Position numbers and translations under genes: made by a program. The notes beneath the pieces were generated by a model. The model searched no databases, was not told the origin of the DNA, and worked only from the letters and a program-made list of their open reading frames with translations. Source: Gordonia sp. (in: high G+C Gram-positive bacteria) (GTDB taxonomy: Bacteria > Actinomycetota > Actinomycetes > Mycobacteriales > Mycobacteriaceae). From it: a stretch of 45,938 nt of DNA. The DNA is taken from positions 1-45,938 of the forward strand of contig NZ_JAGQTN010000269.1 of the NCBI RefSeq assembly GCF_020438995.1, written 5' to 3'. Positions 1-45,938 of the stretch are shown one piece after another. Within the stretch, counting starts at the first letter, position 1; each line of letters opens with the position of its first letter.

Positions 1-1335
1 CACCGCCGGACCCCGCGCGAGGTACCGATTTTCGTGATCCAGGAACATCACGCCCGCCGGCTGCACTACGACTTCCGGCTCGAACACGACGGGGTGCTGG
101 TGTCGTGGGCGGTGCCGAAGAATCTGCCGACCGGCCACGATCAGAACCGGCTCGCCGTGCAGACCGAGGACCATCCGCTCGACTACGCGGATTTCTCCGG
201 CGACATCCCGGCCGGCGAATACGGCGGTGGGCACGTCGAGATCTGGGACAGCGGCACGTATGAACTGGAGAAATGGCGCGACAAGGAGATCATCGTCCGG
301 TTGCACGGACGCCGAATCCAGGGCAGATATGTGCTGATCAAGACCGGTGAACGCAATTGGCTGGCGCATCTGATGCACGACGAACCGCGTCCCATCAAGG
401 CCGATCTGCGCGATCCGCGGCCGATGCTGGCCGTCGATGAACCGATCGAGGGTCTGGACGAACGTGATTGGGCGTTCGAGGGGAAGTGGGACGGGTATCG
501 GGTGCTGGTGCGCTCGGTGGGTGGTGAGTTCCGGCTGTCGTCGCGATCGGGCCTGGATCTGACCGCAGAATTTCCCGAGTTGCGCGGCATCGTCCAGGAG
601 TTGGGCCTGCTCGATGTGGTGCTCGACGGTGAGGTTGTGGCGATCGACTCGTCGGGCCGTACCAATTTCACCATTCTGGCCTCGCGCGGTACGACCGCCG
701 AACCGTACCGGCTGCGGTTGCTGCTGTTCGACATTCTGTACCTGAACGGCAAACAACTTCTCGATGTGCCCTGGTCACAGCGTCGGCAACTGCTCGACGA
801 ACTCGCGCCGCTGTTCGCGAAATCGCCTTACACGGAGGTGCCCGCACTACTGGAAGGTTCGGGCGCCGACGCCGTCGCCCACAGTCGCGAACACAACTAC
901 GAGGGTGTTGTCGCCAAGCTGCGCACCTCCGTCTACCAGCAGGGACGACGGTCGACGCAGTGGCGCAAACACAAGAACTGGAACGACATCGAGGTGGTGA
1001 TCGGCGGCTGGCGACCGGGTAACGGCAACCGCGCCGACACCATCGGGTCGTTGCTGCTGGGGCTGCCGGAGGCAACCGGTCTGCGATATGTGGGGCGCGT
1101 GGGCACCGGCTTCACCGACGCCCAGTTGCGGGCGCTCGCCGACGAACTGGAGCCGCTGCGAATCCGCATGTGCCCGTTCATCGACGCCCTCGACCGGCCT
1201 GTCGCATCGACGGCGACGTGGGTTTTGCCCAAGCTGGTCGGTGAGGTGCGGTTCATGGACTGGACGTCGACGGGGCACCTGCGTCATCCCAGTTGGCGGG
1301 GTATCCGGCGCGACAAACTGCCCGGCGACCTGTAG
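1..1335 (+). CDS. ligD: LigD-type ATP-dependent DNA ligase, PE + ligase domains (5' end missing)
   Basis: ATP-dependent ligase of bacterial non-homologous end joining, which normally works with Ku at double-strand breaks. The reading frame is open from base 1, so the start lies outside the window. The visible part begins in the 3'-phosphoesterase (PE) domain: the metal-binding stretch QEHHARRLHYDFRLEHDG, then TEDHPLDYADFSGDIPAGEYGGG. The nucleotidyltransferase domain follows, with the adenylation motif EGKWDGYR (lysine codon 484-486), LDGEVV, and the OB-fold part ending near VRFMDWTSTGHLRHPSWRGIRRDK. There is no polymerase/primase domain after the ligase domain, so if present it precedes PE, as in mycobacterial LigD (POL-PE-LIG). 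A PE-LIG protein without POL is the alternative and cannot be told apart here. No Ku gene is in the window. Confidence 0.93.
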   Translation, partial: HRRTPREVPIFVIQEHHARRLHYDFRLEHDGVLVSWAVPKNLPTGHDQNRLAVQTEDHPLDYADFSGDIPAGEYGGGHVEIWDSGTYELEKWRDKEIIVRLHGRRIQGRYVLIKTGERNWLAHLMHDEPRPIKADLRDPRPMLAVDEPIEGLDERDWAFEGKWDGYRVLVRSVGGEFRLSSRSGLDLTAEFPELRGIVQELGLLDVVLDGEVVAIDSSGRTNFTILASRGTTAEPYRLRLLLFDILYLNGKQLLDVPWSQRRQLLDELAPLFAKSPYTEVPALLEGSGADAVAHSREHNYEGVVAKLRTSVYQQGRRSTQWRKHKNWNDIEVVIGGWRPGNGNRADTIGSLLLGLPEATGLRYVGRVGTGFTDAQLRALADELEPLRIRMCPFIDALDRPVASTATWVLPKLVGEVRFMDWTSTGHLRHPSWRGIRRDKLPGDL

Positions 1336-1387
1336 CGAGGCAAACCGTGCGTCCATCAATGTGCTTCAGCGAAGTCGGAGGACTAGG

Positions 1388-2137
1388 GTGTCTGAGATGT
1401 TCGTAGTCGCCCACATCAGCGACCTGCATTTCAACGGCTCGGAACACCACCGCAGCCGCGTCGAATCGGTGCTGCACTACATCAATTCCCGCGCCGAAGG
1501 CATCGACGCGCTGCTCATCACCGGCGACCTCGTCGACCGTGGGACGGCAGCCGAATACGACGAGGCGTTCGAGACGATTCACAGTCCGTTGCCGACGGTC
1601 ATCACCATCGGCAATCACGACGACCGCGAACACTACAACGACCGGTTCCGCCACGATCCCAGCCTGGCGCACGCCAATTCGTCGCTCACCGTGAACGGGG
1701 TGCAGTTGCTGCTCGTCGACTCATCGATCCCCGGCCGGGCGGGCGGCTACATCGACGACGACGACCTCGACTGGCTCGAAGATCAGTTGCACGACGCCGA
1801 ACCCGGTACCCCGGCGCTGGTCGCATTCCATCATCCGCCGGTGACCGTGCACATGTCGTACATGGACACGATCCGGCAGACCGGCGAGGAGCGACTCGCC
1901 GAACTCGTCGACCGCTACCCGAATATCGTCGCGTTCCTGTGCGGCCACATCCATTCCGCCGCCGTCACCACTTTCGCGGGTCGCCCCCTGTGCGTCGCCC
2001 CCGGTGTCTCCTCCACCCTCAACCTGCCGTTCGAGGGATCAGGTGTCCTCAACGAGGGTCAGCCACCGGGCATCGCGTTCCACCTGATCGGCGACGACAA
2101 CCGCATCGTCACCCACTTCCGCGCCGTCATGGACTGA
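1388..2137 (+). CDS. cpdA: Calcineurin-like phosphodiesterase (CpdA/Icc, Rv0805-like)
   Basis: Metallophosphoesterase resembling the class III cyclic-nucleotide phosphodiesterases, which hydrolyse cAMP and other phosphodiesters with a two-metal centre. All signature blocks are visible in order: ISDLHFNG (DxH), LITGDLVD (GD), TIGNHDD (GNHD), AFHHPP and CGHIHSA (GHxH). About 249 residues, a normal length for the family. A GTG at 1388 is chosen because GGAGGA at 1377-1382 sits 5 bases upstream; an ATG at 1397 is in frame but poorly spaced. The gene starts 52 bases after the ligase gene and could be cotranscribed. True substrate specificity cannot be read from the sequence. Confidence 0.9.
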   Translation: MSEMFVVAHISDLHFNGSEHHRSRVESVLHYINSRAEGIDALLITGDLVDRGTAAEYDEAFETIHSPLPTVITIGNHDDREHYNDRFRHDPSLAHANSSLTVNGVQLLLVDSSIPGRAGGYIDDDDLDWLEDQLHDAEPGTPALVAFHHPPVTVHMSYMDTIRQTGEERLAELVDRYPNIVAFLCGHIHSAAVTTFAGRPLCVAPGVSSTLNLPFEGSGVLNEGQPPGIAFHLIGDDNRIVTHFRAVMD

Positions 2138-2174
2138 GCTGTCGCGACCGGAGTGGTTATGTCATGCGTGTACC

Positions 2175-2455
2175 TCACCGGACCCTTCGTGACCCTCGCT
2201 CGTACCTCGCTTCGGCCTCAGGGATCAAGAAGTATGGTCGCCCACATACCTCGCTTCGGCCTCAGGGATCAAGAAGTATGGTCGCCCACACCGCCCCAGG
2301 GATCAAGAAGTATGGTCGCCCACACCGCCCCAGGGATCACGATGGATGGTCGCCCGCAACAACGCATCGAACCGCGATGGCCTATCCGCGACCACACTTC
2401 TTGATCCCTGAGGCCGATGCGACGAAGGAGCGAGGGTCGCGAAGGGTCCGGTGAC
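2175..2455. repeat. Intergenic element: 28-base direct repeats inside ~45-base inverted arms
   Basis: Between the phosphodiesterase and SDR genes. Three copies of a 28-base unit starting CAGGGATCAAGAAGTATGGT lie at 2219-2246, 2263-2290 and 2297-2324, with a degraded fourth copy at 2331-2358. Spacers are 16 bases (TACCTCGCTTCGGCCT) and then 6 bases (CCGCCC). A partial copy in the opposite orientation is at 2388-2410. The whole is framed by inverted arms: the left begins TCACCGGACCCTTCGTGACC at 2175, and the right, read in reverse, begins GTCACCGGACCCTTCGCGAC at 2455. A diverged single arm recurs at 37186-37231. The element could fold into a long hairpin between two convergent genes. No open frame in it looks protein-like. 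Confidence 0.85.
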
Positions 2456-2494
2456 ATTCCACCATGGCGTCACCACCTCAAAACCGTTGAAACA

Positions 2495-3340
2495 TCAGGT
2501 AAGTGAGGCCATTGCCTTGTCAGCGGTGCCCGGCGAGAAGTAGTTGATGACCGGCAGCACGGCGGCCAGCGGGGCGGGGGCGACGGCCTCGGGACGGTGG
2601 GTGATCGCCCGGACGATCCAGCGCGCCGCCTCCTCCACGTCAAGAGCGGGAGCTTCGGCATATTCGGCTGTGGGAGCGATCATTTCGGTACGCACCAGCG
2701 GGAAGTAAACGTTGGTGGCGCATACCTGCGGGTGTGGCTTCTCCGCGTTCAGGCTGCGTCCGAAAATGCTCAAAGCGTTTTTGGACGCCGCGTACGCCGA
2801 GAATCTCGGGAATGTTCCCGACAGCAGACCCCAGGTGCACACATTGACGAACTGCCCCTGCCCACGGTCGATCATCCCAGGCAGCAATCCGAGCGTAAGC
2901 TGCACCGGCGCATAGTAATTGAGCTGCATGGTGCGCTGAAAGTCGTGCAGTCGGTCCGTCGAATCAACGATCTTGCGGCGAATGGACCGGCCGGCATTGT
3001 TCACCAGCACATCCACCCCGACACCATTGAGATCTTCGACCAGACCGGTGATAGCGGTCTCCTCCGACAGATCGCATACCCGGTAGTCGGCACCGATATA
3101 CTTTGCAAGCGTGGATAATTCGTCCTCGCGCCGGGCCACCATGATCACCTCGGCCCCGCGACCGGCCAGGTCGATGGCGGCGGCCCGCCCGATCCCGCCG
3201 GACGCCCCGGTCACCACCACCCGCAGCCCCGCGACGTCGCGGCCGGGTCCGCCGAAAAGCTCTTCCACCCGGCCGGGCAGCCAGGTCCGGCGCTGCATCG
3301 CACCGGCCACCGCCCGACCGAATCGTTCCTGCGCACCCAT
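2495..3340 (-). CDS. Short-chain dehydrogenase/reductase
   Basis: NAD(P)-dependent oxidoreductase of the classical SDR fold, 281 residues; substrate unknown, with lipid or fatty-acyl substrates plausible. It has the cofactor motif TGASGGIG about 45 residues from the start, NNAG, and the active-site pair in YAASK. The residues where the catalytic serine is expected read NVCTWGLLSGTFPRFSAY, so Thr/Cys occupy the usual Ser-Ser place and one extra residue precedes the Tyr. About 40 residues precede the Rossmann fold. The ATG at 3340 is chosen over upstream in-frame codons because a GGAGGG ribosome site lies 7-8 bases before it. It starts 2 bases after the stop of the PLC-like gene, so the two form an operon. 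Confidence 0.9.
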   Translation of the reverse strand: MGAQERFGRAVAGAMQRRTWLPGRVEELFGGPGRDVAGLRVVVTGASGGIGRAAAIDLAGRGAEVIMVARREDELSTLAKYIGADYRVCDLSEETAITGLVEDLNGVGVDVLVNNAGRSIRRKIVDSTDRLHDFQRTMQLNYYAPVQLTLGLLPGMIDRGQGQFVNVCTWGLLSGTFPRFSAYAASKNALSIFGRSLNAEKPHPQVCATNVYFPLVRTEMIAPTAEYAEAPALDVEEAARWIVRAITHRPEAVAPAPLAAVLPVINYFSPGTADKAMASLT

Positions 3341-3342
3341 GA

Positions 3343-5466
3343 TCAATTCCCTCCGTCGGATCCGCCGACGCCGTTGAGTTTGTCGACCTCGGTGAACAGA
3401 TCGCCGATCGCATAGTTGTCGACGGCCACGAAATTCGGGATCTGACCACGTTCGGTCCGGCACTTGGCCAGTCGCGGCCCCAGAACCGCCGACGAGTTGA
3501 CGGTATGGGCGTCACGGATACGGCTGGCGAAGTTGCCCAGCCAGTGATTGATCAGGAACAACGGGGCATCGGCGGCACCCCGATTGGGTCGGCAGTTGAA
3601 GTCGGCGACCTTCTTGAACTCGTACGGTGTTTCCTGCACCCAGATATCCGACGGCAACACCCACGGGCGCGCAGTCCCTCCGCCGGTGTTCTCATGAATC
3701 CACACCAGACGTTTCCCGGAGTCGATCATCTCCTCCAGCGTCGGCCACGGCTGCCCGAGCGTCGGCGTGTACAGCATGTCGTACATCCCGGCCGATTTCA
3801 GCAGCGTCTCAACGTCTTCGGGAGTCACCTTGTCCTGCACCATGAATGTGATGACCTCGCGCGGATGATCACGCATCCATTCTTTGACCCGCACCATCAG
3901 CGGCAGCCATTCGGTGGAGCCCAACTCGCAGAGTTCGTGGCACAGATAAGGTTTCACCGCACCCACCGGTTCCAGGTCGAACGAGTCGCGCACCCGCAAC
4001 GCGCTGCGCACCACGTCCTTGCCGTAGGTCCTCTCCGCCGCGGCGAACGCGTCGGCCCGGCTGGCCTGTGTATTGGCCACCGTCGGTGGACGATCCGACA
4101 TCTGTCCGTACCAGCTGTCTACGAGAAACACCCGCACCCCGTCGCGCAGTTGGCCCATCACCCCGGTGGGCTGTTCGCCGATGAACCAGCCGTTGCCGTC
4201 GGCGGCCGACATCGAGTTATGGGTCGACGGGTACGCGACGTCGTTGTACCTGCGGTCGCACAGTTCGCGATGCCCGTTACAGGCTTTGGGGTCGTAGCCC
4301 TTCGCGGCGACGATCGCCATGTCGCGGGCCTTGGGCCAGGCCAGATAAGCAACCGACCCGATCACCAGTGACACCACCGCGAGCGCGGCAAGCGGGATGG
4401 TGGCCTTCTCCAGGTGCAGCTTTCGCTCGGCGGATCGCAACCAGCTGAGCCCGGCGACGATCAGATCCCTGCCACCCCAGCCGATCAGCGCCAGACCCGC
4501 CGCACTGCCGATGATCGCGAGTACCGCCAGCGGGCGCAGTACCGTCAGAATCCCGATAATCGCGATCAACGATCCACGCGCGGCGAGCGCGGTGCGGGTG
4601 GCCCGGCGTGGCCGGATCAGCCAGTGCCCCAGATCGATCCATTCCTGCTGGGTGGTGGGGATCGACCGGATGCCGCCCATCGCATGCCCGATCAGCCCGA
4701 CCACCAGCGCCAGGGCCGCGATGATCCACAACCGACCGTCGATCTCGTGCCAGGCGGCGACGGTCAGCGCGCCCTTGATGTCATCTGTGGGGATGAGCAC
4801 CGACGCCAGCGTGGCCCCCAGGATCACCCCGACGATGATTCCGCCCAGCCACATGAACGCCCGGCCGAACGTGCGCGAAATCTGTGCCCACGTCTTCTCC
4901 CGCAACAGCGCCGACCCCAGCAGCAGTAGCACCGCCAGCATCGGCTGCAGCCAGGCGGTGATCCGCACCCAGTGCACCGTCGACACGATCTGCTTGTCGA
5001 AGCCCGACGCCCCGATCTGCGACAGCGTCACATCCATGTCGTCGGGAAGCTTGGCGGCGGCGTCGGGGGCGATGGTCTTGAGCGCGGCGATCGCAACGGC
5101 CCCGATGTCGGCGATCCGCAGGACCGGCAGCGCGGTGTCGCCGGTGGTGAACGCACGATGCAGCGGCACCGCCGCCGACCGCACCACCGGACCCGCCGCG
5201 GGCGAGGAGATCACCGACGACGACACCGACTCCACCAGCGGACGCAACGCCACCAGATCGGGCGCGGCGTCCAGCAACCTGTCGGACACCGCCAACCCGA
5301 CGACGCGTGCCACCTCGGGATCCTGGCGCACCGAGTCGACATGCCGGGCGAACCGCTCGGAGTCGATCACCTCACGGTTCAGCAACCCCGCGAACAACCC
5401 CAGCACCAGGCATCCGGTGCCGAGCACGAACAAGATCCGGGCCGCGATCACACGCATGCAGCCCAT
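3343..5466 (-). CDS. Membrane protein with C-terminal PI-PLC X-like phosphodiesterase domain
   Basis: A 707-residue fusion. The N-terminal half is membrane protein: one segment near residues 8-28, an extracytoplasmic stretch of about 130 residues, then several hydrophobic segments between about 165 and 375. The C-terminal half is a phosphatidylinositol-phospholipase-C-like TIM barrel: NDVAYPSTHNSMSAADG (His416 by this start), DGVRVFLVDSWYG, and a second conserved stretch LCHELCELGS, with EVITFMVQD and LVWIHEN later. The catalytic domain probably acts outside the membrane on lipid or glycolipid phosphodiesters; mycobacterial Rv2075c carries a similar domain. Three possible starts (5466, 5457, 5452) have no clear ribosome site. 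First gene of an operon with the SDR. Confidence 0.85.
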   Translation of the reverse strand: MGCMRVIAARILFVLGTGCLVLGLFAGLLNREVIDSERFARHVDSVRQDPEVARVVGLAVSDRLLDAAPDLVALRPLVESVSSSVISSPAAGPVVRSAAVPLHRAFTTGDTALPVLRIADIGAVAIAALKTIAPDAAAKLPDDMDVTLSQIGASGFDKQIVSTVHWVRITAWLQPMLAVLLLLGSALLREKTWAQISRTFGRAFMWLGGIIVGVILGATLASVLIPTDDIKGALTVAAWHEIDGRLWIIAALALVVGLIGHAMGGIRSIPTTQQEWIDLGHWLIRPRRATRTALAARGSLIAIIGILTVLRPLAVLAIIGSAAGLALIGWGGRDLIVAGLSWLRSAERKLHLEKATIPLAALAVVSLVIGSVAYLAWPKARDMAIVAAKGYDPKACNGHRELCDRRYNDVAYPSTHNSMSAADGNGWFIGEQPTGVMGQLRDGVRVFLVDSWYGQMSDRPPTVANTQASRADAFAAAERTYGKDVVRSALRVRDSFDLEPVGAVKPYLCHELCELGSTEWLPLMVRVKEWMRDHPREVITFMVQDKVTPEDVETLLKSAGMYDMLYTPTLGQPWPTLEEMIDSGKRLVWIHENTGGGTARPWVLPSDIWVQETPYEFKKVADFNCRPNRGAADAPLFLINHWLGNFASRIRDAHTVNSSAVLGPRLAKCRTERGQIPNFVAVDNYAIGDLFTEVDKLNGVGGSDGGN

Positions 5467-5480
5467 TCAAACACCCGAGA

Positions 5481-5555
5481 CGTCACAAACCCCACCGATA
5501 GCCCCCGGCATCGCAATAATTGTCGTGCCGGGGCTCAGCGGTGGGGTTTGTGACG
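5481..5555. terminator. Long intergenic inverted repeat, likely terminator of pntB
   Basis: Arms 5481-5510 and 5526-5555, 26 of 30 positions pairing, around a 15-base AT-rich loop. The outer 17 bases, beginning CGTCACAAACCCCACCG, pair perfectly. It lies directly after the pntB stop (minus strand) and about 15 bases before the start region of the PLC-like gene, so it could both end the transhydrogenase transcript and sit at the head of the next one. No T-tract follows. Confidence 0.6.
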
Positions 5556-5560
5556 GGAAC

Positions 5561-7096
5561 CTAGAGTGCCTTCAGTTCCTCAATAACACCATTCACCGAC
5601 TTCTTGGCATCACCGAACAGCATCGAGGTGCCCTCGCCGAAGAACAGCGGGTTGTCGATGCCGGCGTAACCGGAGCTCATCGACCGTTTGAGGACGATCA
5701 CCGAGCGGGCCTCGTCGACGTTGAGGATCGGCATACCGAAGATCGGCGAACTCGGATCGTTGCGGGCGGCCGGGTTGGTGACGTCGTTGGCGCCGATGAC
5801 GATGGCCACATCGGTGCGGCTGAACTCGCCATTGATGTCGTCCATCTCCTTCATCGCGTCGTAGGCGACGTCGGCTTCGGCGAGCAGCACGTTCATGTGG
5901 CCGGGCATACGGCCGGCAACCGGGTGGATCGCGTACTTGACCTCGACACCCTTGGCTTCGAGCAGCGCGGCCATCTCCTTAACGGCGTGCTGCGCCTGGG
6001 CCACGGCCAGACCGTAACCGGGCACGACGATGACCTGGTTGGCGTACGCCATCTGGATGGCGGCGTCGGCGGCCGAGGTGGCCTTGACCGTGCCACCGGC
6101 TCCACCTGCACCGCCACCGGCGGTGCCGTCGGGACCGGCACCGAACGATCCGAACACGATGGCCGGGATCGAGCGGTTCATCGCCTTGGCCATCAGGTTG
6201 GTCAGGATCGAACCGGATGCGCCGACGATCATGCCGGCCACGATGAGCGCGGTGTTGTCCAGCGCGATACCGGCGGCGGCCGCGGACAGACCGGTCATGG
6301 CGTTGAGCAGCGAGATCACCACGGGCATGTCGGCGCCGCCGATCGGCAGCACCACGAACAGACCCATCACACCGGCGGCGATGAGCAGACCCACCATGAA
6401 CCAGATCGCCGAACCGTCACCGGAAGCGGCCTTGACACCCATGAAGACGGCCAGGACCAGGGAGACGATCAGCAGGATGATGTTGGCCAGCTGGAACAGT
6501 TTGGCGTTGCCGACGGAGAACTTCTCCAGGCCCTTCGGCATGATCTCCTGCAGCTTGGTGAACGCCACCAGCGAACCCCAGAACGAGATCGAACCGATGA
6601 TCGCGGCGATCAGCGAACCGACCACCATCGGCGAGGCGGGCTCCACACCGTGGAACTCCTTGAAGCCGTCGGTCTCGATGAACTCGGCCCACGCGATGAG
6701 CGCGACGGTACCGCCGCCCACACCGTTGAACAGCGCCACCAGCTGCGGCATCGCGGTCATCTTGGTCTTGAGTGCCGGCGGGATACCGAGCGCGACACCG
6801 ATGATCAGGCCGACGGCGATGAGGATCCAGTTGATCGCGGGCACGCTGTCGCGGCCGTGTGCCCCGGCCTCGGCGACGGCGCCCTGATTCCAGACGAACA
6901 GCAGCGTGGCGGCCACGGCCAGGCCCATGCCGACGGCGGCGATCCAGTTGCCGCGGACGGCGGTCTTGGGGCCGGTAAGGCCCATCAGGCCGTAGATGAA
7001 CAGGGAGAACGCCGCAATGTACAGCGCCATCACGACGTACGAGATCGTCTCGCTGGGGTCATGGGTGCCCTGTGCGAGCAGGAGAACGTTGTTCAC
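5561..7096 (-). CDS. pntB: NAD(P) transhydrogenase, subunit beta
   Basis: Membrane subunit of the proton-translocating nicotinamide nucleotide transhydrogenase, which uses the proton gradient to make NADPH from NADH. 511 residues: around nine hydrophobic segments over the first ~310 residues, a Gly/Ala-rich linker, then the NADP-binding domain III with VPGYGLAVAQAQHAV, HPVAGRMPGHMNVLLAEADV, VIGANDVTNPAA and GYAGIDNPLFF. Start GTG at 7096, preceded by AAGGAGG. The start overlaps the pntAB stop by 4 bases (GTGA), indicating translational coupling. Confidence 0.97.
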   Translation of the reverse strand: MNNVLLLAQGTHDPSETISYVVMALYIAAFSLFIYGLMGLTGPKTAVRGNWIAAVGMGLAVAATLLFVWNQGAVAEAGAHGRDSVPAINWILIAVGLIIGVALGIPPALKTKMTAMPQLVALFNGVGGGTVALIAWAEFIETDGFKEFHGVEPASPMVVGSLIAAIIGSISFWGSLVAFTKLQEIMPKGLEKFSVGNAKLFQLANIILLIVSLVLAVFMGVKAASGDGSAIWFMVGLLIAAGVMGLFVVLPIGGADMPVVISLLNAMTGLSAAAAGIALDNTALIVAGMIVGASGSILTNLMAKAMNRSIPAIVFGSFGAGPDGTAGGGAGGAGGTVKATSAADAAIQMAYANQVIVVPGYGLAVAQAQHAVKEMAALLEAKGVEVKYAIHPVAGRMPGHMNVLLAEADVAYDAMKEMDDINGEFSRTDVAIVIGANDVTNPAARNDPSSPIFGMPILNVDEARSVIVLKRSMSSGYAGIDNPLFFGEGTSMLFGDAKKSVNGVIEELKAL

Positions 7097-7398
7097 TTGG
7101 CGGCCTCCTTCTTACCCTTGAACATGCCGAGCATGCGGTCGGTGACGGCGAAGCCGCCGATCACGTTGAGCGTGCCGAACACCAGCGCGACGAACGCGAT
7201 GATGCGCACACCCCAGCCGGCATCGGCCGGGAGCTGGCCGAGCACCACCAGCGCGCCGAGCACGACGATGCCGTGGATGGCGTTGGTACCCGACATCAGC
7301 GGGGTGTGCAGGGTGTTGGGAACCTTGGAGATGACGGCGAACCCGACGAACCCGGCCAGGACCAGGATCGCGAGATTCGCCAGAAGCCCGGTGTACAT
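7093..7398 (-). CDS. pntAB: NAD(P) transhydrogenase, alpha subunit membrane part
   Basis: Small 101-residue membrane subunit carrying the transmembrane helices that are fused to PntA in enterobacteria but separate here. Hydrophobic throughout, with the family stretch FVGFAVISKVPNTLHTPLMSGTNAIHGIVV, broken here as FVGFAVISKVPNTLHTP then LMSGTNAIHGIVV, near residue 17. The ATG at 7398 shares one base with the pntAA stop (TGATG), and its own stop overlaps pntB by 4 bases. The three genes are therefore one tightly coupled unit. Confidence 0.96.
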   Translation of the reverse strand: MYTGLLANLAILVLAGFVGFAVISKVPNTLHTPLMSGTNAIHGIVVLGALVVLGQLPADAGWGVRIIAFVALVFGTLNVIGGFAVTDRMLGMFKGKKEAAK

Positions 7399-8480
7399 CA
7401 GGCGGTGGCCTCCTCACGGGTGACACACGCCGCGGCGAGCACCTCGTCGTCGAAATCGGGGGTGATGGCGCCGTCGTCGCCGAGCATCAGCTCGATCAGG
7501 GCCAGCAGGTTCTTGGAGTACAGCTCGCTCGAGTGCTCGGGCATCGTGGCGGGCAGGTTGAGCGGCGAGGCGATGGTCACGTCGTGCTTGACGACGGTCT
7601 GCCCCGGCTCGGTCAGTTCGCAGTTGCCACCGGTCTCGCCGGCGAGGTCGACGACGACGCTGCCGGGCTTCATGCCCTCGACGGCCGCGGCGGTCACCAG
7701 GCGCGGTGCGGGACGACCCGGCACGAGCGCGGTGGTGATGACGACGTCGAAGCCCTTGATGGCGTCTTCGAGTGCCTGCTGCTGCTGAGCGCGTTCTGCT
7801 TCGGTGAGTTCACGGGCGTAACCGCCCTCGCCGGCGGCCTCGATACCGAGGTCGAGCCACTGGGCACCCACGGACCGGACCTGCTCGGCCACCTCGGGCC
7901 GCACGTCGTAGCCGGTGGTGCGGGCGCCGAGGCGCTTGGCGGTGGCCAGGGCCTGCAGCCCGGCCACACCCACGCCGAGGACCAGCACGGTGGCCGGCTT
8001 GACGGTGCCCGCGGCGGTGGTCAGCATCGGGAAGAACCGCGTCGATTCCTCGGCCGCCAGGATGACGGACTTGTAACCCGACACGTTGCCCTGCGAGCTG
8101 AGCGCATCCATCACCTGCGCACGCGAGATACGCGGAATCGCCTCCACCGCGTACGCCTCGACGCCGGCGGCCTTGAGCGCGCCGATCTTGTTGTCGGCGT
8201 TGCGCGGGGCGAGGAAGCCGATCAGCTTCTGGCCCGGACGCAGTTTGGCGATCTCGTCGTCGGACGGCGGGGCCACCCGCAGCACGACGTCGGCCGCGTA
8301 CGGGTCACCGATGGTGGCCCCCGCATCGACATATTGACTGTCCGGGATCAACGCATCGATCCCGGCTCCGGACTCGACGACGACGTCGACGCCCTTGCCC
8401 ACGAGCGAAGCGACCACCTTGGGGACCAGCGCCACGCGGCGCTCCCCGTCGGCCGTTTCGCGCACGACACCCACACTCAT
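7398..8480 (-). CDS. pntAA: NAD(P) transhydrogenase, alpha subunit NAD-binding part
   Basis: Cytoplasmic NAD(H)-binding domain I of transhydrogenase, 360 residues, related to alanine dehydrogenase. The start MSVGVVRETADGERRVALVP is typical; later come the Rossmann motif VLGVGVAGLQALATAKRLGA, then GYDVRPEVAEQV and VVVDLAGETGGNCE. ATG at 8480, with AAGGTGAC about 7 bases upstream as a weak ribosome site. First gene of the pntAA-pntAB-pntB operon, divergent from the flavin dehydrogenase at 8793. Its promoter should lie in 8481-8790, but I could not fix it. Confidence 0.97.
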   Translation of the reverse strand: MSVGVVRETADGERRVALVPKVVASLVGKGVDVVVESGAGIDALIPDSQYVDAGATIGDPYAADVVLRVAPPSDDEIAKLRPGQKLIGFLAPRNADNKIGALKAAGVEAYAVEAIPRISRAQVMDALSSQGNVSGYKSVILAAEESTRFFPMLTTAAGTVKPATVLVLGVGVAGLQALATAKRLGARTTGYDVRPEVAEQVRSVGAQWLDLGIEAAGEGGYARELTEAERAQQQQALEDAIKGFDVVITTALVPGRPAPRLVTAAAVEGMKPGSVVVDLAGETGGNCELTEPGQTVVKHDVTIASPLNLPATMPEHSSELYSKNLLALIELMLGDDGAITPDFDDEVLAAACVTREEATA

Positions 8481-8756
8481 TTTTCTGTCACCTTGTCTGG
8501 TTTCACAATCGTCGTCTGATTCACCATCGCCGCTGGTTCACACCCGGCGATCGCATCGACAACCGATGCGTGGAACGACGGAAAAGGGTGATGTCGTCCC
8601 GGTCACAAAACTAGCCAAGAACATAGCATGGCCTAAGTGCCACAAGGTAATGCGGTAAGCTACCTCACTTTCGCTTGACGCGAGGGCCTTCGGCACTGTC
8701 GGCGGACCGAACAGCTCGCGCGAATACCTGACCGGACACCTGTCCAGAGATTGTTC

Positions 8757-8785
8757 TAGAACATGTTCTAGTTTCGGGTTACGCT
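8757..8785 (+). promoter_or_regulatory. KstR-type operator and -10 element of a leaderless promoter
   Basis: TAGAACATGTTCTA at 8757-8770 is a perfect 14-base palindrome. It matches the published KstR pattern TnnAACnnGTTnnA, the cholesterol-catabolism repressor box of mycobacteria and rhodococci. It overlaps a second palindrome, GTTCTAGAAC, at 8753-8762. TACGCT at 8780-8785 fits a -10 box only 7 bases before the ATG at 8793, where no ribosome site is seen, so the transcript is probably leaderless and repressor binding would block the -35 region. The rest of 8481-8792, the divergent spacer with pntAA, shows nothing else I can name. Confidence 0.75.
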
Positions 8786-8792
8786 CTACGAC

Positions 8793-10259
8793 ATGGCTGG
8801 AAGCACAGAGATCCCGCAGACCGTCGCCCTCGCCGACGTTCCCCACTTCACCGACGAGTTCGACGTCGTGGTCGCCGGCCTGGGCATGGCCGGCGGATGC
8901 GCCGCCGTCGAAGCCGCGAGCAACGGCGCCCGCGTCCTCGTCCTCGAACGCGCCGCCGTCGCCGGCGGCACCACATCGCTGGCGGGCGGGCACTTCTACC
9001 TCGGCGGCGGCACCGCCGTCCAGGAGGCCACCGGGCACGCCGACTCGGCCGAGGAGATGGAGAAGTACCTGACCGCGGTGTCGGCCGACCCCGACCCGGA
9101 GAAGATCCACGCCTACTGCCAGGGCAGCGTCGAGCACTTCACCTGGCTCGAAGCGCTCGGCTTCAGCTTCGAACGCAGCTACTACCCCGAAAAGGCCGTC
9201 ATCCAGCCCCAGACCCAGGGCCTGATGTACACCGGCAACGAGAAGGTGTGGCCGTTCCGCGACATCGCGGTCCCTGCCCCGCGTGGCCACAAGGTGCCCG
9301 TGCCCGGCGACACCGGCGGCGCGTCGCTGGTCATCGAACTACTGGTCAAGAAACTCGCCGAACTCGGCGTCGAGATCCGGTACGAGACCGGCGCCCGGCA
9401 ACTCGTCGTCGATGATGAGGGCCGGGTCGCGGGGATGGCGTGGAAGTCTCCGGAGGCCTCAGGCTTCATCCGCGCCAAGTCGGTCATCATCGCAGCCGGT
9501 GGATTCGTCTCCAACTCCGAAATGGTGGCCGAGAACGTCCCCAAGATGGCCGAGAAGTCGTACCCGCTGGGCACCACCTACGACGACGGCCTCGGCCTGC
9601 GCATGGGTCTGTCGGTGGGCGCGCAACTGCGCGGCATGGATCAGACCTTCGTCACCGCTCCCATCTATCCGCCCGCCAGCATGGTCATGGGCGTGATCGT
9701 CAACAAGAACGGTGACCGATTCGTCACCGAGGATTCCTACCATTCCCGGACATCGGCATTCGTGATGGATCAACCCGATTCGGCGGCATTTCTCGTCATC
9801 AACGAATCACATATGAGCCAGCAAAAGAATTATCTGGTGCCACTGATCGACGGCTGGGAAACGGTCGAAGAAATGGAAGAAGGGCTCGGAATTCCGGAAG
9901 GAAGGCTGCGCGCCACCATCGACCGCTACAACGAGCACGCCGCCGCCGGCGAGGACCCCGATTTTCACAAGGCCCCCGAGTACCTCGCTCCGCTGACCCA
10001 AGGTCCTTGGGCCGCATACAATCTGAGCCTCGGCAAAGCGATCTACGCGGGCTTCACCATGGGCGGAATGGTCACTTCGGTGGACGGACAGGTCCGCCGC
10101 GCCGACGGTTCGGTGATCGACGGACTGTACGCGGCAGGTGCCTGCGCGTCGAATATCGCCGAGAACGGCAAGAATTACGCCAGCGGCACCCAGCTCGGTG
10201 AAGGATCGTTCTTCGGCCGCCGGGCCGGACGTCACGCCGCGGCAGCCGCGGCGAACTGA
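8793..10259 (+). CDS. FAD-dependent dehydrogenase, 3-ketosteroid dehydrogenase / fumarate reductase type
   Basis: A 488-residue flavoprotein. The ADP-binding motif VVVAGLGMAGGCAAVEAA is near residue 25, followed by ERAAVAGGTTSLAGG, a second FAD contact VIIAAGGF, and the C-terminal FAD motif GLYAAGACASNIAENGKNYASGTQLGEGSFFGRRAGRHA. Known relatives remove hydrogens from a steroid ring or reduce fumarate. The C-terminus differs from classical KstD, so the exact reaction is open. The KstR-type operator in front suggests a role in sterol breakdown. No ribosome site precedes the ATG, which sits 7 bases after a -10 box, so leaderless translation is likely. It ends one base short of the convergent gene at 10261. 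Confidence 0.85.
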   Translation: MAGSTEIPQTVALADVPHFTDEFDVVVAGLGMAGGCAAVEAASNGARVLVLERAAVAGGTTSLAGGHFYLGGGTAVQEATGHADSAEEMEKYLTAVSADPDPEKIHAYCQGSVEHFTWLEALGFSFERSYYPEKAVIQPQTQGLMYTGNEKVWPFRDIAVPAPRGHKVPVPGDTGGASLVIELLVKKLAELGVEIRYETGARQLVVDDEGRVAGMAWKSPEASGFIRAKSVIIAAGGFVSNSEMVAENVPKMAEKSYPLGTTYDDGLGLRMGLSVGAQLRGMDQTFVTAPIYPPASMVMGVIVNKNGDRFVTEDSYHSRTSAFVMDQPDSAAFLVINESHMSQQKNYLVPLIDGWETVEEMEEGLGIPEGRLRATIDRYNEHAAAGEDPDFHKAPEYLAPLTQGPWAAYNLSLGKAIYAGFTMGGMVTSVDGQVRRADGSVIDGLYAAGACASNIAENGKNYASGTQLGEGSFFGRRAGRHAAAAAAN

Positions 10260-10260
10260 C

Positions 10261-11514
10261 CTACTTCCGCCCCCGCAGCGCGGCGGCGAGCTTGGCCAGC
10301 GCCACGGCCACCTCGTCCAGCGCTTTGCTGACGGCTTCGACGTTGGCGACCGCGCCGGCACGGACCACGCTCTGCGCATCCGACACAGCCCGGGCGATCG
10401 CCGTCGCCGGCAATTCCGGCAGGGCGGGAGGCCCCGATCGGACAGGAACGGGCGGCTGGGCGGGTACCGGAGTGCGAGCAGGTACGGCTGCCTGAGCGGG
10501 TTCGGTCACCTCAGGGGGTGCGGATGTCGGCTGGACCTCCGACGCACGGGGCGCGTGATCGTCGGCATCGGGTGCGCGCCTGCGGCCCCCACCCCGGACG
10601 GCACGCTCATCCACCCCCGCACCCCGCATCGGTGACTGGGCTTCCGGGGCAGCGTCGTCGGCCGAACGCCGGGCATGATGCCCGGTGGCGGACTGCTTAC
10701 CCTGTTTCGGCTGCGGCGGGGGAGATACCGGACGCGGTTTCTGCGGCCCTGAACCGGTGTTCGCCGGGCGCGGGAAGGCACCCGACCCGGACGCGGGCGC
10801 CTGACGGCCCGGCGGGCGCGGCGCCGGGCCGGTGGCATGCGGCGCAGGCCCACCCGCCTTGGGCTGACCACCGGTCTGCGACGCCCGTGGCGGCGGCTGC
10901 TGCTGCCCGGGACCGGACTGCGGTGCCGGCCGGTGCGCGCGGGGCTCGGGCATCAGGTGCCGCCGCCGTTCGAGTCCGTCCATCGACGCGCCCTCGACCA
11001 CCGGTGGCTCCATGTTCGTCGAACGACGGCCACCGCGATATCCGTCACCCGGAAGCGGCCCCGACGGAGCGCCGGCCGAACCCGCACCGGGCCCACCGGC
11101 GCCCGGTCCGGTATTGATCGGCCCGGTGCCGGTAGATCGGCCACCGGCCGGACCACCGCCCGCCTGCCCGTTACCCGAGGCTGCGGCGATGGCGGTCGGT
11201 GCGTGCCCGTTGCCGGTCGCATAGAAGTGCGGACCGCCGTGCGCCTCGAAGAACAGACAGTGCGCCCCCGTGAGAGAGCGCGCGCTGCACGGATTGCGCT
11301 CGATCAGCGACTGGGCCTGGGTGTCGAAGTCGTTCCACTCGAGCCAGAGTCTGCGATCGGATCGCGGGTGATCGCTGGCGTCGGTGGCGTGGTTACCGGA
11401 GTGCCCGACGGCCAGCCGGCAATGCACGAGCCACTGCAGGTCGTTGGCCAGACCGAGCCGGGCGCGCTCTTCGGGGGTGCACACGACCGTCGACCAACAC
11501 CCGGCACCGTTCAT
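10261..11514 (-). CDS. Uncharacterised protein with Pro/Gly-rich disordered middle
   Basis: Not recognised. 417 residues from the ATG at 11514, chosen because GGGAG lies 7 bases upstream. The first ~100 residues look folded and hold several Cys and His (CWSTVVCTPEERARLG, VGHSGNHATDASDH, RLWLEWNDFDTQ, NPCSARSLTGAHC), so metal binding is possible but unproven. Residues ~105-370 are rich in Pro, Gly, Ala and Gln and probably disordered. The last ~45 residues are an Ala-rich helix (VEAVSKALDEVAVALAKLAAAL) ending in RGRK. No signal peptide or membrane segment. It follows nadB by 167 bases, which hold nothing I recognise. Confidence 0.75.
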   Translation of the reverse strand: MNGAGCWSTVVCTPEERARLGLANDLQWLVHCRLAVGHSGNHATDASDHPRSDRRLWLEWNDFDTQAQSLIERNPCSARSLTGAHCLFFEAHGGPHFYATGNGHAPTAIAAASGNGQAGGGPAGGRSTGTGPINTGPGAGGPGAGSAGAPSGPLPGDGYRGGRRSTNMEPPVVEGASMDGLERRRHLMPEPRAHRPAPQSGPGQQQPPPRASQTGGQPKAGGPAPHATGPAPRPPGRQAPASGSGAFPRPANTGSGPQKPRPVSPPPQPKQGKQSATGHHARRSADDAAPEAQSPMRGAGVDERAVRGGGRRRAPDADDHAPRASEVQPTSAPPEVTEPAQAAVPARTPVPAQPPVPVRSGPPALPELPATAIARAVSDAQSVVRAGAVANVEAVSKALDEVAVALAKLAAALRGRK

Positions 11515-11681
11515 CGAAGAGCTCCCATCACCACGCCTGTCCCAAACCGCCGGCCCCGGCCCCCGTCCGGTCTCCGGACCAACGGCCAGTCTATGGACCT
11601 GGCGCAGCAGTCGCCACCACTCGCCCCCTATCAAGTCCCACCGAACCCTGTCCGCATCGGACAGTCGAGAGACCGGACGGT

Positions 11682-13340
11682 CTACACCGGCGTCCGAACG
11701 TCCCGAACGAGTTCATCCCCACCCAGCACGAATACGTGCGAGGCCGCGTCGGATGAGGTGCCCGGATAGTCGAGCCGCACGTGCGATCCCCGGGTCTCGG
11801 TGCGGGCCGCCGCGGCCGCGACCACCGCCCGCGCGGCCAGAGTCAGAGCCGCGTCCTCGACCTCCCGCGTGGTGGCGGGCGCACCCGGCCTGCGCGGGGC
11901 GGCGTCGAGGATGCCGACCGCCGCGTCGAGCCCGGCGGCGTCGCGGCCCAACGCGGCGTACCTGGTCATCGTGTCCTGCAGGGCGGTGCGGTCGAGTACG
12001 CGCGGTACCGGGCCGTCTGCCTCGTCCGCGATTTCCGATATCGACAGGTCACGACGCGAAATCGCGAGCGAGGCCGCTCGGCGACCCACCACAAGGCCCT
12101 CGAGAAGGCTGTTGGAGGCGAGCCGGTTGCCTCCGTGCAGGCCCGTACGGGCGACCTCACCGGCCGCGAGCAGACCGGGCACAGATGTGGCACCCGAGGT
12201 ATCGGTGACGACACCGCCGCACAGATAGTGCGCGCCCGGCACCACCGGAATACGCCCCGACGACGGGTCGACGCCCGATGCCATCAACCCCGCGGTGACC
12301 GTCGGGAACCGGACCTCGAATCCGCCGTGCGCCGCGCCGACGCCGGTGACGTCGAGGTAGACGCACGGATGTCCGGTGCGGGCGATGGCCGCATGCACCG
12401 CATTGGCGACAACATCCCGGGGTGCGAGGTCGCCGAGCGGATGCACACCGTCGGTGACGGAGTGGCCGTCGACGTCGACGAGCCTGCCGCCCTCACCCCG
12501 GACCGCCTCGCTGATCAGCGTGCGCCTGCCTCGATCACCGTCCACGAAAAGCATTGTCGGATGGAACTGGATGAATTCGAGGTCGGCCACCTGCGCGCCC
12601 GCTCGCAGCGCCAGGCCGATGCCGTCAGCGGTGGCCCCCGCAGGGTTGGTCGTCGCGGCGTACAGGTGTCCGGCGCCGCCGGTGGCGAGCAGGATCGTCG
12701 GTGCGTACACGGCGTGTTCGGCGCCATCGCGCAGGTAACGCACACCGACCGCCCGGCCGCCCGACCGGATCACGTCGGTGGCGATGGCCTCGTCGAGCAC
12801 CTCAACGAACGAGCCGGGGGTCGGTGAGTGGGAGGTCAGTTCGGTGACGCGACTACCGAGGGCCCGCTGGATGACCGCGCCGGTCGCGTCGCCGCCGGCG
12901 TGGATGATGCGCCGCACCGAATGCCCGCCTTCGCGGGTGCGTGACAGCAGTCCGTCGGGGGCGCGGTCAAAGTCCGCACCCCACTGCATCAGTCCCCATA
13001 CAGCGTCATAGCCGTCGGCGAGGATGGGCCGCGCGGCCACCGGATCGGTCAGCCCGGCCCCAGCGGCCAGCGTGTCCGTCAGGTGCAGGTCGACCGAATC
13101 GGCCGGATCCCCGGGGTCGAGCGGGTCCTCGACGGTGACGACGGCGACGCCGCCCTGGGCGTAGAAGGTGGACGTCGACTGTTCAGCGCGGTCGGCCCGC
13201 CATGCCGGTCCTTTGTTGAGGATCACGACGCTGCAGCCGGCCTCGGCCGCACGGATCGCCGCGGTCAGTCCTGCGATCCCCGCCCCGACGACCACGAAAT
13301 CGGCACGATCGCTCTTGCCCGCGGTCATGCTGTCCGGCAT
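11682..13340 (-). CDS. nadB: L-aspartate oxidase
   Basis: FAD enzyme oxidising L-aspartate to iminoaspartate, the first step of de novo NAD synthesis (NadA quinolinate synthase is the partner). 552 residues. The FAD motif VVVGAGIAGLTAAIRAAEAG starts near residue 15, followed by STFYAQGGVAVV, SRTREGGHSVRRIIHAGGDATG, EFIQFHPTMLF and GLHGGNRLASNSLLEGLVVGRRAA, all typical of NadB rather than SdhA/FrdA. ATG at 13340 with AAGGAGG 5 bases upstream; a longer in-frame extension to 13481 is rejected. Unusually, nadA and nadC are not adjacent. An inverted repeat at 13378-13402 is a likely operator. Confidence 0.93.
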   Translation of the reverse strand: MPDSMTAGKSDRADFVVVGAGIAGLTAAIRAAEAGCSVVILNKGPAWRADRAEQSTSTFYAQGGVAVVTVEDPLDPGDPADSVDLHLTDTLAAGAGLTDPVAARPILADGYDAVWGLMQWGADFDRAPDGLLSRTREGGHSVRRIIHAGGDATGAVIQRALGSRVTELTSHSPTPGSFVEVLDEAIATDVIRSGGRAVGVRYLRDGAEHAVYAPTILLATGGAGHLYAATTNPAGATADGIGLALRAGAQVADLEFIQFHPTMLFVDGDRGRRTLISEAVRGEGGRLVDVDGHSVTDGVHPLGDLAPRDVVANAVHAAIARTGHPCVYLDVTGVGAAHGGFEVRFPTVTAGLMASGVDPSSGRIPVVPGAHYLCGGVVTDTSGATSVPGLLAAGEVARTGLHGGNRLASNSLLEGLVVGRRAASLAISRRDLSISEIADEADGPVPRVLDRTALQDTMTRYAALGRDAAGLDAAVGILDAAPRRPGAPATTREVEDAALTLAARAVVAAAAARTETRGSHVRLDYPGTSSDAASHVFVLGGDELVRDVRTPV

Positions 13341-13377
13341 GCGGCCTCCTTGATTCTCGAAGTGGGATTCCGGGAGA

Positions 13378-13402
13378 GGTTTTCGACTTTCAGTCGAAAA
13401 CC
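13378..13402. promoter_or_regulatory. Perfect inverted repeat upstream of nadB (candidate NAD-responsive operator)
   Basis: GGTTTTCGAC at 13378-13387 and GTCGAAAACC at 13393-13402 are exact reverse complements with a 5-base spacer. It lies 38 bases before the nadB ATG, a normal operator position. NAD synthesis genes in actinobacteria are often controlled by NrtR-type repressors that bind such palindromes; assigning this box to NrtR is inference. Confidence 0.65.
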
Positions 13403-13422
13403 ATACGCCGAGAGTGGCCCTT

Positions 13423-13452
13423 CTCATAGGTGCACGTATGCGCACATATGAG
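13423..13452. promoter_or_regulatory. Palindromic operator before the MFS/arsR operon
   Basis: Left arm CTCATAGGTGCAC (13423-13435), 4-base spacer, right arm GCGCACATATGAG (13440-13452); 11 of 13 positions pair. An imperfect dyad of this size just before the start of an efflux-arsR pair is the usual layout of an ArsR-family operator. It covers the possible upstream ATG at 13438, which supports the later start at 13465. GATACT at 13452-13457 could be a -10 box of a leaderless transcript. Confidence 0.6.
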
Positions 13453-13464
13453 ATACTTTCTCGC

Positions 13465-14703
13465 ATGCCCCTGCTGCACAATCACCTCTTCCGCCGGTTG
13501 TATGCCGCGCAGGTGGCCTCCCTACTCGGCTCCGGACTCCTCACGGTGGCCCTCGCATTGCTCGCGGCACGCTTGGCCGGTGACGACGCCGGCGTCGTCC
13601 TCGGCACCGCGCTGACGATCAAGATGGTCGCCTACGTGGGCATGGCACCGGTCATGCGCGCCGCCTGCGAACGATTCCCGCGCGCCACGGTGCTCATCGG
13701 CGCCGACGCCGTGCGACTGGCGATGGTCGCCGCGCTCCCCCTGGTCACGCAGGTGTGGCAGGTCTACGTCCTGGTGTTCGCACTACAGACAGCGTCGGCC
13801 ACGTTCACCCCTACCTTCACCGCGACGATCCCCACCGTCGTGCCACACCGCGACGACTACACGCGGGCGGTCGCCGCCTCCCGCATCGCCTACGACCTGG
13901 AGGCCCTGGCCTCCCCCATGCTCGCGGCGGCACTGCTGTTCACGGTCCCGCCTTCTGGTATATTCCTCGTCGCCGCAACAGGATTCGCGGCCTCGGCCCT
14001 GCTCGTCGGCTCGGTCCGCACCGCCCTGGGCACCGCGACCCCGGCTGCCGGCTCCGCACCGTTTCATCGCCGGGCCACCGCAGGACTGCGAATCATGTTT
14101 TCGCGCAGCACTTTCCGCGGTCTCATCGCGATCAACCTGTGCTGCGCGGCTGTCACCGCACCGGTGATGGTGTATTCGGTGGTGTACGTCGACACCGAAC
14201 TCGACCTGGGCGCCGGCGCCCTCGCCCCCCTGCTCGCCGCCTGTGGTGTCGGATCACTGTGCACCGCAATTCTTTTGCCGATGGCCGGCCGCTACATCAC
14301 ACCCCGGTCGACGGCATTGGCCGGGGCGGTCATCGGCTGCGGGGCCCTGCTGGCCACCACCACCGCACACCTGGCGGGCCTGACCTACCCGGCATTGCTC
14401 GCGGTCTGGTTCGTCATCGGCATCGCGACATCCCTGATGAACACGTCCGCCCCCAGACTCATCGCCGATCACACCGACGCCGGCAGCGCCGCCGATGTGT
14501 TCACCGCCCAGTTCTCCGCATCGCATGCCGCCTTCCTGATCACCTACCCGCTCGCCGGGGTCACCGCCACGCACGGCGCGGCCGGCCCCGCGACCCTGCT
14601 GACGGTGGCGCTGACCGGCCTGACCTGCGCCGCACTCGCCTGGCACACCCCCGTCGGCACTCGCGCGGCCCACCAGCGGGCACCCGCCCCCTCGACTGCT
14701 TGA
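13465..14703 (+). CDS. MFS transporter
   Basis: Membrane transporter of the major facilitator superfamily, 412 residues with about 12 hydrophobic segments. The N-terminal repeat (NHLFRRLYAAQVASLLGSGLLTVALALLAARLAG, given here as NHLFRRLYAAQ ... ALALLAARLAG) resembles drug or metal-metabolite exporters of the MFS_1 group. The ATG at 13465 starts right at the conserved N-terminus; the in-frame ATG at 13438 falls within the palindrome. It is followed 7 bases later by an ArsR-family regulator, so it is probably a regulated efflux pump. The substrate is unknown. Confidence 0.88.
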   Translation: MPLLHNHLFRRLYAAQVASLLGSGLLTVALALLAARLAGDDAGVVLGTALTIKMVAYVGMAPVMRAACERFPRATVLIGADAVRLAMVAALPLVTQVWQVYVLVFALQTASATFTPTFTATIPTVVPHRDDYTRAVAASRIAYDLEALASPMLAAALLFTVPPSGIFLVAATGFAASALLVGSVRTALGTATPAAGSAPFHRRATAGLRIMFSRSTFRGLIAINLCCAAVTAPVMVYSVVYVDTELDLGAGALAPLLAACGVGSLCTAILLPMAGRYITPRSTALAGAVIGCGALLATTTAHLAGLTYPALLAVWFVIGIATSLMNTSAPRLIADHTDAGSAADVFTAQFSASHAAFLITYPLAGVTATHGAAGPATLLTVALTGLTCAALAWHTPVGTRAAHQRAPAPSTA

Positions 14704-14710
14704 ATGGGCC

Positions 14711-15064
14711 ATGGCACCGAGCCTGAATCCCCCGAGCCTGAATCACCGTGTCGAACCCGGAACCGAACATCTGCTGGCGGCGACGGAGATGTTCGCGATG
14801 CTCGCCGACCCGACCCGCTTAGGCCTGCTCTGGCACCTCACCAACGGCGAAGCCGACGTCACCGCCCTGACCGGCGCCGTCGGCGCATCCCGCACCGCGG
14901 TAAGCCAGCACCTGGCCAAACTGCGCTTCACCGGGCTCGTCGACACCCGCAGGGAGGGACGCCGCGTGGTGTACCGGATCCGCGACGGCCACGTCGCCAG
15001 GCTGGTCCGCGAAGGCCTCAATCACGCCGACCACCGCATCACCGGGGAACCCGCACACGACTGA
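14711..15064 (+). CDS. ArsR/SmtB-family transcriptional regulator
   Basis: A 117-residue winged-helix repressor that likely controls the MFS gene just upstream. The conserved opening FAMLADPTRLGLLWHL leads into the recognition helix GASRTAVSQHLAKLRFTGLV and the wing RREGRRVVYRI. There is no ELCVCD metal-binding loop, so it is not a classical arsenic sensor. The last helix is His/Asp-rich (EGLNHADHRITGEPAHD), which recalls the alpha-5 metal site of SmtB/NmtR-like sensors. A transition-metal or other ligand is therefore possible but not shown. Confidence 0.92.
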   Translation: MAPSLNPPSLNHRVEPGTEHLLAATEMFAMLADPTRLGLLWHLTNGEADVTALTGAVGASRTAVSQHLAKLRFTGLVDTRREGRRVVYRIRDGHVARLVREGLNHADHRITGEPAHD

Positions 15065-15171
15065 AAACCGCTCCTGTGGCAGAAAACCGCACCATCATGA
15101 GACCGTACGTACTATCCGGACGGCAGCGCGGGTTAGGGTAACACCGTCATGTGCAACCACAGGAGTCACGA

Positions 15172-16590
15172 ATGAGACGTTTCTGGCCGGCGCTGCTGGC
15201 ATTGTTCGGCTTCGCCTTCGTCACCGCGGCGATCCTCATCCCTACCGTCCTGGTGTCGCAGCTCCGCGTGGTGCCGCTGGACCTCGACATCACCTCCGAC
15301 GCCACCACGGTGTCCGCCGACGGCAACGCCGACGACCGCTTCCCGGCCGTCGTCCTCGACCGCTGCTCGCTCACCGCGCCCAAGGTCCGTCAGCTCGACG
15401 CCCACCTGACGCAGCAGCGCCGCTCGGTCATCATCGACCCGTCCAGCAAGACCCGTGCCACCGTTCAGTCGGCGCAGACGGTCCGGATCGACCGCGTCCG
15501 CGACGCCGATGGCAAAGAGACCGACCTGTCGTTCGCGGCCGCCGGTGAACCCCGCACCTGCAAGGACGGCCTGCTCAGCGCCACCATCGACCGTGTCTCG
15601 GTCAACCGCAAGACGTCCGTCCCCGACGGCAAGGTCCACTCGATCCAGTTCGAGGCCCTGCCCGAAGGCGGCAACCTCGACGACGTGTCGGTGGACGTCC
15701 CGCGTCAGGGCTTCCAGTACAAGTTCGGCTTCAACGTCAAGAAGCGTCCCTACCTGTACTTCGACACCAACACCCGCACCGACAACCCGGCCAACTTCGT
15801 CGGCGAGACCACCCTCAAGGGCGTCAAGGTGTACGAGTTCGTCAGCGAGGTCCCCGAGACCGACCTGTCCGAACTCCCCAACCCGCAGGGCGAGGCCTCC
15901 CTTGGCACGCTGCTGACCCAGCCGGCCAGCTGGTGGGGCATCACCGGCCAGGGCATCAAACCGACCGACCCGGTCACGATGCACCGCTACGGCAAGGCCA
16001 CCCGGCACGTCTTCGTCGAACCCGTCACCGGCACCATCCTCGACGGCAAGGAAGATCAGGAGCAGTACTACCGCTCCCCCGATCAGAGCCAGTCGCTGCC
16101 CACCGCGATCCGCGAATTCAAGCTGCACGCTCTCAAAGGCACGTTCAAGTGGGCCGACAGCACCGTCGCACGCCAGGCCGACAAGGCCGACCACTACAAG
16201 GGTCTGCTGAAGATGGCCAAGTTCTGGCTGCCGCTGATCCTGGGCATCATCGGTGCGCTCCTGATCCTGGCCTGGTTGTGGCTGTTCCTGCGGGACCGCC
16301 GCCGCACCGCCGCCGACGGACCGTCCGGCGACAGCGCCTTCGACTACGAGGGCCCGGGCACCGCCGCCGGCGCCTGGTCGGAACCCGAGCCGTCCACGGA
16401 GGCCACCACGGTGATCCCCACCGACGACGCCACGACGGTGATCCCCACCGACGACGACGCCACCACGGTGATTCCGACGACGGAGGACACAAGCTCCACC
16501 GCCGGTGTCGGCCCCTGGGACCGCCCCACCGAACAGATCCGGCCCATCGACTCGGGCGACGAACCGGACGATCCCCTCCGCAAACGCTGA
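15172..16590 (+). CDS. DUF3068 (PorA-family) envelope protein
   Basis: A 472-residue envelope protein of the DUF3068 family, common in mycolic-acid bacteria; function not established. N-terminal membrane segment WPALLALFGFAFVTAAILI, a large extracytoplasmic domain of ~320 residues (KRPYLYFDTNTRT, WWGITGQGIKPTDPVTMHRYG, TGTILDGKEDQEQYYR), then a second membrane segment FWLPLILGIIGALLILAWLW near residue 350, leaving a cytoplasmic acidic tail. The tail holds three successive TTVIPT(D/E) units (about 16399-16490). ATG at 15172 with AGGAG 7 bases upstream; an in-frame GTG at 15151 is rejected. Confidence 0.88.
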   Translation: MRRFWPALLALFGFAFVTAAILIPTVLVSQLRVVPLDLDITSDATTVSADGNADDRFPAVVLDRCSLTAPKVRQLDAHLTQQRRSVIIDPSSKTRATVQSAQTVRIDRVRDADGKETDLSFAAAGEPRTCKDGLLSATIDRVSVNRKTSVPDGKVHSIQFEALPEGGNLDDVSVDVPRQGFQYKFGFNVKKRPYLYFDTNTRTDNPANFVGETTLKGVKVYEFVSEVPETDLSELPNPQGEASLGTLLTQPASWWGITGQGIKPTDPVTMHRYGKATRHVFVEPVTGTILDGKEDQEQYYRSPDQSQSLPTAIREFKLHALKGTFKWADSTVARQADKADHYKGLLKMAKFWLPLILGIIGALLILAWLWLFLRDRRRTAADGPSGDSAFDYEGPGTAAGAWSEPEPSTEATTVIPTDDATTVIPTDDDATTVIPTTEDTSSTAGVGPWDRPTEQIRPIDSGDEPDDPLRKR

Positions 16591-16617
16591 GCTGACAACC
16601 CCGCTGAGCTGACAACC
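16585..16617. repeat. 16-base tandem duplication spanning the stop codon
   Basis: CGCTGAGCTGACAACC occurs at 16585-16600 and again at 16602-16617. The first copy contains the TGA stop of the DUF3068 gene, so the duplication leaves the protein unchanged. A strong hairpin follows at once. Confidence 0.85.
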
Positions 16618-16618
16618 A

Positions 16619-16651
16619 CTGTGCCCCCACGATCCGATCGTGGGGGCACAG
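16619..16651 (+). terminator. Strong hairpin terminator of the DUF3068 gene
   Basis: Perfect 15-base arms CTGTGCCCCCACGAT and ATCGTGGGGGCACAG around CCG. It sits 28 bases after the stop. No long T-tract follows, which is common for actinobacterial terminators. Between here and 16780 there are only short partial duplications (ATGCGTGGATGG twice, near 16704 and 16747) and no gene. Confidence 0.8.
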
Positions 16652-16780
16652 TGCTGTCAGCCCTCCCTCTACCCCTTTGTGCTGCCCACTTCGCCGGTCG
16701 AGGCATGCGTGGATGGCAACCAGCCGGGGATGGCAACCAACCGGGAATGCGTGGATGGGGGGCGGGGTCCGGTGAGAAAC

Positions 16781-16816
16781 CACAGAGCCGGTGACCCGAA
16801 GGTCACCGGCTCTGTG
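16781..16816. terminator. Hairpin terminator between convergent genes
   Basis: Perfect 16-base arms CACAGAGCCGGTGACC and GGTCACCGGCTCTGTG with a 4-base loop. On the plus strand TTGTT follows; on the minus strand, where the mycolyltransferase gene ends 22 bases before it, the loop reads TTCG. It can serve both directions. Confidence 0.85.
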
Positions 16817-16837
16817 TTGTTACCGTCTACGCTCGGC

Positions 16838-17794
16838 TCAGAAGAAGGCCGGCTTGAAGGTGGTGTTCCAGGACTCCTTGAAGCGGTCCTGCCAGTAGTC
16901 CCACCAGTGACCACCGTCGGGCGAGATGTGGGTCTTGAGCTTCACACCGGGTACCGCGGCGAGGCGGGCGATGTAGAGCTGGCTGCTGGTGGAGGCGGCG
17001 ACCTCCAGCGGAACCATCTGCGCGAACTTGACGGCGTCGAAGTTGGCGCTGCCGGGGACGAGGGCCGCGTTGCGGTTACCGACGCCGCTGCCCGACGACA
17101 CGTACACGTACTTGCCGGCCAGGTTGTTGGCGGTCAGGAACGGGTCGTTGGCGGTCCAGGCGCCGAACGGTGCGATACCCCACATGTTGATGGGGTTGCC
17201 GCCCATCTCCATCACCGACACCTGGATGCCCTGGTTGAAGCCGGGCATGGTGACGGTCGGGTAGCCGCTGTAGGAGGCGACGGCCTTGTAGAAGCCGGGG
17301 TGCCGCGAGGCCAGGTTGAGCGCCGCGGTGCCGGACATCGACAGACCGGCGACACCGTTGCGACGGTTGTCGCTGTTGTACTTGCGCTTCATGTAGCCGG
17401 GCAGTTCACGGGTGAGGAAGGTTTCCCACTTGTTCTTGCCGAGCTTGGGGTCGGTGGTCTGCCAGTCGGTGTAGAAGGAGCCTCCGCCACCGAACGGGAT
17501 GGCGACGTTGACACCCTTGCCGACCATGTAGCTGTCGACGTTGGTGTTGATGAGCCAGCCGCTGTTGTTGTTGGGGGCGCGCAGGCCGTCGAGCAGGTAG
17601 AGCGTGGGCTTGGCCGCCCCGCCGCCACCGCTGATGATGCGGACCGGGACGTTACGTCCCATGGCTGCCGAGTAGACGTACTCGGTGGTGCCGGCCGCGG
17701 CGGCCTCGGGTGCGTGGGCGACCACGGCCCCGCTGGTGACTGCGACCGCGGCGACGACACCGGCCACAAGGCGCTTTCTCACGCGCTTGAACAT
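16838..17794 (-). CDS. Secreted mycolyltransferase / esterase of the antigen 85 family
   Basis: Exported alpha/beta-hydrolase that transfers mycolic acids between trehalose monomycolate and cell-wall acceptors; its presence marks a mycolate-bearing envelope. 318 residues: signal peptide (basic MFKRVRKR, hydrophobic core, APEAAAA cleavage region near residue 34), then YLLDGLRAPNNNSGW, GLSMSGTAAL with nucleophile Ser154, and the late catalytic His in GGHWWDYWQDRF near the C-terminus. ATG at 17794 with AGGA about 8 bases upstream. Such enzymes usually occur in several paralogues; which one this is cannot be said. Confidence 0.93.
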   Translation of the reverse strand: MFKRVRKRLVAGVVAAVAVTSGAVVAHAPEAAAAGTTEYVYSAAMGRNVPVRIISGGGGAAKPTLYLLDGLRAPNNNSGWLINTNVDSYMVGKGVNVAIPFGGGGSFYTDWQTTDPKLGKNKWETFLTRELPGYMKRKYNSDNRRNGVAGLSMSGTAALNLASRHPGFYKAVASYSGYPTVTMPGFNQGIQVSVMEMGGNPINMWGIAPFGAWTANDPFLTANNLAGKYVYVSSGSGVGNRNAALVPGSANFDAVKFAQMVPLEVAASTSSQLYIARLAAVPGVKLKTHISPDGGHWWDYWQDRFKESWNTTFKPAFF

Positions 17795-17851
17795 GTACTG
17801 ATTCCTAACGATTCTGGCCGGGGTGGCCCCGCTCGACGAGGATGTAGTTAT

Positions 17852-17883
17852 ACCGGCCGGCCTCGGATTCGAGGTCGGCCGGT
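17852..17883. repeat. Inverted repeat in the divergent spacer 17795-18106
   Basis: ACCGGCCGGCCTCG (17852-17865) and CGAGGTCGGCCGGT (17870-17883) pair at 13 of 14 positions around GATT. It lies 58 bases before the mycolyltransferase start, within its probable 5' leader. It could be a regulatory hairpin or an operator. The rest of this 312-base spacer shows no gene and no box I recognise. Confidence 0.55.
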
Positions 17884-18106
17884 CCATCGCATGACACTGT
17901 AACGGATCAATAACAGGCCAGCAAAGGGTACGGCCGGGTCAAAGTTGTTCTTTTCGGCAGTTCGGCGCCGGTTTTCGGTGCTTTCGCACGCTTGGGACAA
18001 ATCCCGCGCGGCGTGTCGACTGCCAGTACCGGCGGGTAATGTCACCGACGGATTCACCGAGCCACCGCCCGGACGAACCACATGCCGCGATGAATGGAGT
18101 TCCTCA

Positions 18107-19771
18107 GTGACGCAGCAGCAGGCCGACGCCGTCGTCGTCGGAGCGGGCCTTGCGGGTTTGGTCGCCACCTACGAGCTGACGAGGGCCGGCCGCAAGGTGA
18201 TCGTCGTCGATCAGGAGAACCGGAACAATCTCGGCGGTCAGGCCTTCTGGTCGCTGGGCGGGCTGTTCCTGGTCGACAGCCCTGAGCAGCGTCGTCTGGG
18301 CATCTCCGATTCGGCCGAGCTGGCGTTGCAGGACTGGATGGGGTCGGCCGGTTTCGACCGTGAGGTGCAGGACTACTGGCCGCGTCAGTGGGCGCGCGCG
18401 TACGTCGAGTTCGCCGCGGGCGACAAACGGCAGTATCTACACGATCTGGGGTTGCGGTTCGTGCCGGTGGTCGGCTGGGCCGAACGCGGCGGCGGTTTCG
18501 CCGACGGCCACGGCAACTCGGTGCCCCGGTTCCATCTCACCTGGGGCACCGGTCCCGAGGTGGTGCGGATCTTCGCCGAACCGGTGCTGGAGGCCGAGAA
18601 ACGCGGTCTGGTGGAGTTCCGGTTCCGGCACCGCGTCGACGAGCTGATCGTCTCCGGCGACGCGGCGGTCGGTGTCCGCGGCGCCGTCCTGGCACCGTGC
18701 GACGATCTCGACCGCGGCCGGGCGTCGAATCGCGACGTGGTGGGAGACTTCGAGGTGCGGGCGGGTGCGGTGATCGTCACCACCGGCGGCATCGGCCACA
18801 ATCATGAACTGATCCGCGAGAACTGGCCCACCGAACGCCTCGGCAAGGCACCCGAGCACATGATCTCGGGGGTCCCCGCGCACGTGGACGGCCGGATGCT
18901 GGGTATCGCCGAGGACGCGGGCGCGAGCCTGGTCAACCGCGACCGCATGTGGCATTACACCGAGGGCATCCACAACTGGGATCCGATCTGGCCCGATCAC
19001 GCGATCCGCATCATCCCGGGACCGTCGTCGTTGTGGCTCGACGCCGAGGGCAATCGGCTCACCGCCCCCAACTTCCCCGGTTTCGACACCAATTCGACGA
19101 TGCGCGAGATCCTCAAGACCGGCCACGACTACTCGTGGTTCGTGCTCACCCGGAGCATCGTCGAAAAGGAGTTCATGCTGTCGGGGTCCGAGCAGAATCC
19201 GGACGTCACCAGCAAGGACTTGAAGATCCTCGCCCGCAGCCGGGTATCCAAGGGCGCACCGGGCCCGGTCGACGCGTTCACCAGACACGGCGTCGATTTC
19301 GTCGTCGCCGACGACCTGCCCGCGCTGGTGGCCGGCATGAACAAGATCGCCCGCGGCCCCGCGCTCGACCTGGCCCATATCGAACGCGTCATCTCCGCCC
19401 GGGACGCGCAGATCGACAACAAGTTCTCCAAGGACGCGCAGATCATGGCGATGACCAATGCGCGTCAGTATCTCGGGGACAAGGTGGTGCGGGTGGCCAA
19501 GCCGCACAAGCTGCTCGACCCGGCACACGGCCCGCTGATCGCGGTACGCCTGAACATCCTGACCCGCAAGACCCTCGGCGGTCTGGAAACCGATCTCGAC
19601 GCGGCAGTGATGCGCCCGGACGGTTCCCGGTTCGACGGCCTGTACGCGGCAGGTGAGGTGGCCGGTTTCGGTGGTGGCGGCGTGCACGGTTACAACGCTC
19701 TGGAGGGCACATTCCTGGGCGGCTGCATCTTCTCCGGCCGGGCTGCGGGACGGGCCGTCGCCCGGGGCTGA
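18107..19771 (+). CDS. FAD-binding dehydrogenase (Rv0785-like)
   Basis: A 554-residue flavoprotein of the fumarate reductase/ketosteroid dehydrogenase superfamily. It has AVVVGAGLAGLVATYELTRAG at the start, VVDQENRNNLGGQAFWS, VIVTTGGIGHN, and the C-terminal FAD motif GLYAAGEVAGFGGGGVHGYNALEGTFLGG. It resembles mycobacterial Rv0785, annotated as an FAD-binding dehydrogenase of unknown substrate. GTG at 18107 is chosen because GGAG at 18096-18099 is 7 bases upstream; the frame extends to 17945 but without such a site. No KstR-type box was seen in front of it, unlike the gene at 8793. Confidence 0.88.
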   Translation: MTQQQADAVVVGAGLAGLVATYELTRAGRKVIVVDQENRNNLGGQAFWSLGGLFLVDSPEQRRLGISDSAELALQDWMGSAGFDREVQDYWPRQWARAYVEFAAGDKRQYLHDLGLRFVPVVGWAERGGGFADGHGNSVPRFHLTWGTGPEVVRIFAEPVLEAEKRGLVEFRFRHRVDELIVSGDAAVGVRGAVLAPCDDLDRGRASNRDVVGDFEVRAGAVIVTTGGIGHNHELIRENWPTERLGKAPEHMISGVPAHVDGRMLGIAEDAGASLVNRDRMWHYTEGIHNWDPIWPDHAIRIIPGPSSLWLDAEGNRLTAPNFPGFDTNSTMREILKTGHDYSWFVLTRSIVEKEFMLSGSEQNPDVTSKDLKILARSRVSKGAPGPVDAFTRHGVDFVVADDLPALVAGMNKIARGPALDLAHIERVISARDAQIDNKFSKDAQIMAMTNARQYLGDKVVRVAKPHKLLDPAHGPLIAVRLNILTRKTLGGLETDLDAAVMRPDGSRFDGLYAAGEVAGFGGGGVHGYNALEGTFLGGCIFSGRAAGRAVARG

Positions 19772-19826
19772 TCGCTCCCGGAGTCAGGCTAGGCGCGCCT
19801 TCATGGAAACGAACGCGTCGCCACAC

Positions 19827-19832
19827 TAACGT
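19827..19832 (+). promoter_or_regulatory. Candidate -10 box of a leaderless DyP/encapsulin transcript
   Basis: TAACGT, with 8 bases to the GTG at 19841. No ribosome site lies in between, so initiation at or next to the start codon is likely. No convincing -35 hexamer or operator was found. Confidence 0.4.
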
Positions 19833-19840
19833 GGATCAAC

Positions 19841-20842
19841 GTGACAACTCCGCAGACGATCCTGACCCGAAAGACCAAGGCCGCGATCTTCCTTGTCGCA
19901 ACCATCAACGAAGGCGCCGAGCAGACCGTCCACGATTTCCTCCCCGAGCTGGGTGGTCTGACGAGTTCGGTGTCCTCTCGTGCACCGGAGGCCGCGCTCG
20001 CAGCGATCGTCGGGATCGGCGCCGACGCCTGGGGCCGGTTGTTCGACGCGCCGCGCCCGTCGTCGTTGCGGCGGTTCACACCGCTGTCGGGCCCGGTGCA
20101 CAGCGCACCCGCCACGCCGGGTGATCTGCTGCTGCACATCAAGGCCGACCAGATGGATCAGTGTTTCGAGGTGGGCCGGCTGATCACCGAAGCTCTGGGC
20201 GATGCGATCACCGTCGTCGACGAGGTGCACGGTTTCCGCTATTTCGATCTGCGCGACCTGATCGGTTTCGTCGACGGCACAGAGAATCCGACGGGACAAG
20301 ACGCTATCGACACCATCACCACGACCGACGACGACGGTTACGCGGGCGGCAGTTATGTCGCGATTCAGCGGTACGTCACCGATTTCGGGGCGTGGCGGGC
20401 ACTGAGCACCGAGGAGCAGGAGGCGGCCATCGGTCGTTCCAAGGCCGACAACATCGAGATGTCCGACGATGTGAAACCCACCAATTCACATATCGCGCTG
20501 AATGTGATCACCGACGACGACGGCAATGAACTCGACATCGTCCGCGACAACATGCCGTACGGAGATGTATCGGGAACCGGCGAGTCGGGTACATACTTCA
20601 TCGCCTATTCGGCTACCCCTGACATCACAGAACGTATGCTGCGCAACATGTTCCTGGGCGATCCACCCGGAAACCACGACAGACTGCTGGATTTCACCAC
20701 CGCGGTGACGGGTGCGCAGTTCTTCGCACCGACCGTCGAATTCCTCGACACCCCACCACCGCTTCCCGATACCGATACCGCACCCCGAACACCGCCGTCA
20801 CGGCCGTCCAACGGCTCACTGGGCATCGGCTCACTTCGCTGA
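19841..20842 (+). CDS. DyP-type heme peroxidase, encapsulin cargo
   Basis: Dye-decolorising peroxidase that oxidises substrates with hydrogen peroxide using heme. 333 residues with the family motif GFVDGTENPTG (catalytic Asp145) and the proximal heme ligand His217 in PTNSHIALN; MPYGDVSGTGESGTYF also fits. The C-terminus has a Pro/Thr-rich linker ending in SNGSLGIGSLR, the classic cargo-loading peptide that docks the enzyme inside an encapsulin shell. The shell gene follows 43 bases downstream. This is therefore an encapsulated peroxidase, probably for oxidative stress. GTG start; the upstream signal suggests a leaderless message. Confidence 0.97.
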   Translation: MTTPQTILTRKTKAAIFLVATINEGAEQTVHDFLPELGGLTSSVSSRAPEAALAAIVGIGADAWGRLFDAPRPSSLRRFTPLSGPVHSAPATPGDLLLHIKADQMDQCFEVGRLITEALGDAITVVDEVHGFRYFDLRDLIGFVDGTENPTGQDAIDTITTTDDDGYAGGSYVAIQRYVTDFGAWRALSTEEQEAAIGRSKADNIEMSDDVKPTNSHIALNVITDDDGNELDIVRDNMPYGDVSGTGESGTYFIAYSATPDITERMLRNMFLGDPPGNHDRLLDFTTAVTGAQFFAPTVEFLDTPPPLPDTDTAPRTPPSRPSNGSLGIGSLR

Positions 20843-20885
20843 TCACCTCACAGACTGACCACATCACTCCAGAGAGGGAGAACCA

Positions 20886-21686
20886 ATGAACAATCTGCAT
20901 CGCGAACTCGCCCCCATTTCCGAAAGCGCGTGGCAAGAAATCGAGGACGAGGCCACCCGGTCGTTCAAACGCAACAGTGCCGGCCGGCGTCTGGTCGATG
21001 TGAATGGTCCGCTGGGTCTGGACACCGCGTCGGTGACGCTCGGCAGCCGCGCCAAGATCGACTCCCCCGCCGACGGCATCTCCGCTTTCCTGCGCCAGAC
21101 GCAGCCACTCGTCGAGTTGAAGGTGCCGTTCGCGGTGACGCGCGAGGCCATCGACAATGTCGATCGCGGTGCCAAGGATTCAGATTGGGATCCGGTGCGT
21201 GATGCGGCCGCACAACTCGCGCTTGCCGAGGACCGGGCGATCTTCGAAGGTTATGAGTCGGCCGGCATCACCGGTATCGGCAGCCGGGCTGCCTCGCATG
21301 CGATGGCCCTGCCCGAGGACGTCCGCGACTACCCGGAGGCGATCAGCCAGGCCCTGAACCAGTTGCGCCTGGAATCGGTCGACGGCCCGTACTCGCTGGC
21401 CCTGTCGGCCGACCTGTACTCGCAGGTCGCCGAGACCTCCAACCACGGTTACCCGATCCGCCAGCACATCCAGCGCATCCTCGACGGCGAGATCGTGTGG
21501 GCGCCGGCGATCGAGGGCGCGTACCTGATCAGCACCCGCGGCGGCGACTTCGAGCTGACCATCGGCCAGGACGTGTCGATCGGTTACGACTCGCACGACG
21601 GCGATTCGGTGAACCTCTATTTCCAGGAGTCGTTCACCTTCCTGACCTACTCTCCCGAGGCCGTCATCCCCCTCACCATCCCGTAG
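20886..21686 (+). CDS. Encapsulin shell protein (Cfp29/linocin M18 family)
   Basis: HK97-fold shell protein of 266 residues that assembles into a nanocompartment around the DyP cargo. Typical N-terminus MNNLHRELAPISESAWQEIE, then RRLVDVNGPLG, ISAFLRQTQPLVELKVPF, YPEAISQALNQL, GPYSLALSADLY and a C-terminus ending SPEAVIPLTIP. Full family length. GAGAGGGAG precedes the ATG. The arrangement cargo then shell, in one operon, matches Rv0799c-Rv0798c of M. tuberculosis. Confidence 0.97.
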   Translation: MNNLHRELAPISESAWQEIEDEATRSFKRNSAGRRLVDVNGPLGLDTASVTLGSRAKIDSPADGISAFLRQTQPLVELKVPFAVTREAIDNVDRGAKDSDWDPVRDAAAQLALAEDRAIFEGYESAGITGIGSRAASHAMALPEDVRDYPEAISQALNQLRLESVDGPYSLALSADLYSQVAETSNHGYPIRQHIQRILDGEIVWAPAIEGAYLISTRGGDFELTIGQDVSIGYDSHDGDSVNLYFQESFTFLTYSPEAVIPLTIP

Positions 21687-21705
21687 CGGCGAGCCCGGCA
21701 TTTCG

Positions 21706-21726
21706 GGCGCGAAATCCGTTCGCGCC
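21706..21726 (+). terminator. Terminator after the encapsulin gene
   Basis: GGCGCGAA (21706-21713), 5-base loop, TTCGCGCC (21719-21726), then GTTATT. It lies 20 bases after the encapsulin stop and before the candidate promoter of the ABC genes. Confidence 0.7.
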
Positions 21727-21759
21727 GTTATTCACTCGCACTGAGTCGGAGCCGGTTGC

Positions 21760-21765
21760 TAGCGT
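21760..21765 (+). promoter_or_regulatory. Candidate -10 box for the ABC exporter operon
   Basis: TAGCGT followed after 6 bases by a GTG at 21772, the spacing expected for a leaderless actinobacterial transcript. No clear -35 hexamer. Confidence 0.4.
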
Positions 21766-21771
21766 GGTCGG

Positions 21772-21798
21772 GTGCCCCAGGTCTGCCGCCCATGTTGA
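21772..21798 (+). CDS. Possible leaderless 8-residue upstream ORF overlapping the exporter start
   Basis: GTG at 21772 opens a frame of eight codons, M-P-Q-V-C-R-P-C, stopping with TGA at 21796-21798. The exporter ATG at 21792 lies inside it in another frame, so the two would be translationally linked. It is supported only by the -10-like TAGCGT upstream and by the absence of a ribosome site for the exporter ATG. Short Cys-coding leaderless ORFs act as cysteine-responsive attenuators in mycobacteria; this one has only two separated Cys codons, so the parallel is weak. Confidence 0.25.
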   Translation: MPQVCRPC

Positions 21799-23525
21799 TC
21801 CGACTCGTCCGAACCTATCTCCCGCCGTACACCAACAACCTCGTCGCTGTCGTGCTGTTCCAGTTCGTCGCGACGGGCGCGATGCTGTATCTGCCCACGC
21901 TCAACGCCGACATCATCGACGGTGGTGTGGCCAACGGCGACACCGGCTACATCCTGCGGGTGGGCGGCGTCATGCTCGTGGTCACGGTGTTGCAGGTGTG
22001 CACGACGATCGCCGCGCAGTTCTTCGGGGCGCGTGGCGCGCTCGGCATCGGCCGCGACATCCGGCACGACCTGCTGCACACCGTCGACGGCTTCTCGGCG
22101 CGTGAGGTGGGCCGGTTCGGTGCGCCGTCGCTGATCACCCGCACCACCAACGACGTCCAGCAGGTGCAGATGCTGATCGTGATGGCCGCGGCGATCCTCG
22201 TGTCGGCGCCCATCATGTGTGTGGGCGGCATCGTGATGGGCGTGCACGTGGCCTCTGGGCTGGCGTGGGTGCTGGTGGTGGCCGTGCCCATCCTGGGCGG
22301 GGCGATGGCGGTGCTGATCAGCAAGATGGTGCCGGGTTTCCGGGCGATGCAGGACAAACTCGATGCCATCAACCGGGTGCTGCGCGAGCAGATCACCGGC
22401 ATCCGGGTGGTGCGGGCGTTCGTCCGCGAACGCTACGAGACCGACCGGTTCGCCGTCGCCAACGACGAACTGTCGGCGGCCACGCTGCGCGTCGGCAAGA
22501 TGATGGCGCTGATGTTCCCGGTGATCCTGCTGGTCTCCAACGTGACCATTGTCGCCATCATCTGGTTCGGCGGGCACCGCGTCGACGACGGCCACCTCGA
22601 GATCGGGGCGCTGACGGCGATGATGTCGTACGTCATGCAGATCATGATGTCGGTGATGATGGCCTCGTTCCTGGCGATGATGGCCCCGCGCGCCGCGGTG
22701 TGCGCCGAACGCATCCTGGAGGTGCTGGACACCGAGTCGTCGGTGCACGCTCCCGACGCACCGATCGGCTTTTCCGCGGACCCGGCGACAGCGGAGTTCT
22801 CCGGCGCCGAGTTCCGCTATCCGGGTGCCGATTCGCCTGTGCTGAGCGATATCTCGTTCCGGATCACCCCGGGCACCACCACCGCGATCGTCGGCTCCAC
22901 CGGCGCGGGCAAGACCACCCTGCTCAGCCTGATCCCACGGCTCATCGATGTCACCGACGGTTCGGTGTCGGTGGGCGGCACCGATGTCCGCCGGCTCGAC
23001 CCCGACAAGCTGCGGGAGGTGATCGGGCTGGTCCCGCAGCGACCGTATCTGTTCTCCGGCACCGTCGCGAGCAACCTGCGCTACGGCAAATCCGACGCCA
23101 CGGACGAACAGATCTGGGAGGCACTTCAGATCGCGCAGGCCGCCGATTTCGTGTCCGCGATGCCGCAGGGTATCGACACCCCGATCGCGCAGGGCGGCAC
23201 CACCGTCTCGGGTGGTCAACGGCAGCGACTGGCGATCGCCCGGGCCCTCATCCGCCGCCCGGCGATCTACCTGTTCGACGACTCGTTCTCGGCCCTCGAC
23301 CTGACCACCGACGCCCGGCTGCGTGCGGCACTGGCCCCGGTCACCCGCGATGCTGCAGTTGTGGTTGTGGCGCAACGTATTTCGACGATCACCGAAGCCG
23401 ATCAGATCGTCGTCCTCGAACACGGACGGATCACCGGCATCGGCACCCACGACGAATTGCTGGCGTCGTGCCCCACGTACGCCGAGATCGCCGAATCCCA
23501 ACGCGCCGTGGAGGATGTCGCATGA
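21792..23525 (+). CDS. ABC exporter half-transporter, degenerate-site subunit (Rv1273c-like)
   Basis: Type I ABC exporter half, 577 residues: six membrane segments over ~1-300, then the nucleotide-binding domain with Walker A GSTGAGKTT (Lys374), signature VSGGQRQRLAIARAL and Walker B IYLFDDSFSALD. The residue after the Walker B Asp is Asp497 instead of the catalytic Glu, so this site should hydrolyse ATP poorly. It pairs with the next gene (ATGA overlap). Heterodimers of this kind export lipids or drugs; mycobacterial Rv1272c/Rv1273c are the closest counterparts I know. No good ribosome site precedes the ATG. Confidence 0.93.
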   Translation: MLIRLVRTYLPPYTNNLVAVVLFQFVATGAMLYLPTLNADIIDGGVANGDTGYILRVGGVMLVVTVLQVCTTIAAQFFGARGALGIGRDIRHDLLHTVDGFSAREVGRFGAPSLITRTTNDVQQVQMLIVMAAAILVSAPIMCVGGIVMGVHVASGLAWVLVVAVPILGGAMAVLISKMVPGFRAMQDKLDAINRVLREQITGIRVVRAFVRERYETDRFAVANDELSAATLRVGKMMALMFPVILLVSNVTIVAIIWFGGHRVDDGHLEIGALTAMMSYVMQIMMSVMMASFLAMMAPRAAVCAERILEVLDTESSVHAPDAPIGFSADPATAEFSGAEFRYPGADSPVLSDISFRITPGTTTAIVGSTGAGKTTLLSLIPRLIDVTDGSVSVGGTDVRRLDPDKLREVIGLVPQRPYLFSGTVASNLRYGKSDATDEQIWEALQIAQAADFVSAMPQGIDTPIAQGGTTVSGGQRQRLAIARALIRRPAIYLFDDSFSALDLTTDARLRAALAPVTRDAAVVVVAQRISTITEADQIVVLEHGRITGIGTHDELLASCPTYAEIAESQRAVEDVA

Positions 23526-25438
23526 CCCGCCCAGGAATGCAAATGGGTAACGTGCCCGGCGACAAGGCGCGCTCGTTCGGTCCGTCGATCAAACGGATCG
23601 TGCGGCTGTTGTCTGAGTACCGGGTACTGATGCCGACGATCCTGCTGGCGCTGACCGCGTCGGTGATCTTGCAGTCAATCGCGCCGCGGGTACTCGGGCA
23701 CGCCACCGATCTCGTGTTCAACGGCGTTATCGGAAAAGTCCTGCCTGCCGGGCAGACCAAGGCCGAGGCGGTCGCCGGGCTACGCGAGAAGGGTCAGGAC
23801 ACATTCGCCGACATGGTGTCGTCGATGGACGTGATCCCCGGTACCGGAATCGATTTCGGCGACGTGGGACGCGTCCTGCTGATCGTGCTGGCGTTGTACG
23901 TCGTATCGATGACACTGGCGTGGCTGGCGTCGTATCTGCTCAATATCGTCGTGGTGGCCACGATCCGGCGCCTGCGCGCCGACGTCGAGGCCAAGATCCA
24001 TCGACTACCATTGCGCTACTACGACTCTCAACCGCGCGGTGATCTACTCAGCCGCGTCACCAACGATCTGGACAATCTGTCGCAGAGTATGCAGCAGACC
24101 ATTTCGCAGCTCCTCAACTCGGTGCTGATGGTGATCGCCCTGCTCGTGATGATGGTGGTCATCTCCCCGCTGCTGGCGCTCATCGCGATCGTGACGGTGC
24201 CCTTGGCTATCGGCGCGACCGCGATCATCGCGAAAAGGTCCAAGCCGCATTTCATTTCGCAGTGGAGTTCGACGGGCAAGCTGAACGCGCAAGTGGAGGA
24301 GGCGTTCACCGGCCACGAACTGGTCAAGGCGTTCGGCCGCCAGCGTGAGGTGGAGCAGGTCTTCGACGAACGAAATCAGAAACTGTACGAATCGAGTTGG
24401 CGGGCCCAGTTCATCTCCGGTGTCACCATGCCGGTGATCATGTTCCTGGGCAACCTGAACTATGTGGCGGTTGCGGTCGTCGGCGGTCTGCGGGTGGCGT
24501 CGGGTTCGCTGAGTCTTGGTGAGGTGCAGGCGTTCATCCAGTATTCGCGGCAGTTCTCCCAGCCGCTCACCCAGATCGGGTCGATGGTCAATCTGCTGCA
24601 GAGCGGGGTGGCCTCTGCCGAACGCATCTTCGACATTCTCGACGCCGCCGAGGAATCCCCCGATCCCGTGCAGCCACGGTCCCCTCTCGATGATCACGGG
24701 CTCATCGAATTCAACGATGTCTCGTTCCGGTACGCCGTGGAAAAGCCGCTCATCGAGGACCTTTCGCTGGTGGCGCGGCCGGGGCAGATGGTCGCGATCG
24801 TCGGACCCACCGGCGCGGGCAAGACCACGCTGGTCAACCTGATCATGCGCTTCTACGACGTCGACACCGGCACCATCAGCGTCGACGGCCTCGACTCACG
24901 CCTGATGACGCGTGCCGACCTTCGCGAACGTACCGGCATGGTGTTGCAGGACTCCTGGCTGTTCGGCGGCACCATCTACGACAACATCGCCTACGGCGAC
25001 CCCACCGCATCCCGCGAGGAGGTCATCGCGGCGGCCACCCTCAGTCACGTCGACGCGTTCGTGCGGCATCTGCCCGACGGCTACGACACCGTCCTCGACG
25101 ACGAGGGCGGCGGCGTGAGTGCCGGTGAGCGCCAGCTCATCACGATCGCGCGGGCGTTCCTGGCCAAACCGACCATCCTGATTCTCGACGAGGCCACCAG
25201 TTCCGTCGACACCCGAACCGAACTGCTCATCCAGAAGGCGATGGCCCGGCTGCGTACCGACCGCACCAGTTTCGTGATCGCCCACCGCCTTTCGACGATC
25301 CGCGACGCCGACATCATCGTCGTGATGGAAGACGGCCGCATCGTCGAGCAGGGCTCCCACAAGCAACTCCTGGCCACCCGCGGCGCCTACTACCGCCTCT
25401 ACAACAGTCAGTTCGCCGGCGCCATCGAATCCGAATAG
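23522..25438 (+). CDS. ABC exporter half-transporter, catalytic subunit (Rv1272c-like)
   Basis: Partner of the preceding half-transporter, 638 residues. An extra ~60-residue stretch lies between the first two membrane segments (LPAGQTKAEAVAGLREKGQDTF region). The nucleotide-binding domain has Walker A GPTGAGKTT and a canonical Walker B with catalytic Glu, ILILDEATSSVD. Its signature is VSAGERQLITIARAF, with Ala and Glu where LSGGQ has Gly and Gln. That altered signature faces the Walker sites of the other subunit, so the degenerate features fall together on one of the two ATP sites, as in TM287/288. The ATG overlaps the previous stop by 4 bases. Confidence 0.94.
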   Translation: MTRPGMQMGNVPGDKARSFGPSIKRIVRLLSEYRVLMPTILLALTASVILQSIAPRVLGHATDLVFNGVIGKVLPAGQTKAEAVAGLREKGQDTFADMVSSMDVIPGTGIDFGDVGRVLLIVLALYVVSMTLAWLASYLLNIVVVATIRRLRADVEAKIHRLPLRYYDSQPRGDLLSRVTNDLDNLSQSMQQTISQLLNSVLMVIALLVMMVVISPLLALIAIVTVPLAIGATAIIAKRSKPHFISQWSSTGKLNAQVEEAFTGHELVKAFGRQREVEQVFDERNQKLYESSWRAQFISGVTMPVIMFLGNLNYVAVAVVGGLRVASGSLSLGEVQAFIQYSRQFSQPLTQIGSMVNLLQSGVASAERIFDILDAAEESPDPVQPRSPLDDHGLIEFNDVSFRYAVEKPLIEDLSLVARPGQMVAIVGPTGAGKTTLVNLIMRFYDVDTGTISVDGLDSRLMTRADLRERTGMVLQDSWLFGGTIYDNIAYGDPTASREEVIAAATLSHVDAFVRHLPDGYDTVLDDEGGGVSAGERQLITIARAFLAKPTILILDEATSSVDTRTELLIQKAMARLRTDRTSFVIAHRLSTIRDADIIVVMEDGRIVEQGSHKQLLATRGAYYRLYNSQFAGAIESE

Positions 25439-25452
25439 CAGTAGGACACCGC

Positions 25453-26133
25453 TCAGTCCCGGCCGCGTTCGATCGCGAGGGCGATCGACCGTTCGATGTG
25501 TTCACCGGCCGCGCCCGGAACGTCGATGATGCCGCGCAGTTCGTCGCGGAGTTTGCGGTAGGCAGCCTGCCGTTCGGCCGGAGTGGCACCCTCGTCGGAG
25601 GCGGTGGCGGTCAGTTTTCGGGCCCGGTTCAGCGATTCCCGCTCGTCGGCGGTGAAGCCGCTGTCCCGACGACGGCGAGCCTCGCGTTCGGCGGCCTCGA
25701 ACGACACCACATATTCCCGTACGGCGTCCCGGTAGCGTTCGATGTCGGCCGGGTCATCGAAGTCGTCGGGTTCGGCGGGACGTAGGGTGTCGGCACGAAC
25801 CCGGGCCCGGTGGAATGCCTCGGTGAGCGGTTCGCGCAGGTCGATCAGCATCGGGAAGTCGATCAGCGTGGCCAGGTCCATCTCGTAGGAGAACCAGCGG
25901 TCGTTCACCTTGTCGTGGGTGGCCATCGTCTTGGCGAGTTGCCGCACCCGCGGCGGCGCCGAGGTCGCCACCGCGCGCTGCGCCGCTTCCGCCTCGATGC
26001 GGGCCAGTTCGATCTTGTCCCGGCGCCGTCGCTCGCTGTATGCCGCGACCGCTTTGCCCCACCCGCCGACGATCGCGGCGAACGGAAATACCAGCCACCA
26101 GTAGCTGGAGAGAAAGCTGAACAGCGGGCCCAC
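25453..26133 (-). CDS. Hypothetical protein with one N-terminal membrane anchor
   Basis: Not recognised. 226 residues from a GTG at 26133 with an AAGGT-rich stretch upstream. One hydrophobic segment at about 5-28 (SYWWLVFPFAAIVGGWGKAV), followed by a highly charged helical region rich in Arg, Glu and Ala; coiled coil is likely at ~30-60 and ~125-185. DRWFSYEMDLATLIDFPML near residue 75 is a distinctive conserved-looking stretch. Probably an inner-membrane protein with a cytoplasmic helical domain. Confidence 0.75.
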   Translation of the reverse strand: MGPLFSFLSSYWWLVFPFAAIVGGWGKAVAAYSERRRRDKIELARIEAEAAQRAVATSAPPRVRQLAKTMATHDKVNDRWFSYEMDLATLIDFPMLIDLREPLTEAFHRARVRADTLRPAEPDDFDDPADIERYRDAVREYVVSFEAAEREARRRRDSGFTADERESLNRARKLTATASDEGATPAERQAAYRKLRDELRGIIDVPGAAGEHIERSIALAIERGRD

Positions 26134-26152
26134 ACCTTGACCTTACGTGTAG

Positions 26153-27067
26153 TCAGTAGTCGCGGTCGGCACTCACCGGGGCTATCAGCGCCTCCCCGGC
26201 TGTGAAGCGCCGCACGTTCTCGGCGAGGAACGGTGCCATCTCACGGGTCAGACCCGACGCCGGGTTGGCGATGTGCGGGGTGATGATGACGTTCGGCAGC
26301 GACCACAGCGGGTCGTCGGGCGACGGCGGTTCGGGGTCGGTCACATCCAGCGCGGCCCCGGCGATCACCCCGTCGCGCAGCGCGTTGTACAGCGCTTTCT
26401 GGTCGATGAGCGGGCCGCGGGCCACGTTCACGATCCACGCGTGATCCGGCAGCGCGGCGAGGCTGCGTTCGTTGATGAGGTGCCGGGTTTCCGGTGTCGA
26501 CGGCGCTGCGAGCACCACATGATCGGTCTGCGCCCACACCTCGTCGAGCCGGTCGGCGGGCAGCGTCAAAGCCGCACCCTCGACGGGCCGTCCCGACCGG
26601 TTCACCGCGATCGTCGACGCCCCGCACGCCGTCAGCCGCGGAATGAGCGACGCCCCGATCCCACCGGCCCCGACGATCGCGACTCTCGCCCCGCGCAGCG
26701 TCCGCACCCCGGTATCGATGGGTTGTTTGTCCCAGTGCCGCAACACCGACGTGTTGATCTGCCGCAGCCCGGCCAGCAGCAGCGCCAGCGCGTGTTCGGC
26801 GACCCCTTCGGCGTAGAACCCCGACGCATTGGTCCACAGTCGTTTGGCGTCGATCACGCCCGCACCTACGAACGCCTCGATGCCCGCCGTCTTGAGCGCC
26901 ACCCACTCGATATCGTCGGTCAGTTCGGGAAAGCCGCCCGGCCCGGCCCCGATCCACACCAGCACCCGCGCCTGATCCAACGGCACGACCCGACCCCCGG
27001 CCCCCTCGACAGCCGCTACCAGATGCGGATCGCGCTCCGGCTCGATCGCCACCGTCACTTCACTCAC
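26153..27067 (-). CDS. D-isomer-specific 2-hydroxyacid dehydrogenase
   Basis: NAD-dependent reductase of 2-oxoacids, 304 residues. Visible are the Rossmann motif VAIVGAGGIGASLI and the catalytic trio Arg (NVARGP), Glu (DVTDPEP) and His (ITPHIAN). It is shorter than serine-pathway SerA and has no ACT domain, so it is not SerA; glyoxylate/hydroxypyruvate reductase-like activity is plausible. The frame runs back to a TTG at 27073, but AAGGAG immediately abuts that codon and is ideally spaced (6 bases) to the GTG at 27067, which is taken as the start. It follows rnhA by 11 bases and is probably cotranscribed. Confidence 0.9.
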   Translation of the reverse strand: MSEVTVAIEPERDPHLVAAVEGAGGRVVPLDQARVLVWIGAGPGGFPELTDDIEWVALKTAGIEAFVGAGVIDAKRLWTNASGFYAEGVAEHALALLLAGLRQINTSVLRHWDKQPIDTGVRTLRGARVAIVGAGGIGASLIPRLTACGASTIAVNRSGRPVEGAALTLPADRLDEVWAQTDHVVLAAPSTPETRHLINERSLAALPDHAWIVNVARGPLIDQKALYNALRDGVIAGAALDVTDPEPPSPDDPLWSLPNVIITPHIANPASGLTREMAPFLAENVRRFTAGEALIAPVSADRDY

Positions 27068-27078
27068 TGTCAACTCCT

Positions 27079-27561
27079 TCAGCGCCCCGCGATCTCCCGC
27101 GCGGCGCTGGTCGCCAGGTCATCGGCGATCTCGTTGTAGTGATCGCCGTTGTGCCCCTTCACCCATTTCCACGTCACGTCGTGACGCTTCTCCTCCTCGA
27201 CCAGCTTGCGCCACAGGTCGGCGTTCTTGACCGGCTTGCGGTCCTTGGTCTGCCACCCGTTGGCCTGCCAGCCTTTCACCCACGCCATGATGCCGTTGCG
27301 GACATAACTGGAGTCGGTGTACAGAACAACGCTAGACGGCCTGGTCAACGCCGCAAGACCTTCGATCGCCGCGGTTAATTCCATCTGATTGTTGGTGGTG
27401 TGTTCCACGCCCCCCGACAGCCGCTTCTCCTGCCCCCGCCAGCGCATGATCACACCCCACCCACCGGGCCCCGGATTCCCCAGACAAGCACCGTCCGTTG
27501 ATATTTCGACGACGCTCGCCGCTTCTCCGGCCGTCGCCGCCGGTTCCTGTTCGTTCACCAC
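27079..27561 (-). CDS. rnhA: Ribonuclease HI
   Basis: Degrades the RNA strand of RNA-DNA hybrids. All four active-site acids are present: Asp in [17 protein letters not shown], Glu in [14 protein letters not shown], Asp in [12 protein letters not shown] and Asp in YNEIADDLA, with the His of [13 protein letters not shown] before the last. Stand-alone RNase HI size of 160 residues with a ~20-residue N-terminal extension. The GTG at 27561 is preferred because TAACCT ends 7 bases upstream and would give a leaderless message; TTG at 27579 is the alternative. Confidence 0.95.
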
Positions 27562-27618
27562 GACAGGTAGGTTACCCAACCTTCGGCCCTGCGAGCGCCT
27601 CGCGGAACGGGCTGTGAA

Positions 27619-28146
27619 CTACCCGGCGAGCTCGATGAGTTTGCCGACGGTGCGCCAGTTGCGGCCCGTCCCGGTGACCCCGAGCGTCCTGGCGATCAGC
27701 GGTGGTGTCAGCTTCGATGCCGCGACCCCCACGCCGTAGCGGATGTGCAGATCAGCGCCGATGACCTCGATCCGGGTGTCGTCAAATGGCTTTGCCACCA
27801 AGGCTTGTACCTTCTCCGGCTCCGGTGTGCCTGTCAGCGGGTACAGATAGTTGAGTTTCTCGTCGACCACCTCGAAGGGATGCGCGTCGACCGCGGCACG
27901 CAGTTCGTCGATGGACCGGCTGATGACTTCGCGAAAGTACCCGTACCGGGTCTCGATCGCCGATTCCAGGGCCCGATCGAACTCGGCCGGATCGCCCGGC
28001 GGAACACAGAACAGATTTCCCGACGCGATGTAGGTGGACACATCCGAAGCGCCCAGCGACTGCGCGACATCCCGCAGCTCCGCCATCGGCAACTTCGCGG
28101 TCCCCCCGACATTCACCGCCCTGATAAGCACAACCCGCCGCGACAT
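27619..28146 (-). CDS. DUF1697 family protein
   Basis: A 175-residue protein of the DUF1697 family; function not established. The opening RVVLIRAVNVGGTAKLPMAELRDV and TYIASGNLF are typical, as is the C-terminal LTPPLIARTLGVTGTGRNWRTVGKL. The ATG at 28146 begins right at the conserved N-terminus; an in-frame ATG at 28164 would add six residues. Neither has a strong ribosome site. It lies downstream of the hairpin at 28170-28206 on the same strand. Confidence 0.85.
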   Translation of the reverse strand: MSRRVVLIRAVNVGGTAKLPMAELRDVAQSLGASDVSTYIASGNLFCVPPGDPAEFDRALESAIETRYGYFREVISRSIDELRAAVDAHPFEVVDEKLNYLYPLTGTPEPEKVQALVAKPFDDTRIEVIGADLHIRYGVGVAASKLTPPLIARTLGVTGTGRNWRTVGKLIELAG

Positions 28147-28169
28147 CGCACCAGCATCCCACATCTATC

Positions 28170-28206
28170 CGGAATTCTGGTGCCACATACTGGCACCGGA
28201 ATTCCG
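28170..28206 (-). terminator. Hairpin between two minus-strand genes
   Basis: Arms CGGAATTCTGGTGCCA (28170-28185) and TGGCACCGGAATTCCG (28191-28206), 15 of 16 paired, loop CATAC. It begins 7 bases after the stop of the gene ending at 28213 and just before the DUF1697 gene; most likely it terminates the former. Confidence 0.65.
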
Positions 28207-28212
28207 CATTGA

Positions 28213-28710
28213 TCATTCGATCGCCGCACCCGCGCGGAGGGCGTCGGTGACCCGGGTCAAGTCTTCGAGTTGCTGGTCGGTGGGGGCTTCCCAGAGTTTC
28301 TTGGGGAGCTTTTCGAGCGCTTTGATCGCCTTTTCGGCCCGCGCGAGCGCGTCGTCGTGGTCGTCCCCGTCGGCGGTCGCCGAGACCGCGATCAGGCGGT
28401 CGTCGAGTGCGAAGGCGGCGTCATCGAGGCGGTCCCGGGCGGCGACGAGTGAATCATCGTGCGGCAGCGCGGGGTTCTGGTGGACATCGAGCATGGCGTA
28501 GCGGATCCGCTGATGCAGCAGCGCTTCTCGTGAGGTGTCGGTGGTCCATGATTGCGGGGCACGGCCCGCTTTGCCGGGGATCAGGTCGGTGGAGTGGGCG
28601 AAGTCGCGGACCCGTTTGTTGGAGTCGTAGGCGAACCACACCACCCCGATGAGCAAGAACAGCGCCGCCACCGCCACCACGACAATGACCACTATCGCTA
28701 CCGTCGACAT
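28213..28710 (-). CDS. Hypothetical membrane-anchored protein
   Basis: Not recognised. 165 residues from the ATG at 28710, which has GGGAGG about 8 bases upstream; the frame extends further but without such a site. One long hydrophobic segment at residues ~4-27 (VAIVVIVVVAVAALFLLIGV), then a charged, probably cytoplasmic domain with much Asp and Ala (LVAARDRLDDAAFALDDRLI; ARAEKAIKALEKLPKKLWE). Helical throughout, with no catalytic motif. It begins 34 bases after the MarR gene on the same strand. Confidence 0.75.
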   Translation of the reverse strand: MSTVAIVVIVVVAVAALFLLIGVVWFAYDSNKRVRDFAHSTDLIPGKAGRAPQSWTTDTSREALLHQRIRYAMLDVHQNPALPHDDSLVAARDRLDDAAFALDDRLIAVSATADGDDHDDALARAEKAIKALEKLPKKLWEAPTDQQLEDLTRVTDALRAGAAIE

Positions 28711-28744
28711 CGACGCGCCTCCCTGTTCGAGTTCCCCATCGACC

Positions 28745-29224
28745 TTAGTCGCCGCCGCCCGGCCTCTTCTGCTCGGCACGCAACGCGGCCGCGTTCACCT
28801 TGGTCAGTACGGAGTGCAGTTCGATGAGATCGTCCCAGTCGACACCGAGCGCGTCGACGACGGCCGGCGGGATCGCGAGGGCCTGCTCCCGCAGGTCGCG
28901 ACCGGTGTCGGTGAGGACGATGTCGACGTTGCGTTCGTCGTCACCGCGTCGGCGGCGCTCGATGAGCCCGTTCGCCTCCAGCCGTTTGAGCAGCGGCGAC
29001 AGGGTGGCCGAGTCGAGTTGCAGAACGCGTCCGATGTCCTTGACGGCCCTCGGTTCGGACTCCCACAGCGCCAACATCACCAGGTACTGCGGGTGGGTGA
29101 GGCCGAGCGGGTCGAGCAACCGGCGGTAGATCCGCAGCACCGACCGGTTGGCGACGGCGAGTGCGAAACACACCTGGCGTTCGAGTAGGAGCGGGTTCTC
29201 ATCAACAGGGATCGCGGCGGCCAT
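28745..29224 (-). CDS. MarR-family regulator, OhrR-like
   Basis: A 159-residue winged-helix repressor. The N-terminus LERQVCFALAVANRSV with a single Cys (Cys19) and the stretch LLDPLGLTHPQYLVMLALWE match OhrR organic-peroxide sensors, where that Cys is oxidised to release DNA. DNA-binding region: IGRVLQLDSATLSPLLKRLEANGLIERRRRGDDERNVDIVLT. ATG at 29224 with AGGA about 8 bases upstream; ATG at 29233 is in frame. No ohr gene is next to it, which is unusual. Two palindromes in the divergent spacer are its probable operators. Confidence 0.9.
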   Translation of the reverse strand: MAAAIPVDENPLLLERQVCFALAVANRSVLRIYRRLLDPLGLTHPQYLVMLALWESEPRAVKDIGRVLQLDSATLSPLLKRLEANGLIERRRRGDDERNVDIVLTDTGRDLREQALAIPPAVVDALGVDWDDLIELHSVLTKVNAAALRAEQKRPGGGD

Positions 29225-29242
29225 GCGAATCATCCTACGTGA

Positions 29243-29264
29243 ATTAGATCGCACACGATTGAAT
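29243..29264. promoter_or_regulatory. MarR/OhrR-type operator, site 1
   Basis: ATTAGATCG (29243-29251), CACA, CGATTGAAT (29256-29264); 7 of 9 positions pair. It lies 19 bases before the regulator's ATG and is related in sequence to site 2. Confidence 0.55.
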
Positions 29265-29283
29265 CGACCAGCCGGCTGTGTGA

Positions 29284-29307
29284 TATTTGATAGTGCACGA
29301 TCAATTA
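29284..29307. promoter_or_regulatory. MarR/OhrR-type operator, site 2
   Basis: A 24-base palindrome, 20 of 24 positions symmetric. The core is TTGATAGTGCACGATCAA (29287-29304) flanked by TA at both ends. It lies 24 bases before the DUF5313 start. With site 1 the shared pattern is TT-GAT-G-CAC-AT-AA, suggesting one dimeric regulator binds both and controls both divergent genes. Confidence 0.6.
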
Positions 29308-29331
29308 ACCCACGATCACAAAGGGACTCCA

Positions 29332-29775
29332 ATGACCAGCCCAGAAGCCGGCACCGCACCGGCGAACGACGGACGCAACGATCCGATCCACCGCCCCAAC
29401 CCGCTGCGTTGGATCGCCTACGCGTACGGTGCACGGCTTCCGGAGCGCAACCGCTCGTGGGTGTACAACGACCTCACCGGACGCTTCGCCGTCCCCCGTC
29501 ACCTGCTGCGCAGCCAGTTCAGCTTCCTGCCGCTTTACCTGATCCTGTACTTCGCCTTCCCCGGCGAGGTGGGCATCCGCCTGGCGATGGTCGCGCTCGG
29601 CGCCTCCCTGGCGCTCATCTTCTCCGTCTCCTACATGCCCCAGAACCGCAGTCGGCGACTGCAGAAGAACGGCCTCGGCGGCACCACGCTCACCCAGCGC
29701 CGCCAACGTGAGGTCGACGCCGACCGCGACGCCTACCAGGCGATCCACCGGCACCGCGACGCGACGACAGACTGA
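29332..29775 (+). CDS. DUF5313 family membrane protein
   Basis: A 147-residue protein resembling the actinobacterial DUF5313 family; function unknown. Typical start of the conserved part, RPNPLRWIAYAYGARLPERNRSWVYNDLTG. It then has two hydrophobic segments (FLPLYLILYFAF; LAMVALGASLALIFSVSY) and a basic C-terminal tail QNRSRRLQKNGL. AAGGGA lies 7 bases before the ATG. Divergent from the OhrR-like regulator, with one operator directly upstream, so it is probably in that regulon. Confidence 0.8.
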   Translation: MTSPEAGTAPANDGRNDPIHRPNPLRWIAYAYGARLPERNRSWVYNDLTGRFAVPRHLLRSQFSFLPLYLILYFAFPGEVGIRLAMVALGASLALIFSVSYMPQNRSRRLQKNGLGGTTLTQRRQREVDADRDAYQAIHRHRDATTD

Positions 29776-29818
29776 CCCCGCTGCACCCACCGGTGTCGAC
29801 CATGCCACCGTGTAGGGC

Positions 29819-30628
29819 ATGACCATCGCCGAGATCCTCGCCATCTTCGCCGCAGGCCTGGGTGCCGGCGCCATCAACACGCTGGTCGGCAGCGGCACGC
29901 TCATCACGTTCCCGACGCTGGTGGCGTTCGGTTACGCCCCGGTCACCGCCACCATCTCGAACGCGATCGGCCTGGTCGCGGGTGGTGTGTCGGGCACGTG
30001 GGGGTATCGGCGCGAGCTGGCCGGGCAGTGGCAGCAGCTCAAGTGGCAGATACCGGCGTCGTTCTTCGGTGCGCTCGTCGGCTGCTGGCTGCTGCTGCAT
30101 CTGCCGGAGTCGGTGTTCGAGGCGGTGGTCCCGATCCTGCTGGTGGCCGCGCTGATCCTGGTGGTGACGCAGCCCCGCATCCAGCGCTGGGTGGCCGCAC
30201 GCACCGGTTTCGACGTCCGGGCCGTCGCCGAGGAACGCACCGACCATCATCGGCTACCGATGACGCCGCTGCGGATCACCGCGATGATCGCGGCCACGTT
30301 CCTCATCGGCATCTACGGCGGCTACTTCACCGCGGCGCAGGGCATCATGCTGATCGCCGCCCTCGGCGTCATCGTGCCCGACGATCTGCAGCGTATGAAC
30401 GCGGTCAAGAATCTGCTGTCGCTCGTCGTGAACGTGGTGGCCGCGGTCACCTACACGATCACCGCGTTCGACCGGATCAGTTGGGCCGCAGCCGGACTCA
30501 TCGCCGCAGGCTCACTGATCGGCGGGGTCCTGGGCGCCCGCTACGGACGTCGCCTGTCCCCCACCGCATTACGCGCGACGATCGTCGTGGTCGGCCTCAT
30601 CGGCCTGGTCCGGCTCCTGCTCAGCTGA
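29819..30628 (+). CDS. TauE/SafE family transporter
   Basis: Membrane transporter of 269 residues, a family that exports sulfite or organosulfonates or handles related small anions. About eight hydrophobic segments; the N-terminal repeat has GAGAINTLVGSGTLITFPTL and the second repeat has FLIGIYGGYFTAAQGIMLIAAL and MNAVKNLLSLVVN, all diagnostic. The ATG at 29819 has no proper ribosome site. It converges with the YhgE gene, leaving one base between the stops. Confidence 0.9.
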   Translation: MTIAEILAIFAAGLGAGAINTLVGSGTLITFPTLVAFGYAPVTATISNAIGLVAGGVSGTWGYRRELAGQWQQLKWQIPASFFGALVGCWLLLHLPESVFEAVVPILLVAALILVVTQPRIQRWVAARTGFDVRAVAEERTDHHRLPMTPLRITAMIAATFLIGIYGGYFTAAQGIMLIAALGVIVPDDLQRMNAVKNLLSLVVNVVAAVTYTITAFDRISWAAAGLIAAGSLIGGVLGARYGRRLSPTALRATIVVVGLIGLVRLLLS

Positions 30629-30629
30629 C

Positions 30630-32630
30630 TCACACCTCGATCGGCGGATACAACCGGTCCATCGTGTACACCCGGTTGCGCCTCGCCGCCCACGAGCTGA
30701 CCGCGAGTGCGGCCAACAGCAACCCGAGCAGCACCGCCACCGCGATAGGAAGACGCTCGTCGACGCCGCCGTTGATGAGTTGGCGCATCCCGTTGACGGC
30801 GTAGGTCATCGGGTCGAACGGGTGCAGGATCTGGAACGGTCTGGCGGTGGTCTCCACCGGATAGATACCACCCGACGACACCATCTGCACCATCAGGAAT
30901 GCCAGCGTCAGGACGCGACCGACGGGTATCCCGAATATCGCGTTGAACATCTGGATGATCGCCAGATACGTTGCGCCGATGAGAATCACGAATGCGATGG
31001 CACCGGCGACGTGCGCGACGTCGAGCCCGAGCCCGAAGTGCACCACGAGGTACATGACCAGGCCCTGGCCGACGGCGATCAGCAGTGCGGGCCAGTAGGA
31101 GCTGAGAACGGTACGGATGGCGCTGACGCCGTTGACGATGGGCCGGGACTGCAACGGCTTGAGGATCATCCAGATCAGCATCGCCCCGATGAACAGGGCC
31201 AGCGTCATGAAGAACGGCGCGAATCCGGACCCGAAGTTGGGTGCCTCGTTGTCGTGGAACATGTCGAGAGCGACCGGCGACGACAACGTCTGGGCTGTTC
31301 CGATCCGCTGCTGATCGGACCATTTGGGTACCTGTTTGGCGCCGTCGGCCAGTCCGGCGGCGAGTTGTTCGGCGCCCGCCTTGAGTTGCGGTGTACCCGC
31401 GGCGAGTTGCCCTGCCCCGTCGGCGAGTTGTGTTCCGCCCGCGGCGAGTTGCGTGAGACCGCCTGCGAGAGTGTCGATGCCGGTCTTCAGTTGGGCCGAT
31501 CCGTCGCGCAACCTGGTGACCTGAGTGGTGAGGTCTCCGCTTTCGAGCATCGAGAGCATCGACGTGACCCCGGGATCGGACAGCTGCGTCGTCAGCGTCG
31601 TACTCGTCTGCTTCAGACCGTCGATCCGGGCGGTGGTCTGCGGGCTCAGCCCCTGCGTCGACAGGAATTTCTCCACCGGTGCAAGGGTTTTGGCCGCGTT
31701 GCGGACGGCCGGGTTCGGGTCGAGTTTGAGGAAGGTGATGATCTGCCGCACCGATCGCAGCGCCTCCCCCTGCGCCGACCCGGCAAGCGAAAGACTGTCG
31801 AGAACCGGGGACAATTCGGTGCTCAGTTGTTGCGCCGTAGTCACATACGACGACGGTTTCACTCCCGAACTCTGAAGCTGATTGATAATTCCCAGCAGTG
31901 GCCCGGTCGCCGACTCCACCCCGGCTGCCAGTTCGGCCGATCCGGCTTGCAGTTGCGCACTGCCGTCGCGGGCGGTGGCCAGGTTGTCGGCGAGCAGTTT
32001 GGATCCCGAAGCGAGTTGCTGCGCAGCCGAATCCGCTGTTGCCAGGTTGGTCGCGAGCAGCTTCGCGCCGGCCGACGCCTTGTCGATGCCCTTGCCCGCG
32101 GTGGTCAGGCCCACGAGCACCTGGTCGACGGACTGCTGTCCGATGGTGTCGCCGACTTTCGCGAGCACCTCTCGGGCCGCGTTCTGCCCGATGACGCTGG
32201 CGAGGTAGCTGTTGGCGTCGTTGAAGGTGAACTGCAGCAACGCTTTATGCGGGTTGGCGGTGTTCGGGGAGACGACGGCCGCGGAGAAGTCCTCGGGCAG
32301 TGTGATCGAGAAGTAATACTTGCCGTCGGCGACGCCACGCCGGGCATCCTCGGCCGACATCTCGGTGAGGTTGAGCTGTCCGGACGACTTCAGCGCCGCC
32401 GCCACTTGATCGCCGGCGTTGATTTTCTTACCGCCGTTGACCGCACCCTCGTCCAGGTTGACCAGCGCGGCGGGCATCTTGTTGACCTCGCCGAACGGAT
32501 TCCAGAACGCCCACAGGTACAGCGCACCGTACAGCAGCGGCAACAGCACCATCGTGATGACGGCGATCCTGGGCAGTGTGCCCCGCGAGTACCGCCTGAT
32601 CTCGGTGCCCAGCGACATTCCGGCCAGCAT
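30630..32630 (-). CDS. YhgE/Pip-domain ABC-2-type membrane protein
   Basis: A 666-residue protein with one N-terminal membrane segment (ITMVLLPLLYGALYLWAFW), a large external domain and about five C-terminal segments (ALFIGAMLIWMIL onward), the plan of YhgE/Pip proteins related to ABC-2 permeases and to T7SS-associated and phage-receptor proteins. YYFSITLPEDFSAAV and FTFNDANSYLASVIGQNAAREV are family-typical. The external domain has two blocks of heptad-like Leu/Ala/Gly repeats, e.g. TLAGGLTQLAAGGTQLADGA, that should form a long helical hairpin. Start ATG 32630 shares a base with the stop of the ATPase-like gene (TGATG). Confidence 0.88.
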   Translation of the reverse strand: MLAGMSLGTEIRRYSRGTLPRIAVITMVLLPLLYGALYLWAFWNPFGEVNKMPAALVNLDEGAVNGGKKINAGDQVAAALKSSGQLNLTEMSAEDARRGVADGKYYFSITLPEDFSAAVVSPNTANPHKALLQFTFNDANSYLASVIGQNAAREVLAKVGDTIGQQSVDQVLVGLTTAGKGIDKASAGAKLLATNLATADSAAQQLASGSKLLADNLATARDGSAQLQAGSAELAAGVESATGPLLGIINQLQSSGVKPSSYVTTAQQLSTELSPVLDSLSLAGSAQGEALRSVRQIITFLKLDPNPAVRNAAKTLAPVEKFLSTQGLSPQTTARIDGLKQTSTTLTTQLSDPGVTSMLSMLESGDLTTQVTRLRDGSAQLKTGIDTLAGGLTQLAAGGTQLADGAGQLAAGTPQLKAGAEQLAAGLADGAKQVPKWSDQQRIGTAQTLSSPVALDMFHDNEAPNFGSGFAPFFMTLALFIGAMLIWMILKPLQSRPIVNGVSAIRTVLSSYWPALLIAVGQGLVMYLVVHFGLGLDVAHVAGAIAFVILIGATYLAIIQMFNAIFGIPVGRVLTLAFLMVQMVSSGGIYPVETTARPFQILHPFDPMTYAVNGMRQLINGGVDERLPIAVAVLLGLLLAALAVSSWAARRNRVYTMDRLYPPIEV

Positions 32631-33337
32631 CAGCGACCACCTTCCCGGGTTGCGTCAAGTTGGTCGATCAGAAGTTGATGCCGGATCAGGTTGGGCACCG
32701 TGGTCTGGGTGCGCCAGCCGACGGCGGGTGGCAGCGGGTTGGCGGATGCGGTGATCACCGTCTGCGTGGTGCCCAGCGCGACGAGCCGCTCCACCAGCAG
32801 CCGCTGATCGCGCGCGTTGGCCACCTGGTCGACGGCCCCGACCACCAGCAGCGGGGGTCTACGGGTGTTGCCGAGCGCGATCCGCAGCAGCAGCCCGTCC
32901 AGTTCGGGCAGCTCTTCGACGTATTCATCGAGGTCGGGCAGTGGCAGGTCCCCGAACACCGGCCCGCACACCCGCCTCAGGTCGTCGGTGCGCGCCCGGC
33001 GCACCAGCGTGTACCAGGGCGCGTCCCAGCGGATCTGTTCGGTCAGGATGTCAACGACGCGCACCGATTCATAGACGGCGTCGAGCCCTTCGACACCCAC
33101 CATCCCGGCCCGGCGGAAGATCCGGCGGGGCGCGGATTCACCGAGGACGTCGAGGTCACCGCTGCGTGCCTTCATCCGGCCGGCCAGCGTCATCAGCAGG
33201 GCGGTGCGGCCGCTGCCCGCGGGCCCCACCAACACGTTCAGCCCGCCTTCGGGTATGTCGAGGTCGAGGGGCCCGTACACCGGCCCCCACGGCCCGGACT
33301 GGGTGATCGCACGTGCGGTGATCGCCGACGCGGCCAT
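32630..33337 (-). CDS. ABC ATPase-like protein with degenerate catalytic motifs
   Basis: A 235-residue protein shaped like an ABC nucleotide-binding domain and coupled to the YhgE/Pip gene. The Walker A loop reads VGPAGSGRTALL: the invariant Lys is Arg44. Where LSGGQ should be it has EELPELDGLLLRIALGN, and Walker B reads PPLLVVGAVDQVAN without the Asp-Glu pair. It may bind nucleotide weakly or serve as a non-hydrolysing partner. ATG at 33337 with GGAGGTG 3-5 bases upstream; an in-frame codon at 33376 is rejected. It lies 80 bases after ndh. Confidence 0.82.
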   Translation of the reverse strand: MAASAITARAITQSGPWGPVYGPLDLDIPEGGLNVLVGPAGSGRTALLMTLAGRMKARSGDLDVLGESAPRRIFRRAGMVGVEGLDAVYESVRVVDILTEQIRWDAPWYTLVRRARTDDLRRVCGPVFGDLPLPDLDEYVEELPELDGLLLRIALGNTRRPPLLVVGAVDQVANARDQRLLVERLVALGTTQTVITASANPLPPAVGWRTQTTVPNLIRHQLLIDQLDATREGGR

Positions 33338-33417
33338 CAGCACCTCCGTTATCTGATCGCAGCTGACGACGTTCACTATCGCGCATCACGATCGATCCGG
33401 AGAAACCGGCGTGGGTG

Positions 33418-34830
33418 TCAGGCTACTTCCTTACCCTCACCCGACCGCTGCTCCAACTGCTGCAATGCGGTGCGCCCGAACACCTGCTGCTCGGTGATCG
33501 CGAGCTGGCTACGGGACCGGGTGGTGAACGCGAGGGTCCAGTCGATGAAGGTGGTGAACCGGCTGCGGTGCCCGACGAGGTACATCAGGTGCAGGAACAG
33601 CCAACCGAGCCAGGCGAGGAAGCCGGCTAGCTCGATCTTCTTCTTGGTACCGGGGATCGGGATCTGCGCGACGGCACTGAACCGGGCGATGGTGGCCATC
33701 GAGCCTTTGTCCCAGTAGCTGAACGGTTTCCGCGATTCCACCGGGGCACCGGATAATCCGGCCTTGATCGCGTCGGTGGCGTAGCGGGCTCCCTGGATCG
33801 CACCCTGCGCCATACCCGGGACGCCGTCGACAAAAGCCATGTCGCCCACCACGAATACGTTGGGGTGGCCCGGAATCGTCAGGTCGGGAAGCACTTTCAC
33901 GCGGCCGGCGCGGTCGAGCTCCACCTCGCTCTGTGCGGCGAGCAGCTTGCCGAGGGGGCTGGCGGCGACACCCGCCGACCATACCTTGCACTGGCTTTCG
34001 ATACGGCGGGTGGTGCCGCCTGAGCCCGATGTGTCCGCGTCCTTGACCACGAGGCCGTCGTAGTCCATGTCGACGACCATCGCGCCGAGCTGCACCTCGA
34101 CGCCGAGCTTGGCGAGTTTCTCGGCGGCCTTCTGGCTGAGCTTGCCCCCGTACGGCGGCAGGACGACGGGTGCGCCGTCGAGCAGGATGACCCGCGCGGT
34201 GGTGGAGTCGATGTTTCGGAAGGTGCCTTTGAGCGTCTTGCGTGCCATCTCGGCGATCTGACCCGCCATCTCGACGCCGGTGGCGCCCGCACCGACGACG
34301 ACGAAGGTCAGCAGCCGGTCCCGTTCTTCCTCGTCGTCGGACAGTTCGGCCTGTTCGAACGCGCCGAGGATGCGGCCGCGCAGCTCGAGCGCGTCATCGA
34401 TGGTCTTGAGGCCGGGTGCGAACTCGGCGAACCGGTCGTTGCCGAAGTACGACTGCCCGGCGCCGGCGGCGATGATGATGCTGTCGTAGGGGGTGGTGGT
34501 GACTCGTTCGAGGAGCCGCGAGGTGACCGTCTTACCGGCGATGTCGATGTCCTCGACCTCGCCGAGGACCACGGTCAGGTTCTTCTGCTTGCGCCGCACC
34601 ACCCGGAACGGCGGCGCGATCTGGCCTTCGGAGATGATGCCGGTGGCCACCTGGTACAGCAGCGGCTGGAACAGGTGATGGGTCGTCTTGGCGATCACCG
34701 TGACGTCGACGTCGGTTTTGGCCAGTTCACGGGCGGCGGTGAGGCCACCGAATCCGGAGCCGATGACGACGACGTGATGGCGTGCCGGTGTGCCGGCCGC
34801 GTCCGTGGGTCGTACTGCCTTCGCTGACAT
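33418..34830 (-). CDS. ndh: Type II NADH dehydrogenase
   Basis: Single-subunit, non-proton-pumping NADH:quinone oxidoreductase on the inner face of the membrane. 470 residues with two dinucleotide folds, VVVIGSGFGGLTAARELA near residue 20 and TFVVVGAGATGVEMAGQIAEM near 175. Others are HHLFQPLLYQVATG, KVWSAGVAASPLG, VFVVGDMAFVDGVPGMAQGAIQGARYA, and a C-terminal amphipathic/hydrophobic region FLAWLGWLFLHLMYLVGHRSR for membrane attachment. ATG at 34830 with AAAGGA about 8 bases upstream; an in-frame start at 34896 lacks one. Confidence 0.96.
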   Translation of the reverse strand: MSAKAVRPTDAAGTPARHHVVVIGSGFGGLTAARELAKTDVDVTVIAKTTHHLFQPLLYQVATGIISEGQIAPPFRVVRRKQKNLTVVLGEVEDIDIAGKTVTSRLLERVTTTPYDSIIIAAGAGQSYFGNDRFAEFAPGLKTIDDALELRGRILGAFEQAELSDDEEERDRLLTFVVVGAGATGVEMAGQIAEMARKTLKGTFRNIDSTTARVILLDGAPVVLPPYGGKLSQKAAEKLAKLGVEVQLGAMVVDMDYDGLVVKDADTSGSGGTTRRIESQCKVWSAGVAASPLGKLLAAQSEVELDRAGRVKVLPDLTIPGHPNVFVVGDMAFVDGVPGMAQGAIQGARYATDAIKAGLSGAPVESRKPFSYWDKGSMATIARFSAVAQIPIPGTKKKIELAGFLAWLGWLFLHLMYLVGHRSRFTTFIDWTLAFTTRSRSQLAITEQQVFGRTALQQLEQRSGEGKEVA

Positions 34831-34950
34831 GGGCGCATCCTTTCGGTTCATCGGCGGCACCCAGGCGGTCGATGCCATCGTCGAAATACGCTCCATGCCG
34901 GTACTCCGGCTACGCCAGTCGCACTGCCGATGCTAATACAAGTAACACGA

Positions 34951-34980
34951 CCGACGCATCCGGCTTTGCGGATGCGTCGG
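34951..34980 (-). terminator. Terminator of the LuxR-type regulator gene
   Basis: Perfect 12-base arms CCGACGCATCCG and CGGATGCGTCGG with a 6-base loop. It lies 49 bases after the stop of the regulator on the minus strand; TCGTGTTACTTG follows in that direction. Confidence 0.75.
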
Positions 34981-35028
34981 TGGTGGCAGCGGTGTTCTGT
35001 GAGCGTGGGCGTTCAGTGCGCGTGGCGG

Positions 35029-35412
35029 TCAGCGGGCGACGGCCACCAAGGGCGTGGTGGGCATGTCGTCGTCCTCGTCCTGCGCCCCGAAGTCGAGCTT
35101 GTCGGCGATGTCGTCGAGCGTGCAGTAGCCGTCTTCGACGGCGCGGATCAGCAACGCGATCTTGGTTCCCGCGGGGCGGCCGACCTCCCGATACTTGGAC
35201 CGGATCCGGGCCAGGTGCGTGCGCACGGTGGCGACGGTGACGAACAGTTGGTCGGCCACTTCCACCTTGGTGTCGCAGACGAGCCAGGTGGCCAGGATCT
35301 CCACCTCGCGGACACTGAGGCGCGGAGAGGCCAAACCATGACCGATCAGCGGTCGCGCACCAGGCAGGGCAGGATGGGCGACGGGGCCGTGGGACACGAG
35401 CGAAGCTGTCAT
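35029..35412 (-). CDS. LuxR-type HTH regulator, stand-alone
   Basis: A 127-residue DNA-binding protein with no receiver or sensor domain. The helix-turn-helix region is at about 30-95: LSVREVEILATWLVCDTK, ADQLFVTVATVRTHLARIRSKYREVGRPAG, KIALLIRAVEDGY. The spacing fits the LuxR/GerE fold but the usual START motif is altered (LSVREVEIL). The tail is acidic (FGAQDEDDD). AGGAG is 6-7 bases before the ATG. No partner kinase is adjacent. Target unknown; a perfect palindrome at 35557-35570 upstream could be an operator. Confidence 0.88.
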   Translation of the reverse strand: MTASLVSHGPVAHPALPGARPLIGHGLASPRLSVREVEILATWLVCDTKVEVADQLFVTVATVRTHLARIRSKYREVGRPAGTKIALLIRAVEDGYCTLDDIADKLDFGAQDEDDDMPTTPLVAVAR

Positions 35413-36271
35413 CTGTTTCTCCTACATCCAGGCTCGGCATCGCCCAGACGACCGATTCGCATCAGCAACCCGACGATGTGTGAAAGCAAAGCCCCCCGCC
35501 GCGAACCTGAATATATGCCAACAACTACCTGTGCGTATAGACGATAAAACGTGCGACACCAGTACTGGTGGCACCGTTACCTGAACTAAGTGGAAAATTG
35601 CCCAAAATCAGGGTCTTTAGGCACTTTTCACGACTCACGCCTACGCGGTAGCAGCCTCGCGATATGGACGGAAGGCTTCGTGTAACGCCTGTCTGGCACC
35701 CGACGATAGTCGGACGCCGGGCGGCCGTCGATACACCCTCCGGTCTACAGTCCCGGCCCACGCCGGCGGCGGACACCACCGGTCCGGCACCCCCACGACC
35801 GGAACCCTTCCGGCCGAGGTGTCCCGACACAAGGTCCATACCCCACATGCTGCGTAATCATGAAAATCTGACTTCATGGTTCTGAATAGTCCTGCGCGAA
35901 TCGGATTCCACCCTTTGTTCCGACAAATACCCATGTCCCCCAAACGGAGTAACAATCGACAAATGCAGGCCATATTTCAACAGATTCTTCAACCTCGACA
36001 GTTGCTTACCGCAGCGTGAGGTAACCACGTTCACCAAGCGAGAACATGCAGGTAGAACCGCTTTCAGGGCGCGCTCGCGACGACGTCGACCCCACCGAAC
36101 GGTTTGATCCCGGACGCCCGGTTCCGCACGGCAAGCAAGTAACATTCGTGTCATTCTTCCGATTCGTCCTCCAATTGGACGAGTGACCAACTAATCTGCG
36201 AGCATCGAGTCGTTGGGGGAGCCTCGTAGCGTCGGCCCCACCGCAGAAGGTTGATATTCGAGGGGAGTCAC
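35413..36271. other. Gene-poor, AT-richer spacer of 859 bases
   Basis: No open frame here looks protein-like: the candidates on both strands are short, biased in composition and without ribosome sites. The left end must hold the promoter of the LuxR-type gene. TATATT on the minus strand (35510-35515) is a possible -10 box, and CACCAGTACTGGTG (35557-35570) is a perfect palindrome. Near 36010, TTACC and GGTAA flank a 10-base loop. The rest shows nothing I can name. An untranslated RNA cannot be excluded. Confidence 0.6.
35557..35570. promoter_or_regulatory. Perfect 14-base palindrome upstream of the LuxR-type gene
   Basis: CACCAGTACTGGTG, fully self-complementary, 145 bases before the ATG and about 42 bases upstream of the candidate -10 box TATATT (minus strand). 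Likely a dimeric-regulator site; which regulator is unknown. Confidence 0.5.
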
Positions 36272-36631
36272 ATGTCCGCGCCGGATAGTTCGACAGGCAG
36301 CACAGTGTCGCCCGGCAGCGCAGTGTCGCCCGGCAGCGCCGCACGACCGTACCCACCCGTCGCCCACCTGGGCGATGCCGCCCTCGCCCAGGCGATGCAC
36401 GACGATTCCAGGATGCGGACCACCGAAACAACCTCTGCCCCCGAGGCCGCGCCCGCCGAATCGTCGACCCGACTCCTGCGGCTGATCACCCTCGTCCAAG
36501 ACGAGGACACCTCAGCATCGGCCGACGACACCAAGGCCCAGGTACTCGATGAGCTCGAAGCGATCATCGAGGTGCAGCAGGAAACGCTCGCTCGCCTGGA
36601 GTGCCTCTACCAGACCATCCGCGAGCTATAG
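36272..36631 (+). CDS. Small hypothetical protein
   Basis: Not recognised. 119 residues from the ATG at 36272, with GGGGAG 5-6 bases upstream. The N-terminal half is Ser/Pro/Ala-rich and looks disordered; the C-terminal ~55 residues look like an acidic helical bundle or coiled coil (LLRLITLVQDEDTSASADD; AQVLDELEAIIEVQQETLAR). An exact 18-base tandem duplication (36303-36320 and 36321-36338, unit CAGTGTCGCCCGGCAGCG) encodes the repeated VSPGSA. No membrane segment or catalytic motif. Confidence 0.7.
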   Translation: MSAPDSSTGSTVSPGSAVSPGSAARPYPPVAHLGDAALAQAMHDDSRMRTTETTSAPEAAPAESSTRLLRLITLVQDEDTSASADDTKAQVLDELEAIIEVQQETLARLECLYQTIREL

Positions 36632-36671
36632 GGCGGCCAACTTAGACGAACACTAGTTCGATTACAAGACT

Positions 36672-36700
36672 TTGTCAAAGGTTTATCAGACCGCTAGTAT
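36672..36700 (+). promoter_or_regulatory. Strong leaderless sigma70-type promoter
   Basis: TTGTCA (36672-36677), a 17-base spacer, TAGTAT (36695-36700), then 6 bases to the ATG at 36707. This is near consensus at both boxes and at the spacing. The transcript start falls at or next to the ATG, so the message should be leaderless. Confidence 0.75.
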
Positions 36701-36706
36701 GTTCGC

Positions 36707-37177
36707 ATGGTCGCCACCGAAACCTTCACCGAACTCCTGCGCCGCCCCCGCGACGTCGTCGCCCTCACCGACGAGGGGCCGGTCCACATCACGCGCCGCG
36801 ACGCCGACGACCTCATTCTCATGCGCGCCGACGACCTCGAACAACAGGAGAAGGGCATCGCGCTGGCATCGTCACTGCTGCGGGCCACACTGAGTTCCGA
36901 CGGCAACCTGACCACGGCATTCGACTCCCTCTACCCGTGGTTCGCACTCCTGTCGGCCGTCGAGCAGAAAAATTGCATCGACGACGTGTCCAAGCACCTA
37001 TGGAGCGCCGCCGATCTCGGTACGTACGGAACGCTACTGTCGCGGGTGACCGGCTGGCGCACCACCGCGGAGGGGTATGCAAGCGGTGCCACGGCACAAG
37101 CCGACTTCCGATGGACCCGTGAACCCGTCACCGAAACCGCAGCCTCCGCCAAGAAGCGACGGCCCACCCGCAGGTAG
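36707..37177 (+). CDS. Phd/YefM-like antitoxin homologue, apparently without a toxin
   Basis: 156 residues. The first ~60 resemble 'prevent-host-death' type antitoxins: ETFTELLRRPRDVVALTDEGPVHITRRDADDLILMRADDLE, shown here in two parts as ETFTELLRRPRDVVALT and VHITRRDADDLILMRADDL. The longer C-terminal part (FDSLYPWFALLSAVEQKNCIDD; LGTYGTLLSRVTGWRTTAEGYA) is not one I can place and may bind a partner or be the functional half. The C-terminus is basic (KKRRPTRR). No toxin gene follows on this strand; the next 65 bases hold a repeat arm. Driven by a strong leaderless promoter. Confidence 0.7.
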   Translation: MVATETFTELLRRPRDVVALTDEGPVHITRRDADDLILMRADDLEQQEKGIALASSLLRATLSSDGNLTTAFDSLYPWFALLSAVEQKNCIDDVSKHLWSAADLGTYGTLLSRVTGWRTTAEGYASGATAQADFRWTREPVTETAASAKKRRPTRR

Positions 37178-37185
37178 ACCTCATG

Positions 37186-37231
37186 CAGCCGACGCGACGC
37201 CGGGAGCGAGGATCACGAATGGTCCGGTGAC
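37186..37231. repeat. Diverged single arm of the 2.2-2.5 kb intergenic element
   Basis: The core at 37203-37231 matches the right arm at 2428-2455 except at three positions: GGAGCGAGG, one change, TC, one change, CGAA, one change, GGTCCGGTGAC. The flanking GCCGACGCGACG also resembles GCCGATGCGACG there. The 28-base direct repeats are absent. It lies between the convergent antitoxin-like and secreted-protein genes. Confidence 0.65.
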
Positions 37232-37242
37232 CCTGACGGCAA

Positions 37243-37671
37243 TTACCCGGTCACCCAGTACTGCCCTTGAACCCAACCCGAAGCCGCGGCACGACTTTTC
37301 GGATGCGCTTTCACATACGCGCGCATCCGCCCCGGGTTCTCCGTCATCCTCTGCGCAACAGCCTGGAAGCCCATGTCATCGCATTGTGACCGCGTCACCC
37401 CGGTACGCGCACCGACACACTTGTCGATGGCAACCTTCTTGGGTGCTCCCATACGCCACTTGTCGACGCCCACGAGCACGGCCTTGAGCGTCGGCCCGGT
37501 GACGACCCATCCACCCTCAGTACATATCCTGCTCGGGCAATCACTCGGCCGATCGGGCCACAGCACAGCCTGCGCACCCGACGACGCCCGCGCCTCACCC
37601 GCCGCCACGAATACCCCGGACATACCCACCACGACGCCCGCGAGGACCGCCACCACATCTTTCATCCGCAT
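37243..37671 (-). CDS. Small secreted protein of unknown function
   Basis: Not recognised. 142 residues with a clear signal peptide: MRMK, hydrophobic VVAVLAGVVVGMSGVFVAA, then GEARASSGAQA as the cleavage region near residue 28. The mature part has four Cys (SDCPSRIC; DKCVGARTG; SQCDDMGF), enough for two disulfides, and a C-terminus SGWVQGQYWVTG. AGGAG is 5 bases before the ATG at 37671; the frame extends to 37710 without such a site. Convergent with the antitoxin-like gene. Confidence 0.8.
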   Translation of the reverse strand: MRMKDVVAVLAGVVVGMSGVFVAAGEARASSGAQAVLWPDRPSDCPSRICTEGGWVVTGPTLKAVLVGVDKWRMGAPKKVAIDKCVGARTGVTRSQCDDMGFQAVAQRMTENPGRMRAYVKAHPKSRAAASGWVQGQYWVTG

Positions 37672-37836
37672 TTCTGCTCCTTGCTCCGTAGTTGCCAACT
37701 CAGTAGTCATGCGAGAATATCCCGGGGCTGGGACAAGGCGTCCAGCGTCCGACCGACGCCGCGTCCCCGCGAGCATCCACCAGGACCCCACCAATCACAT
37801 ATGGTCAAGTAATGGACACCGGGCGGAAGGTGAACA

Positions 37837-38694
37837 GTGCCAGCGAACGAAACATGGTCTGCTTCGGAGGTTGAGGCATGCGTCGCCGACTATCTCTACA
37901 TGATGGCGCTTGAATTCAACGGGCAAAAGTACAACAAGGCGGAACGCGCGCGGACGCTTGCCGCCAACTTAAATGGGCGAACAGATAAGGCGGTAAAGTA
38001 CAAGTGGCATAATATTAGCGCCGTCATGCTGGAACTCGGATACCCGCACCATCCGGGATACAAGCCTGCGAAGAACTACCATCGGATATTAGTTGACGAG
38101 GTATCAAAGCAACTATTGACAAACGAATCACTCCGAGCAGCCGTCGAGGATATCGTGAGCCGACCTGCCGTAGTACCACCTGTCGGAGCGATCCCAGGCG
38201 ACATCGTGTGGCGAGCGGTCAGTCCACCAGCACCGACAACAATATCCCATGGCTTCCACGACACACCAACGTTCAGCGCCGCGAAACGTGACTACTTTGC
38301 AATCGAAGCCAGGAACCGTTCACTGGGGGAAGCCGGTGAAAAACACGTTGTCGAGATGGAGATACGTCGACTGTGGGAGGCCGGACAACAAAAGCTCAGC
38401 AACCGAGTTGAGCACGTGTCACAAACGGCCGGTGATGGCCTTGGATACGACATCCACTCATTTGAGGTAGATGGCCGCGAACGTCTCATCGAGGTGAAGA
38501 CGACATCCTTCGAAATCCGGACGCCCTTCTACGTTAGTCGCAATGAACTGGACCGATCGAGAGCCGATTCCGATATCTACCACCTATACCGAGTTTTCGA
38601 GTTTCGTGAGGAGCCCAAGCACTTCATCCTCTCTGGCCACATCAGCGACCACTGCCAACTCAACGCCGAAACGTACCTGGCCCGAGTCGACTGA
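37837..38694 (+). CDS. DUF3883 nuclease-like protein with N-terminal specificity-type domain
   Basis: 285 residues. The N-terminal ~90 (SASEVEACVADYLYMMALE, YNKAERARTLAANLNGRT, AVKYKWHNISAVMLELGYP, GYKPAKNYHRIL) form a domain also met in front of HNH and other restriction-type nucleases, probably for DNA recognition. The C-terminal ~120 are DUF3883, a PD-(D/E)xK-like fold, with the motif GYDIHSFEVDGRERLIEVKTT: Asp205, Glu219 and Lys221 fit the catalytic D-ExK. GTG at 37837 with GGAAGG 7 bases upstream. The helicase gene follows after 35 bases, suggesting a shared operon and joint action on foreign DNA. GC is lower than in the flanks. Confidence 0.85.
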   Translation: MPANETWSASEVEACVADYLYMMALEFNGQKYNKAERARTLAANLNGRTDKAVKYKWHNISAVMLELGYPHHPGYKPAKNYHRILVDEVSKQLLTNESLRAAVEDIVSRPAVVPPVGAIPGDIVWRAVSPPAPTTISHGFHDTPTFSAAKRDYFAIEARNRSLGEAGEKHVVEMEIRRLWEAGQQKLSNRVEHVSQTAGDGLGYDIHSFEVDGRERLIEVKTTSFEIRTPFYVSRNELDRSRADSDIYHLYRVFEFREEPKHFILSGHISDHCQLNAETYLARVD

Positions 38695-38729
38695 TCTCAT
38701 CGCGGCACCGTCCAGGCGGCGGGCACCAC

Positions 38730-41700
38730 ATGTCAGACGGTTATGGTCTACTCGCACCTGTGACTGAACCCCTCGCGCCGGGCATCTACGAGTCGCTCCA
38801 CACGCAGCGGCTGCAGAGTTCTGTCGCTCGCACGGAGCTTGAACCCGAGTACCGGCCGCTGGCCGAAGGCGACGAGCCGCATGTGCTCGCGCGCCATGTC
38901 GCTTCGGCGGTCGAGCGTCACCTCGCTCACGTCAGGGGTTCCGGGGAACGGATCGCCGTCGTTAACGACATCGTCGCTGGCCTTGGCCACTCCGACGGTG
39001 ACGATATTTCCGAATCTGCGCACCTTACCGCGCTCAGCCTGGCCGGACAGGCGCCCCCACGACGGCCAGAAACGCCACTGTCCGACGTTGCGCTTCTAAC
39101 CAACACGCGCGACGAGCCGAACATGGCAAGCGAAATCGGTCGCGAACTGGAGAGCGCCGACCACGTCGATCTGCTCTGCGCGTTCATTCGGTTTGCTGGC
39201 GTCGCGGTCATCGGACGTGAGCTCGCACGGCTACGCGAGCGCGGCGTGAAGCTGCGCGTCGTCACCACGACATACCGCGGGGCGACCGAACAGCGCGCGG
39301 TCGATGAACTGGTGACAAAATACGGCGCCGAGGTTCGCATCCGCTACGAGACGGCATCGACCCGGCTCCATGCGAAGGCGTGGCTGTTCCGCCGAAACTC
39401 AGGGTTCGATACTGGGTATGTCGGCAGTTCCAACTTGTCCCGGTCGGCGATGGTCGACGGCCTTGAATGGAACGTTCGGATCTCGAGCGTCGCAACCCCC
39501 GCTTTGACCCGGAAATTTGAAGCGACCTTCGATACCTATTGGGATGACCCTGCTTTCAAGCAGTACGATCCAGAGTCTGACTCTGATCTCCTCGACCGCG
39601 CACTTCGCGAGGCGGGCGGCCAAGGCACATCTCGCGATGCTCTCACGGTGTCTGGTCTGGATGTTCGCCCCTATCCACACCAAGAACGGATCCTCGAAGC
39701 GCTCGAAGTCGCCCGCGTTGTCCACGACCGACACCGCAACCTCGTCGTGGCAGCAACAGGCACGGGCAAGACGGTCGTCGCAGCACTCGACTACCAGAAT
39801 CTCTGCGATGCAGCCGGACGACGCCTTTCACTGCTGGTCGTCGCGCACCGTAAGGAGATCCTTGAGCAATCCCTCCGCAAGTATCGGGAAGTGTTGGGTG
39901 ACGGAAACTTTGGCGAGCTCTACGTCGACGGACACAAGCCGTCGGAGTGGACCCATGTGTTCGCAAGCGTCCAATCTCTGAGCTCACGCGGAGCCAGAGA
40001 TTTTGACGCTACCCACTTCGATGTCATTGTCATCGACGAATTCCATCACGCGGCAGCCGAAACGTACCGGTCGCTACTGTCCCGCGTCACACCGAGCGAA
40101 TTGCTTGGCCTTACGGCTACCCCAGAGCGCAGCGACGGCGCCGACATCCTCGGCTGGTTCGATGGGCAAGCCACCTACGAGCTGCGGCTGTGGAACGCCC
40201 TCGAACAAGACCTACTGTGCCCATTCCACTATTACGGGATCGCCGACAACACCGACCTACGTGACGTCACGTGGTCGGGTGGCGACTACCAGGTCGCTGC
40301 GCTCGAGAACCTGTACACCGGCAATGAAGCGCGAACTCGATTGATTCTCAACGCAGTTCGCGACTACATTGCGTACCCAAAGGTCATGCGCGCCCTTGGG
40401 TTTTGCGTGTCGATCGCTCACGCCCACTACATGGCAGACTCGTTCACCAAGCAAGGAATCGCATCTGTGGCCCTGTCCGCGAATACGCCACGCGAGGAAC
40501 GCGCTCAGGCATTCGCCGACCTGGGGAACGGCAAGGTCCAGTGCCTCTTCGCCGTCGACATTTTCAACGAGGGTATCGACATTCCCAATGTCGATACCCT
40601 CCTGATGCTCCGGCCAACGCAGAGCGCAACAGTGTTTCTTCAACAGCTCGGTCGAGGACTACGGCGGAGCGCCACCAAGGCTGTGTTGACCGTTCTCGAT
40701 TTCATCGGCCACCAGCGTACTGAGTTCAACTTCGCTCCGCGTTTCAGTGCCCTTACCGGCGCGCACTACAAGCACCTCGTCGACGAGGTGGAGGGCGGCT
40801 TCCCGTTCCTGCCTGGCGCGAGTCGTCTCGTCCTCGATCGGCAATCGCAAGAGATTGTGCTCAATTCGATTCGACGGCAGCTTCCCACGAACCAACGCCG
40901 CGCGCTCGTCGAGTCTGTGCGTTCCACAGGCGAACCCATATTGTCGGACTATCTCGCCAAGACTCGCGGCGAGCTCTCCGACATCTACGCAGGCACCGGC
41001 AGTAGCACCAGAGCGTGGACACCCTTGCTGCGCGACGCAGGCATCGACACACCCGCCGCAGGTCCAGCCGAAGCCTCGCTTCTCAAACGGGTCCGAGCCC
41101 TCGCCCACGTCGATGACCTGGAACGGATCACCGCGTACCGTACGCTCGCGTCGGCCGATTGCCCGGAGTACACGAATCTTTCCGAGCGGGACCAGGCGTA
41201 CGCCCGCATGCTCTTCTTCACCCTATGGTCTGATCGCGGTGGATTTGATTCCTACGAGACTGGGTTCGCTCATCTCCGCAACCACCCGGCGATCTGCTCT
41301 GAGATCGACCAAGTCCTGGCTGTCGCCACCGCGAGCATCAACCACATCCCTAAATCATTGCAGGATCTGGGCGACTCATGCCCCCTCTACTCACATGCGA
41401 CCTACCGTAAGGAAGAGGTGCTCGCAGCAATAGGTTTCGCAAACTCTGAAAGGAAGGCTCGAGGTCAGGCTGGAGGTGCTGTCGGTATCGGCCAGTTCGA
41501 ATCTCTGTTCGTAACCCTCCACAAAGACGAATCGGAGTTCAGTCCAGCGACAATGTACCGCGATTTCCCCGTTTCTCGCGAAACCTTCCACTGGGAATCG
41601 CCCAACAACACTGCTGCCAACTCTGACCGTGGCCGCCGTTGGCTCGACCAACGAACCAACGGGGTCAACGTACTGCTGTTCGTTCGTGACCGCACGAACG

Positions 41701-41846
41701 GACTCTATGGCGCGGACCCGTTCATCCTGCTCGGGCCAGTCGACTACGTCAGCCACCGCGGCGAACGCCCCATCTCCGTCACCTGGAGGCTACGCCGCCC
41801 CATGCCGGCCGATGTGTTCGCAAGCGGTTCCATCGTGGGCGAGTAG
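38730..41846 (+). CDS. PLD-like nuclease / SF2 helicase / DUF3427 protein
   Basis: 1038 residues. After ~130 N-terminal residues comes a phospholipase-D-like nuclease domain with STRLHAKAWLF (His214, Lys216) and YVGSSNLSRSAM. Then the SF2 helicase core: Walker A VAATGTGKTVVAAL (Lys347), Walker B VIVIDEFHHA (Asp436-Glu437), LGLTATPER, VDIFNEGIDIPNVD and motif VI QQLGRGLRR (638-646). DUF3427 fills the C-terminal ~350 residues. Such proteins are found in restriction and defence loci. Only one HxK half-site is seen, so PLD activity may need a dimer. No good ribosome site precedes the ATG. Together with the upstream DUF3883 gene it likely forms a nuclease-helicase pair without a methyltransferase. 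Confidence 0.92.
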   Translation: MSDGYGLLAPVTEPLAPGIYESLHTQRLQSSVARTELEPEYRPLAEGDEPHVLARHVASAVERHLAHVRGSGERIAVVNDIVAGLGHSDGDDISESAHLTALSLAGQAPPRRPETPLSDVALLTNTRDEPNMASEIGRELESADHVDLLCAFIRFAGVAVIGRELARLRERGVKLRVVTTTYRGATEQRAVDELVTKYGAEVRIRYETASTRLHAKAWLFRRNSGFDTGYVGSSNLSRSAMVDGLEWNVRISSVATPALTRKFEATFDTYWDDPAFKQYDPESDSDLLDRALREAGGQGTSRDALTVSGLDVRPYPHQERILEALEVARVVHDRHRNLVVAATGTGKTVVAALDYQNLCDAAGRRLSLLVVAHRKEILEQSLRKYREVLGDGNFGELYVDGHKPSEWTHVFASVQSLSSRGARDFDATHFDVIVIDEFHHAAAETYRSLLSRVTPSELLGLTATPERSDGADILGWFDGQATYELRLWNALEQDLLCPFHYYGIADNTDLRDVTWSGGDYQVAALENLYTGNEARTRLILNAVRDYIAYPKVMRALGFCVSIAHAHYMADSFTKQGIASVALSANTPREERAQAFADLGNGKVQCLFAVDIFNEGIDIPNVDTLLMLRPTQSATVFLQQLGRGLRRSATKAVLTVLDFIGHQRTEFNFAPRFSALTGAHYKHLVDEVEGGFPFLPGASRLVLDRQSQEIVLNSIRRQLPTNQRRALVESVRSTGEPILSDYLAKTRGELSDIYAGTGSSTRAWTPLLRDAGIDTPAAGPAEASLLKRVRALAHVDDLERITAYRTLASADCPEYTNLSERDQAYARMLFFTLWSDRGGFDSYETGFAHLRNHPAICSEIDQVLAVATASINHIPKSLQDLGDSCPLYSHATYRKEEVLAAIGFANSERKARGQAGGAVGIGQFESLFVTLHKDESEFSPATMYRDFPVSRETFHWESPNNTAANSDRGRRWLDQRTNGVNVLLFVRDRTNGLYGADPFILLGPVDYVSHRGERPISVTWRLRRPMPADVFASGSIVGE

Positions 41847-41885
41847 CGCCCCGTTCCCACTCCCCGACACACGAAAGGCTCACCC

Positions 41886-42218
41886 GTGACCGACACCCCG
41901 TTCCGCATCCCGACTCTCACGACGGCGAAGTTCGACGACCACGGCCCTGGATTCGACGACATGGAAATAGTCTGCGGACTGCAGGAACCCGCCGACTACA
42001 TACTGAATGGCGTTGAAAACCACGACCGTGCAGGCTTCGCCAGCGTCGGTCTCACTGCGTACGCAAAGTTCACAGGAACCTATCGCAACGAGTCGGTGTT
42101 CACCGCGATGCGTGACATGGTCAACGACCTGCACCATCTCGCAGATGCGATGGGCCTCGACTGGGCCGAAGTCTCCGAACAGTGTCAGTACGAGCACGAG
42201 ATCCGGTTCAATGACTGA
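41886..42218 (+). CDS. Small acidic protein of unknown function, downstream of the helicase
   Basis: Not recognised. 110 residues, acidic, without membrane segments or Cys pairs. Notable stretches are DDMEIVCGLQEPADYILNGV and VFTAMRDMVNDLHHLADAMG, with a His-rich helix and a C-terminus EQCQYEHEIRFND. GTG at 41886 with AAAGG 8 bases upstream. It starts 39 bases after the helicase and so probably belongs to the same operon; a regulator, inhibitor or sensor role is conceivable, but nothing in the sequence decides it. Confidence 0.75.
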   Translation: MTDTPFRIPTLTTAKFDDHGPGFDDMEIVCGLQEPADYILNGVENHDRAGFASVGLTAYAKFTGTYRNESVFTAMRDMVNDLHHLADAMGLDWAEVSEQCQYEHEIRFND

Positions 42219-42277
42219 TTTTCGCTCCTTCCGAACGACCAGTCGGTCTGTCAGTTCAGCCGTTCGGGCGACAGCAC

Positions 42278-42306
42278 TAGAACTCCACACAATGATGTGG
42301 CATAAT
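42278..42306 (+). promoter_or_regulatory. Candidate promoter of the GmrSD-type gene
   Basis: TAGAAC (42278-42283), 17-base spacer, CATAAT (42301-42306). The spacer contains the small palindrome CCACACAATGATGTGG. If used, it makes the downstream nuclease an independent transcription unit from the helicase operon. About 54 bases separate it from the ATG, and AGGAGA lies at 42345-42350. Confidence 0.45.
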
Positions 42307-42359
42307 ACCGCCTGTTCGCGTCGAACCACGTTGCGGCACTACGTAGGAGAAATTGCCTA

Positions 42360-44126
42360 ATGATGACGGGTAATGCCCAATTAAGCGCCCACGAGCTCGA
42401 GCTTTCGAAGGTCTTCAATCGCGATTTCGACTTCAGAATTCCCGAGTACCAACGGCCGTACTCATGGCAGCCTGAACACGCCCGTCAGCTCCTCGATGAC
42501 CTCAGCGAAGCGCTAGACCGAGAGGACGACGAACCATATTTCCTTGGATCGATCGTACTGGTCAAAGACGAGAAGAACCCAGAAGCAGACGTCATTGACG
42601 GGCAACAGCGACTCACCACACTGACTATCTTGCTCGCCACACTTCGCGATCTATCCACCAATCCCCGATTCGCCAGCGAACTCGCTCTCATGATCGAAGA
42701 ACCTGGGAGTCAGCTTCACGGGCGGGTTGAAAAACCGCGCCTCGCACTCCGGCCACGCGACGCCGAATTCTTTGCTTCCAACGTACAGAAGCCTGGCTCA
42801 ACGGTTCAGATGGAATCTATGAGCGACCATTACGTGTCGCGAGATTCATTGCGCGCAATCCGCGACAATACCCTGGAATTCCGCAAACAGCTCCAATCCG
42901 ATTCGTGGCCAGAATCGCGGCGCGAGCAACTGTCGACGCTTCTCAGCATTCGCACACTGATGGTTGTAGTTACAACGACCGATCTCGACAGCGCATATCG
43001 CATATTCAGCGTGATGAATGCTCGTGGCCTCAACTTGGAACCTACCGATATTTTCAAGTCACAGCTCGTCGGGTCGATCGACTCGGATGATACACGCAAG
43101 AAATATGCGGAGAAATGGGAAGATGCTGAGGCATTTCTCGGCCGTAGCGACTTCAAAGACCTGTTCGGTCACATCCGAACAATCCACACAAAACAACGAC
43201 CCCAAAAGGTAATCCTCAGCGAATTCCCCCGGCAAGTTCTCAACTCCTACATCAAGACCGGACGGTCCACGGAGTTCGTCGATCAAGTCTTGCAGCCTTA
43301 CTCGGAAGCTTACAAGCAAATCTGCAATTCCTCCTACGAATCAGGCGCCGCAGGCGCCGACGAAGTAAACTCCTGGCTGCGAAGGCTGAACCGAATCAAC
43401 AATAGCGATTGGCGTCCGGTGGCGCTGTGGGCACTTCATTCACAAGGCGACAACCCCCCATGGCTAGCAGACATACTCCGACTCCTGGAGCGACTTGCTG
43501 CCAGCATGCTGATCCGGCGTGTATACGCAACGCCGAGGGCGCAGCGATACGCAGAGGTCCTGCGGGATCTTGACGAGAAGGGTTTAGGACTCGCCTCGCC
43601 TGCCCTACAACTCAGTTCAGCCGAGATTCGCAATACCAGAGAGATCTTGGACGGCGACGTCTACCTCCACGCGAATAGTTGTAGGTACATCCTCCTCCGA
43701 CTCGACGAAAGCCTCGCTGATATCAAGTCGGTGTGGTCGGACGAGAAGAAGATCACGATCGAGCACGTACTGCCACAGAATCCCACGGCACGCTCACAGT
43801 GGACCAAGACTTTCAGCAACAGTGATCGCGAACTGTGGACACATCGGCTTGCGAATCTCGTCCTACTTAGTAGGTCGAAGAACTCGGCTTCGCAAAACTT
43901 TGACTTCGACAAAAAGAAGACGCAGTACTTCACCGGAAAGACCGGCGTGGCAACCTTCGCCCTGACCACCCAGGTCCTGGGTCATGCAAAGTGGGACACG
44001 AAGGTACTTGAACATAGGCAGCCTGAGCTCTTGCAAACCCTCTACTCTGAATGGCAGCTTCAAGATCGGCCACAGGTTGCTTCCGGCGTTGATTACCGAC
44101 ACCGCCATCGTGCCACCTCGCTGTAA
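42360..44126 (+). CDS. DUF262-DUF1524 endonuclease (GmrSD-type, fused)
   Basis: 588 residues combining both halves of GmrSD-like type IV restriction enzymes, which cut modified (for instance glucosylated) phage DNA using nucleotide. The N-terminal DUF262/ParB-like half has RIPEYQRPYSW, FLGSIVLV and VIDGQQRLTTLTILLATL (Asp80-Gly-Gln-Gln-Arg). The C-terminal DUF1524 His-Me nuclease half has KITIEHVLPQNP (His469) and HRLANLVLLSRSKNSAS followed by FDKKKTQYF. GC is low for the window. The fused single chain resembles BrxU-like proteins. It probably has its own promoter. Confidence 0.92.
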   Translation: MMTGNAQLSAHELELSKVFNRDFDFRIPEYQRPYSWQPEHARQLLDDLSEALDREDDEPYFLGSIVLVKDEKNPEADVIDGQQRLTTLTILLATLRDLSTNPRFASELALMIEEPGSQLHGRVEKPRLALRPRDAEFFASNVQKPGSTVQMESMSDHYVSRDSLRAIRDNTLEFRKQLQSDSWPESRREQLSTLLSIRTLMVVVTTTDLDSAYRIFSVMNARGLNLEPTDIFKSQLVGSIDSDDTRKKYAEKWEDAEAFLGRSDFKDLFGHIRTIHTKQRPQKVILSEFPRQVLNSYIKTGRSTEFVDQVLQPYSEAYKQICNSSYESGAAGADEVNSWLRRLNRINNSDWRPVALWALHSQGDNPPWLADILRLLERLAASMLIRRVYATPRAQRYAEVLRDLDEKGLGLASPALQLSSAEIRNTREILDGDVYLHANSCRYILLRLDESLADIKSVWSDEKKITIEHVLPQNPTARSQWTKTFSNSDRELWTHRLANLVLLSRSKNSASQNFDFDKKKTQYFTGKTGVATFALTTQVLGHAKWDTKVLEHRQPELLQTLYSEWQLQDRPQVASGVDYRHRHRATSL

Positions 44127-44253
44127 CCTCGCCCCCGCCTCGCGAAGCGGCCCGCCAGGTCGAGTTGCTTGGCGTGTGACCACCTGCACATCATGCACCA
44201 CGAGGACGCCTCCTGTCAGATCAGTCTGTAGAACTACGAACGGTTTTCGCTTC

Positions 44254-44811
44254 TCAGCTGACGACTTCACGGACAATTGCCGCGACTTGCGGGTTGGTGA
44301 TGTTCGCGAGAATGGCGAGGACTTGTTCGGATGTCTGTGGACGCGAGTTGACGCCCATGCGGTGTGCGTCGCGAAGGCTGTCGGGATGGGCTGACGCGAG
44401 GTGCCGCAGGAGGGTTCCGGCGTCGACCAGGCGGATACCTCGCTTGGCCATCCAATCCTTCGGAAAATGGCGGACGTTCTGTGTCAGCAGCACGTCAGCA
44501 TCCGCTGAGAGTGCCGCAGCCAGGACATGTCTGTCCTTGGGATCCATGTCGACCTTTGCGACTCGCGCCTCCTCACGCTTGTTGATCTCGACCAACGCGG
44601 TCGGCAGATACGCCGACAGTCGGTCGACCAAGATGTCCGCTGCCTCGGGGGTGAAGTTGAACTGCTTGATGAGGTTGCGGGTGGTCTCCTCGAGAATCGG
44701 CTCGCTCCAATGGATGTCGAGTACTCCCAGTTTCGCGGAGTAGACGACGTAGTCGCGCAGTGTCCGCGAGATCAGTATGTTCGCGTCGGCGAGAGTGACC
44801 GACAGGTTCAA
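44254..44811 (-). CDS. PIN-domain toxin, VapC-like
   Basis: 185 residues. PIN ribonuclease fold: VTLADANILIS (first Asp), EPILEETTRNLI (Glu), DPKDRHVLAAAL (acidic pair) and DVLLTQNVRHFP (last conserved Asp region). The C-terminal ~45 residues (VNSRPQTSEQVLAILANI) form an added helix domain. It starts with TTG at 44811, overlapping the antitoxin TGA by 4 bases (TTGA), the usual coupling of toxin-antitoxin pairs. Likely cleaves RNA, often tRNA or rRNA in this family; the target is unknown. The 127 bases before it on the right of the GmrSD gene hold nothing recognisable. Confidence 0.88.
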   Translation of the reverse strand: MNLSVTLADANILISRTLRDYVVYSAKLGVLDIHWSEPILEETTRNLIKQFNFTPEAADILVDRLSAYLPTALVEINKREEARVAKVDMDPKDRHVLAAALSADADVLLTQNVRHFPKDWMAKRGIRLVDAGTLLRHLASAHPDSLRDAHRMGVNSRPQTSEQVLAILANITNPQVAAIVREVVS

Positions 44812-45185
44812 TCGAGGTTCCCGTACTTGTTCGCCAGGTCGGCGACGACTGCCATATGGTCCTCGTCGAGGAACTCGCGCATTTTCTGGATCGACGAGGC
44901 AGGGATGCGGTGATGCTTGCCGACCATGCGGAACTCGATGCGTTTGCGTTCAATCATCCGCATCAGCGTCGGCCTGGACATCCCGAGGAGCTTTGCTGCC
45001 TCAGTGGTGGTGAACTCGTGTTTGGCGGGGATGACGAGGGCTCCGGTGGTTTGCTCGGCGTCGAGCAACGCCAGCACCTTCTTGGCGCTTTCGCGGGGGA
45101 GGCGCAGCGTTACCTCGATCTCCGGCTGATCACCGGCCAGTTCTAAACGCAAAGCCTCGACGTCCTCGGTCAGTGAGTGGCTCAT
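44808..45185 (-). CDS. HTH (excisionase-type) antitoxin of the PIN toxin
   Basis: 125 residues. The N-terminal half (DQPEIEVTLRLPRESAKKVLALL) looks like a small dimerisation domain. The C-terminal half is an excisionase/MerR-like winged helix: FTTTEAAKLLGMSRPTLMRMIERKRIEFRMVGKHHRIP, here in two parts FTTTEAAKLLGMSRPTLMRM and EFRMVGKHHRIPASSI. This differs from the AbrB or RHH folds of ordinary VapB antitoxins. ATG at 45185 with AGGAG 5 bases upstream. It probably represses its own operon through the CTAAGTG repeats upstream. Confidence 0.88.
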   Translation of the reverse strand: MSHSLTEDVEALRLELAGDQPEIEVTLRLPRESAKKVLALLDAEQTTGALVIPAKHEFTTTEAAKLLGMSRPTLMRMIERKRIEFRMVGKHHRIPASSIQKMREFLDEDHMAVVADLANKYGNLD

Positions 45186-45210
45186 ATCATCTCCTGGAGG
45201 CCATACCCGG

Positions 45211-45228
45211 CTAAGTGCTCTAAGTGTA
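45211..45228 (-). promoter_or_regulatory. Direct-repeat operator and -10 box of the toxin-antitoxin operon
   Basis: CTAAGTG at 45211-45217 and again at 45220-45226 (9-base phase, plus-strand reading). On the minus strand TACACT at 45223-45228 fits a -10 box 38 bases before the antitoxin ATG. Repeats overlapping the promoter would allow autorepression by the HTH antitoxin. Confidence 0.5.
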
Positions 45229-45253
45229 CGCGGGGCCGGGGCTCCGACGCAGC

Positions 45254-45938
45254 TCAAAACGGTGGCGGGTTGGCTTCGTCCCATTTGCGCTGGTCGTCGG
45301 CCAGTTTGGTGATCCGTTTCTGGCGGGCGGTGTCGAGGGATGCTCGGGCGGGGTGGTCGGGGTCGCGGTGTGGGATGAGGCCAGGGAACAGGGTGCGGCC
45401 AGTGAAGAAGGCGGCGTGGAACTCGTGGCCGGTGGGGGATTGGAACCAGCCGTGGCCTAGGTCGTCTTGGTAGTCCTGCCAGCTCGTGAACGTCTTGATG
45501 CGGTGGTGGAAGCGGCAGAGTGGTTTGAGGTTGGTGAGGACTGTTTGACCGCCTTGGGTGGGGTTGCGGTGGTCGAAGGGAGTGGTGTGGTCGATGTCGG
45601 CTTTCCAGACCGGGGAGTTGCAGCCGGGGAAGGTGCAGCACAACTCCCCTGCCTTGACCAGGTTGATCAGCTTCTTGCTGGGGGTGTACCTGGTGGGCTG
45701 CCGGTCGGCTTGCTTGGTGTGGGTGTTGAGGTAGCTGCGTTCGGCTTCGACGACCATCGTGCGCAGGGTGGCGGCGTCGATGATGCCGTGGCCGTCGAGA
45801 AAGCCCGGGTCGTTGTCCAGGCCGAGCAGGGTCGACAGGTTGACCACGATGTGAAACACCGGGCGTGCACCCGAACCGCATCCGTCGACACCGCATCCGT
45901 CGATCGAGTGCCGTCGCGAGCGGTCGGCGGCGGGAGCA
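45254..45938 (-). CDS. DUF222-HNH endonuclease-like protein (13E12 family), start outside window
   Basis: The frame stays open to the last base, so the N-terminus is missing; about 227 residues are visible. The end of the DUF222 domain (FHIVVNLSTLLGLDNDPGFL) is followed by a zinc-type HNH: CTFPGCNSPVWKADIDHTTP, then LKPLCRFHHRIKT. Such genes are multicopy in mycolate bacteria; the M. tuberculosis 13E12 repeats are members and are attachment targets for phiRv1 prophage. A 13-base direct repeat, CCGCATCCGTCGA at 45876-45888 and 45891-45903, encodes a repeated VDGCG. Convergence with nothing: the antitoxin gene follows on the same strand after 68 bases. Confidence 0.9.
   Translation of the reverse strand, partial: APAADRSRRHSIDGCGVDGCGSGARPVFHIVVNLSTLLGLDNDPGFLDGHGIIDAATLRTMVVEAERSYLNTHTKQADRQPTRYTPSKKLINLVKAGELCCTFPGCNSPVWKADIDHTTPFDHRNPTQGGQTVLTNLKPLCRFHHRIKTFTSWQDYQDDLGHGWFQSPTGHEFHAAFFTGRTLFPGLIPHRDPDHPARASLDTARQKRITKLADDQRKWDEANPPPF

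Follow-up and report, generated by a model that had tools for sequence, protein, structure and literature searches.

Restriction-type defence genes around a SauUSI-like enzyme at a probable chromosomal defence hotspot in Gordonia sp.

Results and Discussion

Does a short run of closely spaced defence genes in Gordonia sp. constitute one multi-gene system, or is it an assembly of separate modules? The question is raised by the right-hand part of the window, as we call the whole stretch of 45,938 nucleotides that was analysed. The initial annotation described here three same-strand genes, for a DUF3883 nuclease, a PLD-helicase-DUF3427 protein and an unrecognised 110-residue protein, with gaps of 35 and 39 bases, and its coordinates, strand and domain assignments were all recovered in our analysis. 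A fourth gene, absent from that annotation, follows on the same strand after 141 bases and encodes a GmrSD-type protein; beyond it lies a PIN/HTH gene pair before the contig ends at position 45938 (Table 1). It is proposed, with a probability of roughly 80%, that the block brings together restriction-type defence genes, each acquired independently, at a defence hotspot of the chromosome and is not one multi-gene system; this reading is based on homology, domains, catalytic residues, the lack of linkage in the searched genomes, the differing site of one relative and the lack of a PF00145 match in the host.

Table 1. Features of the defence block and its right flank (positions in the window).
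Feature	Coordinates	Strand	Remarks
285-aa PDC-S36 family nuclease, DUF3883/NOV_C PD-(D/E)XK-type (P0001)	37837..38694	+	GTG start
1038-aa SauUSI-like Type IV restriction enzyme (P0002)	38730..41846	+	ATG start
110-aa protein, actinophage small-protein family phrog_3963 (P0003)	41886..42218	+	GTG start
588-aa single-chain GmrSD-type (DUF262 + DUF1524) predicted nuclease (P0004)	42360..44126	+	
PIN-domain protein	44254..44811	-	Pfam PIN_3 1.7e-8; NCBIfam RSP_2648-type PIN 5.9e-26, below cut-off
HTH_17/excisionase-type DNA-binding protein	44808..45224	-	Pfam HTH_17 2.5e-12; TIGR01764 5.6e-13

Composition and layout of the block

Transfer of the block had been suggested from a hand count of 31/60 GC at 38041-38100. 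The count was reproduced, and because 2% of the 60-mers in 1-35400 are as GC-poor, it is a weak sign by itself. The whole four-gene block is GC-poor, its genes having GC contents of 54.5, 61.1, 58.6 and 54.6%, lower than the 66.4% of 1-35400. Transfer is supported by homology. A scan of the plus strand between the four genes found no terminator-like sites; since the genes are close together on one strand, they may be co-transcribed and could co-operate. Next to the block, the PIN and HTH genes probably form a toxin-antitoxin pair in which the PIN protein is the toxin and the HTH protein its partner.

A SauUSI-like Type IV restriction enzyme

By its homology the 1038-aa protein is a relative of SauUSI, the characterised Type IV (5mC-dependent) restriction enzyme of Staphylococcus aureus. 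According to excerpts of its structural report, SauUSI combines a PLD nuclease with an SF2 ATPase, a coupler and a target domain of the SRA fold (PMC7913695); excerpts of a review name its C-terminal domain DUF3427 and report cleavage of m5C and hm5C DNA by the single polypeptide (PMC3874153). The 1038-aa protein has the same architecture in one chain. It matches the PADLOC model mREase_IV with 1058 bits over residues 110-1032 and PDB entry 7clg with an E-value of 5.2e-87, strongly over residues 122-714 and weakly in a second stretch within the C-terminal target domain; we take 7clg to be the crystal structure of SauUSI, given its length (953 residues), its name 'putative helicase' and the residue numbering of PMC7913695. 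An N-terminal PLD nuclease domain (PLDc_2, 4.7e-12) with the HxK motif at 214-216 (H214, K216) is followed by an SF2 helicase-like ATPase (ResIII, Helicase_C and the 7clg alignment) and by a C-terminal DUF3427/SRA target domain (5.9e-19 at 843-1030). The HxK and Walker A motifs of SauUSI are kept, and the catalytic assignments made earlier for these domains agree with the alignment of the helicases, where K216 and K347 (the Walker lysine) are conserved in 30 of 31 rows, the odd row (L036) being a wrong-frame translation. The protein differs from SauUSI in about 90 additional residues ahead of the PLD domain. The NgoAVII and CglI restriction enzymes likewise combine a PLD nuclease with an SF2 helicase, but according to excerpts of PMC7913695 they are composed of two subunits with a B3 recognition domain, whereas the 1038-aa protein is one chain with DUF3427.

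The second difference from SauUSI lies in the base-reading loop. A hand count along the 7clg alignment places F841, I842, D858 and W868 of the SauUSI pocket at F927, V928, D945 and W955, so that four of the six named positions have the same residue or a conservative replacement; the comparison covered all of the six but M829, and the fifth position, that of Y831, is altered. The position of Y831, ten residues before F841, corresponds by spacing and alignment to G919, accompanied by a two-residue deletion, and is occupied in 29 relatives by W (26) or by Y, R or H (one each). The loop (residues 914-921, window 41469-41492) thus lacks the aromatic residue that most relatives have there and is two residues shorter. 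In its anatomy the protein is thus a complete enzyme of the SauUSI type in which one element of the base-reading loop is altered, and the modification that it reads may differ. A further step would be that sensing of modified bases is lost or changed in the helicase, which would then be either decaying or reading another modification; the glycine and the deletion at a position where 26 of 29 relatives have tryptophan favour this, but the intact 1038-aa frame, the PLD and Walker motifs and the retained D945 and W955 speak against it, and we regard it as improbable.

By analogy, the protein most likely works as SauUSI does. The DUF3427/SRA domain would bind modified cytosine in incoming DNA, and this binding would turn on the ATPase; a dimer would then translocate, after which the PLD nuclease would cut. 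We infer every one of these biochemical steps, as well as 5mC as the trigger for this member, from the characterised enzyme.

Self-protection and C5 methyltransferases

The lack of a methyltransferase in the block had led to the suggestion that self DNA is spared by modification sensing, by DNA ends or by replication forms, and the first of these routes is supported by the homology to SauUSI. The methyltransferase expected of a C5 restriction-modification system is absent from the host as far as family PF00145 in a 98.6% complete draft genome is concerned, which fits the requirement of a 5mC-dependent enzyme; self DNA would be spared because the host makes no 5mC.

Across the order, PF00145 (1e-10) was matched in 34 of 80 genomes with a SauUSI-type enzyme and in 48 of 80 without one (46 of 73 when enzyme-negative genomes at least 90% complete are considered). 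The enzyme-positive side comprised 80 of the 99 such genomes other than the window's own (G000), partial or incomplete ones being mostly dropped, and the enzyme-negative side 80 of 297, hand-picked from a random list. Fisher's test on all 160 genomes gave p 0.039, and stratification by genus an odds ratio of 0.40 (z -2.05). Avoidance between the enzyme and C5 methyltransferases across the order is therefore modest and exclusion far from strict; the 34 enzyme-bearing genomes that still have a C5 methyltransferase count against the proposed reading.

The PDC-S36 nuclease

The 285-aa protein matches the PADLOC PDC-S36 model over its full length (1.5e-99, 331 bits, residues 1-284 against 1-279/280) and shows no difference from it by profile. 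PDC stands for phage defence candidate, with one ORF per entry, in excerpts of PMC11514479; our literature search found no publication naming PDC-S36, and its phage defence role is, from sequence, that of a candidate family. The Pfam NOV_C/DUF3883 domain occupies residues 167-264 (5.1e-21), and the catalytic residues D205, E219 and K221 picked out in the initial annotation are invariant across 50 aligned sequences. The recognition-type N-terminal domain claimed there is helical, and its Myb/trihelix likeness is weak (Myb_DNA-binding, 0.044, under the cut-off). The AF2 model has a mean pLDDT of 90.2, and its structural matches to Hjc and SPARDA nucleases are of middling strength. The 285-aa protein is most likely a stand-alone DNA nuclease, in which the helical N-terminal domain would recognise DNA and the DUF3883 PD-(D/E)XK domain would cleave it.

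A second NOV_C/DUF3883 domain is present in the host at contig C164:31577-31834, inside a frame of 1203 codons. PDC-S36 relatives (E 1e-30) also occur in 1125 plasmid records of PLSDB, 843 of them conjugative (e.g. L179); identity is 40-41% among the matches listed, and those from enterobacteria aligned in two pieces.

In 80 PDC-S36 loci from named genomes, a C5 methyltransferase lies within 2.5 kb of the nuclease gene in eight (L068, L081, L098, L106, L107, L115, L128 and L131; four of the eight were confirmed by Pfam), whereas the outer 930 kb of these loci yielded none. It is therefore plausible that some PDC-S36 nucleases act as restriction partners of C5 methyltransferases. The search used as seeds the methyltransferases found plus two more, so divergent ones may be missed; with none found in the other 72 loci, PDC-S36 is solitary as a rule in this sample, as is the member in the window. 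The linkage in eight loci and the lack of a PF00145 match in the host would also suit an origin of the 285-aa nuclease as the restriction half of a C5-type system whose methyltransferase was lost, leaving an orphan remnant or a rare-site reader. The 72 loci in which no methyltransferase was found count against such an origin, as does the scattering of the methyltransferase-linked members on the tree (seven changes, little under the mean of 7.7 in shuffles), and we consider it unlikely. Tentatively, and with less than even confidence, PDC-S36 may be viewed as a class of widespread small restriction nucleases with Myb/trihelix-like helical recognition and a DUF3883 domain, mostly solitary and repeatedly joined by a C5 methyltransferase; a single scaffold would then serve both in modification-blocked and in solitary, possibly modification-dependent, enzymes. 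No description of PDC-S36 as such a class was found in the literature search.

The 110-aa and GmrSD-type proteins

The 110-aa protein had been called unrecognised. This holds for Pfam, in which no family reaches the gathering score, but not for PHROG, in which it matches family 3963 at 1e-17. Relatives annotated as hypothetical proteins occur in 16 records of phages of Gordonia and Mycobacterium, and in three phage records inspected the relative sits among short genes, mostly of unassigned function. The protein may be a phage-related passenger or a modulator; the modulator role is speculative, and so is one in counter-defence in phages. Its family was matched in 10 of the 397 genomes surveyed from the order, the window's included, and of the other nine only G222 has the helicase family, on a different contig.

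The likeness to GmrSD-type enzymes concerns the fourth gene, outside the region 37837..42218 of the initial annotation. The 588-aa protein contains both domains that define membership, GmrSD_N (Pfam, 2.7e-37) and GmrSD_C (2.2e-27), in one chain, as do GmrSD-type Type IV enzymes (PADLOC Orf5/HEC-06; Eco94GmrSD), and scores 486 bits against PADLOC Orf5. It is predicted to be the third nuclease of the block, and its family is found in 12 of 397 genomes, the window's included.

Linkage of the families in other genomes

The survey covered 397 genomes of the order, with the helicase family defined by PADLOC mREase_IV at 1e-60. The family is present in 100 of them and stands beside a DUF3883 gene only in the window's genome. 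PDC-S36 gave 22 matches, and those in the window, G329 and G357 cover the whole profile; G329 is without an mREase_IV match and G357 has a partial one about 260 kb away, while G163, G236 and G277 have the helicase and a weaker PDC-S36 match far apart or on separate contigs. Neither the PDC-S36 nuclease nor the 110-aa protein was found near 29 other helicase loci fetched from the 99 other genomes with 1.5 kb flanks, one of which (L049) shows a weak match to the 588-aa protein. No SauUSI relative was found in six other PDC-S36/DUF3883 loci of 20 kb each, one of which (L030) has a distant helicase match. Among the 80 PDC-S36 loci none contains the 110-aa family, one (L135) has a distant partial helicase match, and one (L101, Pseudoxanthomonas) has a SauUSI-type relative within 10 kb, a 42% identical helicase 4.1 kb downstream of PDC-S36. 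For some loci the flanks were short or ran into a contig end, the latter in several of the 80.

Four cases were counted against independence: the L101 helicase; a 24% relative of the 588-aa protein adjoining PDC-S36 in L118; a weak DUF3883 match in G375 that is part of a longer frame and lies 8.6 kb from the helicase; and a partial helicase match 8 kb from a member of the 588-aa family in G348. Besides these, L028 (10288-10800) and L029 (9551-10866) carry DUF3427 stretches directly before DUF3883 stretches, in other frames, a sequence-level hint that the two domains may be combined elsewhere.

The co-occurrence that had been suggested as a check on the proposed operon was thus searched for within limited flanks, and the three families were not found together. 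The defence-system models assign the helicase to mREase_IV and the nuclease to PDC-S36. That the DUF3883 nuclease, the helicase and the 110-aa protein nevertheless form one co-operating defence operon, as a young combination seen only here, would agree with their gaps and common strand, with the neighbouring DUF3427 and DUF3883 stretches in L028 and L029 and with the loose linkage in L101. However, linkage is lacking in the 29 other helicase loci and in 79 of the 80 PDC-S36 loci (some ended early by contigs), and SauUSI is active as a single polypeptide in the review excerpts cited above (PMC3874153). The closest relatives searched differ as well: the PDC-S36 nuclease groups with Lysobacterales sequences (tree support 100/98), the 110-aa protein belongs with actinophages, and the closest relative of the helicase, searched within the order, is a 60% match in a genome of the same family (L051). 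We consider one co-operating operon very improbable. As no other searched genome yielded the set, it probably does not represent a new system, and the earlier idea of an unnamed three-gene system is left unsupported, given a SauUSI-type helicase, a listed PDC-S36 nuclease and families that were not found together in the genomes searched; the defence role it ascribed to the genes is supported by homology.

The chromosomal site

Among the matches listed from 31 genomes of the genus (window included), the closest relative with the left flank is G414, 82% identical over 32005-35753, which also retains 36470-37080 and 37262-37588 of the window. In its syntenic locus (L177, G414:C1:243000-262900), the equivalent of 37262-37588 is directly followed by a C5 methyltransferase, a 1608-aa TmtA-like helicase, a GmrSD_N protein and DISARM DrmA and DrmB; transposase-like ORFs, read from their starts, are also present. 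Different defence genes at the same site in two close genomes are what a defence hotspot looks like; the evidence comes from a single comparison, since the matches listed include no further relative whose flank reaches the site.

The block is most likely composed of known-type restriction modules, with a SauUSI-type enzyme at its centre, in a defence hotspot. An apparent three-gene defence operon is thereby removed as a false lead, the genes being most likely separately spread modules. A SauUSI relative with an altered base-reading loop is brought to notice, and a testable side question is opened on how PDC-S36 nucleases relate to C5 methylation.
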